64,000 bases of DNA from assembly GCF_000392615.1 (NCBI RefSeq), contig NZ_KB933398.1, forward strand, positions 3,757,204 through 3,821,203, in the 5' to 3' direction. The stretch comes from Lysinibacillus sphaericus OT4b.31 (GTDB lineage Bacteria; Bacillota; Bacilli; Bacillales_A; Planococcaceae). Under the pieces are notes generated by a model. The model was not told where the DNA came from. It was given only the letters and a program-made list of their open reading frames with translations, and made no database searches. The first letter of the stretch is position 1, and the number at the start of each line of letters is the position of its first letter. The translations under genes and the position numbers were made by a program. Below are positions 1 through 64,000 of this stretch, one piece after another.

Positions 1-294
<294 letters not shown>

Positions 295-372
295 TTAAAA
301 AGCATTCATATTACTATGAAATAGAGGATAATGCTATAATTATTTATGAACTTTAGAAAGTAGGGTGTTCTA

Positions 373-810
373 ATGCGATTAACTTTATACACGGATTACT
401 CCCTCCGGACACTCATTTATTTAGGAGCGAAGGAAAACGACCAACTATCCACTATTCAAGAAATTTCAGACGCCTATAATATATCAAAAAACCATTTAAT
501 GAAGGTGACACACCAGCTTGGACAGCTTGGTTACATCGAGACAATCCGCGGACGTGGTGGTGGTATTCGTCTGGCGATCGATCCAAAGACGATTACGATC
601 GGTGAAATAGTACGTCATACAGAAGAAGATTTCCACTTGGTGGAGTGCTTTGATAAAGAAAATAACCTATGTAAAATTGCCCCTGAATGTCAGTTAAAAG
701 GCGTACTTTATGAAGCACTCCAAGCTTATTTAACTGTTTTAGATCGCTATTCACTCGATGATTTTTTACATTCCAAGGAAAAATTAATGGCTTTACTGCT
801 TGGCAAATAG
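373..810 (+). CDS. nsrR: NO-sensing Rrf2-family repressor NsrR
   Basis: A 145-residue protein with an N-terminal winged helix-turn-helix of the Rrf2 family (about residues 1-80, including HLMKVTHQLGQLGYIETIRG). Three cysteines sit at 92, 100 and 106, and Asp8 is present; these match the [4Fe-4S] ligands described for Bacillus subtilis NsrR. The protein would sense nitric oxide through the cluster and release its operators. It is divergent from hmp, a classic NsrR target, and the palindrome between them fits an NsrR site. The ribosome site before the ATG is weak (TAGGGTG). An IscR-type identity is less likely because of the hmp neighbour and the exact cysteine spacing. Confidence 0.93.
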   Translation: MRLTLYTDYSLRTLIYLGAKENDQLSTIQEISDAYNISKNHLMKVTHQLGQLGYIETIRGRGGGIRLAIDPKTITIGEIVRHTEEDFHLVECFDKENNLCKIAPECQLKGVLYEALQAYLTVLDRYSLDDFLHSKEKLMALLLGK

Positions 811-811
811 C

Positions 812-850
812 AATACCCGCTCAACCAGAAGTTGGACGGGTATTTTTTTA
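812..850 (+). terminator. Rho-independent terminator of nsrR
   Basis: Stem AATACCCG (812-819) pairs with CGGGTATT (837-844), with an inner TCAAC/GTTGG pairing, followed by a run of T. Confidence 0.9.
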
Positions 851-950
851 ATTAGCTGACATTTATCCATTTGTAGTAACGCACCCTCCAAGGATAGGAC
901 ACCGCCTCGTTAAACTAGCTTTTTCCACAGTTTTAAATAGGTTTCACGAC

Positions 951-984
951 AAAAAAAAAATCGAGGAATTTTCGCCTCGATTTA
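951..984 (-). terminator. Terminator of the tandem GNAT gene
   Basis: Stem TCGAGG (961-966) and CCTCGA (975-980) followed on the minus strand by ten T residues (951-960). The stop codon of the upstream gene lies at the edge of the stem. Confidence 0.9.
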
Positions 985-1962
985 TAATGCCTTTGAAAAC
1001 ATAATCATATCTAAGGCACGTATACCATTTTCATAGATAGGTTCTGGATAACTACTAAAAAAATCTTTTTCAATCGCTTCCATACGAAAACCAGACTTTT
1101 GATAAAAAGCAATATTATCAATACTAGAATTTGCCGTGCCCACAATGACATTTTTATAACCTTGTGATGCGCTAATCGTAGTAATTTTTTGCACGGCTTC
1201 CTTCCCAATACCTTTACCTTGAAACGCCGATAAAATGGCAATATTCTTAAGTTCAATGGATGTTGCTGAGTGCGCAATAAGCAACGCAATACCCACTAAT
1301 TTTTCACCGCACTTAATCTCGTATAAGTCACCGTCATTCATATACTGACGAACGGCTACCTCACTTTCATCCGCAATCAATAACTGTGGCAAATAGCTTT
1401 CACGTGGGCCCTCCACCTGTTCTAGAGAGATACAGTGACGCACAAAATCATTGCGTTCAAAGACATTTAAAACACATGGTTGTTTTTCCTTCACCTCTAA
1501 CCATGTATGCTCTTGCGGATAATCCTGCTCTACACCTAAACGAATAAAAGGCAACTTCTCTTGCGCCTTTTGTGAGCGAACATTAACCTTTCTTGCCCCT
1601 GCAAAAACGCGCTTTAGCCCTAACTCAAAAAACGCAATATCAAGTATCGCCGTTTTTGCCTCTAGATTATAGCCCTTTCCCCAGAACTCATAACCAAGCC
1701 ATGAACCAATATGACAGCTCTTTTTCGTATGATCTATAAACATCAGTGCTGTCACACCGATGACTTGTCCTTCCTCGTTCAAGACAACACGTGGAACGGT
1801 CTTACCCTCTTCTTCATCTATACATTCTCGTTTAATAAAATTGATCGTATCTTCTACTTTACCGGCAGGTAACCCAAGTGTATCTCGCACCTGTGGCATA
1901 GAAGATAACGCATGTATCGCTTCTGCATATTTAATGTCGTGTTTCACTAAAGTTACTGCCAT
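982..1962 (-). CDS. Tandem GNAT N-acetyltransferase
   Basis: A 326-residue protein that reads as two GNAT domains in one chain. The first half (about 1-150) resembles RimJ/RimL-type acetyltransferases, with GYEFWGKGYNLEAKTA near residues 90-105. The second half (about 185-326) carries a typical acetyl-CoA loop, AFQGKGIGKEAVQK, near residue 244, and a C-terminal AFYQKSGFRM segment. Most GNAT proteins are single domains of 150-190 residues, so this is a natural fusion or duplication. Substrate unknown. It lies 13 bases downstream of the disrupted deaminase gene on the same strand and probably shares its transcript; a strong terminator follows. Confidence 0.85.
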   Translation of the reverse strand: MAVTLVKHDIKYAEAIHALSSMPQVRDTLGLPAGKVEDTINFIKRECIDEEEGKTVPRVVLNEEGQVIGVTALMFIDHTKKSCHIGSWLGYEFWGKGYNLEAKTAILDIAFFELGLKRVFAGARKVNVRSQKAQEKLPFIRLGVEQDYPQEHTWLEVKEKQPCVLNVFERNDFVRHCISLEQVEGPRESYLPQLLIADESEVAVRQYMNDGDLYEIKCGEKLVGIALLIAHSATSIELKNIAILSAFQGKGIGKEAVQKITTISASQGYKNVIVGTANSSIDNIAFYQKSGFRMEAIEKDFFSSYPEPIYENGIRALDMIMFSKAL

Positions 1963-1975
1963 ACCTTATTCCCCT

Positions 1976-2438
1976 TTAATCGTTATTACGTTTTTTATAC
2001 CAGACATGCAGCGGATTTTTTTCTTCATCCTCTACTGGTAATTGTATCATTTGAAATGTTCGTTCGGCATCAGCCTTCTGTAGATCAGCGTATACCTCAC
2101 TTGAGCGACCTAACCCTACCGCTATGGCATCTGCTAGTGAATTAGCAAAATAAGCCTTATCCACACCAGCCATTGCCATCGCGCCAAAGCACATTGGGCA
2201 GGGGGCACCGCTTGCATACATCACTGTACCACGTAAATCTATAGAAGCTAGAATTTTCTTGAGCACGTCGTAAGGCTAGTAGCTCAGCGTGACCTGTGCT
2301 ATCTGGACGTAGATGCAGCTCATTGACGCCCTCGCCAATAATTTCGCCATCTTTTACTAATATAGCTCCAAATGGCTGCCCGCCTTGTGCTACGTTTTCA
2401 AGCGCTAGCGCCACAGCTCGTTCCATCCACTTATTCAT
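1976..2438 (-). pseudogene. Nucleoside/guanine-type deaminase, frameshifted
   Basis: Two overlapping reading frames together make one CDA-superfamily deaminase of about 154 residues. The first frame (from the ATG at 2438, MNKWMERAVALALENVAQGG) carries the HAE zinc/catalytic motif. The second frame carries PCPMC, the other zinc motif, and ends at 1976. The frames join if one base is removed from the four-T run at 2254-2257, which gives the smooth sequence RRAQEILASIDLRGTVMYAS. As written, the HAE and PCPMC motifs are on separate products, so the enzyme would be dead. This may be a true frameshift or a homopolymer error. A tRNA adenosine deaminase is less likely from the C-terminal sequence. 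Confidence 0.85.
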
Positions 2439-2456
2439 ATATACTCCTCCATATAT

Positions 2457-2834
2457 TTAATTATACGTAATTTGCCAGGATACACCGAAACGATCCGCAA
2501 TCCAGGCAAATTGCTTAGAGAAGCCATAATTGTCCAGTGGCATTAAAGCTTGTCCACCTTCTAATATTTGCGCTGCAAGACTTCCGACTTCTTCGAGTGT
2601 CTCACATTCTACAAAAATAGATGTAGCAGGTGTAAAAGTAAAATCATGCTTAATGACACTATCATTCACCATAATTTTCAAACCTTTTAAATCGAGAACA
2701 GCCATTGCCACTTGTTGAGTATTTTCCATATAAGTCAAACTTTCTACTGTTAAATCCGTAAACCATTGTTTATATTGCTCGATTGCATCATGTGCTTGTC
2801 CTTGAAACATTAAAAATGTTGTAGCGCTTTTCAT
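2457..2834 (-). CDS. PhnB-like VOC-fold protein
   Basis: A 125-residue protein of the PhnB / 3-demethylubiquinone methyltransferase-like branch of the vicinal oxygen chelate superfamily. Recognisable parts are the start KSATTFLMFQGQAHDAIEQY, the central IFVECETLEEVGSLA and the end FGVSWQITYN. Such proteins are small cytoplasmic dimers, mostly without known substrate; no methyltransferase fold is present despite the old family name. The ATG overlaps the stop of the upstream DUF1801 gene by four bases (ATGA), so the two are translationally coupled. It lies 18 bases upstream of the deaminase remnant, within the same run of minus-strand genes. Confidence 0.85.
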   Translation of the reverse strand: MKSATTFLMFQGQAHDAIEQYKQWFTDLTVESLTYMENTQQVAMAVLDLKGLKIMVNDSVIKHDFTFTPATSIFVECETLEEVGSLAAQILEGGQALMPLDNYGFSKQFAWIADRFGVSWQITYN

Positions 2835-3265
2835 CTGTTCAGCTCTCCTTCATATTTTAGAATCCATTCGGCTGGTGTCATTTTTGAAACAAGCTCGCCA
2901 ATCAAATCATAAGGGATATTTTTCGTACTCGTAAAACGAATGCAGCTTTTCCCCATATTCAGTTTTGTGGGTACACACTTGGCATACTCGTCTTGAAACC
3001 AAGAGAGCAATGCCTTATCCGTATAGATACCCATATGATATAAAGCTATATGCCGCTTTTGAGCAGCAAGACTAATAAACGGGAGCGGAGTATTTGGCGT
3101 TACGTGATAACCTTTTGGATATGTCGATAACGGCACAACATAGCTTATCATGTCATAGTACATTGTTCGTTCAAAGCCTTCGGGTAAATTAACTTCCACT
3201 ACTTCCACTAGCTTAGCCAAACTTTCGCGCCATTTTTCATCTACTTGTTCGATATAAGTACTCAT
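2831..3265 (-). CDS. DUF1801 (YdhG-like) protein
   Basis: A 144-residue cytoplasmic protein of the DUF1801 family, recognised by STYIEQVDEKWRESLAKL at the start, the GFERTMYYDMISYVVP segment and the RFTSTKNIPYDLIGEL segment near the end. The function of the family is not established. I chose the ATG at 3265 because GTGAGGG lies at a suitable distance; a further 18 in-frame codons upstream lack a ribosome site. It overlaps the following PhnB-like gene by four bases. Confidence 0.85.
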   Translation of the reverse strand: MSTYIEQVDEKWRESLAKLVEVVEVNLPEGFERTMYYDMISYVVPLSTYPKGYHVTPNTPLPFISLAAQKRHIALYHMGIYTDKALLSWFQDEYAKCVPTKLNMGKSCIRFTSTKNIPYDLIGELVSKMTPAEWILKYEGELNR

Positions 3266-3363
3266 ACTGTAACCCTCACTTTTAAAATCGTATCTTTTGC
3301 CCCGAATTATATATCTCACTTTTCAGATAACTTTAAAGCAATTTTTAATTCCACACTACATAA

Positions 3364-3465
3364 TAAAGTAAAACTTCAATCCAAAGGGGGTTTCTTCCTC
3401 CTCTACGGATTGGTAGTTGAACCAATGTGGCATTTAAGGTCAGCTGTTCGACAACCTCGTGTAAA
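3364..3465. repeat. Dispersed repeat R1, copy A (degenerate, truncated)
   Basis: Starts TAAAGTAAAACTTCAATCC and contains TAGTTGAACCAAT and GGTCAGCTGTTCGACAACCT, matching the better copies at 12165, 53791 and 54198. The right half (the ACTGACCGT arm and GCGGGATAAA end) is missing. Confidence 0.75.
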
Positions 3466-3539
3466 ATTATAAGCCTGTAATCGCTATTGTCCCATATATG
3501 CTTTCTCGGTGCTTTTTTCGTGAAAGTTTTCTTTTTTCA

Positions 3540-3855
3540 TCATGCAATGCTTTCAAGAAACTTACTCACGAATATATTATGCTTTCCTTCACTTTTTGCT
3601 TTACGATATAACTCCTTCGTCTTAAAGCCTTGTCTTGTTATGTCCCGCATTTCCTCTAAACGAGCTGCCTGCCGTTTCTTCCTTTTTCGCGCTATATATA
3701 TAACGAGCCCAGTCCTTTTGATACCCTGGTGTTAGGCCATCATAAAAGACTACATCCTGAGCATTATCTACAAGCTTTTCTCGCAATTGAGGAACCATTC
3801 TTTCATAGTCGCTAACACATTGACTATTTGCCGTCTTTTTCTTACCACGGGCCAT
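3540..3855 (-). pseudogene. YdeI/OmpD-associated family protein, frameshifted
   Basis: The first frame, from the ATG at 3855, gives MARGKKKTANSQCVSDYERM and then DGLTPGYQKDWARYIYSAKK, a YdeI/OmpD-associated signature. It then runs into an unrelated tail and stops at 3622. The expected continuation, RQAARLEEMRDITRQGFKTK, is in the next frame and runs to a TGA at 3540-3542. Removing one base from the five-T run at 3683-3687 restores one frame. The product would be a small cytoplasmic protein of unknown function. It follows the gene at 3857 by one base, and I recall the same pairing in other Bacilli. Real frameshift or homopolymer error cannot be told apart here. Confidence 0.8.
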
Positions 3856-3856
3856 A

Positions 3857-4231
3857 CTATCTCTTAATGCTCAAAATTGAAAACGTCTCATCGTGAGACA
3901 TCAGACTTGCAAATTTATAATCACTACTGACAATGTATTTCTCTTCATCTACTTGAATCGCAGGGAAAATTTCATCACGATGTATAAACTGTTCATATTT
4001 TTTATTACCCTTTTTCGGATAAACAAAAAATAAATAGCCCTGCTCCACTAACACATTAGCCTTGAGCGCACTGTTTAAATAAGTTACCATGTCCTCAACA
4101 GAAAACACAAAGGAAATGATACGATCATACGGGGCATCCCCTGAGTGCGAAATCCCCTCCAATATCACATCTTGTGGCTGGTTTAGAATAGTAATTGAGC
4201 GTCCACCCTGTAATTTAAACTTCTTTTGCAT
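3857..4231 (-). CDS. Conserved hypothetical protein, partner of the YdeI-like gene
   Basis: A 124-residue protein starting MQKKFKLQGGRSITILNQ. It contains QGYLFFVYPKKGNKKYEQFI and HRDEIFPAIQVDEEKY, segments I recognise from an uncharacterised family that sits directly before YdeI-like genes in Bacilli. No membrane segment or catalytic motif is evident. I chose the ATG at 4231 over the GTG at 4279, since AGAGGTG lies 12 bases before it while the upstream start falls in the terminator of the preceding gene. Confidence 0.65.
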   Translation of the reverse strand: MQKKFKLQGGRSITILNQPQDVILEGISHSGDAPYDRIISFVFSVEDMVTYLNSALKANVLVEQGYLFFVYPKKGNKKYEQFIHRDEIFPAIQVDEEKYIVSSDYKFASLMSHDETFSILSIKR

Positions 4232-4281
4232 GTCTTTCTTTCGCACCTCTTTCAATTTCCTATATCCTAAATTTACCACAA

Positions 4282-4316
4282 AAAAAAGAGAGGTGTCTCA
4301 AAAGTTAGAGACACCT
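4282..4316 (-). terminator. Terminator of the DUF1648 gene
   Basis: Perfect 9-bp stem AGGTGTCTC (4291-4299) and GAGACACCT (4308-4316) followed on the minus strand by eight T. The inner 18 bases recur exactly in the terminator near 13140. Confidence 0.9.
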
Positions 4317-4377
4317 CCATTTCTGTGCTAAAGTATTGCATTGGACACAAAATTATTAATTCATAATGGAAACATAG

Positions 4378-4872
4378 CTATTTAATTTTTGAAGATGCAA
4401 CCAAACCTTTTATAATGGGAATTGCTGTTCCAATCAGTACGAATGGTAGGAACCACCAGCCTAATGTTTCTACTTTCTCTAAAGCAATACGAACCATCTG
4501 GAATGAGATGAATGCAAACAAAATTAAGCAAAAATTTTTCACTTCATTCAATATTTTTCGGCTATTTAAATAAAATTGTTCAACGTTACTTTCGTTTAAA
4601 CGTGCAGGATAGTTATGCATATGTGGTGCTTTTTCAAGTAGCCCCATTAACACCCACAAAAATATCCCTACAAACGGAAGGATAAATAATTCAATTTTGG
4701 AGCCCCATCGATTTACCTCTCCTCCACCGTTAAAATGCGCTGGAATTTCATCGGGTATTTTTCCCCACATCACAATAATATATAAGATAGACACAACAAA
4801 TACCCCACCACCAATATAGTCCCACATCTTTTCATATGTCGTCTTCGGTAATTTTAGAACTGGTCTATACAT
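4378..4872 (-). CDS. DUF1648 membrane protein
   Basis: A 164-residue integral membrane protein with the DUF1648 signature in residues about 20-60: a first membrane helix (GGGVFVVSILYIIVMW), then IPDEIPAHFNGGGEVNRWGS. Further helices follow at about 62-80, 108-126 and 138-155. DUF1648 proteins include SdpI-type immunity proteins, which are longer; this one lacks clear evidence of that role. It stands alone with its own terminator, and the function is unknown. Confidence 0.85.
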   Translation of the reverse strand: MYRPVLKLPKTTYEKMWDYIGGGVFVVSILYIIVMWGKIPDEIPAHFNGGGEVNRWGSKIELFILPFVGIFLWVLMGLLEKAPHMHNYPARLNESNVEQFYLNSRKILNEVKNFCLILFAFISFQMVRIALEKVETLGWWFLPFVLIGTAIPIIKGLVASSKIK

Positions 4873-5119
4873 TTTTCCACATCCTTGTTTAATCTTAATT
4901 AATTTTACGTATTACATCCTCTTAAGTTTCAAGTTCACTTAATGCCATTGCCCAAAATTCTATTATTCTACGACTTATTTCTCTAATTTGTATAATAATC
5001 ACTACAAAAATACTCATAATACTTTGTAAATTCCATATAATCTGATATAAATGATATATATACATATTTCACTTTTTTGTAACATTTCTACTAATCTACT
5101 AAGAAAGGATTTTTCAAAC

Positions 5120-6832
5120 ATGCGATTTACTATCTATAAGAAATTATTACTCGGCTTCCTAATTGTCATTTTTGTATTAGTTGGGACAATAGGTTTAAAC
5201 TTCAAACAGTTAAATTCAGTAAATAGTACGTACCGTGATTTACTCGAAGAACAAACGACAAAATCTATTAGTATTCAAGAGCTCAAAGCTATCGCAAAGC
5301 AAGAGATTGTTAGTATGCGAGGCTATCTACTACTAGGCGATAAACAAAATCTCCAAAATAATAAAGATTCCCGCGATGAATTCAAACAAAAATCTGACGA
5401 CTTAATGGCATCACTCGAGTCCCAGAAATCTATTGAATTATTAGAGGCTATTATTAAAAGCGAGGAAAATGTTCAACAGTTCGCAGATCGTATGTTTACT
5501 TTAAAAAATGATGGGCAAACCGAACAATACGAAAAATTGGATAGCACTCAAGGTCGCCTCATTATCAAACAATTTGATGAGCGAGTTGAAAACCTAGCCA
5601 ATTATCAAAAGGAATTTGTAGATTCAAAAATTACTGCTACATCAAAAGAAATTCAATCTATTAAGTTTCAGATGATTTTACTTGGAGGATTTGCCGTTGT
5701 CATTAGTCTGATAATTGCCATGGTAATGGGAAGCATTATTTCCCGACCTATCAATGGTATGGCCAAAGCAGCAAAAAAAATAGCTGAGGGCGATTTAACA
5801 GCTGAACAAATTCGCATCAAGAACCGCGATGAGGTTGGCGATTTAGCCCTTGCTTTTAATCAAATGGCTCAAAATTTAAAAGACGTAATTACAAATGTAC
5901 GTCAAAACACAGTACAAGTTAGTGCTTCTGCTGCGGAATTAACTGCGAGCGCTGACCAAACGATTCAAGCAACGGAGCAGATTACATCTTCCATTCAAGA
6001 AGTAGCTAGTGGCTCTGAAGCCCAGGGAAAAAATGCTACCGACAGCTCTGCTGCAATGAAAACTATGACAAAGGGTATCCAGCAATTAGCAGCCACAACC
6101 GCTGCTGTTTCTGAACTCACAATAGAGACAAATACAGAGGCAAACAAAGGAAATGACTCACTACAACGCGTCATTACACAAATGGATACCATTAATACTG
6201 CCGTATTAGAATCTGCTGCAGTTGTTAAAAATTTAGGAAACCATTCGTTGGAGATTGGGAATATTATTAACATTATCACTGATATCGCAGAACAGACCAA
6301 CTTATTAGCACTGAACGCTGCAATCGAGGCAGCACGAGCAGGTGATCATGGTCGTGGGTTTGCAGTCGTTGCAGATGAAGTTAAAAAATTGGCAGAACAA
6401 TCTAAAAAATCAGCTGAGCAGATTGCTGGTTTAATCTCAGAAATCCAACAAGATACAAAACGGGCAGTAACGGTGATGGATACCGGTACTGAAGAGGTTC
6501 AGATTGGTATACAGGTTGTAAAGGTCGCGGAGGAAGGCTTTTCAAAAATCGTCGAACTCATTGCCCAAGTATCTATGCAAATTCAAGAGGCGACAACCGT
6601 TTCCGAAGAAATGTCATCGAGTGCTGAACAAATTTACGCATCCTTCGATGAAATTGCCACAATCGCACAAATGTCATCCGCTAACCTGCAAAATGTGGCT
6701 TCTGCCTCTGAAGAACAATTAGCGACAATTGAAGAAGTGGCCGCTTCTGCAGCTACACTCTCTACAATGGCTGAAGAATTACAAACACAAGTTTCACGCT
6801 TCAAGGTACAAAATGAAGAGGCTATATCATAA
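5120..6832 (+). CDS. Methyl-accepting chemotaxis protein
   Basis: A 570-residue chemoreceptor. Domains in order: short cytoplasmic N terminus, membrane helix at about 9-30, an extracellular four-helix-bundle sensor of about 150 residues, a second helix at about 183-207, a HAMP domain, and a long cytoplasmic signalling domain. The highly conserved hairpin tip ([20 protein letters not shown] and following [11 protein letters not shown]) is at about 380-415. It would pass ligand signals to CheA/CheW. The ATG at 5120 follows AGAAAGGA; the open frame extends 23 codons upstream without a ribosome site. No chemotaxis genes are adjacent; ligand unknown. Confidence 0.95.
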
Positions 6833-6851
6833 GCCCCTCTAAATAAATAGC

Positions 6852-6942
6852 AAGAATCTGCTGACTTCCATGAAAAAACAGCAAGCCTCTGTAGGTGCAT
6901 AGGTGTCTATCGAGGCTTGTCTAGTTTTCTAGCAGATTATTT
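6852..6942. terminator. Nested inverted repeat after the chemoreceptor gene
   Basis: Outer arms AATCTGCT and AGCAGATT enclose inner arms CAAGCCTC and GAGGCTTG, followed by ATTTTCTT. It could end the chemoreceptor transcript. Outer arms resemble those of the hairpins near 59510 and 63685. Confidence 0.5.
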
Positions 6943-7011
6943 TCTTCAGTGAGACACAGATGAATATTATGCATAGTAAGGTCAAATTTTTCTGTCAGTA
7001 TGCATTCCACA

Positions 7012-7764
7012 TTAGCATTTATATTTATCGCTTAATCCTTGTAGCGTAGCTATAACTGCTGCTTCTTCACCAGAAACCTGTAAAGTAGCATATTTTCGTA
7101 CTTCATGCATGCCCACACAGACACTTTCCTTTGCCTTCACAAACATTGCTTTATCGTTAGCATCATTACCAAAAGCGATAAAATCCCCTTCCAGAACACC
7201 TAATTTTTTTAAGCCATTCCATTTATCAATACCACTAGGACTCATATCGACAATATTTTCTGACGTATGCTCATATAACGAAATCGGTAGTTTTACTAGC
7301 TCTGCCATTATTTCTTTATGTTGTTCACCGGGAAATAATACAATTTTCACAATGTCCTTCAGTTCATCAAGTACTACTTTTTTTGCAAGCTTCAGTGGGT
7401 CTAAATTTCGGTAAATCGGATGGTCTTCACTACCTGTGTACGCGTAGTCCCAATCACCATCGATTAAATACGGTAGTTCAAATGTATAAATAATTCTTGA
7501 AATTGCTTCCACTATTTCTTGTGGAAAGGTGCTTACTTCAATCGTAACCGCATTCTTCGCGACGAATGCGCCGTTGCCACCGACCATCGGAAGTTTTCGC
7601 AGTGACTCAGGTAATACGGGCAATAAATCACGGATTGGACGTGCTGACGCAAAGATTACTTCATGGCCATTTTCCATACAACTTTCCAGCGCAGTAGTTA
7701 TACCTTGGCTCAATGGCTGTCCTTTAAAACAAATCGTACCATCTAAATCAAATACAAATTTCAT
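7012..7764 (-). CDS. HAD-superfamily (Cof-like) phosphatase
   Basis: A 250-residue cytoplasmic phosphatase of HAD subfamily IIB. Motif I is FDLDGT with Asp6 and Asp8; motif II is in FASARP; a C-terminal DKWNGLKKLGV and FGNDANDKAMF give motifs III and IV. A large cap domain lies between. Such enzymes dephosphorylate sugar phosphates, FMN or PLP; the substrate cannot be told from sequence. I prefer the ATG at 7764, since AAGTAGG is seven bases upstream, over the GTG two codons earlier. Monocistronic, convergent with the chemoreceptor gene. Confidence 0.88.
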   Translation of the reverse strand: MKFVFDLDGTICFKGQPLSQGITTALESCMENGHEVIFASARPIRDLLPVLPESLRKLPMVGGNGAFVAKNAVTIEVSTFPQEIVEAISRIIYTFELPYLIDGDWDYAYTGSEDHPIYRNLDPLKLAKKVVLDELKDIVKIVLFPGEQHKEIMAELVKLPISLYEHTSENIVDMSPSGIDKWNGLKKLGVLEGDFIAFGNDANDKAMFVKAKESVCVGMHEVRKYATLQVSGEEAAVIATLQGLSDKYKC

Positions 7765-7929
7765 TGTCACGCCTACTTTCTATGTATAGAATCTCCACAT
7801 ATTATCTCATAGAAAATGGGTGTTCTTACAGCAATTTATCAATTTCAATGGATGCTAAACACAATATTCCATGCTAACAAATTTGCTACCCCACATTAAG
7901 ACAGAAAACAAAAAATTTTTAGAATATTG

Positions 7930-7958
7930 TTGACAGAATAACGATATCCAAGTATTAT
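7930..7958 (+). promoter_or_regulatory. Sigma-A promoter of the leuA T-box leader
   Basis: TTGACA at 7930-7935 and TATTAT at 7953-7958 with a 17-base spacer. Predicted start is near 7965, just ahead of the T-box leader. Confidence 0.85.
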
Positions 7959-7964
7959 TGCTTT

Positions 7965-8265
7965 CAACAACACATTGTAGGCCTAGATTGGAAATAGTAG
8001 AGATGTCTGTGTACTTGTAGAGAACCGGTGGGTGGTGCAAACCGGGAGACACACATTTTGAACTCGTCCATGAGCTACTCCCTGAACTATAACTTCGCCA
8101 AAGCGTAGTGAATAAAGTAAGGGATGTCGGATTCCCCCGTTATAAGGATAGACAGTAATAGCTGTTGATAAGGGGACTTTTTCTGTAAAGAAAAAGTCAA
8201 TTAGAGTGGTACCGCGAGCAAAAACTCGTCTCTATATTTTTATATAGAGACGGGTTTTTTTATTT
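7965..8265 (+). promoter_or_regulatory. T-box: Leucine-type T-box riboswitch of leuA
   Basis: The leader carries the T-box core AGAGTGGTACCGCG at 8203-8216 and a terminator stem CGTCTCTATAT (8227-8237) / ATATAGAGACG (8242-8252) followed by T residues. The stem I distal part is around 8018-8045. In the usual specifier position GAACTCGTCC gives CTC (Leu) at 8063-8065, which matches the downstream gene. Uncharged tRNA-Leu would stabilise the antiterminator and allow leuA expression. The T-box call is firm; the specifier placement is by pattern only. Confidence 0.92.
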
Positions 8266-8362
8266 TTAAAGCCGATTGTGCGCGTTAATATCCGACTACC
8301 ACTGCTTGGATGCGGCATGCTCAGCTTGCAATATTTTAATTAAACAAAAGGAGTGTTTGAAA

Positions 8363-9934
8363 ATGGGAAGAAAAATTTGGGTGTTTGATACAACTTTACG
8401 TGATGGCGAGCAAGTACCGGGAGCAAAGCTGAACTTATACGAGAAAGTAGAGATTGCACAGCAACTCAAAAAATTAGGCGTCGATATTATCGAAGCTGGA
8501 TTCCCTGCTTCATCACAAGGTGACTTTGATGCTGTGAAAGCTGTCGCACAAAAAGTCGGTAACACGAATGATATTATGATTACTGCTTTAGCGCGTGCAG
8601 TACAGGCAGATATCGATGCTGTTTACAATGCTGTAAAATACGCCGAGAATCCAATGATTCATATGGTGCTTGGCACTTCTGACATTCATGTTGAAAAGAA
8701 ATTTAGTAAATCCAAAGAGCAAATTCTTCAAATTGGGGTGGACGCTGTAAAATATGCAAAAACACTGCTACCGCAAGTCCAATATTCTACAGAGGATGCA
8801 TCTCGCTCTGATTTTGAATACCTATGGAAAACAATAGAAGCTGTCATGAAAGCTGGCGCCACGATGATTAATGTGCCTGACACAGTTGGTTTTGCAGTGC
8901 CAGAGGAATTTGGCGCGATGATCTATAAACTAAACGACCGCATGAAAAATCTTAACAACCGTGTTCTGCTAAGTGTTCACTGTCACAATGACCTTGGTAT
9001 GGCAACAGCTAACACACTTGCAGCTATTAAAAATGGGGCTGACAAAGTTGAATGTACCATTAACGGTATTGGTGAACGCGCCGGTAACGCTGCACTAGAG
9101 GAAGTAGTGATGGCATTAAAAACGCGCAGTGCTGTCTACAATGCTGAAACACACATCAATACAAAAGAAATCATGAATACTTCACGTCTTGTATCTAGCT
9201 TTATGGGCTTAGATGTACAAGTGAACAAAGCGATTACTGGAGACAATGCCTTCGCCCATTCATCAGGTATTCACCAAGATGGCCTATTAAAATCACGTGA
9301 TGCCTACGAAATTGTACATCCTGAAGACGTAGGACTAGACGACATGGAGCTAGTTTTAACTGCACGTTCAGGTCGACATGCCGTGAAAAACGCCTTAGAA
9401 AAACTTGGATTTTCAAATCTTTCTACTGAAGAGTTCGAAGGTATCTTTGACGGCTTCTTAAAGCTAGCCGATGCCAAGAAAGAAGTATACGACCATGATT
9501 TATATGTAATTGTAGAAAGCTATTATGAAAAGCACGATGCAAATCACGCCAATGCTACTCATTATAGCAATCAATTCTTTGATTTCGCTGACCTACAAGT
9601 CGTCAGCAATGCAAGCTTCCCATCTGCAAGTGTGAAGATTCGTAAGGGCGACGAAGTATTTAAAGCTAGTGCAGTTGGGTCTGGCCCAATTGATGCGTTG
9701 TATTCGGCAATCGCAGAAATTACAAAAATTGATGTGAAGCTAGTGGAGTACAATATAAATAGTGTCTCTCGTGGAAAAGAAGCGCTTGGTAAAGTAAAAA
9801 TTACAATCGAACATGAAGGTGAGAAATATATCGCAAAAGCAGCGGATACAGATATTTTAAAAGCAAGTGCCCTTGCCTATGTTAATGCTATTAATAGCAT
9901 CGTTGTAGCGAAATTAACCCCTGTTATGAACTAG
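8363..9934 (+). CDS. leuA: 2-isopropylmalate synthase
   Basis: A 523-residue enzyme condensing acetyl-CoA with 2-oxoisovalerate, the first committed step of leucine synthesis. The N-terminal TIM barrel begins WVFDTTLRDGEQ (residues 6-17, catalytic Arg13 and metal-binding Asp14); the metal-binding HCHNDLGMA is near 204-212 and GIGERAGNAALEE near 234. SSGIHQDGLLK is in the linker region, and a C-terminal regulatory domain (about 400-515) should bind leucine. Full length argues against citramalate or homocitrate synthase. The ATG at 8363 follows AAAGGAG. The gene is alone behind the T-box; leuBCD and ilv genes are not adjacent. Confidence 0.92.
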   Translation: MGRKIWVFDTTLRDGEQVPGAKLNLYEKVEIAQQLKKLGVDIIEAGFPASSQGDFDAVKAVAQKVGNTNDIMITALARAVQADIDAVYNAVKYAENPMIHMVLGTSDIHVEKKFSKSKEQILQIGVDAVKYAKTLLPQVQYSTEDASRSDFEYLWKTIEAVMKAGATMINVPDTVGFAVPEEFGAMIYKLNDRMKNLNNRVLLSVHCHNDLGMATANTLAAIKNGADKVECTINGIGERAGNAALEEVVMALKTRSAVYNAETHINTKEIMNTSRLVSSFMGLDVQVNKAITGDNAFAHSSGIHQDGLLKSRDAYEIVHPEDVGLDDMELVLTARSGRHAVKNALEKLGFSNLSTEEFEGIFDGFLKLADAKKEVYDHDLYVIVESYYEKHDANHANATHYSNQFFDFADLQVVSNASFPSASVKIRKGDEVFKASAVGSGPIDALYSAIAEITKIDVKLVEYNINSVSRGKEALGKVKITIEHEGEKYIAKAADTDILKASALAYVNAINSIVVAKLTPVMN

Positions 9935-9992
9935 GTAATTTTTGAGCAATTTAAGCGAACTGGCTCAACAACATTATTGATATTCATGGAAA

Positions 9993-10028
9993 AGCAGTAT
10001 GACGAGGAAAAAAGTCATACTGCTTTTG
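9993..10028 (+). terminator. Terminator of leuA
   Basis: Stem AGCAGTATGAC (9993-10003) and GTCATACTGCT (10014-10024) followed by TTTTGTT. It sits between convergent leuA and metG and could act weakly in both directions. Confidence 0.85.
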
Positions 10029-10032
10029 TTAT

Positions 10033-11667
10033 TTATTGACTGTCATTTACTAATTTTTGATATTCTTCTTCAATCAAGTCAACATCAAGACGCTCAAACA
10101 GCGGCGTCACCTCTCCAATGACTGATGGCAGTGCCACTTGCTCATGCCACATCATTTCCTTTACACCTAACATATCTCGAATTTGTCCAGCTGAAAACGG
10201 TAGAAAAGGCTGCAGTAGCTGACTAAGATTGGCGATAATATAGACGCACGTTACAAGTGTTTGATTTCCTGCCTCAACGTCATTCTTCACTTGCAACCAT
10301 GGCTGTCGTTCATCAAAATAGCGATTTGCTGCACGAACGTATTCAAAAATAGCTTCTAAAGCCTGCTTAAAATGCCCCGCTTCAATACTAATACCGGCTT
10401 CACTAAACAAGCGAATCGTCTGCTTCCTTACATCTCCATCCACCTCAGCCTGTGGGACTTGGCTGGCAAATGACTTTTCTAAAAATTTCAATGTACGATT
10501 GACAAAATTACCGTAAGCGCCAAGTAGTTCACTGTTATGACTATAGATAAATTCGCGCCAAGAAAAATCAGTATCGCGATTCTCTGGGGCATTCATCGTT
10601 AGAAAATAGCGAATGGAGTCCGCATTATAGCGACTTAATATATAAGGAACCCATACAGCCCAATTTTGGCTGGTCGATAGTTTTCGCTTCTCTAATGTCA
10701 AATATTCGTTCGAAACAATATGTGTTGGTAATGCCTTCGCTCCAATGCCCATTAAAATGGCGGGCCAAATAACTGTATGGAAAGGGATATTATCCTTGCC
10801 ATGTATATAGTACGAGATTGTGTCTTCATTCCATAGTTCCTCGATGGCCACATCGTGCTGTTTAGCCCATTCGATACTTGCGGTTAAATAGCCAGCCACA
10901 GCTTCAATCCACACGTAAATCTTTTTGCCCTCAAAGCCTGGCACTGGTACATTTACACCATTCGGTAAATCTCTTGTTACTGCACGATCAGGCACACCTT
11001 CGCCCAAATAACGCTCTGTTAAACCTAACGCATTATCGCGCCAACGTTTCTCTGCCTTTGCATCAGCTAAATAAGTCTCAAGCCTTCCCTGAAATTGACT
11101 GAATGTAAAATAAAAATGTTCTGTCTCTCGAATCACTGGCTCATTCCCACATATTTTACAGCGCTTATCAATTAAATCAAGCGGATCTAAAATTTCCGAA
11201 CAATTATCGCACTGGTCTCCACGCGCCTTCGCACCACAGTTCGGACAAATCCCTTCCACAAAACGATCAGGTAAAAACTGCTTATCCGTTTCACAATACG
11301 CCTGTTCAATCTTCTTTTTATATAAATAATTATTTGCTAAAAGCTGTAGAAAAATGGTCTGCACTGATTCGTGGTGGTGCTGAGCATCTGTTCTTGTATA
11401 CATATCATACGTAAATCCTAACTCCTGAAAACATTGTGTAAATTCATCATGATATCTATTGGCAATGGCCTCTGTTGTGGTGTTTTCCTGTGTAGCTCGA
11501 ATTGAAATCGGTGTACCATTACAGTCACTACCTGAAACATATAAAACTTTCTCACCTTTTTGTCGGTAATATCTAGCCAAAATATCACCTGGTAATAATG
11601 CGGCGATATGACCTAAATGCAACGAACCATTCGCATATGGCCAAGCGCCTCCAATAATAATCGTCAT
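10033..11667 (-). CDS. metG: Methionyl-tRNA synthetase, second type without C-terminal tRNA-binding domain
   Basis: A 544-residue class I synthetase charging tRNA-Met. The HIGH motif is HLGH at residues 17-20. A connective zinc region with CPNC, CDNC and CKIC pairs lies at about 139-175, giving a two-zinc-knuckle MetRS type. The KMSKS loop reads KLSTS at about 329-333. The anticodon-binding helical domain follows and the chain ends without the EMAP-like tRNA-binding domain of the usual 650-residue Bacillus enzyme. Together with its own Met-type T-box this suggests a second, inducible MetRS. Altered MetRS copies are known to give resistance to MetRS inhibitors; whether this one does is inference. 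Confidence 0.9.
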
Positions 11668-11768
11668 CCTAAGTTGCTCCCCTCGAAAATGTCTATCAAA
11701 TTCACCTTGGCGTATCTGGTGTATTGCTCTGGCGCAAATAACATCTGAAACGGCCGCAAAATAAAGAT

Positions 11769-12020
11769 AAAAAAAACGCCCTAATCATTACTGATTAGGA
11801 CGAGTATACCCGTGTTACCACCTATATTTACAAATAGCTCAAACTATTTGCCTCAATCAGTACGTCCACATATGAGAGATACTGCTGCTGTTGTAACGAG
11901 TACCATCTCGTCGTAGCCTACTTGCCAAAGCTTTCGGTACGAAGCTCAAAGGTCATTTTCAAAAGGGTTCATTTACCTCATTTCCACCAGCAGAGGCTCT
12001 CTATTAAATGCTTGTCCAAT
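11769..12020 (-). promoter_or_regulatory. T-box: Methionine-type T-box riboswitch of metG
   Basis: On the minus strand the core AGGTGGTAACACGGG (11809-11823) is followed by a terminator, CGTCCTAATCA pairing with TGATTAGGGCG (11777-11802), and a T run. The stem I 5' part, AGAGAGCC with GGTGGAAATGAGG, is near 11970-12005. TTGAAAATGACC in the specifier position gives ATG at 11954-11956, matching a MetRS gene. The terminator ends about 100 bases before metG. Confidence 0.9.
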
Positions 12021-12058
12021 TTACTTTTCCTTCTCAACGCTTTTCTTAGATTGGCACC

Positions 12059-12087
12059 ATTTTACTCTTTTCCCTCAAAATTTGCAA
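12059..12087 (-). promoter_or_regulatory. Promoter of the metG leader
   Basis: On the minus strand TTGCAA (12082-12087) and TAAAAT (12059-12064) are 17 bases apart, giving a start close to 12052, upstream of stem I of the T-box. Confidence 0.7.
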
Positions 12088-12164
12088 TGCAAACATTTGG
12101 AGTTGAAAACGCTAAATGTCGATAAATGAGTAAAAGTTGTGGATAAACCGACGAAATTTCTCGA

Positions 12165-12294
12165 TAAAGTGAAACTTCAATCAGTGCCCACTGATTGTTA
12201 GTTGAACCAATCGGGCTTTTACATTCCGTTGATCGACCGCCTCGTTACTTTGCATTTGAGGTGGGCGGCTTACTGACCGTTAATGCGGGATAAA
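12165..12294. repeat. Dispersed repeat R1, copy B
   Basis: Begins TAAAGTGAAACTTCAATCAG and ends TTAATGCGGGATAAA. A first hairpin is CAATCAGTG with CACTGATTG; a second part has CCGCCTC pairing imperfectly with GAGGTGGGCGG. Shares GTTAGTTGAACCAATCGGGC with copies C and D except for single changes. Confidence 0.85.
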
Positions 12295-12354
12295 TATAAA
12301 AAGTTGGGCGATAAATTTTAAAATGTTAGAGATAAATGCTAAAGGTTTTTAAAA

Positions 12355-12999
12355 TTAGTTTAGTACGGTTAGCAGTTCCTTTAGATCATCAATGACAACA
12401 TCCGCTTCTTGTAATTCACTTTCCTGTGCAAAATCAAAGCGTACACCAATTGAAAGAAGGTGATTATCTTGAGCCGCTTGAATATCAGAGACACGATCAC
12501 CGACAACTGCTCCATGTTGAATGTTATTTTCTTCAATTACTGTACGAACCAAATCTGATTTGTGACCACTTGAGATGGACTGAATACTATAGATATTTTT
12601 GAAAAAGCGTGTTAACTGATAAGTTTCAACAATGGCTTGCAAATACTCGATTTGACCATTACTTGCTATGTATAAATTATAGGTTTCTGCTAGAGTCGTT
12701 AGGGTTTGCTCTGTATTCGGATACAATGCGCCTCTACCCTGCTGTATCTGTTCGATAAGTTTTGCATGGAATATAGTATTACTGTCTTCACGAACTTCCA
12801 AGGAGTGCTCTGGACATAATGTTTCCCATACGACAGGTAAAGGAACACCCATAATTTCACGATACTTTTCAATTGGTGTATCCTCTTGCCATAAGCCCTT
12901 TGCACGCAGTACATCAAAAGTCGATGTAAGGGCTGGCTCCAAAATAAGATTGGTTTGAAATAAAGTGCCATCCATATCAAAAATAATTGCATTTTTCAT
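12355..12999 (-). CDS. HAD-superfamily hydrolase (subfamily IA)
   Basis: A 214-residue cytoplasmic HAD phosphatase starting MKNAIIFDMDGTLF, so the catalytic aspartates are Asp8 and Asp10. Motif II lies in LYIASNGQ, the lysine in SGHKSDLV and motif IV in VVGDRVSDIQAA. A helical cap follows motif I (about 20-85). Related enzymes act on phosphoglycolate, phosphosugars or nucleotides; the substrate is not predictable. The ATG at 12999 follows AAGGAG at good spacing, so the longer frame to 13080 is not needed. Alone between repeat R1 copy B and fosB. Confidence 0.85.
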   Translation of the reverse strand: MKNAIIFDMDGTLFQTNLILEPALTSTFDVLRAKGLWQEDTPIEKYREIMGVPLPVVWETLCPEHSLEVREDSNTIFHAKLIEQIQQGRGALYPNTEQTLTTLAETYNLYIASNGQIEYLQAIVETYQLTRFFKNIYSIQSISSGHKSDLVRTVIEENNIQHGAVVGDRVSDIQAAQDNHLLSIGVRFDFAQESELQEADVVIDDLKELLTVLN

Positions 13000-13121
13000 A
13001 AAGTTGCTCCTTCCTATGAACCTTAAATCTAAGAATATAACGTTGCTACTTTCGTTAAGGTTCATTTCATGTTTTTCCACAGTTTCAAACAGTTGTCACC
13101 AATCCTTCTTTGAATATGTTG

Positions 13122-13157
13122 CAAAAAATAAGCGTCTCAAAAGTTAGAGACACTTAC
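13122..13157 (-). terminator. Terminator of fosB
   Basis: AAGCGTCTC (13131-13138 region) pairs with GAGACACTT (from 13147) with one mismatch; the minus-strand side continues TATTTTTT. Its central 18 bases equal those of the terminator at 4295-4312. Confidence 0.8.
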
Positions 13158-13166
13158 TTGTTACTA

Positions 13167-13589
13167 TTAATCAAAAAACTCCATATGCACTTTTTCTTTT
13201 TTATAGTATTGTAATCTATCCTGTAAAGTACCTGTATGAAATTCAAACTTATGACCATCTGGATCCGTAAAGTAAATGGATTTTTCATCCCTCACATCTC
13301 GCTGTCTACCTTCTAAAATATTGACATTATAATGCATTAGTTTCTCATACATTTTATCGAAATCTTCTTCAAGAATTGAAAATGCAATATGTGTATAGGA
13401 TTGATGAATCTCATTGCGCGGGATATCCTTCTCTACATTTAAAGCAAGCCACAGTCCATTCAGATCGAAATAAGCTGTGTTGCTACCTTTCACTAATAAT
13501 TTTGCATCGAAGACGTTTTTATAGAATGCTATGGAATTACCTAAATTAGAAACTGAAAATAAAAAATGATTGATGTTTTGTATCGTCAC
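13167..13589 (-). CDS. fosB: Metallothiol transferase FosB (fosfomycin resistance)
   Basis: A 140-residue VOC-fold enzyme that opens the fosfomycin epoxide with bacillithiol (or cysteine) using a divalent metal. His8, His67 (in SYTHIAF) and Glu116 (in [12 protein letters not shown]) occupy the metal-ligand positions of FosB. The segments [29 protein letters not shown] and LQDRLQYYK match the Bacillus family closely. Length is normal. Start is GTG at 13589 with AAGGAGTG seven bases before. Stands alone with its own terminator. bstA at 24 kb is another bacillithiol enzyme in the window. Confidence 0.95.
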
Positions 13590-13698
13590 GCACGGTCACT
13601 CCTTACCTATTCCTCTATAACTATGAACATACGCATCCTTTGTTCATGCAACATTCCTTATTAAAAAGTAGAACACAAATATCTTTGTTCCGTCATGC

Positions 13699-14772
13699 TT
13701 ATTTCTTTTTTCCTTTCTTCAATCCTTTGGAAATTTTCTTCCATTTCCGCTGTTCGTTTAATCTTGCCTGTGTATTGGTTTTACGTTCCATAAATGCGAG
13801 TTCCCTCTGTAACTTGAAGTAGCTTTGTAAACGTGAGCTTTCAAGTGCCCCATCTATGATCGCTTGCTGAACTGCACAACCTGGCTCCTCTTGATGCATG
13901 CAATCTCGATAGTGACAAGCAGCAGATAGTTCTTCAATATCTTTAAAACTGGCAGAAAGACTATCTCCCTGATCCCATAATTGCAGCTCACGCATTCCTG
14001 GCGTATCAATTAAACAACCTCCATTTGGGAGTACAATTAACTCACGATGTGTCGTCGTATGGCGGCCTTTAGCATCGTCCTCGCGAATATCCGAAACTTT
14101 CATGAGTGTTTCGCCACTGAGTGCATTTGTCAATGTAGACTTCCCGGCCCCTGAAGAACCAAGTAATGCACCCGTTATCCCCTCAGTAAAAAGAGCACGA
14201 ATATCTGATAAGCCTTCCCCAGATAAAGCACTTGTCACAAAAATATCTACACCAAATGCGATAGCTTCGACCTCACGTAACATAATCTCGACGTCTTCAC
14301 ATAAGTCTGCCTTTGTCAGTACAATAATTGGCTTGGCGCCTGAGTCCCAGGCTGCTACTAAATAACGTTCTAAACGACGTAGATTAAAATCAGCATTTAA
14401 GCTCATTACAAGGAGTACAACATCGACATTTGAAGCTACAATTTGCTCCGTTATTTCTCGACCTGCAACCTTACGTGAAAAAACTGATTTTCGTTCAAAT
14501 AGTTTATGAATAATTGCCTTTTCTTCGCCAGCCATTTTCTCGACCAACACCCAATCTCCAACAGCTGGGAAGTCTTCTCGTGCTAGAGAAGTATATGCGA
14601 AATGCCCAGCAATCGTTGCTAGCCACTCTCCTTCTTCTGTCAATACACGATATGAGTGTTTATGCTCTAAAGTCACTCGCGCCGGGATACAGTTGGCTAA
14701 TTTCGACTCCTCTTTAAACGTCGTCATTTGCTCTTCAAAATATGTTGAAAATCCTAAAGTTGTTAAATTCAA
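13699..14772 (-). CDS. rsgA: RsgA-family ribosome-associated GTPase (paralogue)
   Basis: A 357-residue circularly permuted GTPase. An N-terminal OB-like domain is followed by G4 (LTKADL, about 152), then G1 (LGSSGAGKSTL, about 201) and G3 (DTPGM, about 256). A zinc-binding region CHYRDCMHQEEPGC is at about 284-297, and the C-terminal tail is very basic (KKISKGLKKGKKK). RsgA assists late 30S assembly. The usual housekeeping copy in Bacilli lies beside prkC/prpC; here no such genes are present, and the protein is longer, so I read it as a second copy. Its upstream region has an upstream ORF and a terminator (see the entries at 14881-15132), so its expression is probably conditional. Confidence 0.9.
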   Translation of the reverse strand: MNLTTLGFSTYFEEQMTTFKEESKLANCIPARVTLEHKHSYRVLTEEGEWLATIAGHFAYTSLAREDFPAVGDWVLVEKMAGEEKAIIHKLFERKSVFSRKVAGREITEQIVASNVDVVLLVMSLNADFNLRRLERYLVAAWDSGAKPIIVLTKADLCEDVEIMLREVEAIAFGVDIFVTSALSGEGLSDIRALFTEGITGALLGSSGAGKSTLTNALSGETLMKVSDIREDDAKGRHTTTHRELIVLPNGGCLIDTPGMRELQLWDQGDSLSASFKDIEELSAACHYRDCMHQEEPGCAVQQAIIDGALESSRLQSYFKLQRELAFMERKTNTQARLNEQRKWKKISKGLKKGKKK

Positions 14773-14880
14773 TTCGTTTTCCTCCTGATATATGCATGTT
14801 ATTTACGCTTCAGCATATTTGTGCACAAAACATCTATGCACTCACCGAAACTTTATCTTTATGCAGCATTTGATTTGCTG

Positions 14881-14926
14881 AAAAAATAAAAAACCTTGTA
14901 ACTGCAATTCGGCAGTTACAAGGTTT
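14881..14926 (-). terminator. Leader terminator upstream of the rsgA paralogue
   Basis: A 15-bp perfect stem, AAACCTTGTAACTGC with GCAGTTACAAGGTTT (14891-14905 and 14912-14926), six-base loop, then TTTTATTTTTT on the minus strand. It ends about 110 bases before the rsgA start codon and no gene end lies upstream, so it is a leader attenuator rather than a gene-end terminator. Confidence 0.85.
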
Positions 14927-14996
14927 CACAGCACGTTCAAGAGAATGTACAAGTAGCCTTATTTATGTAGAAGTTTAACTAGCTACTGAACAAGGT

Positions 14997-15071
14997 CTAA
15001 CATGTATATTTTAGGCGTGTGAAATTGAACAAACCGAATTGCAATTCGCTAAAAACAGATCTATTCATCAT
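14997..15071 (-). CDS. Leader peptide (upstream ORF) of the rsgA paralogue, 24 codons
   Basis: Minus-strand ORF beginning MMNRSVFSELQFGLFNF and ending in cysteine before TAG. The ribosome site AGGTGA (15078-15083) is six bases before the first ATG, and the ATG is about 26 bases after the predicted transcription start. It ends 71 bases before the terminator hairpin. The codons for Gln-Phe-Gly lie in a 10-base stretch (15034-15043) complementary to the loop and upper stem of the terminator. Layout and size resemble leader peptides that control antibiotic-inducible resistance genes. Peptide function is inferred from layout only; no homologue is known to me. Confidence 0.6.
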   Translation of the reverse strand: MMNRSVFSELQFGLFNFTRLKYTC

Positions 15072-15103
15072 GTCACATCACCTACTTCCATTTATTTGTT
15101 TCC

Positions 15104-15132
15104 AATATATCTAAATTTTGCGAAATTGTCAA
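15104..15132 (-). promoter_or_regulatory. Promoter of the rsgA leader RNA
   Basis: On the minus strand TTGACA (15127-15132), 17-base spacer, TATATT (15104-15109). Near-consensus; start expected around 15097, giving a leader of about 325 bases. Confidence 0.85.
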
Positions 15133-15209
15133 TTCCAAATTATCAAGCATGTAACCACTCCCCCCATGCATACAATGACTAAGACCACTTTTGCAAAGGA
15201 GATGTTGAA

Positions 15210-16292
15210 TTGTCGAAAATCGTTTCTATCAGTACATATCAACCACCTTACACATTACATCAAGCAAATGCTGAGGAGCTAACGAAAGAGCTTTTTCATA
15301 AAAAAGTCGCACGTTTAGAACGCTACTTAAAAGTCTTTGAAAGCGGTGGTATTGAGACACGCCATTTCTGTGTACCTGCCGAATGGCATCGTACCGAGCA
15401 TACTTTTGAAGAACGTAACAACTTATATATTGAGTTGGCAACAGCATACAGCGTTGACGTCATACAAGCCTGTTTACAAAACGAAGCGTTCTTAGCAACA
15501 CCGATTTGTCCTGAGGAAATCGATGCCATTATTTTTGTTAGTAGTACGGGCATTTCAACACCAAGTATTGATGCTCGAGTTATGAACCAACTTGCCTTTT
15601 CAGACAGACTAAAACGCATGCCACTTTGGGGACTTGGTTGTGCTGGTGGAGCAGCTGGTGTCAGTCGTGCCTATGATTTCTGTAAAGCACACCCTCAAGC
15701 AAAGGTACTTGTTGTTTGTGTCGAACTTTGCAGCTTAACCTTTCAACCAAACGACTTTTCAAAGAGTAATTTAATAGGTGCCTCTCTCTTTGCCGATGGT
15801 GCAGCATGTATTCTCGTTTGTGGAGATGACGTCACAATACCTACAAGAAAGCCGTCACCTTCCATACTCACAACTGGCTCTAAATGGATGCCAGATTCTG
15901 AAGATGTAATGGGCTGGAATATTAAAAACAATGGACTTCATGTCATTTTCCAGAAAAGTATCCCTGCTATTATTACGAACTGGCTTGGTCCATTTATTGA
16001 GCAATTCTTAGTAGAACAAGAGCTATACAGTGAACAGCTTGATCATTTCATTGCTCATCCTGGAGGTAAAAAAGTGCTGAAGGCCTATGAGGATGCATTG
16101 TATCTTGCGGAACAAAAAACCGACATTTCTCGGGAAATATTAAGACGTCATGGAAATATGTCATCCCCTACAGTGTTATATGTATTAGAGCAGTTTATGT
16201 TAAAAGAAGGTCAAGTAGATGATGTTGGTTTGCTCGTCGCTCTCGGTCCCGGCTTCTGTGCGGAAGCTGTATTACTTAAATGGAGGGAGTAG
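15210..16292 (+). CDS. bcsA: Type III polyketide synthase (chalcone synthase-like)
   Basis: A 360-residue homodimeric ketosynthase of the chalcone/stilbene synthase family, as in Bacillus BcsA/BpsA, which makes alkylpyrones from fatty acyl-CoA and malonyl-CoA. The catalytic triad is visible: Cys144 in WGLGCAGGAAG, His283 in IAHPGGKK and Asn316 in RRHGNMSSPT. Family length is normal. Start is TTG at 15210 with AAAGGAGA before it. The methyltransferase gene begins one base after the stop, so the two form an operon; in B. subtilis the partner methylates the pyrone. The exact product is inference. Confidence 0.92.
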   Translation: MSKIVSISTYQPPYTLHQANAEELTKELFHKKVARLERYLKVFESGGIETRHFCVPAEWHRTEHTFEERNNLYIELATAYSVDVIQACLQNEAFLATPICPEEIDAIIFVSSTGISTPSIDARVMNQLAFSDRLKRMPLWGLGCAGGAAGVSRAYDFCKAHPQAKVLVVCVELCSLTFQPNDFSKSNLIGASLFADGAACILVCGDDVTIPTRKPSPSILTTGSKWMPDSEDVMGWNIKNNGLHVIFQKSIPAIITNWLGPFIEQFLVEQELYSEQLDHFIAHPGGKKVLKAYEDALYLAEQKTDISREILRRHGNMSSPTVLYVLEQFMLKEGQVDDVGLLVALGPGFCAEAVLLKWRE

Positions 16293-16293
16293 C

Positions 16294-16836
16294 ATGTTTT
16301 TTTATATTATCTTGATTCTTGTCATTCTACAAAGATTGACAGAAGTCTCTATAGCGAAACGTAATGAAAAGTGGATGCTTTCGCAAGGGGCGTATGAAGT
16401 AGGAATAACGCATTATCCCTACATGGTAGCCATGCATTTCAGCTTTTTTCTATTTTTAATAACCGAAGGGAGCACCAATAACAATGGTCTTTCGCCCTTA
16501 TTCCCTTTATTCTTTTTACTATTTATTGCGGTGCAAGCACTACGTATCTGGTGTATCCATTCACTAGGACCTTTTTGGAATACAAAAATTATCATATTGC
16601 CTGGTGCGGAAGTAGTGCGAAAAGGACCATATACATTTATGCGTCACCCTAATTATGCAGTTGTTTGCTTGGAAATTCTTTTACTACCTTTAATGTTTCA
16701 AGCTTACTTCACAGCATTTTGCTTTACACTTTTAAATATTACAATGCTTTCTGTACGCATTCCCATTGAGGAAAAGGCATTGCGTGAAGCAACAAACTAT
16801 AACAAAATATTTAAAAAGGAACTACCTCAAAAGTAA
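16294..16836 (+). CDS. bpsB: Isoprenylcysteine carboxyl methyltransferase-family membrane enzyme
   Basis: A 180-residue membrane protein of the ICMT/YpbQ family, with about four hydrophobic helices and the SAM-binding C-terminal signature GPYTFMRHPNYAVVCLEIL (about 114-132), then IPIEEKALREA. It starts at the ATG one base after the polyketide synthase stop, with GGAGG overlapping that gene's end. In B. subtilis the equivalent enzyme O-methylates alkylpyrones made by BpsA; the same role is inferred from the operon. A strong terminator overlaps its last codons. Confidence 0.85.
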   Translation: MFFYIILILVILQRLTEVSIAKRNEKWMLSQGAYEVGITHYPYMVAMHFSFFLFLITEGSTNNNGLSPLFPLFFLLFIAVQALRIWCIHSLGPFWNTKIIILPGAEVVRKGPYTFMRHPNYAVVCLEILLLPLMFQAYFTAFCFTLLNITMLSVRIPIEEKALREATNYNKIFKKELPQK

Positions 16837-16857
16837 TTTGAGGTAGTTCCTTTTTAA
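16818..16857 (+). terminator. Terminator of the polyketide operon
   Basis: GGAACTACCTCAA (16818-16830) pairs with TTGAGGTAGTTCC (16838-16850), followed by five T. The 5' arm lies inside the end of the coding sequence. Confidence 0.9.
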
Positions 16858-16878
16858 AATAGAAATATCTATATGAAA

Positions 16879-17006
16879 CCGTTGATTTCCGCTACGACGG
16901 ACGCTTTTTCGAGGGCATGGCATCAGTCTCCTCGTCGCTACGCTTCTGCGGGGACTTTTCGCTCATGCTATTCCCGCAGAAGTCGCCGCCTGCGCTCCAA
17001 TCAACG
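16879..17006. repeat. Dispersed GC-rich repeat R2, copy 1
   Basis: Begins CCGTTGATTTCCGCTACG and ends CGCTCCAATCAACG; the ends form an inverted repeat. Internal segments CTCGTCGCTACGC and GCAGAAGTCGCCGCCTGCGC are shared with copy 2. Much richer in G+C than its surroundings. Similar palindromic intergenic elements are widespread in Bacillaceae. Confidence 0.85.
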
Positions 17007-17098
17007 AGTGTAAGTCTATAAATGATTGAGATGATGGATAGGAGGACGAACAACTGCTTTTTTTTAACTTTATCTATTCATTAGTAGCATCTCATGCC

Positions 17099-17222
17099 CC
17101 GTTGATTTCCGCTACGGCGTACGTTTTTCGCGGGCGTGGCTTCAATCTTCTCGTCGCTACGCTCCTGCGGGGCCTTTAGCTCATGTATGCCCGCAGAAGT
17201 CGCCGCCTGCGCTCCAATCAAC
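17099..17222. repeat. Dispersed GC-rich repeat R2, copy 2
   Basis: Direct repeat of copy 1 after a 92-base AT-rich gap, differing by scattered substitutions. Ends CTCCAATCAAC and abuts the transposase remnant. Confidence 0.85.
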
Positions 17223-17350
17223 TCATATTCAACGACATCGAAGAAGGCAGAAGACCGTATAAATCCAATCCACTACAATGCGCAAATTGTCCGTTATTAG
17301 CTCCATGTACGACGAGTAAGCATCATCGGAGGAATGGTACAACCTGTTTG
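17222..17350 (+). pseudogene. Transposase fragment (IS1182-like)
   Basis: About 43 codons read EEGRRPYKSNPLQCANC and then PLLAPCTTSKHHRR. The pattern YKS-P-C-x2-CPLL-x2-CT-SK is typical of the cysteine-rich insert of IS1182/IS4-type DDE transposases. No catalytic residues, no terminal repeats and no start are present. It is wedged between repeat R2 copy 2 and the end of the COG0523 gene. The family assignment is from one motif only. Confidence 0.55.
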
Positions 17351-17356
17351 TTTCTG

Positions 17357-18550
17357 TTAACTCCAGTCCCAATTAAATGGATCTACTAAGTTCTCCCACG
17401 GTTCATTAAATTCTTCATCAGATAATAAACACGCATCCAGCTCTTTTACAATGGCTTTTTTATCTAATTCAATGCCAATAATGACGAGTTGTGTCAACCG
17501 ATCACCAAATTCTTCATCCCAATCTTCCAGTACTTCAGGACTTTGTAAAAAAACATCCTGCTGCTGTGCCTTAGGTAAAGCCGCTACCCAGTATGAAACG
17601 GGTTCAATTTTTGCGGATGAACCTGCTTGTGACAGTAATAGTGCCACTTCCTGATGTTTTGCACTCCAAATAATCCCTTTGGCACGAACGATGGACTCTG
17701 GCATATTGTCACACCACTCTACAAATCGCAATGGATGAAATGGCATTCTGCGCTGATAGGTGAACGACGTGATGCCGTACTCTTCCGTTTCCGGTATATG
17801 ATTTTCATGGCCAATCTCTAACTCCTTTAACCAACCAGCAGATTGTGAAACGCGTTCGAAGTTAAAACGTCCCGTATTTAATATTTCTGCCGGCTCTATA
17901 ATACCATTAGTTGTCCGAATTAATGTTGCCTCAGGCTGTAATACTCGTAAAATTCTATCTAATATTTCCAGTTCCTCTTGTGACACTAAATCACATTTGT
18001 TCAGTACAAGAACGTCACAAAACTCAATTTGGTCAATCAGTAGGTCCGCTACATCCCTCTCATCTAATTCCCCTACCGCTTCCTTACGCTCTAGCAGACT
18101 CTCTCCAGATTGAAAATCATGCCAAAAACGATTTGCATCCACTACTGTCACCATTGTATCGAGCTGACAAAACTTTGTAAGATCAATATCAAGTTCCTCG
18201 TCCATATAGCTAAATGTTTGTGCAACTGGTATCGGCTCACTAATGCCTGTGGATTCTATCAAGATATAGTCAATATTCCCGAGCCCTGCAAGACGCTCTA
18301 CCTCCTGTAGTAAATCCTCACGTAACGTACAGCAAATGCAACCGTTTGATAGCTCTACAAATTTTTCTTCAGTGCGTGAAATACCGCTACCCTTCGCAAT
18401 CAATTCAGCGTCAATATTGATTTCACTCATATCATTGACAATAACTGCCACACGCATATTTTGCTTATTTTGTAGCACATGATTCATAATTGTCGTCTTA
18501 CCTGAACCTAAATAACCACTTAAAACTGTAACCGGTATTTTCTTTGTCAT
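17357..18550 (-). CDS. zagA: COG0523 zinc-regulated GTPase (YciC/ZagA-like metallochaperone)
   Basis: A 397-residue G3E-family GTPase, the same length as B. subtilis YciC. It starts MTKKIPVTVLSGYLGSGKTT with the Walker A loop at 12-20. The metal-binding CICC motif (Cys71, Cys73, Cys74) is in NGCICCTLRED; Walker B-like ESTG and a LNKCDL guanine motif follow, then a C-terminal CobW domain. Such proteins deliver zinc to client enzymes during zinc starvation. A Zur-type operator with a single mismatch lies 18 bases upstream, and the gene diverges from a second Zur-type site driving an alternative L33. AAGGAG precedes the ATG at 18550; the TTG six codons upstream is part of that ribosome site. Confidence 0.92.
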   Translation of the reverse strand: MTKKIPVTVLSGYLGSGKTTIMNHVLQNKQNMRVAVIVNDMSEINIDAELIAKGSGISRTEEKFVELSNGCICCTLREDLLQEVERLAGLGNIDYILIESTGISEPIPVAQTFSYMDEELDIDLTKFCQLDTMVTVVDANRFWHDFQSGESLLERKEAVGELDERDVADLLIDQIEFCDVLVLNKCDLVSQEELEILDRILRVLQPEATLIRTTNGIIEPAEILNTGRFNFERVSQSAGWLKELEIGHENHIPETEEYGITSFTYQRRMPFHPLRFVEWCDNMPESIVRAKGIIWSAKHQEVALLLSQAGSSAKIEPVSYWVAALPKAQQQDVFLQSPEVLEDWDEEFGDRLTQLVIIGIELDKKAIVKELDACLLSDEEFNEPWENLVDPFNWDWS

Positions 18551-18567
18551 CTCTCTAATCTCCTTCA

Positions 18568-18588
18568 AATCGTAATCATTACTATTTA
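18568..18588 (-). promoter_or_regulatory. Zur box: Zur box of zagA
   Basis: The sequence AAATCGTAATCATTACTATT(T) matches the Bacillus Zur consensus AAATCGTAATNATTACGATT(T) at all but one position. Location just upstream of a COG0523 gene fits zinc-dependent repression. Confidence 0.9.
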
Positions 18589-18653
18589 TATTTTGTAATT
18601 AAAGCACAAAGAATATTAAAGTGCAATATTTATTATTTTAAGTAAACAAGTAT

Positions 18654-18682
18654 TTGACAAATGAAAGTAAACATAATATCTT
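18654..18682 (+). promoter_or_regulatory. Promoter of the alternative L33 gene
   Basis: TTGACA (18654-18659), 17-base spacer, TATCTT (18677-18682). The second Zur-like site covers the expected start point. Confidence 0.7.
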
Positions 18683-18684
18683 AT

Positions 18685-18705
18685 GAAGCGTAATTACTAC
18701 GATTT
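18685..18705 (+). promoter_or_regulatory. Zur box: Second Zur-like box, upstream of rpmG
   Basis: GAAGCGTAATTACTACGATT(T) matches the Zur consensus with three mismatches. It lies between the promoter and the ribosome site of rpmG, where repressor would block initiation. Confidence 0.8.
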
Positions 18706-18721
18706 AAAAGGAGGTGTTTTT

Positions 18722-18870
18722 ATGCGTGTACAAATCACATTAGCCTGTACAGAAACAGGGGATAAAAACTATATCACGACAAAAAACAAGCGCAATAACC
18801 CCGAACGGCTAGAACTAAAAAGTATTCACCCCGCGTGAAAAGAGTAATCTTACACAGAAAAACAAAATAA
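18722..18870 (+). pseudogene. rpmG: Zinc-independent ribosomal protein L33, frameshifted
   Basis: From ATG 18722, after AAGGAGG, the frame reads [20 protein letters not shown], then [12 protein letters not shown], clearly L33. It then meets a TGA at 18836. Adding one A to the five-A run at 18817-18821 restores [17 protein letters not shown] to the TAA at 18868-18870, the expected 49 residues. Only one of the four zinc cysteines of C+ L33 remains (Cys9; the others are Thr, Ser and Val), so this is the C- form made when zinc is scarce. I recall that the B. subtilis 168 C- copy, rpmGC, is also frameshifted. Real lesion or homopolymer error is unresolved. Confidence 0.85.
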
Positions 18871-18945
18871 AGTGAAATAAGTACGCCAATCTGTTGAACA
18901 AAACTTACGTGTGCTTAATTTGCCACTCAACCAGCTTTTAAACTT

Positions 18946-18991
18946 ATAAAAATTGGCTGATTCAAAAGTATAATAAACTTTTGAATCAGCC
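18946..18991 (-). terminator. Terminator of the coiled-coil gene operon
   Basis: A 15-bp perfect stem GGCTGATTCAAAAGT (18955-18969) / ACTTTTGAATCAGCC (18977-18991) with AATTTTTAT on the minus-strand side. Confidence 0.85.
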
Positions 18992-19052
18992 TAGTCTTTG
19001 TGCAAACCTTATCGTAATAGAAGTTCCTCCTTAACATAATCCTTAACAGTTA

Positions 19053-19895
19053 CTAGCTTCTCTTAACTTCTATTTCAATAGCAAGCTGATTCAACTTCTG
19101 TTCTAAGTCATCCAGGATACGTAATTTAGCATCCAACTGGTCCTCGAAGCCCATCGACTGGTCCAATATTTTTTTTACTTGGGTATCTAAATCTGATAAA
19201 GTTTGAGAATTTAGAATGGTTTTTCCACTTGAAAGTATAGAATCATTCTTTAAAAGAAGTTCTCTCTGTTCTTTTAAATCAGCTATTTCATTTAAGAGTT
19301 TTTCATTCTCACTTCTTTTTTGTTCTATCTCTGTTACTAAACACTGATTGTTGTTATCGGAACCACTCCTTTCACTACGAATCATTCCTAATTCCCCAAC
19401 AATACTTTCCATTTGTTTGCTTGTTTCTTTTGTAAAATCAATTAGCTTATTTTCGAGATTTTCGATGGCAGACTTATAATCTGCCCCCAGTAGTTCCTGC
19501 CGCTCTCCTTTCATTGAAATCAATTCACCTTTAGTGGCTTTTAGTGTTTCTACTAATAGTTCATTTTCCGTACGCAAATCATTTTTATCTTTCAATAAAG
19601 CCTCGATTGAAGAAATATGTTTATTTCTTTGATTTTCCCTCACCTGAATATCATCTTGATAGCCCTTCGATGCCTTTTCTAATTCTCGCCTTAGCTTACT
19701 AAGCTCTAGCGAAAGCTCTTTTTCTCGATTGATTAATTGTACATTTTCCCGTTCTAGTCTGAGTACGAGTGAATAATAATCGCTAGCTCTAAGTCTTTCC
19801 ACTTCCTTTTTATATTTGGCTAATTCTGCTCTTAAAAAAATAATCATTTGTTGTAGCTGAATAGGATCGTTATTTTTAACGCTGTCATTATTCAC
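19053..19895 (-). CDS. Coiled-coil protein, probable spore-surface component
   Basis: A 280-residue protein, charged and almost wholly heptad-patterned (for example LRRELEKASKGYQDDIQ and IEQKRSENEKLLNEIADLK). Two related segments, ASDYYSLVLRLERENVQL and GADYKSAIENLENKLIDF, suggest an internal repeat. No signal peptide or membrane segment. Start is taken as the GTG at 19895 because AGGGGG lies seven bases upstream; the frame is open to 19913. It is the last gene of a three-gene minus-strand run in a cluster with spore-type genes, including an exosporium BclB-type protein. The spore role is inferred from neighbours only. Confidence 0.6.
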   Translation of the reverse strand: MNNDSVKNNDPIQLQQMIIFLRAELAKYKKEVERLRASDYYSLVLRLERENVQLINREKELSLELSKLRRELEKASKGYQDDIQVRENQRNKHISSIEALLKDKNDLRTENELLVETLKATKGELISMKGERQELLGADYKSAIENLENKLIDFTKETSKQMESIVGELGMIRSERSGSDNNNQCLVTEIEQKRSENEKLLNEIADLKEQRELLLKNDSILSSGKTILNSQTLSDLDTQVKKILDQSMGFEDQLDAKLRILDDLEQKLNQLAIEIEVKRS

Positions 19896-19909
19896 ATTGG
19901 TACCCCCTA

Positions 19910-20203
19910 TCACGGAATTTTTTTAAGAAAATCAATTATTTCTTCAAATTGCTTTTTGTTAACGTCCAGGATTTCGTCAAGCTGCTTTAAGACCCATAAT
20001 TCAAATTCTTCATCTACTATTTCACTCTTTCCACGGTTTTCTCCCGATAACAGATAGGCTATCAGTAAATTCAGTGTACTTTTTTCTAAAAATGCAAAAC
20101 TATTATCTTTCTCCTTACTATTCTCTGGTAATTTATTCAGCTGAGCTATCATAAATTGGCGGATGTGCTCCATCCCAACATTTTGCTCATCTAACTCACT
20201 CAT
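19910..20203 (-). CDS. Small hypothetical protein of the spore-type cluster
   Basis: A 97-residue acidic helical protein (MSELDEQNVGMEHIRQFMIA; later EFELWVLKQLDEILDVN). No recognised domain. AGGAGG lies six bases before the ATG at 20203; the ATG two codons earlier is too close to it. It overlaps the end of the preceding gene by eight bases and is followed immediately by the coiled-coil gene, so the three are co-transcribed and translationally coupled. Function unknown. Confidence 0.65.
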   Translation of the reverse strand: MSELDEQNVGMEHIRQFMIAQLNKLPENSKEKDNSFAFLEKSTLNLLIAYLLSGENRGKSEIVDEEFELWVLKQLDEILDVNKKQFEEIIDFLKKIP

Positions 20204-20771
20204 TTTCATCCTCCTGTATACGAGTTATTCCATTTAGGTTGATAGGGTTTATAACAGCAACCCCCCCTTTGAGTTGATCACAATATGTAAAGCCCATGAT
20301 TGTTCCTGAATAAGATAAATTATGTGACCACTTAATCTGAAAGTTCGAAAAGGAAATGGTTTCATTAGGCTCAATCGCTGTTTTTTCTAAAGGTTTAAGC
20401 CAAAATTCCTCATTGCTCGATTTATCATTTATTCGTTCCCAACTAGTCGGTCCCTTTAAATTCTGTTTGAAATGCTCATACACATAGCGCCCAGAGAAGG
20501 AAAAAGGAGAATCTTCAGGTAGCTTTATACACAAATATGGATTTGTCAGTGGCTGATTGCCCATGTTTCGAATATGGAAGGAACCTAAACACAAACTCTC
20601 CTGTTCAGGGTCATAGGAAATATTGAACGAAGAAGTGAAATAACTGATGATGTTTACACTGTCAGGAATAATAAGGTCCTCAACCATCTTTTTAATTTCA
20701 ATAACATACGATTCCGTTTGTCCTTTAAGTTCATTTATTTTTTGTTCTACATCATTTCTGCCAGTCCTCAT
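20196..20771 (-). CDS. Hypothetical protein, first gene of the coiled-coil operon
   Basis: A 191-residue protein. A helical start (VEQKINELKGQTESYVIEIK) is followed by a region rich in beta-type sequence (SLCLGSFHIRNMGNQPLTNP; later FSNFQIKWSHNLSYSGTIMG) that looks like a beta-sandwich of the kind seen in extracellular or coat proteins. No signal peptide is seen. AGGGGGC precedes the ATG. No family is recognised. Its place between a YDWI-motif cysteine-rich protein and a coiled-coil protein suggests a spore-envelope role, which is inference. Confidence 0.6.
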   Translation of the reverse strand: MRTGRNDVEQKINELKGQTESYVIEIKKMVEDLIIPDSVNIISYFTSSFNISYDPEQESLCLGSFHIRNMGNQPLTNPYLCIKLPEDSPFSFSGRYVYEHFKQNLKGPTSWERINDKSSNEEFWLKPLEKTAIEPNETISFSNFQIKWSHNLSYSGTIMGFTYCDQLKGGVAVINPINLNGITRIQEDENE

Positions 20772-20901
20772 TTAACTGCCCCCTATCTAGAGTTTGAAAC
20801 CACATGATTGAACAAATGCACTAAAACATTCAGTTATAGTGGTGACCCAGATGTAGACATCTTGCTTTTTGCGCTAGGGCTCCACCATCATATTTTAGAA
20901 C

Positions 20902-20929
20902 AATAAAAAAAGAGAGGATTACCCTCTCT
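20902..20929 (-). terminator. Terminator of the YDWI-motif gene
   Basis: AGAGAGG (20911-20917) pairs with CCTCTCT with a short loop, followed on the minus strand by TTTTTTT. Confidence 0.85.
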
Positions 20930-20963
20930 TCAAGATATGACTTTTAGTTATGTGTTAGCACTA

Positions 20964-21602
20964 TTAACCGCCAGTTGGGAAAATAATTGAGCATTGCTTT
21001 GGACGAACTGCAGTTGGACATGAGAACGGTAAATCTGCTCTTGGTTCGCAGAAAGTTGCTAAGAATTCAACAGTAACAGGGAATGTAGACTGGATACTTT
21101 GACAAACAGCTACAGTAATTGTTAACGCAGAAAACGTAATTGTACCTGCTCCAGCTGTAAGTGTTCCAGTTGTACATACGAAGCAATCTAAATCTGTATA
21201 TAATATTTCTACATCTGTCCCTTTAGGTGCACATAATGTAACTTGCTCACAGCGTGAAACCGGAATATCAGTACTTGTGAAAACCGCGCCAGTTGGTAAA
21301 GTAACTACAATCGTTAGAATGAAGTTCTTTTGAATATTTAGATGTTGAAGACATACAGTTGATCCATCAATGGAGAATTGACGATTCTCACGGTTTAGGA
21401 TCACAATTGGATTTGTAGCTGCTGGGATTACTCTACATGAAACAATTGCACCTGTTAAGTCTGTCGTCGCTGTTACGCCTGGGAAAGTAATTGGTCCAGT
21501 TGGTGAAATATCAAACGACATCTCCTTTACAATCCAGTCATATACCTTATCGACATTTATACAAATTAATTCTCGATCCTGGGATGGCATATTTTCTTGC
21601 AT
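20964..21602 (-). CDS. Cysteine-rich spore-envelope-type protein with KVYDWI motif
   Basis: A 212-residue protein starting MQENMPSQDRELICINVDK and then VYDWIVKEM, an N-terminal motif I associate with families found in spore-forming Firmicutes. It is rich in Thr, Val and Ile and has about 14 cysteines, including a C-terminal CEPRADLPFSCPTAVRPKQC. No signal peptide is evident, as is usual for coat and exosporium proteins assembled from the mother cell. A sigma-K-like promoter lies upstream (21641-21667), and GGAGGTG precedes the ATG. Monocistronic with its own terminator. Precise role unknown. Confidence 0.65.
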   Translation of the reverse strand: MQENMPSQDRELICINVDKVYDWIVKEMSFDISPTGPITFPGVTATTDLTGAIVSCRVIPAATNPIVILNRENRQFSIDGSTVCLQHLNIQKNFILTIVVTLPTGAVFTSTDIPVSRCEQVTLCAPKGTDVEILYTDLDCFVCTTGTLTAGAGTITFSALTITVAVCQSIQSTFPVTVEFLATFCEPRADLPFSCPTAVRPKQCSIIFPTGG

Positions 21603-21640
21603 CCTTTTGACACCTCCATAAGTTTTTTATCTTTCGTTTG

Positions 21641-21667
21641 TAGCATATGTATTCTGGCTATAAGTGT
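21641..21667 (-). promoter_or_regulatory. Sigma-K-like promoter of the YDWI-motif gene
   Basis: On the minus strand AC (21666-21667), 16 bases, then CATATGCTA (21641-21649), matching the sigma-K pattern AC-N16/17-CATANNNTA. It suggests late mother-cell expression during sporulation. Confidence 0.6.
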
Positions 21668-21849
21668 ATGGGCTAATAAATAGTTCTACATGATATTTAT
21701 TAAAAGTCATGAATATCGGCATGTATCATTTTTACTTACAAAAACCTCCTCTTAAAGAGGAACAAGAATGTTAAAAAGAACCGGTATATCTGTAACAGAA
21801 TTACAATATTTTTAATAAAATATTAAAGGACTGAAAGGGGTGAAATGCA

Positions 21850-23049
21850 ATGGAAGATTCTAAATTGTACTCCACTCAAGAAATCGAAAGATTAAAACAA
21901 AAAATTGAGACCTATAGGGAAACGTTAACTTCATTAAAAATGGGGACATCAATTGAAGAATTCCTATTTATGAAAAACGAGTTTGATGGGCTAAAAACGC
22001 AAATCGCACATTTGGAAGGGCTAACAGAAACATTAGATGATAAGCAAAATTCACACATCAAAGGATATGAGGACCAAATAAAACTACTTTCGACACAAAT
22101 TGAGTCTTTAAATCAAACCATTGAAGAAATGAATCAAGAAATTTTCATGGTTTTAAACAGATTAATAACAATTGAAGTTAATGAAGCTTCAACCACTTTA
22201 CCTGCCATTGAAAAAAATGCTAATTCTACGGCTAACGATTCACAAAGGCATCCTAGAATCACACAGACAGCAGATCAATCCACTATTACATCAAAGCAAC
22301 CATCTTATAAACTGCTGCAGAGTTTGGCAGGAAAAGCAACAAATATGCAAGTAAATTTAAACAATGGAATACCTTCTGCTCAAAATGACATACAGGGAAA
22401 CAAACCCGAAGAACGCCATTTTAATCAACAATACTTTCAATCGATAAATACTCAACCAAGCCAAATATATAATGGCCTATACAGAAATACCACCGTAGAA
22501 TCCACCTTCCATTTTAAAAAAGCTACTGACGCACAGGAGATCCCAGTTAGTGTTTATAATCCTAATACCGTTTCATCTGCTATAAACAATGAATCCTTCG
22601 ATAATAATGCCTTAAATTCTTCTATCGTTAATGAATCCGTCAATGATGTAGAATCTGAAAAAATAAATGCCTCTGTCGATTACGGGAATTCAAAAAGAGT
22701 AGTTGAAACTGACAATCAGAGGATTTCTCCAAAAATTAATGATTCCATCGGCCATGTGAATTCTCAGAGAATTGTTGAATCAGTCAATGATGTAAATTCT
22801 GAAATAGTTAATGAACCCGGCAACCTTATAGACTCTGGAACAGTTAATGAACCTGGCTATTCTAATAATTCTCCTACTATAACACCAGATGAAATTGTGG
22901 TTTTTGAAACTAAATCAGGGGAAAGCAATGAAATTCATATATCACTTGAAGAGGTAAACAAGCAACATGAACTTATAAAAGAGTCGACTGTAGAAGAAAA
23001 TAAGAAAGTAAAGAACTCGTTTTTCAATTTCTTTAGAAAATGGAGTTAA
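21850..23049 (+). CDS. Coiled-coil protein with 12-residue repeats, probable spore-surface protein
   Basis: A 399-residue protein. Residues about 1-115 are coiled coil (LYSTQEIERLKQKIETYRET; IESLNQTIEEMNQEIFM). A Ser/Thr/Asn/Gln-rich central part follows, then seven degenerate 12-residue repeats at 261-344 and a short C-terminal NSFFNFFRKWS. No signal peptide or membrane helix. GGGGTGAA precedes the ATG. It is divergent from the YDWI-motif gene and upstream of the exosporium gene, from which a terminator separates it. No family is recognised; the spore link is by neighbourhood. Confidence 0.6.
   Translation: MEDSKLYSTQEIERLKQKIETYRETLTSLKMGTSIEEFLFMKNEFDGLKTQIAHLEGLTETLDDKQNSHIKGYEDQIKLLSTQIESLNQTIEEMNQEIFMVLNRLITIEVNEASTTLPAIEKNANSTANDSQRHPRITQTADQSTITSKQPSYKLLQSLAGKATNMQVNLNNGIPSAQNDIQGNKPEERHFNQQYFQSINTQPSQIYNGLYRNTTVESTFHFKKATDAQEIPVSVYNPNTVSSAINNESFDNNALNSSIVNESVNDVESEKINASVDYGNSKRVVETDNQRISPKINDSIGHVNSQRIVESVNDVNSEIVNEPGNLIDSGTVNEPGYSNNSPTITPDEIVVFETKSGESNEIHISLEEVNKQHELIKESTVEENKKVKNSFFNFFRKWS
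22630..22881 (+). repeat. In-frame 36-bp repeats encoding 12-residue units
   Basis: Seven units: NESVNDVESEKI, NASVDYGNSKRV, VETDNQRISPKI, NDSIGHVNSQRI, VESVNDVNSEIV, NEPGNLIDSGTV, NEPGYSNNSPTI. Each starts with Asn or Val, has an acidic or polar centre and ends in Ile or Val. They are degenerate, so likely old. Confidence 0.75.
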
Positions 23050-23092
23050 TTAAAACCATGAATTCGTGATTTCAACACTAATTTTTTAAAAT

Positions 23093-23128
23093 CGTCCAAT
23101 ATGTACAAAAATACGTATTGGACTTTTT
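23093..23128 (+). terminator. Terminator of the 12-residue-repeat protein gene
   Basis: GTCCAATATGTA (23094-23105) pairs with TACGTATTGGAC (23112-23123) with one mismatch, followed by five T. Confidence 0.85.
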
Positions 23129-23257
23129 CGTGTTTTGTTTAAAGGTATATAACCAAGTGACTGAAAGCCCCTTATCAATATAGAAACCACTATGTAGATA
23201 ATTGCCCGTAACTCCCAGTCTTAGATGAATAGAATAATGAGGAAAGGGGGTGTAAAA

Positions 23258-23890
23258 ATGTGTACAAATAATTTTATGAACCATGGTGGATGTGGTTGCT
23301 CATCAGGTAATGGTAATGGTCAATGTACAGCGCTTGGACCTTTTGTAGCAATTGATGCTGCATGTATTATTCCACCTCAAGCAACTGGCTCCATCATTCC
23401 TTTCTCTTCCGGTATCACACCTGTTATATTAGCATCTTTAGTTACTGGTTTGATTGCCACACCTAGTTTAATCGGGTTCGGTACTGCTGTTCCTGGTGTA
23501 ACAATTGTAGGTAATACTATTGATTTATCTGGTATTGTGACTGAGGCATTTTCAGTTCCACGACCTGGTAATATTACGGCTATTTCGGCTTCATTTACTG
23601 CAACAATTGCACTTGCAGTAATTGCCGGCACAACAACAGTCACTGCAACAGTTTACCGTGCTCCTGCTGGAAGTAGTCTTTTCACAGCTACAAGTGCAAC
23701 TGTAAACTTAGCACCAGCCTTTACTGGTTTAGTATCTCTAGGTCAAACTGCATTCGCTTCCGCAAATGTAGCACCAGTGCCAGTAGTAACAGGTGACCGC
23801 TTATTAATGGTTTACTCCATTACTACTTCTGGGGTTACTGTTGTGCAAACATTAACAGGAACAGCAAGTGCAGGTATTACTATTGCATAA
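23258..23890 (+). CDS. Exosporium protein with BclB-type C-terminal domain
   Basis: A 210-residue protein. A short Gly/Cys/Asn-rich start (MCTNNFMNHGGCGCSSGNGN) leads directly into the BclB C-terminal (exospore TM-type) domain: IIPFSSGITPVILASLVTGL, later GTTTVTATVYRAPAGSSLFT and a final SAGITIA. In the B. cereus group this domain ends collagen-like exosporium glycoproteins; here no Gly-X-Y collagen repeats separate the N-terminal part from the domain. Start is the ATG at 23258 after AAAGGGGG. It should form trimers on the outer spore surface. Domain call firm, role inferred from the family. Confidence 0.85.
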   Translation: MCTNNFMNHGGCGCSSGNGNGQCTALGPFVAIDAACIIPPQATGSIIPFSSGITPVILASLVTGLIATPSLIGFGTAVPGVTIVGNTIDLSGIVTEAFSVPRPGNITAISASFTATIALAVIAGTTTVTATVYRAPAGSSLFTATSATVNLAPAFTGLVSLGQTAFASANVAPVPVVTGDRLLMVYSITTSGVTVVQTLTGTASAGITIA

Positions 23891-23930
23891 TACCTATAAA
23901 CTATGGTAGATATCGTAATTTAAAAAATTC

Positions 23931-23966
23931 AAATAGGCGACTTCTTCTCATGAAATCGCCTATTTA
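23931..23966. terminator. Bidirectional terminator between exosporium gene and bstA
   Basis: AAATAGGCGA (23931-23940) pairs with TCGCCTATTT (23956-23965); A/T-rich flanks on both sides between convergent genes. Confidence 0.75.
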
Positions 23967-23982
23967 GTATTCTATAAATTTT

Positions 23983-24495
23983 CTAGTTTGATAAAGCATT
24001 TTGAATATGTGCAAGATGGTGTTTTCCATGCCATGCATACAGAGCAAGTGCTTTTACTAGTGTCATCAATCCTGAATCTGGATGATTAAATGCTCGTTGT
24101 AATTGTTGTTCTGTTAAGCTTGTCAGCAAATAAACCCATCGTTCATGCAAGCTTTCAATCATTTTATAGGAAGTGGCTACCGGCACTTCACAATCTGGCA
24201 ATCGTGCCCAATCTTCTTCATTGTAGGGCTTAATCGTTGGTGTATCCTCAGTTAAAGCTAGCTTAAAACGAATATAGCTATTCATATGGCTATCCGCAAT
24301 ATGATGGACAAGTTGCGATACAGTCCAACCATTTTCTCGGTAGGATTTTGCTAATGATTGTTCACTTGCACCCCCCAGTGTTTCAGCAAGTTGCCTCGGC
24401 AAAAGGCGGATGTCCTCCATCCATTCCCTTACTTGCTGTGCCGTAGTGACTTCTGGAAATCGAAATTGTCCAATTGGATATCGTATATCGTTCAT
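23983..24495 (-). CDS. bstA: Bacillithiol S-transferase BstA (YfiT, DinB superfamily)
   Basis: A 170-residue metal-dependent four-helix protein of the DinB/YfiT family. It starts MNDIRYPIGQFRFPE as YfiT proteins do. Metal-ligand histidines are in QLVHHIADSH (about 61-70) and the C-terminal WHGKHHLAHI (about 155-164). YfiT-type enzymes conjugate bacillithiol to electrophiles for detoxification in the cytoplasm. GGAGGAAA precedes the ATG. It is alone, convergent with the exosporium gene. fosB, also bacillithiol-dependent, is elsewhere in the window. Confidence 0.88.
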   Translation of the reverse strand: MNDIRYPIGQFRFPEVTTAQQVREWMEDIRLLPRQLAETLGGASEQSLAKSYRENGWTVSQLVHHIADSHMNSYIRFKLALTEDTPTIKPYNEEDWARLPDCEVPVATSYKMIESLHERWVYLLTSLTEQQLQRAFNHPDSGLMTLVKALALYAWHGKHHLAHIQNALSN

Positions 24496-24676
24496 TAGCT
24501 TTCCTCCGTTTCTATTTACTCAATACACTAACAATTTAAAAGTTTTCTTGCCAAGCACTTTTATTTAATTTAATGTTGTGGTCAATTTACTCATTAATTT
24601 CATAAACCAAAGTATCAATTTTGAGGTCTAAAAATCATTTATTACAAGTTTCACCTCAAGTCAATTTTATTGAGGT

Positions 24677-25327
24677 TTATGTTATTTTTAATTGTGTTAA
24701 AACCGCACGAACTAAAGCTTGTAAAGGATGTATAATTGCTGTTCCCATTTCCTTGTCAAATTGCTGTGCCGCCTCTACCATCGATAGTTGTGCTACAGAT
24801 ATTGACTGCTGCTCATTCACAATTTCATGGAGAAATTGCAAAAGCGCCTTATTATATGCTTCCTTTTTGCCCTGCATAATCAACTCAAATGTATCATCGA
24901 TCACCTTTGCTTCAATTTCTATTGCCTTGTCATGGTGCTTGGCAAACTGCTGAAGCCGTTTCATTGTGCCCTCTACAGTCGCAGGATTTGTAAAGAGTAT
25001 CGTTTGAGGATGCGCGTCCTCACAAATAGTCGCAAAATAAGGCTCATCGATCTTGATAATGGGAATAGAGAGTGCCAACTGTTCCTCCATCAATAGCGCA
25101 ATGTAATTTGTACATGTTATTAAAATGGCATCAACATTACAGCTCGACATCCACTCCAATTGCTCTCTTACCTTTAGTGATAGCCCTTCAGCTCCCTCAG
25201 TCACGCGGTGCATAAGCCCTGGGTCAACAAAATGTACAAGTTCTATATCTTCATTACTTCTAAATGCCTGCTCTATGTAGTCAATATTCGAATGATGGGC
25301 ATGCAAACAGCCTACTTTTTTCTTCAA
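24677..25327 (-). CDS. Asp/Glu racemase-like protein
   Basis: A 216-residue protein that resembles the Asp/Glu/hydantoin racemase fold: GCLHAHHSNIDYIEQAF near the start, a first catalytic-cysteine-like segment ILITCTNYIALLMEE (about 69-83) and a later conserved stretch. In true racemases a second catalytic cysteine is in a G-C-T/H motif in the C-terminal half; here that region (SVAQLSMVEAAQQF) lacks it, so racemase activity is doubtful. Start is TTG at 25327 after AGGGGGG. It is 10 bases downstream of a broken GNAT gene. Confidence 0.65.
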   Translation of the reverse strand: MKKKVGCLHAHHSNIDYIEQAFRSNEDIELVHFVDPGLMHRVTEGAEGLSLKVREQLEWMSSCNVDAILITCTNYIALLMEEQLALSIPIIKIDEPYFATICEDAHPQTILFTNPATVEGTMKRLQQFAKHHDKAIEIEAKVIDDTFELIMQGKKEAYNKALLQFLHEIVNEQQSISVAQLSMVEAAQQFDKEMGTAIIHPLQALVRAVLTQLKIT

Positions 25328-25337
25328 GTTATCCCCC

Positions 25338-25662
25338 CTAATTGGAAAGCGCCATTGTCACGACTGGAATGGCAATGCTGTTACGATTTACAATGATTTC
25401 TTCTTTTGTAATAACATAGCCTAGTGCTTGATAAAACTCAATATTTTTTTGAACACGCATGCGCACTTTACATTCACTTATACTTTTTCTATGTGTACGT
25501 GCATATTTTTCAAGCTCAACAATTAAAGTCTTGGCCAATCCTTGTCCCTGATTTTGTGAAATAACAGCAAGTCTAAAAAATAAATTCCTACATCATTCAC
25601 CGTGAATTACATCTGCTAGTACTATCTCCACATCACTCGCATCCCCTTGTGTTTTATTATTC
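25338..25662 (-). pseudogene. GNAT acetyltransferase remnant with frameshifts
   Basis: The C-terminal frame (to 25338) contains RLAVISQNQGQGLAKTLIVE, the acetyl-CoA loop of a GNAT protein, and ends FYQALGYVITKEE with a VTMALSN tail. The upstream codons VNDVGIYF are in a different frame; one extra T in the six-T run (25575-25580 on the plus strand) would join them. A third frame, from the ATG at 25662, reads MNNKTQGDASDVEIVLADV and stops after HGE. The N-terminal strand of the domain is missing. With two breaks this is more likely real decay than the other frameshifted genes. Confidence 0.75.
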
Positions 25663-25689
25663 ATTTCAATATTTTTTTAAACACAAATA

Positions 25690-25716
25690 AACCGCATTAT
25701 CAAAAGATAATGCGGC
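25690..25716 (-). terminator. Terminator of the siderophore uptake operon
   Basis: CCGCATTATC (25692-25701) pairs with GATAATGCGG (25706-25715), loop AAAA; minus-strand side continues TTTATTTGTG. Confidence 0.7.
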
Positions 25717-25812
25717 TATCCAAATTTACTTCTTTTAGATTGTGTAAAGGCTTCTATGGCTTTCGGTAAATAAAAGCATCTTAAATTCCCTTACACTACT
25801 ATATAAATAAAA

Positions 25813-26592
25813 TTAATGGTTATTCACAAAACGTATCGCTTTACTCATAACAGTGGGGACGACTGATGCATGATTTTCATCCATCGCTTCATAAAAAGCG
25901 ATTTCTATCATATTCCCTAAATCACTGACCATTTGTCGCGCATCATCTACCATGAAGGTTTCCAGCTCACCTACACCGATAAATAATTTTTCATTTACAA
26001 CCGTTTGCTCTTTCATAAACGATGCTGCCTTAGGTAATAATTCATGGTTGTTCCACCAAATTGATGGGCTGATCGCTATATAGCTTTGGAAATTCGATGT
26101 CGCAGAAAATAATTGCCACAGTACAAAATAGCCCGCCAATGAATGGCCGAAAAGTGTTTGCTGTTCTACATTTACCTGGAATTGAGCCTGAATACTTGGC
26201 TTTAACTCCTCTTCTAAAAATCTGCTAAAGTCCGCGGCTCCACCATGCTTGTCATAGCCCTTTCCTTTAAATCTTGCTGGGTAGCTATATTCTTTTGCGG
26301 GTGCAGTAAAGTCATAAAAGCGTCGTTCTTGCATATCTTCTCCATGGCCAATTCCGACAACAATCGCGGGTGTTACATGCGTCTTTGCTGCATTGCGACA
26401 CTGTAGACGCACCGCTTCTTTCACTAAATGGAAATAAGATGAGCCATCTAACACATAATAGATAGGGAAGCCCTCTTCCGGTGCCTGTCCCTGTGGCACA
26501 TGAATATAAACTGAATATTTATAGTCTGTGAACTTCGAGCTAATTTGATAGGTCGAATAATCAAGTGTTCCTTCTAATTTTTCAATGCTCAT
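25813..26592 (-). CDS. Siderophore esterase (IroE/BesA/YbbA-like)
   Basis: A 259-residue alpha/beta-hydrolase. The nucleophile elbow GHSLAG is at about residue 150, and ISPSIWWNN and the C-terminal DENHASVVP supply further active-site parts; the last contains the likely catalytic His. Family members hydrolyse trilactone or other catecholate siderophores after uptake, releasing iron. The start overlaps the ATPase gene by 11 bases and it is the last gene of the operon, as ybbA follows feuABC in B. subtilis. No signal peptide, so it is cytoplasmic. Confidence 0.88.
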   Translation of the reverse strand: MSIEKLEGTLDYSTYQISSKFTDYKYSVYIHVPQGQAPEEGFPIYYVLDGSSYFHLVKEAVRLQCRNAAKTHVTPAIVVGIGHGEDMQERRFYDFTAPAKEYSYPARFKGKGYDKHGGAADFSRFLEEELKPSIQAQFQVNVEQQTLFGHSLAGYFVLWQLFSATSNFQSYIAISPSIWWNNHELLPKAASFMKEQTVVNEKLFIGVGELETFMVDDARQMVSDLGNMIEIAFYEAMDENHASVVPTVMSKAIRFVNNH

Positions 26593-27388
26593 CTGTTTGC
26601 TCCTTCAAAATATCGTAACCATAGCACACAGGTGTTTTCGTTGCTGGATCTTCCATGATGCGTGCATTAATATGAAATACCTTACGCATTACATCAGCAC
26701 ATAAAATTTCTTTCGGAGTCCCCATCTCGATAACAGCACCTTGACGCATTGCTATTAAATGGTCTGAATATCGTGCGGCATGATTGATGTCATGCAAAAC
26801 CATTACAATTGTACAACCATGTTTTTCGTTCAAGCTTTTGACAATGTCCAGCACTTCTAATTGATGGGCCATATCTAAGTATGTTGTCGGTTCATCTAAT
26901 AACAAAATATTTGTTTCTTGGGCTAGTGCCATTGCCAACCACACTCGCTGACGTTGTCCACCTGAAAGTTGGGCAATTTCACGATTACGAAAATCAATTG
27001 TATTTGTAACAGATAAAGACCACTCAATCATCTCTTCATCTTTCTTGGTTAAGCGATTGACATTATTACGATGTGGATAACGGCCATAGGCAACCAGTTC
27101 CTCAACCTTTAACTGTCCAGGCGCGACTGGCGTTTGCGATAAAATAGCAAGCTTTTTGGCTATATCCTTTGATGATAAATTTTGCATATTTTGCTCCTGT
27201 AAATAGACAGTCCCTTGCTGTTTCTTTAAAATCCGTCCAATTGTTTTCAATAGCGTTGATTTACCGCAACCATTTGGCCCAATGATTGTTGTTACTTTTC
27301 CCTCTTCAATCGATAAATTTAAGCCTTCAAACACACGAACCTGCTCATAGCCAGACGATAAATTTTCCATACGAAATGCAGTTTGCAT
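26582..27388 (-). CDS. Iron-siderophore ABC transporter ATPase (FecE/YusV-like)
   Basis: A 268-residue ABC ATPase. Walker A IGPNGCGKSTL is at about 36-46, signature LSGGQRQRVW at about 140, Walker B ILLLDEPTTYLD at about 158, and the switch His in VLHDINHAARY. The sequence SQTPVAPGQLKVEELVAYGR is typical of the FecE/FepC subgroup. It energises the two FecCD-type permeases upstream. AGGAGG precedes the ATG. It overlaps the esterase gene, consistent with one operon. Confidence 0.93.
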   Translation of the reverse strand: MQTAFRMENLSSGYEQVRVFEGLNLSIEEGKVTTIIGPNGCGKSTLLKTIGRILKKQQGTVYLQEQNMQNLSSKDIAKKLAILSQTPVAPGQLKVEELVAYGRYPHRNNVNRLTKKDEEMIEWSLSVTNTIDFRNREIAQLSGGQRQRVWLAMALAQETNILLLDEPTTYLDMAHQLEVLDIVKSLNEKHGCTIVMVLHDINHAARYSDHLIAMRQGAVIEMGTPKEILCADVMRKVFHINARIMEDPATKTPVCYGYDILKEQTDEH

Positions 27389-27399
27389 GCTATTTCCTC

Positions 27400-28431
27400 C
27401 TATGCCTTTGATTTCACTAATAAATATAAGAAATACGGAATGCCAATAATGGATACGACTATACCAACCGCTAATTCAGATGGTGCAAACACCGTTTTTC
27501 CGATAAAGTCTGCGATAACAAGCAAGCATGCGCCAATCAGTGCACTTGCTGGCATTACATAACGATGCTGAATACCGACCAGCTGTTTCGCTATATGAGG
27601 AGCCATTAAACCGATAAAGCCAATACTACCTGATACGGACACACACGCACTCACTAAGCCGACACTCGCTAATAACAGTTTGATTTTCTCTTTTTCTACC
27701 GCTATCCCTAAGCTAGTAATACTATCTTCTTCTAGCTGGAAATAATCGAGTAAATACGATTTCCGATAAACATAAAAGCTTAGTATTATCAGCCATGGTA
27801 GCATAGCGGCAACAAAAATCCAGTTAGCATTATAAATGGAGCCAGCCATCCAAACAGCGGCAGATTCATAATCCTGCGCATTCATTTTCAATGATAAAAA
27901 CAACGTCAATGCCCCAAAGCCACTATTAATGGCAATACCTGTTAAGATTAGTCGTTGCATATCTAAGTGACCATTTTTAAGTGCAAAGGAAAAAATAAGT
28001 GCAGCTGCCATCGCACCTCCTACAAAACCGAACATAGGCATCATTAAAATCGATAACCAGCTATTCAAATCCGCAGTAACAATATTCAGTTGGAAGAAAA
28101 ACATGAAAATGACAACGGCTGCACCAGCCCCAGCATTAATCCCTAAAATCCCTGGGTCTGCTAAACCATTGCGTGTAATGCCTTGTAGCACCACCCCTGC
28201 CATCCCTAGTCCAATACCAACTAGTGCTGCAATAACAATACGAGGTAAGCGGAATTCAAAAATAACTAAATCAAATTTAGGATTCGGTTCAATACGTAGC
28301 AATGTTTTCACTACATCGATGACAGACATATCAAAGACACCATTTGTAATATGTAGATAACTAGCACCTAATATAAATAAAATGAGTATAGAGATTGTTA
28401 ATACAAATACACGTGAGGTATTTTTACGCAC
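27400..28431 (-). CDS. Iron-siderophore ABC transporter permease (FecCD family, second subunit)
   Basis: A 343-residue permease with about nine to ten membrane helices. The FecCD pattern is seen in PRIVIAALVGIGLGMAGVVL, RNGLADPGILGINAGAGAAV and the conserved cytoplasmic VSVSGSIGFIGLMAPHIAKQ followed by GADFIG-type residues (VIADFIGKTV). It forms a heterodimeric channel with the neighbouring permease. Start taken as the GTG at 28431 because GGAGGTG lies six bases upstream. It overlaps the other permease gene by eight bases. Confidence 0.93.
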   Translation of the reverse strand: MRKNTSRVFVLTISILILFILGASYLHITNGVFDMSVIDVVKTLLRIEPNPKFDLVIFEFRLPRIVIAALVGIGLGMAGVVLQGITRNGLADPGILGINAGAGAAVVIFMFFFQLNIVTADLNSWLSILMMPMFGFVGGAMAAALIFSFALKNGHLDMQRLILTGIAINSGFGALTLFLSLKMNAQDYESAAVWMAGSIYNANWIFVAAMLPWLIILSFYVYRKSYLLDYFQLEEDSITSLGIAVEKEKIKLLLASVGLVSACVSVSGSIGFIGLMAPHIAKQLVGIQHRYVMPASALIGACLLVIADFIGKTVFAPSELAVGIVVSIIGIPYFLYLLVKSKA

Positions 28432-29431
28432 GTTTTTCACCTCCGTGCTTACGAATTAAATATAAGAAGAATGGGACACCAACTATTGCTGTTAATACCC
28501 CGATTGGCGTTTCCATTGGGTAATTAACATAACGACTGAGTACATCACAGAGCGCCAAGAAAAATGCACCTATTGCTGCTGCACAAGGAATGATAAAGCG
28601 GTAATCTACACCGACAAGGAAACGTGTAATATGGGGTATTACTAGCCCTACAAAGGCTATTTTTCCGACAAGCGCTACCGCCGTCCCTGTTAAGCACACA
28701 ACAGCTAACATACTAATAATTTTTACTGCTTTCGTTTTTTGTCCAAGACCTAAGGCAATATCTTCACCTAATGAGGTTATGGTGATAGCTCTTGCTGATA
28801 ATAAAGCAAGAACTAAACCGACTACTCCAAATGGAATGGCTAGAAGTAGCATATCAATATCTACGGTATGTACCTTTGTGTTATACCAAACACTTACTGT
28901 TTGCGACACTTGGAAATACATTGCAATTGCTGTAGCAATACTGCTCAAAAATGTACCAATTACCGTTCCTATAATGGCAAGCCTTACTGGTGATAGCCCA
29001 TTTCGAATTAGGGAGCCAAAACCAAACACTATACCTGCACCTAATGCAGAACCAAGCATAGAAAGTAAAATCATTTGATAATTTGGGAGACCTGGAAAAA
29101 ATACTATTGCTAACGTGATCACAAATGCAGAACCATCATTAACGCCCATCAGTGAGGGAGATGCCAGATAATTTCGTGTAATACCTTGCATAACTGCGCC
29201 AGCTACTGCCAAAAATGCGCCCACTAGTAATACCGCGGCAATTCGAGGAATACGTCCTGTACGAATAATCTGGTGATCAACATTCGAAGGGTCAAAAGCT
29301 ATAATCGCCTGCCACACCGTTAATGCACTAATATCTTTTGTACCGTACATAACCGAAATTAATGCCACAACCGTTATCAGGAATGGGGTAGCTGCTAATA
29401 TAGCAAATGACACAATATTTGTTTTTTTCAA
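28424..29431 (-). CDS. Iron-siderophore ABC transporter permease (FecCD family, first subunit)
   Basis: A 335-residue integral membrane permease of the FecCD family: RIPRIAAVLLVGAFLAVAGA, ITRNYLASPSLMGVNDGSAF and the coupling segment VGKIAFVGLVIPHITRFLVG. It pairs with the next gene product. The start is uncertain: TTG at 29431 has GGTG at six bases, whereas the GTG at 29440 lies inside that ribosome site. It follows the lipoprotein gene by about 90 bases, in which a short palindrome (GGCTGATAATAGCCC region) may tune downstream expression. Confidence 0.9.
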   Translation of the reverse strand: MKKTNIVSFAILAATPFLITVVALISVMYGTKDISALTVWQAIIAFDPSNVDHQIIRTGRIPRIAAVLLVGAFLAVAGAVMQGITRNYLASPSLMGVNDGSAFVITLAIVFFPGLPNYQMILLSMLGSALGAGIVFGFGSLIRNGLSPVRLAIIGTVIGTFLSSIATAIAMYFQVSQTVSVWYNTKVHTVDIDMLLLAIPFGVVGLVLALLSARAITITSLGEDIALGLGQKTKAVKIISMLAVVCLTGTAVALVGKIAFVGLVIPHITRFLVGVDYRFIIPCAAAIGAFFLALCDVLSRYVNYPMETPIGVLTAIVGVPFFLYLIRKHGGEKRA

Positions 29432-29521
29432 CTTCCACACCTTTTTCTATTTGAACTCTATCTTACAAAAGGCTGATAATAGCCCGGTGACACCACCAAA
29501 TCTACTACCAGCCTGTTTAAA

Positions 29522-30502
29522 CTATTTAAGTAATTTTTCCGCTGCAACATCTAAGAATTTAACGTTAGACCAGGTAGTACCACCTTGAGCTAATGGCTCA
29601 ATTGCATTAACAAAAATCTCATTGTTTTGAGATGCCTTTAAGCTTGCAAAAATCGGGTTCTTTTGTAGTTCCTCTAACGCTTTTGGTGCATCTGTATTTT
29701 CAGATTGCTCAAATTGTAGGAAGATAGCATCTGGATTTACCTCCGCTAATGTTTCAAGTGAAAGTTCAGCCTGGGCTTTTACCGTGTTCACAATCTCTGG
29801 TACTGGCGCCCCTAAATCTTCATATAGTATTGGGTTTAAGTACACTCCTGCAGGGTAGATATACATCACACCGCCACGAACACGAATGATTAACACTGAT
29901 TTATCTGCTAATTGCTCTTTTGATTTCACTTGTGAATCAGCCACTTTTGCCTCATAGTCTGCAATAATTTTTTCTGCCTCAGTCTCTTTACCAGCAAGCT
30001 GTGCAAGTACTTTTAAGTTTTCCTTCCAGTTTATTGAAATATGTGAATAAGGAATCATTGTTTGGATTTTTTTCAGCTTTTCAGCCGTTTCTTCAGGGAA
30101 TTTTGATGTTCCAATAATCACGTCTGGATCAAGTGCTAAAATCGCCTCTGCATTCGGCTCCATTTTGGTACCTATAAGTTTAGCATCTGCAAAATCCGTA
30201 GCAAGGTATGAAGGGACTTTCCCAGCAATTTCAAGCACACCGACAGGTTTAATGCCAAGCATTGCTGCGTCCTCCATTGACTCTAAGCTCGCTGCTACAA
30301 TGTTATTAACCTTAGCTGGTAATTCATATGTCTCACCGAGATATGTAATTTTCTGAGTTGTAGCCTGTTCCTGAGCTTCTGTAGTACTTGATTCTACCGC
30401 TGAGCTCGTTGCAGGTGTAGTCTCTTCTGCTTTTTCTGAACCACACGCTGCAAGTGATAAAGCTAAAAGTGCAGGTGCACACATTTTGAAATATTTATTC
30501 AT
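29522..30502 (-). CDS. Iron-siderophore-binding lipoprotein (FecB/FeuA-like)
   Basis: A 326-residue cluster-3 substrate-binding lipoprotein. Signal peptide MNKYFKMCAPALLALSLAAC with lipidation at Cys20, then a Ser/Thr/Glu-rich linker to about residue 50. Two lobes follow: VNNIVAASLESMEDAAMLGI and LALDPDVIIGTSKFPEE, then the C-terminal lobe with VNPDAIFLQFEQ. It captures ferric siderophore on the outer membrane face for the FecCD permeases. Two Fur boxes lie directly upstream, and the whole operon runs minus-strand to 25813. Ligand not predictable, though the esterase points to a catecholate or similar ester siderophore. Confidence 0.92.
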   Translation of the reverse strand: MNKYFKMCAPALLALSLAACGSEKAEETTPATSSAVESSTTEAQEQATTQKITYLGETYELPAKVNNIVAASLESMEDAAMLGIKPVGVLEIAGKVPSYLATDFADAKLIGTKMEPNAEAILALDPDVIIGTSKFPEETAEKLKKIQTMIPYSHISINWKENLKVLAQLAGKETEAEKIIADYEAKVADSQVKSKEQLADKSVLIIRVRGGVMYIYPAGVYLNPILYEDLGAPVPEIVNTVKAQAELSLETLAEVNPDAIFLQFEQSENTDAPKALEELQKNPIFASLKASQNNEIFVNAIEPLAQGGTTWSNVKFLDVAAEKLLK

Positions 30503-30538
30503 GTTTATTCTCTCCTAATCATTCTCAGTATCTATATT

Positions 30539-30608
30539 GATAATGATAATCATTTTCAATTATAAGTCAATAGTATTCATAGATTTAATTGATATTCATT
30601 ATCATTTA
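30539..30608 (-). promoter_or_regulatory. Fur box: Fur boxes of the siderophore uptake operon
   Basis: GATAATGATAATCATTTTC at 30539-30557 is nearly the 19-bp Fur consensus GATAATGATAATCATTATC. A second, weaker site, GATATTCATTATCATTT, begins at 30591. Iron-replete Fur would repress the operon. Confidence 0.9.
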
Positions 30609-30691
30609 TGGATGCTATTTTAACAAAGAGAAAAACAGCTGTGAATGGACATATTTAATTATCACATGGACTTTTGCCGACTTTTAATATA

Positions 30692-30733
30692 AAAAGGAGT
30701 TGTTTCTCTTATACAAGATACAACTCTTTTAAA
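30692..30733 (-). terminator. Terminator of the AraC-type regulator gene
   Basis: GAGTTGT (30697-30703) pairs with ACAACTC (30720-30726), minus-strand side continuing CTTTTTAT. It overlaps the stop codon of the gene. Confidence 0.75.
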
Positions 30734-31580
30734 CATATTTAGCTTCCTCATTCACCATCTTTCGATACATTGTCGGGGACATACCCGTACATTTTTTAAA
30801 TACCCGACTAAAGTAAAAACAATCTACATAGCCTACACATTCTGCTATTTCCGCTACTGTACTATCGCATGATCGCAATAATTCCTTTGCTCTTCTTATA
30901 CGATATTCCGTTAAATAGCTACTTGGATTCATACCTGTATGCTGTTCAAATAAATCAGCAAATCGACGACGCTCCACACCAAATTCCTCCGCTATCTTCG
31001 TTATCGAAAGTTGTTTAGCATGGTTTTTGTGTATGTATTGTAAAACCTGTTCCATCTTTTCACTGGCTGTATCTAAAACCTTCATTTTTGCCGAAACAAG
31101 AATAGCTTCCACTAGATTCATAAATAACGTCTTTGTTTTGAATGTTGCCATACTACCTAGCATTGAATAGCTTTCTATAAGTTGCTGTACGAAACTAATA
31201 ATCTTTGTATTATCCCCAGTATTTATTAAGAAATGCTGTTGAGTAAGTGGAAAAAGTGCTCTTACCTCTGGTGTAACATGATAATGGATGACCGCATACT
31301 CCCATATTTTTTCACCAATCACGTTAATTTCTATTGGCATTTGAGGCCCAGCATGTACCACCATTCCAGGCTCCATCGTATAAGTTGTGCCATTGAAACT
31401 AAAATTAGCACATCCGGCGAGAGGGACGACTAATCCACACTTTCCAGGAGCTGTGGTTCGACCAACATCCTGTCTCCCAGGTTCCATTTTATTTGTAAAA
31501 ACATCTAAAAAAGTTACAGATGCATGCGCATAGTAATCAATTATCTGGTTAACCGTAATTTCCATTCCATTTACTTTCAC
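30729..31580 (-). CDS. AraC-family regulator, probable activator of siderophore uptake
   Basis: A 283-residue regulator: N-terminal cupin-like domain (to about 150; GCANFSFNGTTYTMEPGMVV) and a C-terminal AraC double helix-turn-helix (about 185-283; LSITKIAEEFGVERRRFADL and IAECVGYVDCFYFSRVFKKC). It lies immediately upstream of the ferric-siderophore operon on the same strand, separated by a terminator and the Fur boxes, as Btr does for feu in B. subtilis; Btr however is larger with a binding-protein domain. Start is GTG at 31580 after GAAGGTG, overlapping the DinB gene stop by four bases. Confidence 0.85.
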   Translation of the reverse strand: MKVNGMEITVNQIIDYYAHASVTFLDVFTNKMEPGRQDVGRTTAPGKCGLVVPLAGCANFSFNGTTYTMEPGMVVHAGPQMPIEINVIGEKIWEYAVIHYHVTPEVRALFPLTQQHFLINTGDNTKIISFVQQLIESYSMLGSMATFKTKTLFMNLVEAILVSAKMKVLDTASEKMEQVLQYIHKNHAKQLSITKIAEEFGVERRRFADLFEQHTGMNPSSYLTEYRIRRAKELLRSCDSTVAEIAECVGYVDCFYFSRVFKKCTGMSPTMYRKMVNEEAKYV

Positions 31581-32038
31581 TTTAGCACCTTCTCAATTTG
31601 TAAAAAATGATGCAAATCATGTTCCACCAAGCCTAAAAAATAACGATAAAGTGTAAGTTCAGATTCACCAATTTGAAAGCTTTGCTGCCATTGTTCATCT
31701 GTGAGATGATGCAGCGCGTTGACAAGTTGTCGTCTGCAATTTAAAAACTTCGCCATCGTTTCTTCCTTACTTTGTAAGCGACTACTATGGGCTGCGTTTG
31801 CGTTCATTTCCTTTACATTCGGTGCCTTTGGCAGACTGTCCTCCATAAATAGAAACGGAATACGTTTACTTACCACAAATTCATCCCATGGGATAAGATG
31901 TCCAATAACCTCGGCAATCGACCATTTTACCACTGCTATTGGTGTTCGCCACTGTTCTTCTGTTACACTCGCCAAGCTCTCCACCCACATCCGAGAGCTT
32001 TCGTAGTGTGCCAATATTTGTTTTTTATCTTGGTTCAA
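31577..32038 (-). CDS. DinB-superfamily protein
   Basis: A 153-residue four-helix DinB_2-type protein. Likely metal ligands are the His in EVIGHLIPWDEF and the C-terminal HDLHHFLQIEK. WSIAEVIGHLIPWDE is typical of the family. Function unknown; relatives are thiol-transferases or metal-dependent enzymes. Start is uncertain: TTG at 32038 has GAGGAG nine bases upstream, whereas the TTG at 32065 has no clear ribosome site. It is coupled to the AraC gene by a four-base overlap and follows the nucleotidyltransferase gene. Confidence 0.75.
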   Translation of the reverse strand: MNQDKKQILAHYESSRMWVESLASVTEEQWRTPIAVVKWSIAEVIGHLIPWDEFVVSKRIPFLFMEDSLPKAPNVKEMNANAAHSSRLQSKEETMAKFLNCRRQLVNALHHLTDEQWQQSFQIGESELTLYRYFLGLVEHDLHHFLQIEKVLK

Positions 32039-32057
32039 GCTCTCCCGCTCCTCTACT

Positions 32058-32624
32058 TCAGTCAAAGATCTTTAACTTTGGCCAGGTTGATTTCCACTGT
32101 TTATTGTGTATTCTTTGTTTATAAATCTCATACATTCGCTCATCTTTTTGAAAGTATGGTGTAGGAGAGACAATGCCAGCGACTAAATGATTGATTCCGT
32201 AAGGCGCAGTCATTTCGAGTAAATCATTATTTAACCTAATCCCAATAGCTGTTGGCGTTTCTGGAAAATGCGCGATTCCATCTGTAGAACATTGATAAGG
32301 TTTACTATTATTTATCAAATGCATCCTTGCTTGATTTTTCACAGACCAAGGCTCATTTGGTAAATATTTTCGCAATTGTCGTTCATACTGCTTTTCAATG
32401 GTCTCTGAGGTCAGCCATGTATCGAAATAAATAACATCAATATTGGCGATTGGTGTTCTATCACTAAATTCATGAAGAGTATCCCACACCTTAGAGCGAA
32501 TAAACCCTGCACATACCCAACAATCAGGCAACTGTAGCTGGTCCACAGTTTTTAAAATGTCCATCATCCAGGTATCTGCCTTAATTAATTTTTTTAAGTC
32601 ATCTTCTGTTTCTAAGCGTTCCAT
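32058..32624 (-). CDS. NTP_transf_6 (DUF925) nucleotidyltransferase-like protein
   Basis: A 188-residue protein of the COG3575 family. The conserved core is DCWVCAGFIRSKVWDTLHEF and IANIDVIYFD (about 49-90), a nucleotidyltransferase-like active-site region, with PTAIGIRLNNDLLEMTAPYG further on. Cellular substrate unknown. I chose the ATG at 32624 because AAAGGTTTG precedes it; the open frame to 32744 would overlap the SnoaL-like gene. Confidence 0.85.
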   Translation of the reverse strand: MERLETEDDLKKLIKADTWMMDILKTVDQLQLPDCWVCAGFIRSKVWDTLHEFSDRTPIANIDVIYFDTWLTSETIEKQYERQLRKYLPNEPWSVKNQARMHLINNSKPYQCSTDGIAHFPETPTAIGIRLNNDLLEMTAPYGINHLVAGIVSPTPYFQKDERMYEIYKQRIHNKQWKSTWPKLKIFD

Positions 32625-32710
32625 ACAATCAAACCTTTCAGCTAACAACGTACCGCTAAACTTTCTTTTATAAAATGTATCAAGCCATTCTCGGCTTAGG
32701 GCATCACCTG

Positions 32711-33076
32711 CTAACTGCTTAAATGTTCGTGAATTAACTTCCATTCATTATTCTCTTTAGTAAAGATATTCGTTGCTCTTCCGCTCCCAGATACAAATTC
32801 CCCATCATGATAGCCTTCGTAGTGGTAAGTATAAATACAGGTAGCGGCTGTTTCATCAACTGTAAGCCATTGAACATTCGTAGCACTATAAACCTCTTCC
32901 TTTATAAGATCCCATGCTTTATCGAAATAATCGCCGATTTCTTCGATCGATGTGCATGTTTTATCAGAAAACCAATAAACGGCTTCCGGATGTAATATTT
33001 CTTTTACTTTATTGAAATCATGTGAGTTCGTTGCTTCTATATAACGTTCTAACGCTTTTTTAAATGACAAGATCAT
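32711..33076 (-). CDS. SnoaL-like (NTF2 fold) protein
   Basis: A 121-residue protein with the NTF2/SnoaL pattern: helix FKKALERYIEATNSHDFNKV, then EILHPEAVYWFSD, and beta-rich ending GRATNIFTKENNEWKLIHEH. Such proteins are small enzymes or binding modules; the sequence resembles the nuclear-transport-factor-2 branch with the calcium/calmodulin kinase association type. Function unknown. AAAGGAGAG precedes the ATG. It heads the run of minus-strand genes leading to the AraC gene. Confidence 0.8.
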   Translation of the reverse strand: MILSFKKALERYIEATNSHDFNKVKEILHPEAVYWFSDKTCTSIEEIGDYFDKAWDLIKEEVYSATNVQWLTVDETAATCIYTYHYEGYHDGEFVSGSGRATNIFTKENNEWKLIHEHLSS

Positions 33077-33147
33077 CTCTCCTTTATTTATTCTAATTTT
33101 AGCTGATTTTATATTTCATAGGAACACCTTATCTCCATAGCTGAACC

Positions 33148-33261
33148 GTGAACTATTTTAATTGGGGTACTTTGGGAGATACAATAGAGAAAAAGAAACT
33201 TACCCAATCAAATTATTTTAGATTAAAAACAGCGAAAGAAGAGATATTAAAGAAGGCGTGA
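33148..33261 (+). pseudogene. Possible gene tail of unknown origin
   Basis: A 37-codon open frame from GTG reading NYFNWGTLGDTIEKKKLTQS and then NYFRLKTAKEEILKKA. Composition looks protein-like but there is no ribosome site and no family match, so it may be the remnant of a lost gene. Confidence 0.25.
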
Positions 33262-33302
33262 CAAATAAGTTATAATGATTATAAAAAAAGAGGTGGATAC
33301 TA

Positions 33303-33794
33303 ATGCTAGCTACTATTCAAAAACAACCAAACAATTATATCGCTCAATTCACACGTCCACTTTCCCATTCAGTTGATGCCGTTTGGGCAGTGTTGACGGA
33401 GAATGGCAAGTTGCAGAAGTGGATGGGCAATTTAGAAATGATTGATCTTCAGGAAAATGGCAAAATGCGTTTTAATATGAATGATGGCACAGATGCTTTT
33501 GAGGAAATCACAATTACAGATTATGCCAAACAACAAATACTCGAATTTGAGTGGGGAAAAGATTCCGTGCGATTTGAACTTTCCACGACTAGCGATGGCT
33601 CATTACTGGTGTTGCAGGAAACTATCAGTGAGCTAACAGATCATACCCCTAAAGATTTGGCAGGTTGGCATATCTGCTTAGAGCTTCTATGTGATTTACT
33701 AAATGGCATTATTCACGATGAATTTCCAATGGAGCAATGGAGAAAATGGTTTGCGGCGTATGAACAACTTGTCGCAGATGTGGAGAACAACTAA
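33303..33794 (+). CDS. SRPBCC (AHSA1-type) domain protein
   Basis: A 163-residue START-like protein of the AHSA1 family. Pattern: FTRPLSHSVDAVWAVLTENG, then KWMGNLEMIDLQENGKMRFN, and the C-terminal helix AGWHICLELLCDLLNG. It should form a hydrophobic ligand pocket; no partner or substrate is predictable. AAAGAGGTG precedes the ATG. Monocistronic with a strong terminator. Confidence 0.85.
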   Translation: MLATIQKQPNNYIAQFTRPLSHSVDAVWAVLTENGKLQKWMGNLEMIDLQENGKMRFNMNDGTDAFEEITITDYAKQQILEFEWGKDSVRFELSTTSDGSLLVLQETISELTDHTPKDLAGWHICLELLCDLLNGIIHDEFPMEQWRKWFAAYEQLVADVENN

Positions 33795-33796
33795 AA

Positions 33797-33828
33797 CATC
33801 CCCGAGTAAGAAATATACTCGGGGATTT
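33797..33828 (+). terminator. Terminator of the SRPBCC gene
   Basis: ATCCCCGAGTA (33798-33808) pairs with TACTCGGGGAT (33816-33826), followed by TTTACT. It separates convergent genes and may act both ways. Confidence 0.8.
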
Positions 33829-33832
33829 ACTA

Positions 33833-34636
33833 TTAACGGCTAAATGCTGTGGCAATGGCAAGTGCCGTCATTGGTTCTTTGATTGAATCAAGCGTATAAA
33901 CAAGCTTGCCTTCCTGCCAGACAATTAAATTACCGGATTTATAAACATCTAAATGGGCAAAGCCATTTTGGCTTGGTATAGGTAGCGTATGCGTTTCTAA
34001 ATATTTTACTGCCTGTTTAGCTAACTCCACACTTGCTTGTGGGTTATCCGTTCGTGTATGAGCTGCCAGTGCCCATCTTCCCTCATTCCAACCGGTCCAT
34101 ACCGAGCCAGCTCCAGCGTCCTGGTAACCTTTAATATTATATCCAAGATTCACTTGCTGCCCACCATTTTGACTGTAATCCTCAAAGGCAATTTGCTCAC
34201 TTGCTTCGGCTACGCTGCCATATTGCGTTACAAGCAGTTTTGCAATAACAGTCGCATCGGTTGAATTTTTGAGTTTTATATCATTAATTGGCATATACTT
34301 TTCGCTTTCGAAAAATACAATTTCAACCTGTGTACCTTCAACCTTTGTAGTAGCCGTTAAAAATGTACCTTCTGTTATAGGAAGCTCTTTTGGTAAGACA
34401 ACAGCTAAATCAGTCTCTAGCTGTTCCTTTACATTTTTAAGAGCCTCAGCCTGCGTAATAGCGGCTACCGTCTCTTCAGATTTTGTTTCAGATGTGTCGT
34501 CTGTCTTGTCATTTTGTTGATCTTCTTCTTGCTGGTTATTTTGTATTTTTGTGTTGTCATCATTGTCCGTAGTACATGCGCCTACTAAGCTTGCACTAAT
34601 TAATAGTAGCGGTAACAATAATCCCTTCTTTGTCAT
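33833..34636 (-). CDS. Uncharacterised lipoprotein
   Basis: A 267-residue predicted lipoprotein. Signal peptide with lipobox LVGAC, lipidation at Cys21, followed by an Asp/Glu/Gln-rich linker (about 22-60) and a folded domain with ITEGTFLTATTKVEGTQVEI and GAGSVWTGWNEGRWALAAHT. The C-terminal part reads FAHLDVYKSGNLIVWQEGKL. No family is recognised. The ATG at 34636 has AAGGGGTG before it; the GTG three codons upstream lies inside that site. It stands alone, 67 bases downstream of vmlR; probably exposed on the outer face of the membrane. Confidence 0.75.
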   Translation of the reverse strand: MTKKGLLLPLLLISASLVGACTTDNDDNTKIQNNQQEEDQQNDKTDDTSETKSEETVAAITQAEALKNVKEQLETDLAVVLPKELPITEGTFLTATTKVEGTQVEIVFFESEKYMPINDIKLKNSTDATVIAKLLVTQYGSVAEASEQIAFEDYSQNGGQQVNLGYNIKGYQDAGAGSVWTGWNEGRWALAAHTRTDNPQASVELAKQAVKYLETHTLPIPSQNGFAHLDVYKSGNLIVWQEGKLVYTLDSIKEPMTALAIATAFSR

Positions 34637-34702
34637 GTTAGACACCCCTTCTAATAAGAGTTTAGCTATTTACTTTTTCCCTAAGTGATGATCTCTTAAA
34701 CG

Positions 34703-36346
34703 TTAGTTTGACAGCTCATTTATGCGTTTTGTCAGCTCGTTAAACGTCTGATCCAGCATGGCATAGTCTTTATCCTTTGCTGTTAGGAAACTGAGTTTAC
34801 CGAGTATTTCCTGCCTTTCATTTTCAAGCTTTAATCGCAGGCTAGCTAAATTATCAGCTGATGTTGGAGGGTTATCTTGCCACTTTTTATGAATGCGTTC
34901 ATTTTCGAATGCCCACACACTATCCGTCGTTTTCTCAAGGAAATAACAGTCATGGGACACCACGAGTAATGTTCCTTTGTATTGTGCCAATGTATGCTCC
35001 AACTGCTGTCGAGAAGGTAAATCTAGATGATTCGTCGGTTCATCTAAAATAAGAACATTCTTTTCCTCTAAAATATAGGCCATTAGTTTACACTTCACCC
35101 GCTCCCCCATACTCATATTACCAATCGGGGCCATCCAGTGGGTTGGTGTAAACCCTAAATGCTTCATTAAATTTTGAACTTTGCCTCGCTCTTCAAAGGT
35201 CTCTTTATAAAAGAATTTTTCAGGCGTTAGATCGAGTGGTAAATCGAATACCTCTTGTGTTAAGTAGCCGATATTGGCGGCTGGCGACATCCAAATTTCT
35301 CCTTCAGCCTTTTCCTGCCCTAATAGCACCTTTAACAAGGTCGTTTTCCCACTACCATTTGGTCCAATAATCGCAATTTTTTCACCATATTGAAGGGTCA
35401 AGTTAGCGTCTTTAAACAACAGACGATTATCAACATACTTTGTTACATGTTTCAACTCTAAAAAACGCTTGCCAACACGTTGACTAGTCTCTAATGCAAA
35501 TTGTATTTCGTCATCCGCTTCAACGCGTTCAACCTTTGCCTTGGCCAACTCCTTTTCTAGACGCTTCTTCTTGGATTTCACCTGAGCGTCCATGCGCTTT
35601 GCTTTGACACGGTAATGCTCCTTAAAGCCTTCTTGCTTTGTCGATTGTGCATGCGCCTTCTTTGACCAAGATGTTAGCTCCTTCATCTGCGCCTCGATAC
35701 GGTCAATATTTTTTTGCTGTTTTTCATAGGCATGTTGTTGTGCTAATCGCCGCTGTTCTCGTGCAACCATGTAGCTCGAATAATGACCGTTGTGTTCAAG
35801 CAGTTTACCCTCTTCAAGTGACCAAATTTTTGTTGCAACCTCGTCTAAAAAATAGCGATCATGTGACACTACAATGATTGTGCCATTATAATTCTTCACT
35901 TTTTCGATAAGCAGAGTGGTGCTTTTTTCATCTAAATGATTAGTCGGTTCATCCAATAATAATAGCTGTGCATCCTGCGAAAAGCCTTTTGCTAGCCGCA
36001 TTTTAAGCTTCTCGCCACCACTTAAATCTGAGTATTCTACGTCAGGTACATGCCATTTAGCCAGTAAATCTGCCTCGTTGGATACTACTTCTTGCATGTC
36101 AAAAATTGCTTGCTCCTGTTCCACATGAGCAATTTTCACAGATTGCAACCACTGTAACTGTCCTGCTGTTGGCAATAGCAAGCCTTGTATCAGTTGTAGT
36201 AATGTAGATTTCCCAGCACCATTTCTGCCAATAATGCCAATCACCTCACCTTGCTTCACAGAGGCTGTGACATTTTCGAAAATCTGTATATCCATCACTT
36301 CATAACGTACATCTTGTAATTTTAAAAGTTCGTTCAATCTATCCAT
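34703..36346 (-). CDS. vmlR: Antibiotic-resistance ABC-F ATPase VmlR
   Basis: A 547-residue soluble ABC-F protein, the same length as B. subtilis VmlR. The first ABC domain has GIIGRNGAGKSTLLQLI (about 37), signature LSGGEKLKMRLAKG (about 108) and LLLLDEPTNHLD. A long linker follows (about 185-290, the antibiotic-resistance domain, with KAHAQSTKQEGFKEHYRVKA). The second domain has IIGPNGSGKTTLL and signature MSMGERVKCKLMA. VmlR-type proteins bind the ribosomal E site and displace virginiamycin M, lincomycin and pleuromutilin class drugs. The upstream leader has a terminator and competing pairings, so induction by ribosome stalling is expected. Confidence 0.93.
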   Translation of the reverse strand: MDRLNELLKLQDVRYEVMDIQIFENVTASVKQGEVIGIIGRNGAGKSTLLQLIQGLLLPTAGQLQWLQSVKIAHVEQEQAIFDMQEVVSNEADLLAKWHVPDVEYSDLSGGEKLKMRLAKGFSQDAQLLLLDEPTNHLDEKSTTLLIEKVKNYNGTIIVVSHDRYFLDEVATKIWSLEEGKLLEHNGHYSSYMVAREQRRLAQQHAYEKQQKNIDRIEAQMKELTSWSKKAHAQSTKQEGFKEHYRVKAKRMDAQVKSKKKRLEKELAKAKVERVEADDEIQFALETSQRVGKRFLELKHVTKYVDNRLLFKDANLTLQYGEKIAIIGPNGSGKTTLLKVLLGQEKAEGEIWMSPAANIGYLTQEVFDLPLDLTPEKFFYKETFEERGKVQNLMKHLGFTPTHWMAPIGNMSMGERVKCKLMAYILEEKNVLILDEPTNHLDLPSRQQLEHTLAQYKGTLLVVSHDCYFLEKTTDSVWAFENERIHKKWQDNPPTSADNLASLRLKLENERQEILGKLSFLTAKDKDYAMLDQTFNELTKRINELSN

Positions 36347-36366
36347 CCCTCTCTATTTGGAGGCAC

Positions 36367-36403
36367 AAAAAAATCCCTCCAATTTATTTTGGAAGGATTA
36401 GTC
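36367..36403 (-). terminator. Leader terminator of vmlR
   Basis: On the minus strand ATCCTTCCAA pairs with TTGGAGGGAT (36373-36398) followed by seven T. It lies about 20 bases before the vmlR start codon. The adjoining GACTAATCCT (36394-36403) overlaps the 5' arm and can pair instead with AGGATTAGTC at 36569-36578. Confidence 0.9.
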
Positions 36404-36660
36404 GCAAAAAACTGTACACAAATAAGCTATTTTTCATAGCTAGATGTGTTATCCTGTACTACAGTATGCTGAGACTCTCACTTCAAAACAGCGAATATGC
36501 ACATTCTTAAAGTGAAAAATAAACATACTTAAGTACCTGACTAAAGTTTATGTTATGGAAAACGGGCAGACTAATCCTATTTTTTAATTCAATGAAATTC
36601 TAAATTTCATGCATAAAAATAAGATTAGTTAATCATCGGCCACCCATCGTCCCTTCATTC
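36404..36660 (-). promoter_or_regulatory. Attenuation leader of vmlR
   Basis: Three leader segments compete. Segment 1, ACTAATCTTATTTTT near 36617-36629, can pair with segment 2, AAAAAATAGGATTAGT near 36571-36585. Segment 2 (AGGATTAGTC, 36569-36578) can pair with segment 3 (GACTAATCCT, 36394-36403), which is part of the terminator. Two tiny upstream ORFs, MGGR (36633-36647, after AAGGGACG) and the overlapping MIN, precede and enter segment 1. A ribosome stalled there would free segment 2 to block the terminator. This parallels the known control of vmlR by transcription attenuation. Confidence 0.75.
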
Positions 36661-36672
36661 GTAATTACAATA

Positions 36673-36690
36673 ATTGTAACATCTATTCCT
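36673..36690 (-). promoter_or_regulatory. Probable promoter of the vmlR leader
   Basis: On the minus strand an extended -10, TGTTACAAT (TACAAT at 36673-36678). The -35 region is poor. The start would be about 20 bases before the first tiny ORF. Confidence 0.5.
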
Positions 36691-36703
36691 TAAAAACAAA
36701 ACA

Positions 36704-37552
36704 TTATTTAATCGGCAACCAAATTTCAGAATAATAGTGGTCACTAGATGCATCACCATTGCTATACACTTCTAGCTCAGAACCGCCTGTTAACTCAAAG
36801 GCATTCGAAGGTAGCCACTCTTGATAAATTTTCTCCCACATGGTTGTAATGGCTGTTGGCATAGCCCCCGTCACTTCAAAAACTACCCATTTCGCTGCTG
36901 GCACCATAAACGTTTCAAATCCGTGCGAATCATCACCTGCATGATTGGTCGCAATCCAATAGTTCATGATATCGTGCTCAATCATATCGCACACACCCAT
37001 GACTCCATGAATCTCTCCTGTGTTTAATGGAAATAGCTGTGCATTTGTGCCGTCCACATACACATCCTGCCAAAATTTCGTGATTTCCTTTGTCTGTTCT
37101 CCATCCTTACAAGAGAATGTCCGTTTAACCCCTATCAATTGGAAACTTTCTTTTTCAATAATTTTATACTTCATTGGTTCTGCTCCCTTCAATTGCACAT
37201 GAATGACTAGTTTATTGTAGGAGTGAATCATTCCCACTGCTTTACGCACATCAGACGGTTTCATGCCATGCTGCTTGCGAAAGGCTTTGGCAAATGCCTC
37301 AGGTGTTTCATAGCCATATTTGTAGGCAATATCAATGATTTTACAATCACTACTGGCAATTTCTTGCGCTGCTAATGTCAGCCGTCGCCCTCGCATATAT
37401 TCGCCAACGGTCATACCTGTAAGAATCGCAAAACCCCGTTGAAAATGAAAAGAAGACGAATGTGCTACGTTTGCAATATCCTCGATCTGTATATCCTCCG
37501 TTAAATGATTTTCAATATACTCGATAGCCTGTTGAATTGACTGTAACCACAC
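36704..37552 (-). CDS. AraC-family regulator with GyrI-like effector domain
   Basis: A 282-residue protein: N-terminal AraC DNA-binding domain (about 1-105; IQIEDIANVAHSSSFHFQRG, IIDIAYKYGYETPEAFAKAF) and a C-terminal GyrI-like small-molecule-binding domain (about 128-282; YKIIEKESFQLIGVKRTF and later VPAAKWVVFEVTG). Such regulators (BmrR/Rob/YdeE-like) sense drugs or other hydrophobic ligands. Start is GTG at 37552 after AAGGAGTG. It lies directly upstream of vmlR on the same strand but the vmlR leader has its own promoter-like sequence; a regulatory link is not shown. Confidence 0.88.
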   Translation of the reverse strand: MWLQSIQQAIEYIENHLTEDIQIEDIANVAHSSSFHFQRGFAILTGMTVGEYMRGRRLTLAAQEIASSDCKIIDIAYKYGYETPEAFAKAFRKQHGMKPSDVRKAVGMIHSYNKLVIHVQLKGAEPMKYKIIEKESFQLIGVKRTFSCKDGEQTKEITKFWQDVYVDGTNAQLFPLNTGEIHGVMGVCDMIEHDIMNYWIATNHAGDDSHGFETFMVPAAKWVVFEVTGAMPTAITTMWEKIYQEWLPSNAFELTGGSELEVYSNGDASSDHYYSEIWLPIK

Positions 37553-37730
37553 AAAACTTCACTCCTTATATGTATTGTATCCAACCCACACAAATAAACT
37601 GGTCATTTTCTGCTGAGATTGGACAGTTAAACATTTTGCATCTATTTTATTGGCAACACAGTATCATTTTACATATTTTGTGACTATTACTTGTATACTT
37701 TTTTCAATTTCTCCGTATTCTTTTATCCAT

Positions 37731-37763
37731 ATAAAAAGGCCGTGTACTTTTATCTATACACAG
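37731..37763 (-). terminator. Terminator of the FTYIW-motif protein gene
   Basis: Minus-strand GTGTA and TACAC arms with flanking GC pairs around a ten-base loop, followed by CTTTTTAT. Imperfect stem. Confidence 0.55.
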
Positions 37764-37781
37764 CTCTTGAAGATTTTTATT

Positions 37782-38150
37782 TTATCTAAAGCACTCAAAT
37801 GATCGGATATTATTTCTTATAATCGTACGGAATTGCCACCCATATCTTCTGCTCCAGCGGAACCCTGCAACGAATTCTCTACCAACAGCAGTTGGGAAGA
37901 ACCAAAAGCTTCTCCCATTATTCAACCATATATACGTAAATGTAAATAAACAAGAACGAATACCACTAGAGCCTACGCGCCAAGCAGGAATTGGTGGTGA
38001 AAATCCAGGTGGTGAGCCCATTGGCATTTGTCCAGCTGGTAGTGGCCCAAAATTTTGCGGTCCAAACTGTGATGATTCGAAATAATCAGGGTCATTCCAG
38101 CTCGGACGTCTGAAATTGTCTCCAAATTGATTATTTGGATAGTAATACAA
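37782..38150 (-). CDS. Small Pro/Phe/Trp-rich protein of spore-former type
   Basis: A 122-residue protein if started at the TTG at 38150, giving MYYYPNNQFGDNFRRPSWND; AAGGAGGAG lies six bases upstream, inside the longer open frame to 38183. The middle is Pro/Gly-rich (GPLPAGQMPMGSPPGFSPP) and the C terminus aromatic and basic (FTYIWLNNGRSFWFFPTAVG; FRWSRRYGWQFRTI). I have seen the FTYIW/FWFFP-type C terminus in uncharacterised proteins of spore-forming Bacilli. No enzyme motif; function unknown. Confidence 0.65.
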   Translation of the reverse strand: MYYYPNNQFGDNFRRPSWNDPDYFESSQFGPQNFGPLPAGQMPMGSPPGFSPPIPAWRVGSSGIRSCLFTFTYIWLNNGRSFWFFPTAVGREFVAGFRWSRRYGWQFRTIIRNNIRSFECFR

Positions 38151-38286
38151 TACAAACTCCTCCTTTACCTTTACATAATTCAATATATGTAAAGGGCGAA
38201 AGTCCGTTTGAGCAATAGCCTACCCCTTCCTGTTGTCTAGAATTGCTGTATAATCAAAGTCAAATTTACTTACTAAAGGAGATCTA

Positions 38287-39150
38287 ATGCGTAAAATATA
38301 CATAATTATATTAACTTTCTTATTCTTAACTATCTGGTTACTGTTAAACAACAACGCCAAACAACTACCAAATGCATCCACAACTATCAAAGAAAAACTA
38401 GCAGCGGTTGAAGACTATAAATATTATTTGGACAAAGGAAATAATACGATTGGCGAAGCGATGAAAAACATGGATTTGGTTATTGTTGAACCGATTGAAA
38501 TGCAACAGCAGTACATTGACGCTGCTCAAAAAAATGGAACTTTAATTTTTGGTTATATTAATGCAATGGAGGCAGACAAATGGAATGAGGCCTTCTATCA
38601 ACAATTACAAGAAATCGATTTTTACAAAGATGTATATGGTGAGAAAAAGTATTTTGCAGAGTGGGATTCTTACTTAATGGATATGACTTCCTCACACTAT
38701 CAACATCTTTTACTAGAAGAGATTCAAAAACACATTGTTGATAAAGGCTTAGATGGCGTATTTTTAGATACTGTCGGCAATATAGATTCCTTTTTGCCTC
38801 CCGAGGAACAGGTAAAACAAAATCAAGCGATGCTTACCTTCATCAAAAAAATTAAACATCGTTATGATGGCTTGTCCGTAGCCCAAAACTGGGGCTTTCA
38901 AACACTAGCAAATTACACAGCACCATATATCGACTTTATCATGTGGGAAAATTTTTCATACGATGTAGTTGGAGAGGATGACTGGTCGTTGGAAAAGATA
39001 GAACAACTGGTACATCTACGAGAAAAGTTCGGTACACAGGTGATGACTATCGGATTTAGCAATGAATCGCAGAGTCGTTCCTTAGCAGAAAAGCATCACT
39101 TTAAATTCTTTTACAACCCTGCAGGCTCTTATTACAATAGTTGGCACTAG
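38287..39150 (+). CDS. Glycoside hydrolase family 114-like exported protein
   Basis: A 287-residue protein with an N-terminal membrane anchor or signal (about residues 3-21) and a TIM-barrel-like domain of the GH114/TM1410 group (endo-alpha-1,4-polygalactosaminidase-like). Conserved parts: MDLVIVEPIEMQQQYIDAAQ, LIFGYINAMEADKW, KGLDGVFLDTVGNIDSF (likely acidic catalytic residues) and YIDFIMWENFSYD. It would act on amino-sugar polymers outside the membrane; substrate unproven. AAAGGAG precedes the ATG. Monocistronic. Confidence 0.82.
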   Translation: MRKIYIIILTFLFLTIWLLLNNNAKQLPNASTTIKEKLAAVEDYKYYLDKGNNTIGEAMKNMDLVIVEPIEMQQQYIDAAQKNGTLIFGYINAMEADKWNEAFYQQLQEIDFYKDVYGEKKYFAEWDSYLMDMTSSHYQHLLLEEIQKHIVDKGLDGVFLDTVGNIDSFLPPEEQVKQNQAMLTFIKKIKHRYDGLSVAQNWGFQTLANYTAPYIDFIMWENFSYDVVGEDDWSLEKIEQLVHLREKFGTQVMTIGFSNESQSRSLAEKHHFKFFYNPAGSYYNSWH

Positions 39151-39300
39151 CAATGGCCTCTGACAAACTACCTTTTGCATATCGTTTGCAGAGGTTACTT
39201 TTATGTATAGCAAAACGCAGTTTCCATCGCATATGGATTTAGTACAATATTGTTTCACTTACATTGTTTAATGAAAAACCGCATGGGTAAACTAATAACC

Positions 39301-39315
39301 TTAATGCGGGATAAA
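39301..39315. repeat. Short remnant of repeat R1 (right end)
   Basis: TTAATGCGGGATAAA is identical to the right end of R1 copy B, just before the DUF2243 gene. No other part of R1 is seen here, so it may be a scar. Confidence 0.4.
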
Positions 39316-39342
39316 AATCTTTCTTATAATGAGGTGAATAAC

Positions 39343-39825
39343 TTGATCGTGTTTCAAGAGAACACTGTTAAACATGAAAATCGTTATGACTATGGGCAAC
39401 GTAATCTATGGACAGGCTTATTATTTGGTCTAGGCGTGGTGGCGTTTATAGACGAGGTAATCTTCCATCAATTATTACACTGGCACCATTTTTATGATAA
39501 GTCCACAGCTAATATTGGATTAGTGTCAGATGGTTTATTTCATGCCTTTAGTTTTTTTGCTACAATTGGTTCTGCTTTTTTACTAGCAGACCTCCATCGA
39601 AAACATGGGTTCTGGTTGAAGCGATGGTTAAGCGGAATATTCATAGGCGCAGGAGCATTTCAACTATATGATGGTATTATTCAACATAAACTGATGAATC
39701 TTCATCAAATTCGCTATCATGTCAACATAGTTCCTTATGATGTCGTTTGGAATGTACTAGCTGCTATTTTGATTTTAGTTGGAATTTCCTTACTTTTACA
39801 AACAAAAAATTCACTAAAACAATAA
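39343..39825 (+). CDS. DUF2243 membrane protein
   Basis: A 160-residue integral membrane protein with about four helices (WTGLLFGLGVVAFIDEVIFH; DGLFHAFSFFATIGSAFLLA; WLSGIFIGAGAFQLYDGIIQ; VVWNVLAAILILVGISLLL). Conserved His residues (FHQLLHWHHFYD; IQHKLMNLHQIR) suggest metal binding. Start taken as TTG at 39343 with GAGGTGAATAAC before it; the open frame extends to 39250 without a ribosome site. It lies 16 bases before ctaG, and DUF2243-CtaG pairing suggests a role in copper delivery or oxidase assembly (inference). Confidence 0.85.
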   Translation: MIVFQENTVKHENRYDYGQRNLWTGLLFGLGVVAFIDEVIFHQLLHWHHFYDKSTANIGLVSDGLFHAFSFFATIGSAFLLADLHRKHGFWLKRWLSGIFIGAGAFQLYDGIIQHKLMNLHQIRYHVNIVPYDVVWNVLAAILILVGISLLLQTKNSLKQ

Positions 39826-39841
39826 GGAGGTTCTTTGTCCA

Positions 39842-40639
39842 ATGCACATACATGATCATCACACACAAAGCATCTCTATCATTGTTCAGCTTATTTTAGC
39901 CGTGCCCTTTGTTATCTCACTATTTATATATATTTTTGCTGTATTTCTTTCAAATCGGCATAAGAAACAATGGCCTTTGTATCGCACATTTTTTTGGGTT
40001 ATTGGACATGTATGCGCCATTATCACCTTAATCGGTCCATTTGCTGAGCGTACTCATACTAGTTTTTCAGCTCATATGATGGGGCATCTATTACTAGGTA
40101 TGCTTGCGCCTCTTCTAATTGCTCTAGCAGCACCTATGACCCTGTTATTAAGATCCATACCTGTGAAAATGGCTCGTACCCTCTCACTTATATTGCGAAG
40201 ACAACTCTTTACTGTTCTGCGCAACCCTATTTTCGCGTCTATTCTAAACGTAGGTGGTTTATGGTTGCTCTATACGACACCCCTCTTTAAAATGATGCAC
40301 GACAGCACACTATTATTTATTTTTATTCACATCCATATATTTTTAGCAGGTTATTTGTTTACAATTGCATTTATTTATATAGATCCAACTCCGCATCAAA
40401 CATCCTATATTTATCGCTCTACTATTTTATTATTAGCGTTAGCAGCACATTCCATTTTATCTAAACGTATTTATGCTTATCCGCCTAGCAATGTTTCAAT
40501 CGAGCAAGCACAACTAGGTGCAATGATTATGTATTACGGTGGAGATGCCATCGAGATTGGGTTTGTTTTTTCGCTTTTTTACCAATGGTTTAAAAGTAGT
40601 CGCAAACCTCTTCACTCGAAGGTTGTTGCACCTAGTTAA
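39842..40639 (+). CDS. ctaG: Cytochrome oxidase assembly factor, CtaG (caa3) family
   Basis: A 265-residue membrane protein of the Caa3_CtaG family with about seven helices. Histidine-rich N terminus (MHIHDHHTQS), FSAHMMGHLLLGMLAPLLIA, then IFIHIHIFLAGYLFTIAFIY and MIMYYGGDAIEIGF. It is implicated in CuA-site assembly or stability of caa3 oxidase in Bacillus. AAGGAGG precedes the ATG. It is encoded with DUF2243, away from the oxidase genes, so it may be a secondary copy. Confidence 0.88.
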   Translation: MHIHDHHTQSISIIVQLILAVPFVISLFIYIFAVFLSNRHKKQWPLYRTFFWVIGHVCAIITLIGPFAERTHTSFSAHMMGHLLLGMLAPLLIALAAPMTLLLRSIPVKMARTLSLILRRQLFTVLRNPIFASILNVGGLWLLYTTPLFKMMHDSTLLFIFIHIHIFLAGYLFTIAFIYIDPTPHQTSYIYRSTILLLALAAHSILSKRIYAYPPSNVSIEQAQLGAMIMYYGGDAIEIGFVFSLFYQWFKSSRKPLHSKVVAPS

Positions 40640-40666
40640 ACAAATCCCTTCAGGTACCACATTCAG

Positions 40667-41179
40667 TTACGAAGACAAATAAGATTGCATCACACGCCAA
40701 TCCGTTAACTTTTGCTCAAAAGATTTAATATTTTTGCCTGGTATAGGACTGGTAGATGGCATTTTCTGATAGTGACGATTGGTTAATAGTTCGAATCCAA
40801 TATGTTTCCTAAAAACCTCGAACGCCTTGGAACCATTAAAAAGTACAAGTCGAATATCAGGGTAACGCTCAAAAAGTGTGTTAAAATCATTGGGTTTTTC
40901 ATTTCGGATTGCAGCATCTAAGCTTCCTTCACGCTCACACGATTCTATGGTATCCCAAAGACCTATACGATTCTCCAATAGCAATTGAAGTCTCTCGGTG
41001 TAATTCTCTGGAATCTTTACACCTAAGATTTCCCCAATTATTGGCCAAAAATGATTGCGCGGGTTGCCATAGTATTGTTGTTTCTCTAATGATTGCTTTC
41101 CAGGCATTGAACCGACAATTAGCACCCTCGTTGATGAATCAATCACTGGTGGCAATACATTTTTAACTTCAGTCGTCAT
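40667..41179 (-). CDS. DNA-deoxyinosine glycosylase (uracil-DNA glycosylase superfamily)
   Basis: A 170-residue UDG-superfamily enzyme. Motif 1 is VLIVGSMPGKQSLEKQQYYG with NPRNHFWPII, a pattern of the hypoxanthine-DNA glycosylase family; motif 2-like SPIPGKNIKSF is near the C terminus. It would excise hypoxanthine (and possibly uracil) for base-excision repair. The ATG at 41179 follows AAGGAGTG; the GTG three codons upstream is in the ribosome site. Confidence 0.85.
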   Translation of the reverse strand: MTTEVKNVLPPVIDSSTRVLIVGSMPGKQSLEKQQYYGNPRNHFWPIIGEILGVKIPENYTERLQLLLENRIGLWDTIESCEREGSLDAAIRNEKPNDFNTLFERYPDIRLVLFNGSKAFEVFRKHIGFELLTNRHYQKMPSTSPIPGKNIKSFEQKLTDWRVMQSYLSS

Positions 41180-41197
41180 TAGAATCACTCCTTACTT

Positions 41198-41995
41198 CTA
41201 TTGTAGCGGAAAATCAGAGCCCGCAACTAGTTCCTGTGCTGATTTCAAATCGAGCTTATCATTAGGGAAATTCTTTTTATAAGTACGTACAATTTCGTAG
41301 CCTATGCAATAACCAATCCATTTAGGTAGCTCGCCACCATATAAAAACTCAAAATGATTATGTACACCCAGTACATCTAATGCAGGTACAAAAATGCTCT
41401 TCCATATCTTCAAAATCTCATCCATTGAGTAATGCTTCAGCCAGGGCGCTAACCACTTATCACCATACAACTCTTCAACCGCGCATTCTGCCAGTCCCTC
41501 TAAAACAAGAGAATCTCTCAAGGTTATTTCATCTAATGACTTATTGACATACTGCAAGCGACAAACATGATTATATTCATGAGCGAATAATGCTTTCAGT
41601 TCCTCTCTTTCAAGTCCCGTGGCTATAAATAGAAACAGGGCATTTGGATAAGCAACACCATTTTTTCTTGTCAATGATTGTTCCATGTTTATAGGGAAAA
41701 TATAAATAGGGACATCTGGTCCATTCCATCGTTTTTTTAACCGCTCAAATTCTTCCTGCACAATCTTCCATACATCCTGTTTTTCTAACGCTTCCATAGC
41801 GACTTCTTCATGTGCCTGAAATAGACCATTTTGCAATAAATTATATTGAATTTCCTCGGGTGAAAAACCTATAAATACATCTTCTAAGGGATTACAGAGT
41901 ATGGAGCATTGTATCTCCTCCAAACTTTTATCATGATTTCTCTTTCGTACAATAATGAAGTTATTAAGCCACTCACCTGTCGGCTTTACTGACAT
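41198..41995 (-). CDS. DUF2268 putative zinc protease
   Basis: A 265-residue protein with HEYNH (in LFAHEYNHVCRLQY, about 140) and a downstream GLAECAVEELYG glutamate, the pattern of DUF2268 zinc-dependent peptidases. No signal peptide, so it is probably cytoplasmic. AAAGGATGGG precedes the ATG. Substrate and role unknown. It ends 18 bases before the DNA glycosylase start and may share its transcript. Confidence 0.85.
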   Translation of the reverse strand: MSVKPTGEWLNNFIIVRKRNHDKSLEEIQCSILCNPLEDVFIGFSPEEIQYNLLQNGLFQAHEEVAMEALEKQDVWKIVQEEFERLKKRWNGPDVPIYIFPINMEQSLTRKNGVAYPNALFLFIATGLEREELKALFAHEYNHVCRLQYVNKSLDEITLRDSLVLEGLAECAVEELYGDKWLAPWLKHYSMDEILKIWKSIFVPALDVLGVHNHFEFLYGGELPKWIGYCIGYEIVRTYKKNFPNDKLDLKSAQELVAGSDFPLQ

Positions 41996-42104
41996 CTTCC
42001 CATCCTTTTTTCATAGCTTATGCCTTGAATAGACAATCGGCTAATGCTGAATGTGTACAGTCGCATATATTAACTTGTAATGAAGATAGAAAGGAGGGAA
42101 ATTT

Positions 42105-42356
42105 GTGAATCCAGCTGATGCTTATAGTCTTTGCTGTAAATATCATGGTAAACGCGTAAAAATCACTGATACATCTGGCAGAGTACACGTGGGGGAAATA
42201 ACAAGGGTAGACAGAAAACAGGTATGGATTCTACCTGATAGACGATACAATGGCTACGGTCTAGGTTTTTGGGGCTTCAGAGGTTCAGGATTTGGTTTTG
42301 GTATAGCACTAGGTACAATTTTTGGCATAGCACTAGCACCGATTTTGTTTTTCTAA
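42105..42356 (+). CDS. Small glycine-rich protein with Sm/KOW-like N terminus
   Basis: An 83-residue protein starting at GTG with AAGGAGG before it. The N-terminal part (GKRVKITDTSGRVHVGEITR, then VDRKQVWILPD) looks like an LSm/KOW small beta-barrel; the C terminus is Gly/Phe-rich and hydrophobic (GFGFGIALGTIFGIALAPIL), perhaps membrane-associated. Such small proteins are common in spore-formers, but I know no function. Confidence 0.65.
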   Translation: MNPADAYSLCCKYHGKRVKITDTSGRVHVGEITRVDRKQVWILPDRRYNGYGLGFWGFRGSGFGFGIALGTIFGIALAPILFF

Positions 42357-42403
42357 AAAGTGAAACTTGCAAATGGTTTTTATTGATCCCATCGTATTTA
42401 AAA

Positions 42404-42442
42404 TGAACCATCTCAAACAATATTTTGAGATGGTTCATTTTT
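42404..42442. terminator. Bidirectional terminator between the small glycine-rich protein gene and the deacetylase gene
   Basis: GAACCATCTCAAA (42405-42417) pairs with TTTGAGATGGTTC (42424-42436), A-rich on the left and T-rich on the right, between convergent genes. Confidence 0.9.
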
Positions 42443-42445
42443 TCT

Positions 42446-43183
42446 TTATTTAACTGCCTCTTGTTGTTGTTTGCTTTCGATTAACTCCGATACGGTAACA
42501 AATGTATATCCTTGCTTCTTTAATGTTGGCAAAATTTCTTCAAGTGCTTTAAGCGTTTGTGTACGATTGCCGCCACCATCGTGAAAAAGAATAACATCTC
42601 CAGGCTTTGTGCCGTTCAGTACTTTTTTAACGATTTTACTCACTCCTGGTTGTTTCCAATCCTGTGTATCCTGATGCCAAGACCACATTACTACTTTGTA
42701 TCCATCCTTCACCGCAGCATTAATCATTTTGTCATTGTAATTTCCACCTACGGGGCGAAACAGAACAGGATAGAAACCTGTAATGCTATAAATCATTTCA
42801 TTCGTCTGGCGCAGTTCCTCCTGTAACTCAGTTACTGAAACCTTAAAAGGATGCGTATACGTATGATTGGCTAATTCATGCCCTTCCGTATAAGTGCGTA
42901 AAACAAGCTCAGGATATTTTTCTGCATTTCCTCCAACAACAAAAAAGGTAGCCTTCGCCTCATACTTGGCCAATAAATTTAAAACTTCTGCTGTATATTT
43001 TGGATGCGGGCCATCATCAAAAGTCAGAGCAACAATCTTATCTTTGGTGTTAATATCCCACACAACTTCCCCCGTCTCCTCATAATAGCTTCGTCCTTTA
43101 TCAGCAAAGGTTTTCAATCCTGCATAAAATATCGAGATGATTAAAAAACTAGCCGTTAAAATCAATATGTGCTTACGCATCAT
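42446..43183 (-). CDS. Polysaccharide deacetylase (NodB domain), membrane-anchored
   Basis: A 245-residue protein with an N-terminal membrane segment (ILILTASFLIISIFYAGL) and a NodB deacetylase domain. Motifs: ALTFDDGPH (catalytic Asp and metal Asp), HELANHTYTHPF (two metal His), LFRPVGGNYN, WSWHQDTQDW and LFHDGGGNR. It would deacetylate peptidoglycan or another amino-sugar polymer outside the cell membrane. GGGAGGTG precedes the ATG at 43183. Whether it is PdaA/PdaB-like or a vegetative enzyme cannot be settled here. Confidence 0.92.
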   Translation of the reverse strand: MMRKHILILTASFLIISIFYAGLKTFADKGRSYYEETGEVVWDINTKDKIVALTFDDGPHPKYTAEVLNLLAKYEAKATFFVVGGNAEKYPELVLRTYTEGHELANHTYTHPFKVSVTELQEELRQTNEMIYSITGFYPVLFRPVGGNYNDKMINAAVKDGYKVVMWSWHQDTQDWKQPGVSKIVKKVLNGTKPGDVILFHDGGGNRTQTLKALEEILPTLKKQGYTFVTVSELIESKQQQEAVK

Positions 43184-43547
43184 AGCATCACCTCCCATGC
43201 ACAATTTCACCTAACTTCGTTAACTTACTATTTGCGAAATGCAGTGAATTATACTTCAGAATGACTGGCTGTTTTCCCCTACATCTCCTAAATAACTACA
43301 CCTATAAAATAGTTAGAAATGTTTTCACTTCAACACATTACTGCAGTTCATATACTGATCTTCATATAATATTCACAAACGGGCGCTTATTTTTGAACGA
43401 TTTGTGAAAACAATCACATTGCACTTTCTTTTTTAAAAAATCGGTGTAAAATAGGAACTATAACTGATATATAACAATTTAAGAAAACCACCGTGAATTA
43501 TCCGGTTGTTATAGAACAAAAAAATCAGATACAAAGGGGCCTTTACA
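43184..43547. other. Gene-poor stretch upstream of the 40-codon ORF
   Basis: About 360 bases, AT-rich. I see no ORF with a ribosome site, no strong hairpin and no clear promoter beyond generic A/T tracts. It must hold the promoters of the deacetylase and of the small gene at 43548. Confidence 0.5.
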
Positions 43548-43670
43548 ATGTGGGTTATTACAGTTTTTGAAAAAGATACTTTCCGCATGTTCGAATACAG
43601 CACTAAAAATGAAGCAACAATTGCATTAGAAAAATTTAAGCAAACAGCAATGCTCTCTTATACAAAGTAA
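43548..43670 (+). CDS. Small protein of 40 residues, unknown function
   Basis: A short ORF, MWVITVFEKDTFRMFEYSTK followed by NEATIALEKFKQTAMLSYTK. AAGGGG lies six bases before the ATG and a clear terminator follows eight bases after the stop, which supports a real gene. The pattern (beta-hairpin then amphipathic helix) resembles short uncharacterised Bacillus proteins beginning MWV-T-F. No function known. Confidence 0.7.
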   Translation: MWVITVFEKDTFRMFEYSTKNEATIALEKFKQTAMLSYTK

Positions 43671-43677
43671 TAAAATG

Positions 43678-43709
43678 AAAGGCTACTCTGAGGAGTAGCT
43701 TTTTTTATC
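43678..43709 (+). terminator. Terminator of the 40-codon gene
   Basis: AAAGGCTACTC pairs with GAGTAGCTTT around a four-base loop, followed by TTTTT. Confidence 0.85.
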
Positions 43710-43913
43710 CCTTTTCGTAAATTCCCCAAATCTTCTACATACTTTCATTCGTGAACTCTCACATAAAGTGAAGAAAGCTACTAACATAGCTACAGCTGTT
43801 TTGGACATTCACTATTGGATATTGAACTGTCATTACATGCTTTTTAAAATCGAAATATCTTGAACACCTTTTTGTCTATCGCCATATGTATATAGAGAAA
43901 AGGAGTGATTTAA

Positions 43914-44216
43914 ATGGTGACAATTGAGCCTATCATGATTAAAGGTCATTTTTTCACAGCTGTCATTGTTCATTTACCAAAAACAACACTACTGACAATT
44001 TCAAATGATACAGGCTACATCATGTGTGGCGCATTAGATGTTGGTCTTTTAAATAGTCGTTTGGTGGATCGTAAAATTGTTGCTGGTCGAGCAGTTGGTG
44101 TTAAAACAATTGATGAGTTATTAACAGCTCCGCTTGAATCCGTTACCTATGAAGCGGAACAGCTTGGCATATTTGCAGGGATGACTGGGGTAGAGGCATT
44201 ATTAAAAATGATTTAA
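43914..44216 (+). CDS. yunC: YunC-family (DUF1805) protein
   Basis: A 100-residue protein of the DUF1805/YunC family. Signatures: FFTAVIVHLPKTTLLTISND and GYIMCGALDVGLLN, with the conserved ASN-like RLVDRKIVAGRAVGVKTIDE. Structures of the family show a small alpha/beta fold; function is not established. AAGGAGTG precedes the ATG. Monocistronic. Confidence 0.88.
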   Translation: MVTIEPIMIKGHFFTAVIVHLPKTTLLTISNDTGYIMCGALDVGLLNSRLVDRKIVAGRAVGVKTIDELLTAPLESVTYEAEQLGIFAGMTGVEALLKMI

Positions 44217-44353
44217 TGTAGCACAACTGCTATGACTCGAATCGTCAATGACGCTGAAATGGAACAATTGAATTTTATTCAGCTGGTGTTTTAACATCGG
44301 CTGAATAAGCTATTCACTCTTTCCTTATACTATAAGGCAAAGGGAGTGATTTA

Positions 44354-44977
44354 ATGCATACAAATAAACATTTGAAGATACATTTAGCTTTATTATTCAT
44401 TGTTATTGTAGTTTTTATATGGTCTATTATCAAACCTGTTTCCTATTTGGATTGGTTAGCAGAAGTCAGTCCTGGTGTCATTGCTATTATTACGGTTATT
44501 GCCATTTACAACAAGTTCCGCTTCACGACATTTTCGTATTTTATCATCGCTCTTTTATCTATTCTGACATTCGTTGGCGGACATTATACGTATTCAGAAG
44601 TCCCTCTTTTTAACTGGCTAAAAGAAGAATTTCATTTACAACGCAATCACTACGATCGCTTTGGACATTTCCTTAAGGGGTTAATGGCAATTGTGATAAG
44701 AGAGATATTATTACATAAAACGCAATTAACCAAAGGAGCTTGGTTGTCGGGCATTACCATTAGTATCATGCTAGCCATTGCCGCTTTATATGAAATTATA
44801 GAATGGCTTAGTACCAAAATTTCAAAGGGAGGACATGTTTCCAAGGATTTTTTAGGGATGCAAGGTGATAAATGGGATGCTCAATGGGACATGTTTTTAG
44901 CCCTTATTGGAACGATTCTAACGCTACTCCTTTTCACCAAATTACATGATAAGCTTTTAAAAAGGCAATCAAAGTGA
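44354..44977 (+). CDS. DUF2238 (YjdF-like) membrane protein
   Basis: A 207-residue integral membrane protein with about six helices. Conserved features of DUF2238: GGHYTYSEVPLFNWLKEEF, RNHYDRFGHFLKGLMAIVIR and LGMQGDKWDAQWDMFLALIG, with His and Asp residues facing the membrane surface. Function unknown. GGGAGTGA precedes the ATG. Confidence 0.88.
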   Translation: MHTNKHLKIHLALLFIVIVVFIWSIIKPVSYLDWLAEVSPGVIAIITVIAIYNKFRFTTFSYFIIALLSILTFVGGHYTYSEVPLFNWLKEEFHLQRNHYDRFGHFLKGLMAIVIREILLHKTQLTKGAWLSGITISIMLAIAALYEIIEWLSTKISKGGHVSKDFLGMQGDKWDAQWDMFLALIGTILTLLLFTKLHDKLLKRQSK

Positions 44978-45060
44978 ACCTAGATTATTGTCTAAACATA
45001 ATGCCATTCCTGTAACGAGCATAGCCTACTAGTATGAACCATACGGAAGGTGGTATTCTG

Positions 45061-45711
45061 GTGTATTATGCAAATGTCAATCAACACTCAATCCCTGCGT
45101 CTCGTATCATTACCGTGACAGGGAATGGAAAGGTACTAGCTAGAGCAAATTATGCCCAGCTTCAAATAGAAGTGAGCACACAAGGGCAAAGTGTGCAAGA
45201 AACGCAGCAAGAAAATGCTAGTATCATGAATCGTGTACTTCAATCCATCTTGGCCCTAAATATTCCAAGAGAAAATGTGCAAACTGCGGCCTATACTATT
45301 GCTCCTCTCTATGACTTTGTAGATGGTAAACAGGTGTTTAAAGGCTACGAGGTGACAAATGCCATTACGGTTAAAATACCGGACACGAATCAGGTTGGGT
45401 CGGTCATTGATACGGCCGTGCACAACGGAGCAAATCGTATTTCATCCATCCAATTTAAAATTGACAATGCAGATGTATATTATCAACAAGCACTCAGCTT
45501 AGCTCTTCATAATGCACAAATGAAAGCCAAAACGATTGCTGAAACCATGCAATTGTCTTTGCATCCTCAGCCAATCGAAATTGTCGAGGAACATGAAAAT
45601 GGCCCTGTACTGTATAGATCCATGGCAATGGCAGAATCGACGATTTCAACCCCAATCGAACAGGGTCAAATGACAATTAGTGCCACTGTACGAGTCAAAT
45701 TTCAATATTAA
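45061..45711 (+). CDS. SIMPL-domain (DUF541) protein
   Basis: A 216-residue SIMPL/DUF541 protein: RIITVTGNGKVLARANYAQL, VQTAAYTIAPLYDFVDGKQV and the C-terminal MTISATVRVKFQY. Members are often periplasmic or surface, but no signal peptide is visible here, so location is unclear. Start is GTG at 45061 with GAAGGTGG before it. Function unknown; some relatives are linked to oxidative stress. Confidence 0.85.
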   Translation: MYYANVNQHSIPASRIITVTGNGKVLARANYAQLQIEVSTQGQSVQETQQENASIMNRVLQSILALNIPRENVQTAAYTIAPLYDFVDGKQVFKGYEVTNAITVKIPDTNQVGSVIDTAVHNGANRISSIQFKIDNADVYYQQALSLALHNAQMKAKTIAETMQLSLHPQPIEIVEEHENGPVLYRSMAMAESTISTPIEQGQMTISATVRVKFQY

Positions 45712-45836
45712 ATTTATTTCCATGGAAATTTGGAAGCTTAAAGAGAGCCTTACTACATTCATGCTGTAGTAAGGCTTTATAGAGGTCAATGTGATTCATC
45801 ACCTCGTAGATTTTATTAAACGGAAAGTCTTTGGCG

Positions 45837-46706
45837 CTAATTCACATGGATTATACCCTCTCTGCTAATAAGCTCCAATTTATTGGATGCATCTCCTATT
45901 TTACCTTGTTGTAACTTCTCACTATCCGTTCCTTTCTGATACCCATCTAAATGAACTGTTATATCTGAAGATTCGCTAGTAGCTATAAACTTTAAAGATT
46001 TAGGTTTGTCTTTATAGGATATCGTAATATCTCCTGAACCAGTTTCTACAGATAGCGATGTCCCTTCCTTCATCTCTTTCATGAGGACCTCACCGCTTGT
46101 TGAAGTAACTTCCAGCTTAGGACTAATAACTCTTGTAACATAGCTATCACCATTGGTTGAAGCGATTGCTAAATCATTCAATGAACTGTCCATAATGCTC
46201 AGTTCTCCGTCCTTGGATGTAATTTTACCTTTATCTGCGGAAAGGCCTTTAATGATTTTAGAGCCAGAATCATTCGTAATAATAATATCTTTTGTTACTA
46301 TATTATTGATTTTTATATCACCATTGCTATTATTTACTGTAATCATGTTCACGCCATTATTAGGTAAAGAAATGTGGAGTGTACCCTTTTTACCAAAGCT
46401 GACGTTTCCCAAAACTCCACCTGGTGAATCTTGCTGTTGTACTTTAATTTTATTCTCTACCTTGTTAATGGAGACTGGATTTTTCTCGCTATTTTGTTGT
46501 TTACCATCTACCATAACTGTTATTTTTTTAGATTTCGAACTTTTTAATTCTATATTCCAAGACTCACTATTTATTTCTACTTCTTCAATTTGATCACCAT
46601 CGAAGGACTGTTCTTTTTTGTAGCTTTTTTCACCAACTGCTTTGAGGCTGAATACGACTCCCCCAATTACACCCACTAATAAAAAAGCAATTATAGCTTT
46701 TTTCAA
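45837..46706 (-). CDS. DUF4097-type anchored beta-repeat protein
   Basis: A 289-residue protein with an N-terminal membrane anchor (AIIAFLLVGVIGGVVFSL) and a DUF4097 beta-solenoid-like region (ITVNNSNGDIKINNIVTKDI; LEVTSTSGEVLMKEMKEGTS; LSVETGSGDITISYK), as in LiaG/LiaX-type envelope stress proteins. Start is TTG at 46706 after GAGGAGTAAAG. It is the third gene of a minus-strand run with an ABC permease and ATPase, and diverges from a two-component system; an envelope stress role is inferred from this context. Confidence 0.85.
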   Translation of the reverse strand: MKKAIIAFLLVGVIGGVVFSLKAVGEKSYKKEQSFDGDQIEEVEINSESWNIELKSSKSKKITVMVDGKQQNSEKNPVSINKVENKIKVQQQDSPGGVLGNVSFGKKGTLHISLPNNGVNMITVNNSNGDIKINNIVTKDIIITNDSGSKIIKGLSADKGKITSKDGELSIMDSSLNDLAIASTNGDSYVTRVISPKLEVTSTSGEVLMKEMKEGTSLSVETGSGDITISYKDKPKSLKFIATSESSDITVHLDGYQKGTDSEKLQQGKIGDASNKLELISREGIIHVN

Positions 46707-46732
46707 CTTTACTCCTCATTTCCATAGATATT

Positions 46733-47437
46733 TTAAATTACATCAATTTTGTCGACTTTATGATAAGAAAGGAAGCCTATTATAAGACCCAATAAGCAAA
46801 ATACGATTGGCACAGCTATAAACTGAAATAAACTTGTAGGGCTTCCTCCATTAGAAACAGTTGCGTTAATCAAGAATCCAATGAATACAGCTGAAGTAAT
46901 GGTCGTTGCCGTTGATTTTTTTCTCATGCCAAAATACAAGGGAATTAAACTCACTCCAGCAATCATAAATGCACTGATAAAAATGGATGGTACAGCGGCG
47001 ACCATTTCGTGTATTTCAACTGGCGTTTCAAATAAGCCCATCATTGGATTTAACAAATAAATGAATAAATTAATTATCAAAGTAGCACTAATGATGCTCA
47101 AGAAACAAAATCCAAAAACAATGGATAATTTGGCTTGAATTATTTTTTTCCTTTTTACTGGATAAGTGAATAATGTTTGAATGGTATTCCCCTTATATTC
47201 ATCAATAACTAAACGGGATAAAATCACACTTGAGAAGATGATAAATACGATTCGAATTAAAATATTCGTTAACGACATAAATTCTGCGTAATCCGGAAAC
47301 ATTTGCTCCGCTTCGCCTTTAGAACCTAATGCCATTAGTGCAACAGCAGCAAATATGCCTATAGTACACATGGCTAATCCTTTAAAATAACTAGATAAGC
47401 AATTCTTATTCCATTCCAGTCTCATCAGTTTAAGCAT
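46733..47437 (-). CDS. ABC-2-type transporter permease, module 1
   Basis: A 234-residue permease with about six membrane helices (LAMCTIGIFAAVALMALG; IVFIIFSSVILSRLVID; LSIVFGFCFLSIISATLIIN; FQFIAVPIVFCLLGLIIGFL). It contains YKGNTIQTLFTYPVKRKKII, typical of bacteriocin/lantibiotic immunity permeases of BcrB/MutE type. Start is the ATG at 47437 with GGGGGG seven bases before it. It overlaps the ATPase gene by eight bases. Confidence 0.88.
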   Translation of the reverse strand: MLKLMRLEWNKNCLSSYFKGLAMCTIGIFAAVALMALGSKGEAEQMFPDYAEFMSLTNILIRIVFIIFSSVILSRLVIDEYKGNTIQTLFTYPVKRKKIIQAKLSIVFGFCFLSIISATLIINLFIYLLNPMMGLFETPVEIHEMVAAVPSIFISAFMIAGVSLIPLYFGMRKKSTATTITSAVFIGFLINATVSNGGSPTSLFQFIAVPIVFCLLGLIIGFLSYHKVDKIDVI

Positions 47438-48353
47438 ATCGGTTCCCCCCATTAATAAGGTTTAAAAAATACTCTTCTAAATTATGTTGTTGTTTCTCGA
47501 TTCTGTTCACCACAATGCCATTTAGAACTAATTCTTTATTAATTTGAGATTGGGAAATTCCTGTAGCAAAAATTCGAATGCAATGCTGATCCACAACTTC
47601 ATATTTATGGATTCCTAGTTTCTTCTCCAGTACTTGTGTCGTTTTTTCCAAATTGTCTACCTTAATCTCAAGGTACTCCATGTTTTCTGCTCTAACTTCC
47701 TCCATTCTTACTTCTTTCAACAATTTTCCATGATCGATAATGCCAATAGTGTCGGCTATCGATTCGATTTCTGAAACGATATGACTTGATATTAAAATGG
47801 TGATGCCATGCTGTTCTTTTAAAAGTAATAGGAGTTCGCGAATGTCTTTAATACCAATAGGATCAAGCCCATTAATTGGCTCATCCAAAATGAGAATTTC
47901 TGGTTTAGTGACAATCGCCCGCGCTATGCCTAATCTTTGCTTCATGCCCAAAGAAAACTCATGTATTTTTTTATTTCCTACATCTTTCAGGCCAACAATT
48001 TCCAATGCCTCTTTAACGGCCTCTTTCCCATAAACGCCAATATAGTCGCAGTGAAGTTGTAGATTTTCCTTTGCCGTTAGTCTTTCATAAAACTCTGGAT
48101 ACTCGATAATGCTCCCTATGTTCTTTAAATATTGATACGAAGTCGGCAGGACCGGTTGGTCAAATACTTTAATTTCACCCGATGAAGGTTTTACTAAGTT
48201 TAAAATCATCTTCATAATTGTTGTTTTCCCCGCTCCATTTGGGCCCAAAAATCCATAAATTTCTCCTCTGTTAATGTTCATATTGACACTTGAAACCGTT
48301 TCAACCCCTTTAAATGTCTTGCTTAATTGATGAATGTGGATAACTGATTCCAT
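47430..48353 (-). CDS. ABC transporter ATPase (BcrA/lantibiotic-immunity type), module 1
   Basis: A 307-residue ATPase. Walker A GFLGPNGAGKTTIMKMI (about 35), signature FSLGMKQRLGIARAIV (about 135), Walker B ILILDEPINGLDPIGI. The last 80 residues are the extra domain of BcrA-type proteins (YLEIKVDNLEKTTQVLEKKL). It should power removal of a membrane-active peptide or bacitracin-like drug with the permease encoded next. Divergent from the response regulator gene 150 bases away, the usual arrangement for an inducible drug-peptide module. Confidence 0.93.
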   Translation of the reverse strand: MESVIHIHQLSKTFKGVETVSSVNMNINRGEIYGFLGPNGAGKTTIMKMILNLVKPSSGEIKVFDQPVLPTSYQYLKNIGSIIEYPEFYERLTAKENLQLHCDYIGVYGKEAVKEALEIVGLKDVGNKKIHEFSLGMKQRLGIARAIVTKPEILILDEPINGLDPIGIKDIRELLLLLKEQHGITILISSHIVSEIESIADTIGIIDHGKLLKEVRMEEVRAENMEYLEIKVDNLEKTTQVLEKKLGIHKYEVVDQHCIRIFATGISQSQINKELVLNGIVVNRIEKQQHNLEEYFLNLINGGNRYA

Positions 48354-48503
48354 TCGACTTTACACCCCATCTTTATTTTTTGGTTACGATACACTAAGCT
48401 TAATGGACGAAAGTAAAATCAAAGTAAACACAATGGAAAATGACCGTAATATTTTCAATGGAATAAAGAAATACGGAAAAGAACTTGATATGATGAGGTT
48501 GAA

Positions 48504-49241
48504 ATGAGGGAAAATCAAATGGAGTCTGCAAAAATTTTAGTAGTAGATGATGAAATCGGCATTTTAAAATTACTCGAAATTACACTTAGAAAAGAAAACT
48601 TTATAAATATTGAAACTGCTTCAACCGGCAAAGATGCGCTTCAACTTGTAAAAGACAATATTTACGATATTATTTTGCTCGATATTATGCTGCCAGATAT
48701 CAGTGGCTTTGAACTTTGTACGGAAATACGAAAACATACGAATACGCCTATTATTTTTGTTAGTGCGCGCTCTACGGATTTCGATAAACTAACGGGATTA
48801 GGCATTGGTGGGGATGATTATATTACAAAGCCTTTTAATCCCTTAGAAGTTGTTGCTCGAATTAAAGTCATCCTTCGACGTCAAAAAATGGATGAGGACA
48901 TAAAACTGAAAAGGGACACTAGATTCGATTATGGCTATTTCATTTTCAACCCTGAATCTGCTACGTTAACAGTTAAAAACCAACACATCGAATGTACTGC
49001 AAAGGAGCTTGAGTTACTGCATTTTTTTTGTAAAAATCCTAATCGTATTTTCACTACAACACAGCTCTATGAATTCGTATGGGGAAATGATGTATTCGGA
49101 GAAGAAAAAACTGTGACCATCCATATAGCAAAATTGAGGAAAAAACTCGGCGATGATACTCGTAAACCTAGAATCATTGTTAATTTACGAGGGATCGGCT
49201 ATAAATTCATTCCACCAAAAGAGGCGTTTGCATGCGAATAA
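48504..49241 (+). CDS. OmpR-family response regulator, module 1
   Basis: A 245-residue regulator: receiver domain (about 7-125; phospho-acceptor Asp in YDIILLDIMLPDISG, Lys in GDDYITKPFNPLEV) and a winged-helix DNA-binding domain (LYEFVWGNDVFGEEKTVTIH; LRKKLGDDTRKPRIIVNLRG). Two starts are possible: ATG 48504 after GAGGTTG, or ATG 48519 after GAGGG. It overlaps the kinase gene by ten bases and probably activates the divergent ABC genes. Confidence 0.93.
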   Translation: MRENQMESAKILVVDDEIGILKLLEITLRKENFINIETASTGKDALQLVKDNIYDIILLDIMLPDISGFELCTEIRKHTNTPIIFVSARSTDFDKLTGLGIGGDDYITKPFNPLEVVARIKVILRRQKMDEDIKLKRDTRFDYGYFIFNPESATLTVKNQHIECTAKELELLHFFCKNPNRIFTTTQLYEFVWGNDVFGEEKTVTIHIAKLRKKLGDDTRKPRIIVNLRGIGYKFIPPKEAFACE

Positions 49242-50326
49242 ATACTCGATTTACATTGCATCTAGCACTGGGGATAATTTTGTGGATATTGGCGACCGGT
49301 GTAGGTATTCTGTTTATTCTTGAAGGTATCCTTCCACTAATTGAAATGAATGTTAATGAGGCTAAAGAAGGTTTACTTGTAGCATGGATTTTTGGCATTA
49401 GTACGATAATTTGTATCAGTTTATTTGGATGGTATTTTGGAGGACCCCTCGGTTTTATAATGACTTGGATTTATCAGCTCTCACAAGAGAACTTTAAACA
49501 GCCTGAAGGTTTACCTAAAATCTATACAAGAAAAGGAAAACTCCGTAAACGCTATCTTTTATATAAAGAGGTACTTCAGCACCTTCAATCCTTATCTGTG
49601 AAATTACAGGCTGCTGAAATAGAACGAGTACAAGTCGAACAAGCGAAACAAGAATGGATAGCTGGTATTTCGCATGATTTAAAAACACCCTTAACCTATA
49701 TAACCGGCTACTCCACATTGTTATTGAATGAGCAGTATGAATGGTCAAAAGAGGAGAGTCATTCCTTTATTCAAGAGATAGCAGATAAGGGCCAGCATAT
49801 GGAAGAACTTATTGAGGATTTAAGTCTCGTGATTCAGCTTAATAGTGCGGACGGTGCAATTCCCTTGCACAAGAACAGCCAGGATTTAGTTGAATTCACA
49901 AAAAGAATTGTTGCAAACATAAGCAATAATCCACAAGCACATGACTACATGCTGCACTTTAAAACGGATACGCCTGTGCTAAACGTTGAGTTTGATGCTA
50001 AATTTATGCAACGGATTTTACAAAACATACTGATGAACTCGATTATCCACAACCCTCAACACACAGCTATTTATACACAGCTTTATGATAACGATAAAAA
50101 TATAGCCATCCACATTGTTGATAATGGTGTGGGTATGTCTACGCACATGGTAGAAAATATTTTTCAGCAGTATTATCGTGGAACAACAACAGACGCCTCT
50201 TCTGAAGGCACTGGATTGGGCATGGCTATAGTCCATAAGCTAGTTACAGCACATAATGGGACAATCTCCGTTCACAGTGAGCCCTCTAAAGGAACTTCTT
50301 TCAAACTTACATTACCGAAAAAATAG
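49232..50326 (+). CDS. Sensor histidine kinase, module 1
   Basis: A 364-residue kinase. Two membrane helices at about 8-32 and 47-69 enclose only a short outside loop, so sensing may occur within the membrane or via the transporter. A linker helix leads to the H box GISHDLKTPLTYITGY (His near 148), then the ATPase with N-box IHNPQH-like and DNGVGMST and GTGLGMAIVHKL. It phosphorylates the regulator encoded upstream. The small sensor fits the intramembrane-sensing kinases tied to peptide-antibiotic ABC transporters. Confidence 0.92.
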   Translation: MRINTRFTLHLALGIILWILATGVGILFILEGILPLIEMNVNEAKEGLLVAWIFGISTIICISLFGWYFGGPLGFIMTWIYQLSQENFKQPEGLPKIYTRKGKLRKRYLLYKEVLQHLQSLSVKLQAAEIERVQVEQAKQEWIAGISHDLKTPLTYITGYSTLLLNEQYEWSKEESHSFIQEIADKGQHMEELIEDLSLVIQLNSADGAIPLHKNSQDLVEFTKRIVANISNNPQAHDYMLHFKTDTPVLNVEFDAKFMQRILQNILMNSIIHNPQHTAIYTQLYDNDKNIAIHIVDNGVGMSTHMVENIFQQYYRGTTTDASSEGTGLGMAIVHKLVTAHNGTISVHSEPSKGTSFKLTLPKK

Positions 50327-50374
50327 AATACTATACAACATGTCAGTGTTCTATCTAGCTGTCTGCGTAATCTC

Positions 50375-50426
50375 AAAAATTTCGCGTGACCACTAGATGC
50401 TTCATTCATCTAAGGGGTCACGCGAA
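50375..50426 (-). terminator. Terminator of the EamA gene pair
   Basis: TTCGCGTGACC (50381-50391) pairs with GGTCACGCGAA (50416-50426), with an inner TAGATG/CATCTA pairing; the minus-strand side continues ATTTTTGAG. Confidence 0.8.
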
Positions 50427-50444
50427 TCAACAGCACAATGGGCG

Positions 50445-51323
50445 TTAAATTTTTGCATTAGTTTTTTTAACAATGCGTTCATTCGAAAATAGCAGAGCAA
50501 AAAGAATTATACATATGCCCACCGAATGTCGCATCGATAACGTTTCATTTAATATAAAATATCCTAAGAGTACACCAACAACAGGAACGATATAATTACT
50601 AAAGGATGCAAATAGAGCACCTTCTACTTTAATTAAAAGATTATAGAGCAAGTAGACAATTCCTGAATGGAAAACGCCTAATATAGCAATCGATACTATT
50701 TGTGTTTTGTTTATATTCACTTGTAATGGTTGTTCAAAAATGAATGACAATGGAAGTAATAGTAGCGTCGCAATCCATAGAACGTTCCTCATATGGACCA
50801 CAGGAGAGCCCCCCTGTAATTTTTCCATTAAAATCAATGACAACGCAAAGCTTATTGCGGCCAGTAGGAGTAGGACATTTCCAAGAATATTTCCCGAAAT
50901 ATTCAGTGCTGTTTGATCGGGCCATGATAACACAATGATGCCTAAAAAGCCTAAAAAAATACTGAGGACTTCTATCCTTCTTGCTTTCTTTTTAAAGAAC
51001 AATGTAAATAAGGCGAGCGTAAAGATTGGTACCATCGCAATCAACATCGATGCAACACTGCTCGATACGTATTTTTGACCTTGTGCAATCAGGATGAATG
51101 GTAATACTACTTCAAAAAGGGCAAGACAAAAATATAATCTAATCGTCGTTTTATTGTTTTCTTTTATTAAAAATAGACTAATAATGCTTAAGCACATGGC
51201 TCCAATAAAAGCCTTTAACATCGATAAAGTAATGGCTCCTATATCATTCGTTACTAACGCTACAAAGAAAAATTGGGACCCCCAAATGCAACTTATCACG
51301 AGCAAAAAGCTATATTTTCTCAT
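50445..51323 (-). CDS. EamA-family (DMT) exporter 2
   Basis: A 292-residue transporter with ten membrane helices and two EamA repeats. The first repeat starts KYSFLLVISCIWGSQFFFVA, with EVVLPFILIAQGQKYVSSSV, and the second ends AGVLLGYF-like VVGVLLGYFILNETL. The ATG at 51323 has GGGAG eight bases upstream and overlaps the end of the upstream EamA gene by 14 bases. Substrate is likely an amino acid or other metabolite, unproven. Confidence 0.9.
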   Translation of the reverse strand: MRKYSFLLVISCIWGSQFFFVALVTNDIGAITLSMLKAFIGAMCLSIISLFLIKENNKTTIRLYFCLALFEVVLPFILIAQGQKYVSSSVASMLIAMVPIFTLALFTLFFKKKARRIEVLSIFLGFLGIIVLSWPDQTALNISGNILGNVLLLLAAISFALSLILMEKLQGGSPVVHMRNVLWIATLLLLPLSFIFEQPLQVNINKTQIVSIAILGVFHSGIVYLLYNLLIKVEGALFASFSNYIVPVVGVLLGYFILNETLSMRHSVGICIILFALLFSNERIVKKTNAKI

Positions 51324-52233
51324 TGCATTTTCTCCCATTCCCCAAATAATTAGTTCCTACTACCCCAATAATAATGACAATAGCCCCCATTAAATGATAA
51401 AGATGAAATGCCTCTTGCAAAAAAATTACGCCTGCTACTATCGTAATGAGCGTGGCAAAATTACTAAAAACACTCATTTTAGATGCTTCCATTTTTGATA
51501 AAGCATAATTTGAAAGATACGATGTACCGAGTGACGATAAAATACCTAAGTATAAAATAGCTAGGATAAAGTTAATATGCATAAAAGGTCTGAAGAACTG
51601 ATGGATAGTACCGTTTACTAAATGATTACCGACTGCTATTCCGTTAAACACTAGAAATCCACACAATGTCATGACATATGTTAATGTCACTAAGGTATAT
51701 TGTTGTGTTAACTTCCTTGCAAAAACGTTGTATAACGATGTGGCTATCGCAGACAGTACTATGAAGCCGCTGCCGAGTAAATTCGCAGTATTAGCGCTCA
51801 CTCCATTATTCATAAAGAGCATGTATATAACACCAAGTACCGATAGACTAATAAAGGCGAGCTGTCCACGCGTAGCTTTTTCCTTTAATAAAATACTGGC
51901 AAGGACTAACGTAAAAATAGGCACAGTTGCTTGAATAATTCCCGCTTCTGAAGAGCTAATACGAGCCAACCCAAACACTTGAAAAGTGAAAAAGGCAATC
52001 GGGTATAATAATGCTAAGGGTAAAATTCGCAATAAATCATATTTATTGATTTTCAATTTTTCTCGTTTAAGAAGTACTAAAACAGTGACACCAATCATTG
52101 CAATGGTAAATCGATGTGCAAGTGTATCCATCGGGCTTGCGACAGTTAATGTCACTTTAACGAACATAAACGATAGCCCAATAACGATGGAATAAATAAT
52201 TGCTGCTATATATGCCATTCTTTTTTCTGCCAT
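51310..52233 (-). CDS. EamA-family (DMT) exporter 1
   Basis: A 307-residue ten-helix transporter with two EamA domains (YIAAIIYSIVIGLSFMFVKV; PIAFFTFQVFGLARISSSEA; second copy from LLGSGFIVLSAIATSLYNVF). The ATG at 52233 follows AAGGAGTC. It is divergent from a MocR-type regulator, which often controls adjacent transporter genes, and is co-transcribed with a second EamA gene. Two exporters in tandem may form a heterodimer or handle related substrates; this is inference. Confidence 0.9.
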   Translation of the reverse strand: MAEKRMAYIAAIIYSIVIGLSFMFVKVTLTVASPMDTLAHRFTIAMIGVTVLVLLKREKLKINKYDLLRILPLALLYPIAFFTFQVFGLARISSSEAGIIQATVPIFTLVLASILLKEKATRGQLAFISLSVLGVIYMLFMNNGVSANTANLLGSGFIVLSAIATSLYNVFARKLTQQYTLVTLTYVMTLCGFLVFNGIAVGNHLVNGTIHQFFRPFMHINFILAILYLGILSSLGTSYLSNYALSKMEASKMSVFSNFATLITIVAGVIFLQEAFHLYHLMGAIVIIIGVVGTNYLGNGRKCNEKI

Positions 52234-52315
52234 ACGATTGACTCCTTCTATATTCTTTCCGGCCGGTAAAGCTATCGTATTAAAAAATATAGCATTGCAC
52301 GATATCAAAAAAACA

Positions 52316-52335
52316 CATCTGTACCGATACAGATG
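52316..52335. promoter_or_regulatory. Inverted repeat upstream of the MocR regulator
   Basis: CATCTGTA-CCGA-TACAGATG, perfect 8-bp arms, lies between the divergent EamA and MocR genes, just before the regulator's ribosome site. Likely an operator for the MocR protein. Confidence 0.55.
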
Positions 52336-52351
52336 CGTAAGGAGATTGAAC

Positions 52352-53692
52352 ATGCTTAAATATGACTTTATATATAATCAACTACTGCAACAAATACAAA
52401 CGGGTGTCTTACAAGCTGGTGCAAAGCTACCCTCTATAAGATCTTTATCGCTTCAATTTGCTTGTAGTAAAAGTACAGTCCTAACCGCTTTAAATAAACT
52501 CGAAAATCAACATTTGATCTATGCAATCTCTAAAAGTGGCTATTTTGTAGTGGATCATCAACTACCAAATTTGCCGTTGGAAAATGATTCTATAGATTTT
52601 GCGACTTCATCACCAACCTGGCATGCATTCCCTTACAAAGATTTTCAACACTGTATGAACAAAGCGATTAATACATATCAGATGGACTTATTTCGATATG
52701 GCACCCCCAAAGGCTTACCATCATTAATTGTCGAAGCTAAAAAGTTGTTAGAAACGTATCAAATATTCACACCTGAAGACAATATTTTCGTTACTTCAGG
52801 TGTCCAGCAATCACTATCTTTGCTCAGTATTATGCCATTTCCAAATCAGCGCACAACCATCCTAGTAGAACAGCCGAGTTATCATTTATACATGGATTAC
52901 TTGAAAACCTATAAACTGCCAGTTGTAGGTATTAAAAGAACTGCTGAGGGCATTAGCTTAGATGAGTTAGAACATATCTTTAGTAGCAATACCATCAAAT
53001 TTTTTTATACAATGCCACGCTTGCAAAATCCATTAGGTTGTTCTTTTAGCAAAAAGAAAAAAGATAGTATCCGTAAACTTGCTGATAAATACGATGTATA
53101 TATCGTAGAAGATGATTATTTGGCGGACTTTGAGCAAAATTCGAAAATGGATCCGTTATTTACTGAGGATCTCGAGGACCGAGTGATTTATTTAAAAAGT
53201 TTTTCTAAAATTATGTTTCCTGGTCTACGCATTGGTCTAGCGGTGTTGCCTCATGCATTAATTAACACTTTTCAGCAATATAAAAATACCACCGATATCG
53301 ATAGCTCTATGATTTCTCAGGCAGCCTTGGAGCTTTATTTGAAAAGCGGCATGTTCGATCGCTATCGATTAAAAGTATCTGAAGATTATACAAAGCGTGC
53401 CCATACTCTTCAACGCTCCCTAAAAATACATTTACCTATGTATTTAACAACAACTGATATTTGTATGCATAGCCATATCGTTCTACCAAGGCAAGTCAAT
53501 ATGAACTTACTTATTCAACAATTGAGCCAACAGCATATCTTTTTAGATAGCATTGATCGCAATTATTTAGAAGGATTTGACCGTGAACGAATTTTAAAAC
53601 TAAATGTTTCGAATGTAGAAGAACAAAAAATTGACACAGGTATTAAAGAAATAGCTATCGCTCTTACTAACACTAAAAACTATTTTAGTTAA
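52352..53692 (+). CDS. MocR-family (GntR-HTH plus aminotransferase-like) regulator
   Basis: A 446-residue protein: N-terminal GntR winged helix (about 1-70; LQAGAKLPSIRSLSLQFACS, ISKSGYFVVD) joined to a fold-type I aminotransferase domain. PLP-site elements are visible: the Asp/Tyr region VEDDYLADFE and the lysine in YLKSFSKIMFPGLRIG. Such regulators bind PLP or an amino-donor aldimine and control vitamin B6, GABA, taurine or transport genes. AAGGAG precedes the ATG at 52352. Divergent from the EamA pair, its likely target. Confidence 0.92.
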   Translation: MLKYDFIYNQLLQQIQTGVLQAGAKLPSIRSLSLQFACSKSTVLTALNKLENQHLIYAISKSGYFVVDHQLPNLPLENDSIDFATSSPTWHAFPYKDFQHCMNKAINTYQMDLFRYGTPKGLPSLIVEAKKLLETYQIFTPEDNIFVTSGVQQSLSLLSIMPFPNQRTTILVEQPSYHLYMDYLKTYKLPVVGIKRTAEGISLDELEHIFSSNTIKFFYTMPRLQNPLGCSFSKKKKDSIRKLADKYDVYIVEDDYLADFEQNSKMDPLFTEDLEDRVIYLKSFSKIMFPGLRIGLAVLPHALINTFQQYKNTTDIDSSMISQAALELYLKSGMFDRYRLKVSEDYTKRAHTLQRSLKIHLPMYLTTTDICMHSHIVLPRQVNMNLLIQQLSQQHIFLDSIDRNYLEGFDRERILKLNVSNVEEQKIDTGIKEIAIALTNTKNYFS

Positions 53693-53790
53693 TAACAATT
53701 CCCTCTCCATTTTTCTCTGTAAATAGTAAGCATTCGCGTAACATTATCCACTCATGAACTCCTATTATTAGGCATATGTTTAGACAGTAT

Positions 53791-53933
53791 TAAGTGAAAC
53801 TTCAATCAGTGTGAGTTTCATCCCACGCTGATTGTTAGTTCAACCAATCGGGCCTTTACGGTCAGTTGTTCGATCACCTAGTTAACTCGTTCTCATGAGG
53901 TGGGCATCTTACTGACTGTTAAGTCGGGATAAA
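53791..53933. repeat. Dispersed repeat R1, copy C
   Basis: Begins TAAGTGAAACTTCAATCAG and ends AAGTCGGGATAAA. Hairpin 1 has CAATCAG and CTGATTG arms. Hairpin 2 has GGTCAGT with ACTGACT arms enclosing CACCT and AGGTG. Lies just before the small gene at 53955. Confidence 0.85.
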
Positions 53934-53954
53934 ATGGTGTACAAGGAGGATATT

Positions 53955-54200
53955 ATGCGAAAAGAAAAAATGCGCCTTCGAAAAATTCAACATCTTGCTT
54001 ATGAAATTATGGATGAGATGAATGCCGGGAAAGAATTGACACGATTTGATACGTTAATTCCTGTGATCGATAATTTATCCCGTGCAATTGGTGATTTAAC
54101 AGATTCTGTTGGGCATTATTCGTTAGACTATGTAGAGGAAAAAGTCAAAAATGCTCATTACTTGTTATTCCACAAGGATAAAGTGGATTTACATCAATAA
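53955..54200 (+). CDS. Small helical hypothetical protein
   Basis: An 81-residue protein, MRKEKMRLRKIQHLAYEIMD, mostly charged helix, ending LLFHKDKVDLHQ. AAGGAGG lies before the ATG at 53955. No family or function recognised. It is bracketed by R1 copies on both sides; the downstream copy starts inside its stop codon, so the repeat may supply its transcript end. Confidence 0.6.
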   Translation: MRKEKMRLRKIQHLAYEIMDEMNAGKELTRFDTLIPVIDNLSRAIGDLTDSVGHYSLDYVEEKVKNAHYLLFHKDKVDLHQ

Positions 54201-54324
54201 AGTGAAACTTCAATCCATGGGGTTTTCTTCATCCCCATGGATTGTTAGTTGAACCAATCGGGCTTTTACGGTCAGTTGTTCGAATACCTAGTGGACGTCT
54301 TACTGACCGTTCATGCGGGATAAA
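54198..54324. repeat. Dispersed repeat R1, copy D
   Basis: Begins TAAAGTGAAACTTCAATCCA; hairpin 1 is CAATCCATGGGG with CCCCATGGATTG. Then TTAGTTGAACCAATCGGGC, ACGGTCAGTTGTTCGA, and TACTGACCGT to GCGGGATAAA. Shares its last four bases with copy E. Confidence 0.88.
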
Positions 54325-54367
54325 GTGAAACTTCAATCCGTGGGGTTTTCTTCATCCCCATGGATTG
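54321..54367. repeat. Dispersed repeat R1, copy E (left hairpin only)
   Basis: Repeats the first 47 bases of copy D with one change, ending at CATGGATTG. The remaining part of R1 is replaced by R2 in inverse orientation. Confidence 0.85.
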
Positions 54368-54369
54368 AA

Positions 54370-54447
54370 AATGCCCTGCAGGAGCGTAGCGACGAGTTGA
54401 CTGAAGCCACGCCCGCGAAAATCATCTGCCATAGCGGCAAACAATGG
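54370..54447. repeat. Dispersed repeat R2, copy 3 (inverse, truncated)
   Basis: CAGGAGCGTAGCGACGAGTT, GAAGCCACGCCCGCGAAAA and GCGGCAAACAATGGG are the reverse complement of the left half of R2 copy 2. The other half is missing. Confidence 0.75.
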
Positions 54448-54554
54448 GTTCATATAGATACTTCTATTTAAAAGAAAAAAACTGTAAACAAACACAAATT
54501 TTTGAGTTTGTCCACAGTCCGAGGGTGATCATATTAATGATTACCCTCATTGAT

Positions 54555-54713
54555 TTAATGCGTTTCAGGTGTAAATGTTTTACAATCCGTATCCTCACTA
54601 TTGGAAGCCTGTTGACCTTTTTGACTAACAACGTAAATAGCTTCTGCAGTACATTTGTTTCCAGAGTCCCAATACGTGCAGTTATTGACTTCACATAAAA
54701 TCTCTTGTGCCAT
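54555..54713 (-). CDS. DUF1540 small cysteine protein
   Basis: A 52-residue protein, MAQEILCEVNNCTYWDSGNK, then CTAEAIYVVSQKG and DTDCKTFTPE. The CxxxxC...C spacing with a final C-x-T-F is the DUF1540 signature. Such proteins are probably small metal-binding or redox proteins; many occur in spore-forming Firmicutes. GGAGGTG lies seven bases before the ATG. Four cysteines (7, 12, 21, 45) could bind zinc. Confidence 0.85.
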   Translation of the reverse strand: MAQEILCEVNNCTYWDSGNKCTAEAIYVVSQKGQQASNSEDTDCKTFTPETH

Positions 54714-54806
54714 CGTATCCCACCTCCTCTGTTGTTATCTTTCACAAATTAGAGGCAATCAATACTTCACCACAAGAGAAATTCCAAAGATAACCTTTAT
54801 CCCACC

Positions 54807-55688
54807 TTATTCGCTAAAATCCAGATTAAAAGGCTGTTTTGGCAGTTGTTCTTGAGCGAGCATATTTGTTGTTGGCACTTGTTTATCTACTTCCTCGAAA
54901 CGAAAGCCATCCGCCCATACTTTTCCCGCACCAATTAACAGTACGCCGAAATAAATGGATGCACTGTCTTCCGGTACATCTAACACGACTGAATAATGAT
55001 TCCACTCCGTCGTGCCTTGAATGGACCGATTATCCATATTATCAAATTGAATGGTATCTCCTGTGCCGTTATCAATGCGAAGCCATGCGCCACATTTAGT
55101 TGCTTGTGCAGTTTTTAAATAACACGACATTTTTAGTCGCTTTCCTTTGTAGACGTGTGCTTGAAAGCCTTGCATCATCGTCGCAAATTGCTCTCCATTA
55201 CTCGCAACTTCCTTAGCATACAATACACCGGATTTAGTTCCTGAATGAAATACCGCTTCATCCACTTGAAATTCATATAGCTCAGGATTCGCTCCGCTTA
55301 ATAACCAACCTTTAATTGGTTGTTGTACGTTCATCGCTTGTTCCTCCTTTTTCATACTTAATGACTGCATTAATTTGCGATATTTCCCTGGTGGCAAAGC
55401 GTACACATCTTTGAAAGCTCTTGTGAATGCTTCTTGTGATTGAAACTGGAGTTCGAAAGCAATCATTAAAATGGATTCATCTGAGTACAACAAATAGGAA
55501 GCAGCCGTAGCTAATCGGCGTAATCGAATATATTCTCCAATTGTTAAGCCCGTTTCTAGCTTAAAAATACGGCTTAAATGAAACTTCGAATAACCGACAA
55601 CTATTGGAAGGTTCACTAACTGAATTTCCTCAGATAAATGCTCCTCGATATAGGTAATGGCCCTTTGTGTTGCTTGACTATACTCCAT
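54807..55688 (-). CDS. AraC-family regulator with C-terminal carbohydrate-binding-like domain
   Basis: A 293-residue protein. N-terminal AraC DNA-binding domain (about 1-105; IQLVNLPIVVGYSKFHLSRI, SQEAFTRAFKDVYALPPGKY). The C-terminal half (about 118-293) reads as a jelly-roll: KGWLLSGANPELYEFQVDEA, QAHVYKGKRLKMSCYLKT, GAWLRIDNGTGDTIQFDNM and WNHYSVVLDVPEDSASIYFG, like the C-terminal domain of other Bacillus AraC regulators of unknown ligand. GAGGTGAG precedes the ATG at 55688. It lies downstream of the erythromycin-esterase-like gene on the same strand. Confidence 0.82.
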   Translation of the reverse strand: MEYSQATQRAITYIEEHLSEEIQLVNLPIVVGYSKFHLSRIFKLETGLTIGEYIRLRRLATAASYLLYSDESILMIAFELQFQSQEAFTRAFKDVYALPPGKYRKLMQSLSMKKEEQAMNVQQPIKGWLLSGANPELYEFQVDEAVFHSGTKSGVLYAKEVASNGEQFATMMQGFQAHVYKGKRLKMSCYLKTAQATKCGAWLRIDNGTGDTIQFDNMDNRSIQGTTEWNHYSVVLDVPEDSASIYFGVLLIGAGKVWADGFRFEEVDKQVPTTNMLAQEQLPKQPFNLDFSE

Positions 55689-55769
55689 ATTGCTCACCTC
55701 ACAAATTATCATAATAGATGATGTGAAAGAATTTTTGATTGTGCTTGCTAAATCGGTGCTTATTGTATG

Positions 55770-57032
55770 TTATTCCATAACTGATGTTGCTGTTGCTTCT
55801 TTGACAATAATAATGCCATCGTATGCATCTGCTGGTGTCATTTTAATTGTATAAAGCATCTTTGAAAACTTATACCAAGGGCGGAAATCATCACCTATAT
55901 TGCCCATTCTTTGCTCTTTCGCCAAGATATCTGCTAACTCATCCAACTCACTTGCTTTTTCGAAGTCTACATAGAAAATATTGTCCGTTACCTCACTAAA
56001 TGCATCCACTAATTCATTATGATGCTTTAGTGTATAGGTTTTACGCTCACCTGACCCAGCATTTTGTGCCTGAAACGTATTGTTCATAAAGTCCGTACCT
56101 ATGGCAAAATACGCCTCTCCGTATACTTCGTTTAAATAATGTCCCATCGATTTATAACCTGCCAACGATGCGGATGTTTTTTCGATATGCCCATTATGTG
56201 CAGACATAAGTACCTTGTCATGCCCTCGACCTGCTTCATAATCAACAATCCACTGCAAATTGTTCGCTAAATATTCATCCCGTAGATTCATATAATCACT
56301 ATCATGTAAAAACAATTGTGTACGCTGCTTCATGATTTGGGCGTATTGTAAGGCAAAGGTAAAGTCATCATTAGATGATTGTTTGATATAGGATGCCTTA
56401 TTTGACTGTAAATCTGTAATAATAGAGTCAATGACGTCATTTAGTTCTTTCAGTTCATTGTTGGATAACTCTCGCATTGTCTCATTAGAAACGTCAGCCA
56501 ACTGTGTGGCATATTTTTTTGCGCTATCTTTGTTAACCACTTCATAATAATGTAAAACGCCCTGCTTACTGTAGTCATAACGTTGCATATCATTACCGTA
56601 AAAATATACTTTATCTTTTTCATCCGCCGTCTTGTTATAGTCATGCATCCACTGAACAAATTCAATCATTTGTTCAGTTTGATATATGCCATAATCAAGA
56701 GCTCTCACAGCCTCTTCCGCTGTTCCAGCACCATTCAAAATAAACTGATTGATTTGCTGCGCACCACCAAAATCGCCTTCTAAAACAAAGACACGAACAT
56801 TTTCATTATCAATTAATGCTTGAAATACATCTTTCTTTAATGCCTGAAATTCAATGTTTCCATGGGTCGCTTCACCAAATCCAATTACTTTTACACCATC
56901 CGGAATATCGATATCTTCAATTGCCATAGTATATTGTGAAGCATCCTTAAGTACTTCACCATTACCACATCCCGCTAAAAAAACTGATAGAAAAATAGCT
57001 GTAACTATAAAACTCTTTTTAGAAAATAGCAT
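55770..57032 (-). CDS. Erythromycin esterase-family lipoprotein
   Basis: A 420-residue lipoprotein: signal with lipobox FLAGC (Cys22), then an erythromycin-esterase (Ere) domain. Motifs: VIGFGEATHGNIEFQALK with the conserved Glu/His, FVLEGDFGG, YGNDMQRYDY and VLMSAHNGHIEK with the second conserved His. Ere enzymes hydrolyse macrolide lactones; related proteins have unknown substrates. Being anchored outside the membrane and encoded 27 bases after an ABC-2 permease gene, it is probably part of the ABC module. GAGGAGATT precedes the ATG. Macrolide activity is not implied by sequence alone. Confidence 0.85.
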   Translation of the reverse strand: MLFSKKSFIVTAIFLSVFLAGCGNGEVLKDASQYTMAIEDIDIPDGVKVIGFGEATHGNIEFQALKKDVFQALIDNENVRVFVLEGDFGGAQQINQFILNGAGTAEEAVRALDYGIYQTEQMIEFVQWMHDYNKTADEKDKVYFYGNDMQRYDYSKQGVLHYYEVVNKDSAKKYATQLADVSNETMRELSNNELKELNDVIDSIITDLQSNKASYIKQSSNDDFTFALQYAQIMKQRTQLFLHDSDYMNLRDEYLANNLQWIVDYEAGRGHDKVLMSAHNGHIEKTSASLAGYKSMGHYLNEVYGEAYFAIGTDFMNNTFQAQNAGSGERKTYTLKHHNELVDAFSEVTDNIFYVDFEKASELDELADILAKEQRMGNIGDDFRPWYKFSKMLYTIKMTPADAYDGIIIVKEATATSVME

Positions 57033-57059
57033 TTTAATCTCCTCTACAATATGAAAAAG

Positions 57060-57788
57060 TTATACTGCTTTTCGTTGGAAATACAAATAACCTCCAAGGA
57101 AAAATACAATGAACCCTCCCCCTACTACTGTTAATAATTGATCCCAAGGTACAAAGAATACATCCTCTGTATTTCCACCTATATACATCATTGAAAAGGG
57201 TTGCGCCCATGGATAGTAAGGTCCAAATTGTTCAGAATTTATCGCAAATATGGCAGGCAACGTAAAAATAACGTTTACAGCAAATGGTGCGGCAAAACTC
57301 TTAAACAGTATAGACATCCACAACTGCAATGCAACTAAAGGTAATGTAGCCACCCATCCGCCAAGGATACTCTTCCAAACGATTTCCATTGGAAAAGGAT
57401 CTGTAAAGCCTTTCATCATGCCCACTGCATAGATAGAACATAAATAAAGCATTTGCATTGTCATGACCAGCATCATAATTAATAAATATTTTGCTACGAA
57501 TACTTTCCCTCTTGTTACAGGCAATGCTAAAAGTTGTTTCCAACCGCCCGATTGATGTTCATATCTACATATAACACTAGCGAAAACACCTGTAATCAAC
57601 GGTAAAAATAATAATGCGTACGTTAAATTCATTGAAAATAAAGTGAGATACCACTCATTTATATGACTATCAACTTCAAGGTTTGAAGTTAATCCTATAA
57701 AAAGACCTATTATCGGCCCCGCCAAAATAATTGGCACCATTTTTGATTTTCGTAATTTATACCATTCAGCTTGCAGTAAAGCGCGCAT
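57060..57788 (-). CDS. ABC-2-type permease (lantibiotic-immunity type), module 2b
   Basis: A 242-residue permease with six membrane helices (VPIILAGPIIGLFIGLTS; LYLTLFSMNLTYALLFLPLI; LLIMMLVMTMQMLYLCSIYA; VVGGGFIVFFLGGYLYFQ). HQSGGWKQLLALPVTRGKVF matches the coupling segment of MutG/SpaG/NisG-type permeases. Its ATG overlaps the stop of the sister permease by one base (TAATG). Forms a complex with the ATPase at 58495 and the sister permease. Confidence 0.9.
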   Translation of the reverse strand: MRALLQAEWYKLRKSKMVPIILAGPIIGLFIGLTSNLEVDSHINEWYLTLFSMNLTYALLFLPLITGVFASVICRYEHQSGGWKQLLALPVTRGKVFVAKYLLIMMLVMTMQMLYLCSIYAVGMMKGFTDPFPMEIVWKSILGGWVATLPLVALQLWMSILFKSFAAPFAVNVIFTLPAIFAINSEQFGPYYPWAQPFSMMYIGGNTEDVFFVPWDQLLTVVGGGFIVFFLGGYLYFQRKAV

Positions 57789-58498
57789 TATTTCACGTCC
57801 CTTCTTGCAAAATCAATCATCCCAATAATGTACAAAATAATTCCTACAGCAAGACCGAACAGTACATTGATGATGGGCTCATCCCATTCATTCATTAATG
57901 ACGGCCACTTCCAAATCATCCAATCTGGCAAAACGTACGCAGAATATGCAAAAATCACGCCAAAAATTCCTACTGTTATGGGAATTCCCTGGTTATGACT
58001 AACACTCGCAATCCAGAGCTGTAATGCCAATATCGGTAATGCTGCAAAGTATGGATAATAACTAAACTTAGCTAGCTCCATATATGGTACACTTTCACCC
58101 AAATCTAAAAACATGCCATAAGCACAAGTAAATACCATTAATAGTGTGGAAGACAGCAGTAACAATGTTGCCAATACCGTAAATTTTGATAGATACACAG
58201 TTAATTTAGACACAGGTAAAGCTATTAATTGCTTCCAGGCATTTGTCTCATTTTCGATGCTTGCTATAAAAGATGTTAAAATTGCGATACCTAGTACAAG
58301 GGCAAGCGGTGTAAAAGAATGGACATTTAATAAATAATAGCCCCAATCATCCTCGCTTTGCTGTAACAAATAGTCTTTCCTGATCCCGTAATTGACCATC
58401 TGAAGTGCAACAACACCAGTAGGACCTAAAGCTGTTAAAAACCATAATCCTTTTCGTTTAATCTTCAAAAAATCAGCCGTCAACAGTTTTCCTATCAT
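57788..58498 (-). CDS. ABC-2-type permease (lantibiotic-immunity type), module 2a
   Basis: A 236-residue permease with six helices (WFLTALGPTGVVALQMVNYG; LALVLGIAILTSFIASIENE; VLATLLLLSSTLLMVFTCAY; PILALQLWIASV; VLFGLAVGIILYIIGMIDF). NAWKQLIALPVSKLTVYLSK is the coupling segment, as in MutE/NisE-type proteins. Overlaps the ATPase gene by four bases and the next permease gene by one base, consistent with a tightly coupled operon. Confidence 0.9.
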   Translation of the reverse strand: MIGKLLTADFLKIKRKGLWFLTALGPTGVVALQMVNYGIRKDYLLQQSEDDWGYYLLNVHSFTPLALVLGIAILTSFIASIENETNAWKQLIALPVSKLTVYLSKFTVLATLLLLSSTLLMVFTCAYGMFLDLGESVPYMELAKFSYYPYFAALPILALQLWIASVSHNQGIPITVGIFGVIFAYSAYVLPDWMIWKWPSLMNEWDEPIINVLFGLAVGIILYIIGMIDFARRDVK

Positions 58499-59406
58499 AT
58501 CGCTTGTTCTCCTGTTGTCATTTGAAGGAAAATATCCTCTAAGGATCTTTTTTCCTCTTCAACTCGATAAATGGAAACTCCTTCTTGCACAAGGATTTGA
58601 ACAATATGTGCTACTTTTTCATCCGAGCATTCACCCATTAAAATTTGCCCTTCTTTATATTCTGCCTTGATGCCATTCGCAACGAGGGTACGCCATGCTT
58701 GCTCGCTATTACTTACCTTGAAAGAAACCTTTGGCTGTGCATAGGTGCGCATGGCTTCAATCGAATCTTGGAAAATCATTTTTCCCTTCGTGACGATGCC
58801 CACTGTAGTAGCCATTTGATCGATTTCTGACAGCAAATGACTTGAAATAATAATTGTCATCCCGTATTCCGCAGGCAGTCGTTTAATTAAATTCCGCATT
58901 TCAATAATGCCAGATGGATCAAGTCCATTTGTTGGTTCATCTAAAATTAGTAAGTCTGGATTATGTAAAAGGGAAGCGGCAATACCTAAACGTTGTTTCA
59001 TGCCAAGAGAGAAACCCTTTACTTTTTTGTTAGCGACATCCTTTAATCGAACAATTTCTAACACCTCATCGATACGCGCTTTTGGTACACCTAAAATTTT
59101 TCTTAATACTTCTAAATTTTCATAGGCCGTTAAATGTGGATAATAGGATGGATTCTCTACCAATGAACCGACTTTCGCTAAAATATTTATTCGTTCTTTC
59201 GTTATATCCTTTTGGAAGATTTTAATTGTCCCGGATGATGGCTTCATCAATCCTAGAAGCATACGAATCGTCGTTGTTTTCCCGGCGCCATTTGGCCCTA
59301 AAAATCCATATATTTCACCTTTGCGTATTTTTAAATCCATGCCTGCTACAGCTTGCTCTTTACCAAAACGTTTGGATAGATTTTCTGTTTGTACGATATA
59401 TTCCAT
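58495..59406 (-). CDS. ABC transporter ATPase (lantibiotic-immunity type), module 2
   Basis: A 303-residue ATPase. Walker A GFLGPNGAGKTTTIRML (about 36), signature FSLGMKQRLGIAASLL (about 134), Walker B LLILDEPTNGLDPSGI, and a C-terminal BcrA-type extension (SFKVSNSEQAWRTLVANGIK, YRVEEEKRSLEDIFLQM). Start is the ATG at 59406 after GGTGAGGG. It drives the two permeases downstream; the set resembles NisFEG/MutFEG-type lantibiotic immunity transporters. Confidence 0.93.
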   Translation of the reverse strand: MEYIVQTENLSKRFGKEQAVAGMDLKIRKGEIYGFLGPNGAGKTTTIRMLLGLMKPSSGTIKIFQKDITKERINILAKVGSLVENPSYYPHLTAYENLEVLRKILGVPKARIDEVLEIVRLKDVANKKVKGFSLGMKQRLGIAASLLHNPDLLILDEPTNGLDPSGIIEMRNLIKRLPAEYGMTIIISSHLLSEIDQMATTVGIVTKGKMIFQDSIEAMRTYAQPKVSFKVSNSEQAWRTLVANGIKAEYKEGQILMGECSDEKVAHIVQILVQEGVSIYRVEEEKRSLEDIFLQMTTGEQAI

Positions 59407-59496
59407 TTCCCTCACCTCTTTATTAAGCATAGAAAACGAAGTTTAAAAGCAGGTAAGGGCAAAGTTTAAATTTTGTTTAAAAAAGCTGACATTGCG

Positions 59497-59547
59497 GTTA
59501 GATAAAAAAATCTGCAGACTCTTTTCGCTGAAGTCTCGCAGATTTTC
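59497..59547 (-). terminator. Terminator between the kinase and ATPase genes of module 2
   Basis: AAATCTGCAGACT (59509-59521) pairs with AGTCTCGCAGATTT (59533-59546) with one bulge; T run on the minus-strand side. It follows the kinase gene and lets the ABC genes be expressed separately. Confidence 0.8.
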
Positions 59548-59559
59548 TTATCAGGTAAC

Positions 59560-60939
59560 CTATTTAAAACGTTTAATTTTGATTTCTGTGCCGGATTCAC
59601 TGGAAGTAATATCCCACTCTAGTTCCATACCCTTCACCATTATGTCAACAATGGATAAACCAATGCCGGCACCTTTTGCATTTGATTCATTTTTCATTCC
59701 TTTTCCGTAATCCTTCAAGATAAATGCATCATAGTATGCTGTAGATTCTGTTTTTACGCCAATATATTTCCCGCTATTCGCATGTCGTAGTACATTCTGG
59801 AAAATGTTATCAAATATGCGTCCTAACCAAAGCGGGTCAATCAGCCACTTATTATCATCAAATGCCTGTAGCTCGATATCAATGTCAAAGCCTTCCTTTT
59901 CGAAAACTGGATACCATGTCGTCATTTGCTCTCGTGCAAATCGAATCACATCAATTTCCTTTGGCTCAAAGATATATCTACTAGCCATGAGCAGTGTATA
60001 TGACATTAAATTTTCGATTAATCCGTCAATATTCACAACGGAAGTTTCCATTGCCTTAATCGCTTGTTTGCCTTCTTCTGATAAATCCTCTTTACTGATG
60101 GAATAAGCTTGAGCACGTATTTTCGTTAAAGGGGTACGTAGATCATGTGACAAGTTAGCGATTAGTTCTCGCCGGAGTTGCTCTTCCTTCATCTCACGAT
60201 GTTTACTTTCTCTAAGTTCAACAACCATATGATTAAATGTTTGTTCGAGCTGTCCAATTTCATCCTGCTTTTTCACATGAATCTCAATGGGAAGTCCATC
60301 TACATCTCGAATTTCCATCGCATCCTGCAGTTTTAATAAGCGTTTTCGAATCCCTCTAAAGAATAAAAAGGATACACTAATAAAAAATAGAACAATCACA
60401 ATAACACCTAATAATACGAAGGCCCCATATTGTTCATAAACTTTCACGAGTGGTGGATTAAATACATCTCTAGGAATTTCTAAAACAATAAAACCATTTG
60501 TTTCATCCTCCCCTAAAAAGGCAATAACCGTAAAGGGATTTCCTCCATAACGCTCTTTGATAAATTTTGTTGTAAAGGAGGGGGTCCATTTTAACGGTAG
60601 CTGCTCCTGGACATTCACTTTTGAGCGTAATGTGCCATCCTCGCTTATCCAAAACATTGCTGCTTTCGGGTATCGCTGCTTCCAACTTTCGAAATGCTGT
60701 GTAATCGTTTCATCCGTAAAATTTTGTATACGCTTCGCTTCATCGTGCCATCTTTCCTCAACATTGCTCTCTTGGTTAACCTCATTCAAACTTCCATCTT
60801 GCCCGGTTTTAGTGATCTCTAACGCAAAAAAGGCAATAACAAAGTAAGCTATCTGAGTAATTGACATAGCTATCAGGATAATCAACATGTATTTAGCTAA
60901 TAATGATCGCAGAAAAAAAAATGGGCGCAAAAATTTCAT
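59560..60939 (-). CDS. Sensor histidine kinase with HAMP domain, module 2
   Basis: A 459-residue kinase. Two membrane helices (about 12-35 and 158-182) flank an outside sensor of about 120 residues; a HAMP domain follows (RKRLLKLQDAMEIRDVDGLP). The H box is ANLSHDLRTPLTKIRA (His near 266), with the ATPase motifs DNIFQNVLRHAN, DYGKGM and GAGIGLSIVDIM. It phosphorylates the regulator encoded upstream. The ATG overlaps the regulator gene stop by four bases. The extracellular domain suggests a ligand outside the cell, perhaps an antimicrobial peptide. Confidence 0.92.
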   Translation of the reverse strand: MKFLRPFFFLRSLLAKYMLIILIAMSITQIAYFVIAFFALEITKTGQDGSLNEVNQESNVEERWHDEAKRIQNFTDETITQHFESWKQRYPKAAMFWISEDGTLRSKVNVQEQLPLKWTPSFTTKFIKERYGGNPFTVIAFLGEDETNGFIVLEIPRDVFNPPLVKVYEQYGAFVLLGVIVIVLFFISVSFLFFRGIRKRLLKLQDAMEIRDVDGLPIEIHVKKQDEIGQLEQTFNHMVVELRESKHREMKEEQLRRELIANLSHDLRTPLTKIRAQAYSISKEDLSEEGKQAIKAMETSVVNIDGLIENLMSYTLLMASRYIFEPKEIDVIRFAREQMTTWYPVFEKEGFDIDIELQAFDDNKWLIDPLWLGRIFDNIFQNVLRHANSGKYIGVKTESTAYYDAFILKDYGKGMKNESNAKGAGIGLSIVDIMVKGMELEWDITSSESGTEIKIKRFK

Positions 60940-61604
60940 AATTTCACCCTATAGCCAATGCCACGTATCGTTTCAATAATCATTGGCTTAGCTGGATTTA
61001 CTTCAATTTTTTCTCTTAAGTATCGAATATGGACCATTAATGTTTTATCACCTTCTATGTAACTTTCACCCCAAACTCCTTCATAGAGCTGTTCTTTTGT
61101 TAATATTTGATTTAAATGGCGAATGAAAAACTGTAATAAGTAAAACTGCTTACCTGTTAATTGAATCTCGTCATTAGTTTGTTTATTAATAATACGCATA
61201 TCTTTCGTATGAATTTTTAGATGCTGCAGTTCTAGCACATCATCATTCTTTTGATATCTCCTTAGTAATACTTCAAGACGTGCGACAAGCTCATCTGGAT
61301 GAAAGGGCTTTGTTAAATAATCATCAGCAAAATTCAGGCCCTCTATTTTATCCTCTACAGCAGTACGGGCTGATAGCATTAAAATTGGTAATTCTTTATT
61401 TTCCCTCTTGATTCTCTTGCCAATAGAAAATCCGTCTAATCCCGGTAGCATGACATCCAATACAACAATGTCTACGGATACTAAGTATTTCTCAACTTCT
61501 TCACCAGACTCAAGCCACGTTACCTCATATCCTCTTTCCGTTAAATCCTTTGCCACCCACTGTCCTATCTCTTTTTCATCTTCTATGTACAATATACGAA
61601 ACAA
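60936..61604 (-). CDS. OmpR-family response regulator, module 2
   Basis: A 222-residue regulator: receiver domain (phospho-acceptor Asp in VDIVVLDVMLPGLDG; DYLTKPFHPDEL) and winged helix (LYEGVWGESYIEGDKTLMVH, YLREKIEVNPAKPMIIETIR). Start is TTG at 61604 after GGGAGGATAAAAA. It is the first gene of the two-component pair and likely activates the ABC genes downstream of the terminator at 59497, whose own promoter would lie between them. Confidence 0.93.
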   Translation of the reverse strand: MFRILYIEDEKEIGQWVAKDLTERGYEVTWLESGEEVEKYLVSVDIVVLDVMLPGLDGFSIGKRIKRENKELPILMLSARTAVEDKIEGLNFADDYLTKPFHPDELVARLEVLLRRYQKNDDVLELQHLKIHTKDMRIINKQTNDEIQLTGKQFYLLQFFIRHLNQILTKEQLYEGVWGESYIEGDKTLMVHIRYLREKIEVNPAKPMIIETIRGIGYRVKL

Positions 61605-61784
61605 TTTTTATCCTCCCAAAATGGTGTTTTGCGTTTTCAGGAATAAATGTCCACACCAAAAATCCATATTTTGTATTATACATTTACAAAAACACTAACT
61701 CAAATCATAATCCTACATTTCTATATGATCTCAAATTTATCTTTGAAAAAATTGTCAGCCTTTCAATTTACCTGGAATTTAAAA

Positions 61785-61818
61785 AGGCATGTTTTGAAAA
61801 AAAATTTCAAAACACGCC
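61785..61818 (-). terminator. Terminator of the VOC-family gene
   Basis: GGCATGTTTTGAAA pairs with TTTCAAAACACGCC (one mismatch) with an A-rich loop; minus-strand side CTTTTTAAATT. Confidence 0.85.
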
Positions 61819-61827
61819 AGAAACGTT

Positions 61828-62274
61828 TTAATTCTCTGTAATAATCAACATATCGTTGTCATCAAACTCCCAGCTATCGCCATATGCAACTTCCCAATAA
61901 TAGCCGTTAGGGTCCTGGAAATAGCCACTATACCCACCCCAAAAAACTAATTCTGGCTTCTTGACGATTTTCGCCCCCGCTTTTTCAGCTAACAAAAATA
62001 CTTCATCGACTTCTTCTTTTGATTTTCCGTTATAGGCAAGGGTAATTCCTGCAAAGCCCTTACCTAATTCTAGCGGGTTTTCTTCGTTAATATCTTTTAC
62101 TAAGCGATCCATTTGAAACAGTGAAATTTTTGTGCCTGCATTATTAAAGAAAATTACATCTGGGCTTGACTCATCTCCATATACAAATACTTCAAATCCA
62201 AGTCCATCACGATAAAATGTTAATGATTCTACCATATCTTTAACACCCAAAGTTATTAAATTTAATCGGTTCAT
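61828..62274 (-). CDS. VOC-family (glyoxalase/bleomycin-resistance-like) protein
   Basis: A 148-residue VOC protein. Two beta-alpha-beta-beta-beta units: RLNLITLGVKDMVESLTFYR with LGFEVFVYG, and GFAGITLAYNGKSKEEVDEV with WGGYSGYFQDPNGYYWEVAY. Some metal-ligand positions of true glyoxalases are not His here, so it may bind rather than turn over its ligand. GGAGATTACG precedes the ATG. Monocistronic with its own terminator. Confidence 0.85.
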   Translation of the reverse strand: MNRLNLITLGVKDMVESLTFYRDGLGFEVFVYGDESSPDVIFFNNAGTKISLFQMDRLVKDINEENPLELGKGFAGITLAYNGKSKEEVDEVFLLAEKAGAKIVKKPELVFWGGYSGYFQDPNGYYWEVAYGDSWEFDDNDMLIITEN

Positions 62275-62368
62275 CTCGTAATCTCCTTTTCTACAGTCTC
62301 CTTACTTAATTCTATTTCTGCACGTAAATCCCCTTTATCTTTATCAACAGTCCCATCTTATTATTTAT

Positions 62369-62485
62369 TTAATTGACATCTGTCCAAATACTTTTTGTAT
62401 TAGCCATCTTCAATCCACAGCGCTCCATATTATTTTGACTAGTAGAAGCAAATTTTGCATGTCCTATCACGAAGTCAAAGTTCAT
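62369..62485 (-). pseudogene. GNAT acetyltransferase C-terminal remnant
   Basis: A 38-codon frame reading IGHAKFASTSQNNMERCGLK and ANTKSIW. The string TSQNNMERCGLK followed by TKSIW is typical of the last helix and strand of GNAT proteins (SQ-N-ER-GF-V-YT). The acetyl-CoA loop is absent. An ATG with GGGGTGG upstream exists, so a tiny peptide could be made, but it looks like a leftover. Confidence 0.5.
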
Positions 62486-62774
62486 GCTTTTAACACCACC
62501 CCATTTTCACTATGAAAACTGATTAAAATCACATTAATCGTCTATTAAAAACTTAAGGAAGGCACTTGTTTTTTTGTGTCGTCCTCCATATTTTATCTAG
62601 CATTATAAGGTTAAAAATATACAAGTTATAAATTTTTTTCATTGTGGATCATTGATATAACACAATAGGAACCTCCGCGTTTCTATGAAACCAAAAAGTG
62701 CGTACTTTTTTTTATTTCTAGACAAAAGCATAATAAAAAAGCAACAAAGAACAAACCACAATGGAGGACTGAAA
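62486..62774. other. AT-rich upstream region of the aldo/keto reductase gene
   Basis: About 290 bases without a supported gene. I see no clear operator or strong hairpin. It must contain the aldo/keto reductase promoter. Confidence 0.4.
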
Positions 62775-63620
62775 ATGATAAATAATTTACAAGATACAAT
62801 CACATTACACAATGGCTTAAAAATGCCTGGTCTAGGACTAGGTGTATTCCAAGTTGAAAACGATGCTACCGCAGAAATGGTGAAAAAAGCGATTGAGGTT
62901 GGTTATCGCAGTATAGATACCGCAGCCATTTATGGCAATGAGGTAGGCGTTGGTGAGGGTATAAAACAAGCATTGGTATCTACTGGTTTAAAACGTGAGG
63001 ATTTATTCATTACTTCAAAGGTATGGAATGATGGCCTTGGCTATGACGAGACAATCGCAGCATACGAAGAGAGCTTGCAAAAATTAGGATTAGATTATTT
63101 AGATCTCTATCTCATTCATTGGCCAGGTAAAAACAAATATATGGAATCTTGGAAAGCACTGGAGGACTTATACGAGGAAGGAAAAATCAAAGCAATCGGT
63201 GTATGTAACTTCAATGTCTCACACTTACAAGATCTATTAAAAATAGCCCGCATCACTCCAGTTATTAACCAAGTGGAATTCCATCCACGATTACAACAAT
63301 TAGAGCTACGTTCATTTTGCCATGAGCACAAAATTCAACTAGAAGCTTGGGCTCCATTAATGCAAGGTGGACTTCTTGAAGATGAGACAATCTCAAAAAT
63401 AGCAAAAAAATATGGTAAGTCTACTAGCCAAGTTATTTTACGCTGGGATATCCAAAGTGGCATCGTAACCATTCCCAAATCAGCACGTAAAGAACGCATG
63501 ATTCAAAATGCCAACATCTTTGACTTCAGTTTAAATGATGAAGAAATAGCATGCATTCATGCCATGAATTTAGATAAACGCGTCGGACCAGACCCAGAAG
63601 AATTTGATTTTGTCATGTAA
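62775..63620 (+). CDS. Aldo/keto reductase (2,5-diketo-D-gluconate reductase type)
   Basis: A 281-residue NADPH-dependent reductase with TIM-barrel fold. The catalytic tetrad is Asp48, Tyr53, Lys82 and His115 (in SIDTAAIYGNE, TSKVWN and YLIHWP). AKR signatures are LPLYLIH-like DLYLIHWPGK and IPKSARKERMIQN for cofactor binding. Likely reduces aldehydes or methylglyoxal. GGAGGACTG precedes the ATG at 62775. Convergent with an HxlR-type regulator whose relatives often answer to thiol-reactive aldehydes and quinones. Confidence 0.93.
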   Translation: MINNLQDTITLHNGLKMPGLGLGVFQVENDATAEMVKKAIEVGYRSIDTAAIYGNEVGVGEGIKQALVSTGLKREDLFITSKVWNDGLGYDETIAAYEESLQKLGLDYLDLYLIHWPGKNKYMESWKALEDLYEEGKIKAIGVCNFNVSHLQDLLKIARITPVINQVEFHPRLQQLELRSFCHEHKIQLEAWAPLMQGGLLEDETISKIAKKYGKSTSQVILRWDIQSGIVTIPKSARKERMIQNANIFDFSLNDEEIACIHAMNLDKRVGPDPEEFDFVM

Positions 63621-63683
63621 TGAAAAGAACAATTACTATAACAGTAGAACGACCAAAATGACTGCTACCATAAGTTAAAAAGA

Positions 63684-63728
63684 ATCTGCGAGGCTCCTGC
63701 AATTCACCCGCAGAAAGCTAGCAGATTC
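63684..63728. terminator. Hairpin between aldo/keto reductase and HxlR genes
   Basis: GAATCTGC pairs with GCAGATTC with inner CTGC/GCAG pairs; short T-rich flanks. Between convergent genes. Its arms resemble those near 6852 and 59508. Confidence 0.55.
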
Positions 63729-63758
63729 AATTATACTAGAAAGCTTCTTTTGCTATTT

Positions 63759-64000
63759 TTAAGAGGTTTGCTTAACTGCAATATCTTCATCTCGTTGCAT
63801 TAAATGGACATCTTCACCGTTATCAATTAATAGCTCAATGTGTTTCTCACCCCAAGTGCACAGTAAGTTCAGCACCGGATCCATTTCTTGTCCATAGGGT
63901 GTTAATGAATATTCAACCTTTGGCGGTACTTGATTGAAGACCTTACGATTAATTAATCCCGACTGCTCTAATTCTCGTAATTGACTCGTCAACATTTTTT
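63759..64000 (-). CDS. HxlR-family regulator, cut by the right edge
   Basis: Partial: only the last 80 or so codons are inside the window. KMLTSQLRELEQSGLINRKV, QVPPKVEYSLTPYGQEM and DPVLNLLCTWGE are the recognition helix, wing and dimer helix of the HxlR (DUF24) winged-helix family. The N terminus, where the sensing cysteine of YodB/HypR-type members lies, is outside. Convergent with the aldo/keto reductase gene. Confidence 0.9.
   Translation of the reverse strand, partial: KMLTSQLRELEQSGLINRKVFNQVPPKVEYSLTPYGQEMDPVLNLLCTWGEKHIELLIDNGEDVHLMQRDEDIAVKQTS

Follow-up and report, generated by a model that had tools for sequence, protein, structure and literature searches.

In the 64,000-nucleotide stretch of Lysinibacillus sphaericus DNA analysed here (the window), a second gene of the RsgA type, rsgA2, is preceded by a leader that probably acts as a ribosome-mediated transcription attenuator of the VmlR/HflXr type. 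It would be ON with ribosomes held at the start of a short upstream open reading frame (uORF), and a probability of roughly 0.78 is given to this reading. An earlier note on the same DNA, made from the sequence alone, had proposed a uORF-dependent attenuator, the antiterminator of which is built from the uORF and from the loop and upper stem of the terminator. This core of the proposal is upheld by conservation, covariation and controls, whereas a second interfering segment proposed with it is not.

Layout of the leader

The leader and its surroundings comprise the following features.

15104..15132, minus strand: sigma-A-type promoter TTGACA-17-TATATT, 11/12 consensus matches
~15097, minus strand: predicted start of the leader RNA
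15073..15083, minus strand: segment A, the uORF ribosome site AGGTGATGTGA, partner 15022-15013
14997..15071, minus strand: uORF of 24 codons with a strong ribosome site, MMNRSVFSELQFGLFNFTRLKYTC and stop
15013..15044, minus strand: segment B, the 3' half of the uORF, partner either A (via 15022-15013) or C (within 15044-15014)
14902..14935, minus strand: segment C, the 5' flank, 5' arm and loop of the terminator, partner either B (antiterminator) or, with the arm only, D (terminator)
14890..14927, minus strand: intrinsic terminator hairpin, 16 pairs by scan, T-rich tail to 14881; 5' arm 14927-14912, loop 14911-14906, 3' arm 14905-14890 (segment D)
13699..14772, minus strand: rsgA2, the putatively regulated rsgA paralogue, 357 aa, TTG start after AGGAGG
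13167..13589, minus strand: fosfomycin-resistance gene of the fosM type, the next gene after rsgA2

The promoter at 15104-15132 and the 24-codon uORF with its ribosome site at 14997-15071 lie exactly where the earlier note had placed them, and the terminator, which it had put near 14881-14926 with 15 pairs, is present as well. On the minus strand, 117 nt separate this terminator from the TTG start of rsgA2. The 218-nt leader folds with -63.1 kcal/mol (z -5.3), which none of 200 shuffles reached, the terminator contributing to this value.

Here, four segments would compete with each other: A pairs with B, B with C, and C with D, the last of these leading to termination. Normal passage of ribosomes through the uORF would cover B, C:D would form and transcription would stop. 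With a ribosome detained on the start codon or the first codons, A would be occupied and B left free; we infer that B:C then prevents formation of the terminator in the cell, so that rsgA2 would be expressed, in Lysinibacillus perhaps along with fosM. The likely signal would be that initiation or early elongation is blocked, e.g., by ribosome-targeting drugs halting ribosomes at start codons, and the product of rsgA2, a second RsgA-type 30S GTPase, would then help the cell to cope.

The gene and its distribution

RsgA is a housekeeping 30S-maturation factor. The product of rsgA2 is placed by its sequence among the RsgA/YjeQ/CpgA GTPases, since it scores above the cut-offs of TIGR00157 (181.9 bits, cut-off 100) and of Pfam PF03193, RsgA_GTPase (183.7 bits, cut-off 30); it falls below those of the narrower NCBIfam models PRK12288 (180.4/360) and PRK12289 (126.1/483). 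It resembles solved RsgA/EngC chains in sequence and is a putative 30S-dependent GTPase. Another RsgA-type gene, 33% identical to rsgA2, is present elsewhere in the same genome, and rsgA2 is therefore a paralogue.

Within the genus, 30 of 32 Lysinibacillus genomes carry rsgA2 at >=81% identity, the remaining two (G012 and G026) having only a match of ~34%; among the matches listed, the closest named relative is that of L. parviboronicapiens (89%). At family level, matches with E <= 1e-60 were obtained in 206/250 genomes and 17/19 genera, and at class level, matches with E <= 1e-70 in 187/398 genomes and 65/145 genera, some more distant paralogues being counted in at both levels. The order-level search added little, because the genomes among its listed matches again belonged to the window's own family.

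Conservation of the leader

The leader in front of rsgA2 is no accident. Upstream DNA was compared for 64 family genes (56-75% identical, hand-picked among the listed matches to span genera), six Lysinibacillus second paralogues and 40 class genes, while the leaders L033-L082, 50 of the 80 loci of one relatives list, stand outside this comparison. An automatic search was used for uORFs of 12-35 codons with a ribosome-site energy of <= -11 kcal/mol within 420 nt upstream. All 64 family genes are preceded by a uORF with a strong ribosome site, 62 of them within the 420 nt searched automatically and two (L138, L148) farther upstream. For the class genes the same search gave 32/40; inspection by eye revealed that the calls for L186, L194, L217 and L219 are ORFs other than expected and that L184, L187, L210 and L212 may be misses due to the search criteria. 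In comparison, a uORF was called for only 4/139 control genes (3/59 in the window, 1/80 in flanks), and a uORF together with a terminator for 0/59 and 1/80, respectively. The six Lysinibacillus second paralogues, which are 43-49% identical, gave no leader by the automatic search.

The promoter is a recurrent part of the arrangement, too. Among 48 non-redundant leaders examined, of which 47 were scored, 43 have a promoter-like site with 9-12 matches, a level of 9 being reached by 8/48 shuffled leaders, and in 37/47 the best such site lies 30-35 nt before the uORF start. Aligning the leaders of relatives, as the earlier note had suggested, revealed that the ORF, the terminator and the main pairing are kept, whereas the peptide differs between genera and the second pairing occurs in only 2/42 leaders.

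Competing pairings

The main pairing had been proposed for 15034-15043 with 14903-14912, and the two segments, read as 15043-15034 (TGCAATTCGG) and 14912-14903, are indeed exact reverse complements. The real pairing is longer, lying within 15044-15014 and 14935-14902, and this B:C duplex amounts to -30.2 kcal/mol in the window. Additionally, the pairing of A with B (15083-15073 with 15022-15013) had been missed.

The second interfering segment, 14996-14990 (ACCTTGT), does repeat part of the 5' arm of the terminator, as had been noticed. Such a repeat is found in 2/42 related leaders, each tested against its own arm, and in 1/42 when repeats overlapping the stop codon are not counted. Its pairing with the 3' arm was therefore rejected as a regulatory one, and the repeat is probably incidental.

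In a swap test with 48 leaders, the uORF and its own terminator arm and loop gave a mean of -28.6 kcal/mol, compared to -17.3 kcal/mol when C was swapped among the leaders, and the own C was the best partner in 27/48. For A:B the own partner was best in 7/48 (-15.7 vs. -11.9 kcal/mol), which is weak evidence because ribosome sites resemble one another. At the 5% level, B:C beats synonymous recoding of the uORF in 34 and shuffling of C in 38 of 40 divergent leaders, a set from which 8 of the 48 had been removed by eye, five of these holding the five poorest ranks in the swap test and two the best rank. In the window, B:C was matched by 8/200 synonymous recodings and by 1/200 shuffles of C.

Covariation points in the same direction. 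A MAFFT alignment, not fitted to a structure, was made of 42 distinct leaders belonging to Lysinibacillus and to genera alignable with it. In it, 94.9% of the B:C cells are paired, while versions slid against each other reach at most 45.3%. Double-sided changes affect six pairs and 25 cells (shuffled mean 4.5), for example A-U to G-C in seven leaders and C-G to U-A in seven. The covariation score was reached by none of 500 shuffles, which retain relatedness; further pair types are unexceptional, being reached by 121/500. The alternative state, A:B plus C:D, is 89.3% paired in this alignment with double-sided changes in 13 pairs and 44 cells; the A:B helix on its own is paired in 95.2% of the cells, with such changes in 2/10 pairs. 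Judged from the sequences, an antiterminator made by the uORF, exclusive with the terminator, is conserved by covariation.

Position of the ribosome

The 40 divergent leaders, cut off after the terminator loop, were folded with each codon in turn covered by a mask of ribosome size. Masking codon 1 leaves 11-31 expected B:C pairs, and a mask at codons 1-4 leaves at least half of them in all 40 leaders. Beyond codon 7 (median; range 4-13) less than half remains for the first time, and at some position within codons 5-20 the mask reduces B:C to <=3 pairs in 38/40 and to <=1 pair in 34/40. Since early positions keep B:C and later codons remove it, a ribosome that stays at the beginning of the uORF leaves B free. 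The trigger of ribosome stalling, as envisaged by the earlier note, is hereby refined to ribosomes at the start or first codons; a fixed arrest peptide, in contrast, does not fit a peptide that differs between genera.

In the absence of a ribosome, B:C has more than four pairs at equilibrium in 34/40 leaders and 25.6 pairs in the window. With the mask at the stop codon, it is reduced to <=3 pairs in only 4/40, and in the window it is nearly complete (22.0 vs. 25.8 pairs). As B:C forms without a ribosome in most leaders, A:B alone does not secure the OFF state. This would rather rest on ribosomes travelling through the central codons of the uORF or on the co-transcriptional folding order, since B:C persists both without a ribosome and with one at the stop. 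A mutant of the uORF start codon might therefore give constant expression here.

This behaviour also suits a homeostatic sensor of the 30S subunit, in which the uORF would register the rate of initiation by 30S subunits: scarce mature 30S, or immature subunits resting on the ribosome site and failing to start, would leave B free and a 30S-maturation GTPase would be made, drugs being one trigger among others. Such a sensor is rather unlikely. In its favour, B:C forms ribosome-free in 34/40 leaders, the peptide varies freely between genera and the product is an RsgA-type GTPase. However, for L002, the second RsgA-type gene in this genome, the automatic search gave no leader of this kind, a result that concerns one gene, and the fosM neighbour suggests drugs rather than assembly. 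Formation of B:C without ribosomes in most leaders would likewise be expected if the terminator were governed by an RNA- or protein-binding antiterminator to which the uORF is irrelevant. The strong ribosome site and the open frame are conserved, though, and neither the window leader nor those of 20 relatives gave an Rfam match at the gathering threshold, which makes a binding antiterminator very improbable.

Also in favour of the attenuator read by ribosomes at the uORF start, the gene's own ribosome site responds in some more distant relatives. In 20 class leaders its accessibility was followed against ribosome position; in our judgement it changes clearly in six (L195, L199, L204, L215, L216, L221) and shows no clear change in the remaining 14. 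It is conceivable, with the odds against it, that RsgA paralogues of Bacilli are in general 30S-protection GTPases induced by drugs or initiation stress, the uORF reading 30S initiation directly and switching on a 30S-maturation GTPase for ribosome rescue, with control being transcriptional in some lineages and translational in others.

The peptide encoded by the uORF

Across the 42 aligned leaders, codons 1-22 of the uORF are without indels and codons 1-21 without stops, and the start codon is ATG everywhere but in L117, which has TTG. The two alternative frames are closed in 39/42 and 41/42 leaders. The pN/pS ratio of codons 2-9, which precede B, is 0.44 among the 28 rows from Lysinibacillus and 0.73 for the full set of 42; for codons 10-20 it is 1.00 and 0.52, respectively. 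These patterns suggest that the uORF is translated and its peptide weakly constrained. An arrest leader of the macrolide type was considered and rejected, the RLR motif occurring in 0/54 and a charged-x-charged motif in 1/54 non-redundant peptides within the first 12 residues.

In the uORFs of L009, L014, L139, L187, L195 and others, an in-frame x-ATT-G(T/C)N, encoding x-I-(V/A), is observed around codons 5-9. Here, a nascent chain carrying this motif could stall the ribosome on a drug or metabolite. The pattern [EA]I[VAI] occurs within the first 12 residues in 15/54 non-redundant peptides compared to 1.3 in shuffles, and the isoleucine codon is ATT in 28/30 motif matches. This isoleucine lies at most one codon from the last ON codon in 14/19; its position may track the ON/OFF boundary (p = 0.011 at a Spearman coefficient of 0.57), but permutation gave p = 0.057, so that it is regarded as a lead. 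Yet the motif is absent from the uORF of the window and the other listed Lysinibacillus uORFs, it was found post hoc with counts that include shared descent, and the ATT bias may reflect a constraint at RNA level. Arrest by the nascent chain is hence regarded as quite improbable.

A uORF followed by a terminator is also the classical layout of amino-acid attenuators of the trp/his type, which sense charged tRNA. Runs of three like residues are present in 4/40 peptides, but none of the 40 has a longer run, the peptides differ between genera and rsgA2 does not encode a biosynthetic enzyme. Control by charged tRNA is accordingly hardly to be expected at all.

Neighbours, plasmids and phages

The fosM gene possibly shares a transcript with rsgA2. 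In 39/61 loci overall, some genomes being present in both genus sets, the gene after rsgA2 is a co-directional one of the FosM type; these are 28/29 genus loci, 9/10 loci labelled Lysinibacillus and two plasmid loci. No such gene follows rsgA2 in L011, which is labelled L. fusiformis and 71% identical, and none was found beside rsgA2 of other genera in the fetched flanks, some of which are short. The gap between both genes is 10-20 nt in one subgroup, which suggests an operon there, and ~110 nt in the window.

Matches to rsgA2 were obtained in 139 plasmid records, three of which carry close relatives (80-90% identity), and in 27 phage records, all below 60% identity. Two of the three plasmid records are labelled Stenotrophomonas and are perhaps mislabelled or acquired. 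One of the labelled records, CP031730.1 (L236; Stenotrophomonas rhizophila plasmid), contains a Lysinibacillus-like PKS-leader-rsgA-fos segment, representing either a transfer or a mislabelled record. On plasmid pMGMM7 (NZ_CP130332.1; L234, L235), a match to the 5' part of the leader lies ~65 kb apart from rsgA-fosM, a natural break of the leader.

In the window, a divergent gene for a ketosynthase-III-like protein or type III PKS (15210-16292, plus strand) begins just past the rsgA2 promoter, and its relatives are so annotated in L234 and L236. Elsewhere in the window, two T-box leaders and one match to the sRNA ncr1575 are present (7975-8236, plus strand; 11793-12046 and 36367-36667, minus strand).

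Induction of rsgA2 by drugs is something we infer, the support being circumstantial, namely the fosM neighbour and the WblC-linked RsgA/EngC pair of Streptomyces. These two, like the break in pMGMM7 and the second leader class described below, are associations with a drug context only.

A second leader class

A further type of leader, unrelated to that of rsgA2, consists of a uORF of 9-11 codons (e.g., MATTYMVVWS), a hairpin, the near-invariant AGTAACCTTTCGTGAATA and another, terminator-like hairpin. It precedes distant RsgA paralogues (L178-L181, L032, L224-L227), and also genes for an APH-type kinase (L222, L229; L223 is alike by eye), a methyltransferase (L230) and a GNAT protein (L232). 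The exact AGTAACCTTTCGTGAATA motif is present in 6/299 class genomes and, with up to two mismatches, in 5/398 phylum genomes, among them L231 and L233 without such a leader. Five loci gave no match at gathering score in Rfam, two queries none on plasmids and one query none on phages. This class looks like a shared leader cassette of the drug type.

Comparison with known systems

Attenuators of this kind are already known from VmlR and HflXr; for their occurrence on rsgA, no description was found in open-licence PubMed Central, in agreement with the earlier note, which knew of no example. No paper there connected RsgA to attenuation and a leader peptide, or the GTPase RsgA to a uORF and the ribosome, and none dealt with upregulation of RsgA by tetracycline in Bacillus; the main text of the uORF4u paper does not mention RsgA.

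A second RsgA under ribosome-sensing attenuation, widespread in Bacilli, suggests that extra RsgA-like activity is needed when ribosomes fail to start. Therefore, a role in protecting the 30S subunit or initiating ribosomes is directly testable, and the leader may point to a so far overlooked protection from drugs that block ribosomes.

In Streptomyces coelicolor, a pair of RsgA/EngC paralogues is named among the WblC-activated genes and their paralogues in the context of tetracycline treatment; control is by a transcription factor, and the excerpts of that paper do not describe a uORF attenuator acting on the gene (PMC7157823). The toiL uORF of topAI senses several drug classes, tetracycline and retapamulin acting at the start codon, and the uORF of rsgA2 may be a comparable sensor. 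In contrast, it operates by translational unmasking and Rho without an intrinsic terminator, and its genes encode a toxin-antitoxin system, as far as the excerpted text goes (PMC12121999).

Similar in design is vmlR of Bacillus subtilis, where the uORF lies inside an anti-antiterminator, followed by antiterminator and terminator, plus a translational layer. It differs in encoding an ABC-F protein and in having a very short uORF (MIN), whereas in the rsgA2 leader the body of the uORF is itself the antiterminator strand (PMC9226507, in excerpt). Mutation of the uORF start codon prevents or nearly eliminates the expression of hflXr and vmlR, according to the excerpts of both papers (PMC6310831, PMC9226507).

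Likeness is also seen to hflXr of Listeria, again as described in the excerpted source (PMC6310831). There, a uORF combined with an anti-antiterminator, an antiterminator and a terminator controls a paralogue of a ribosome-associated GTPase, alongside another copy that is not involved in resistance. Its uORF has 14 codons with an RLR motif, and induction by lincomycin and erythromycin, through ribosome stalling, has been shown. Its product is HflX and not RsgA, RLR occurs within the first 12 residues in 0/54 of the uORF peptides analysed here, and induction of rsgA2 would follow by analogy. HflXr thereby provides the precedent of a ribosome GTPase turned resistance factor (PMC6310831).
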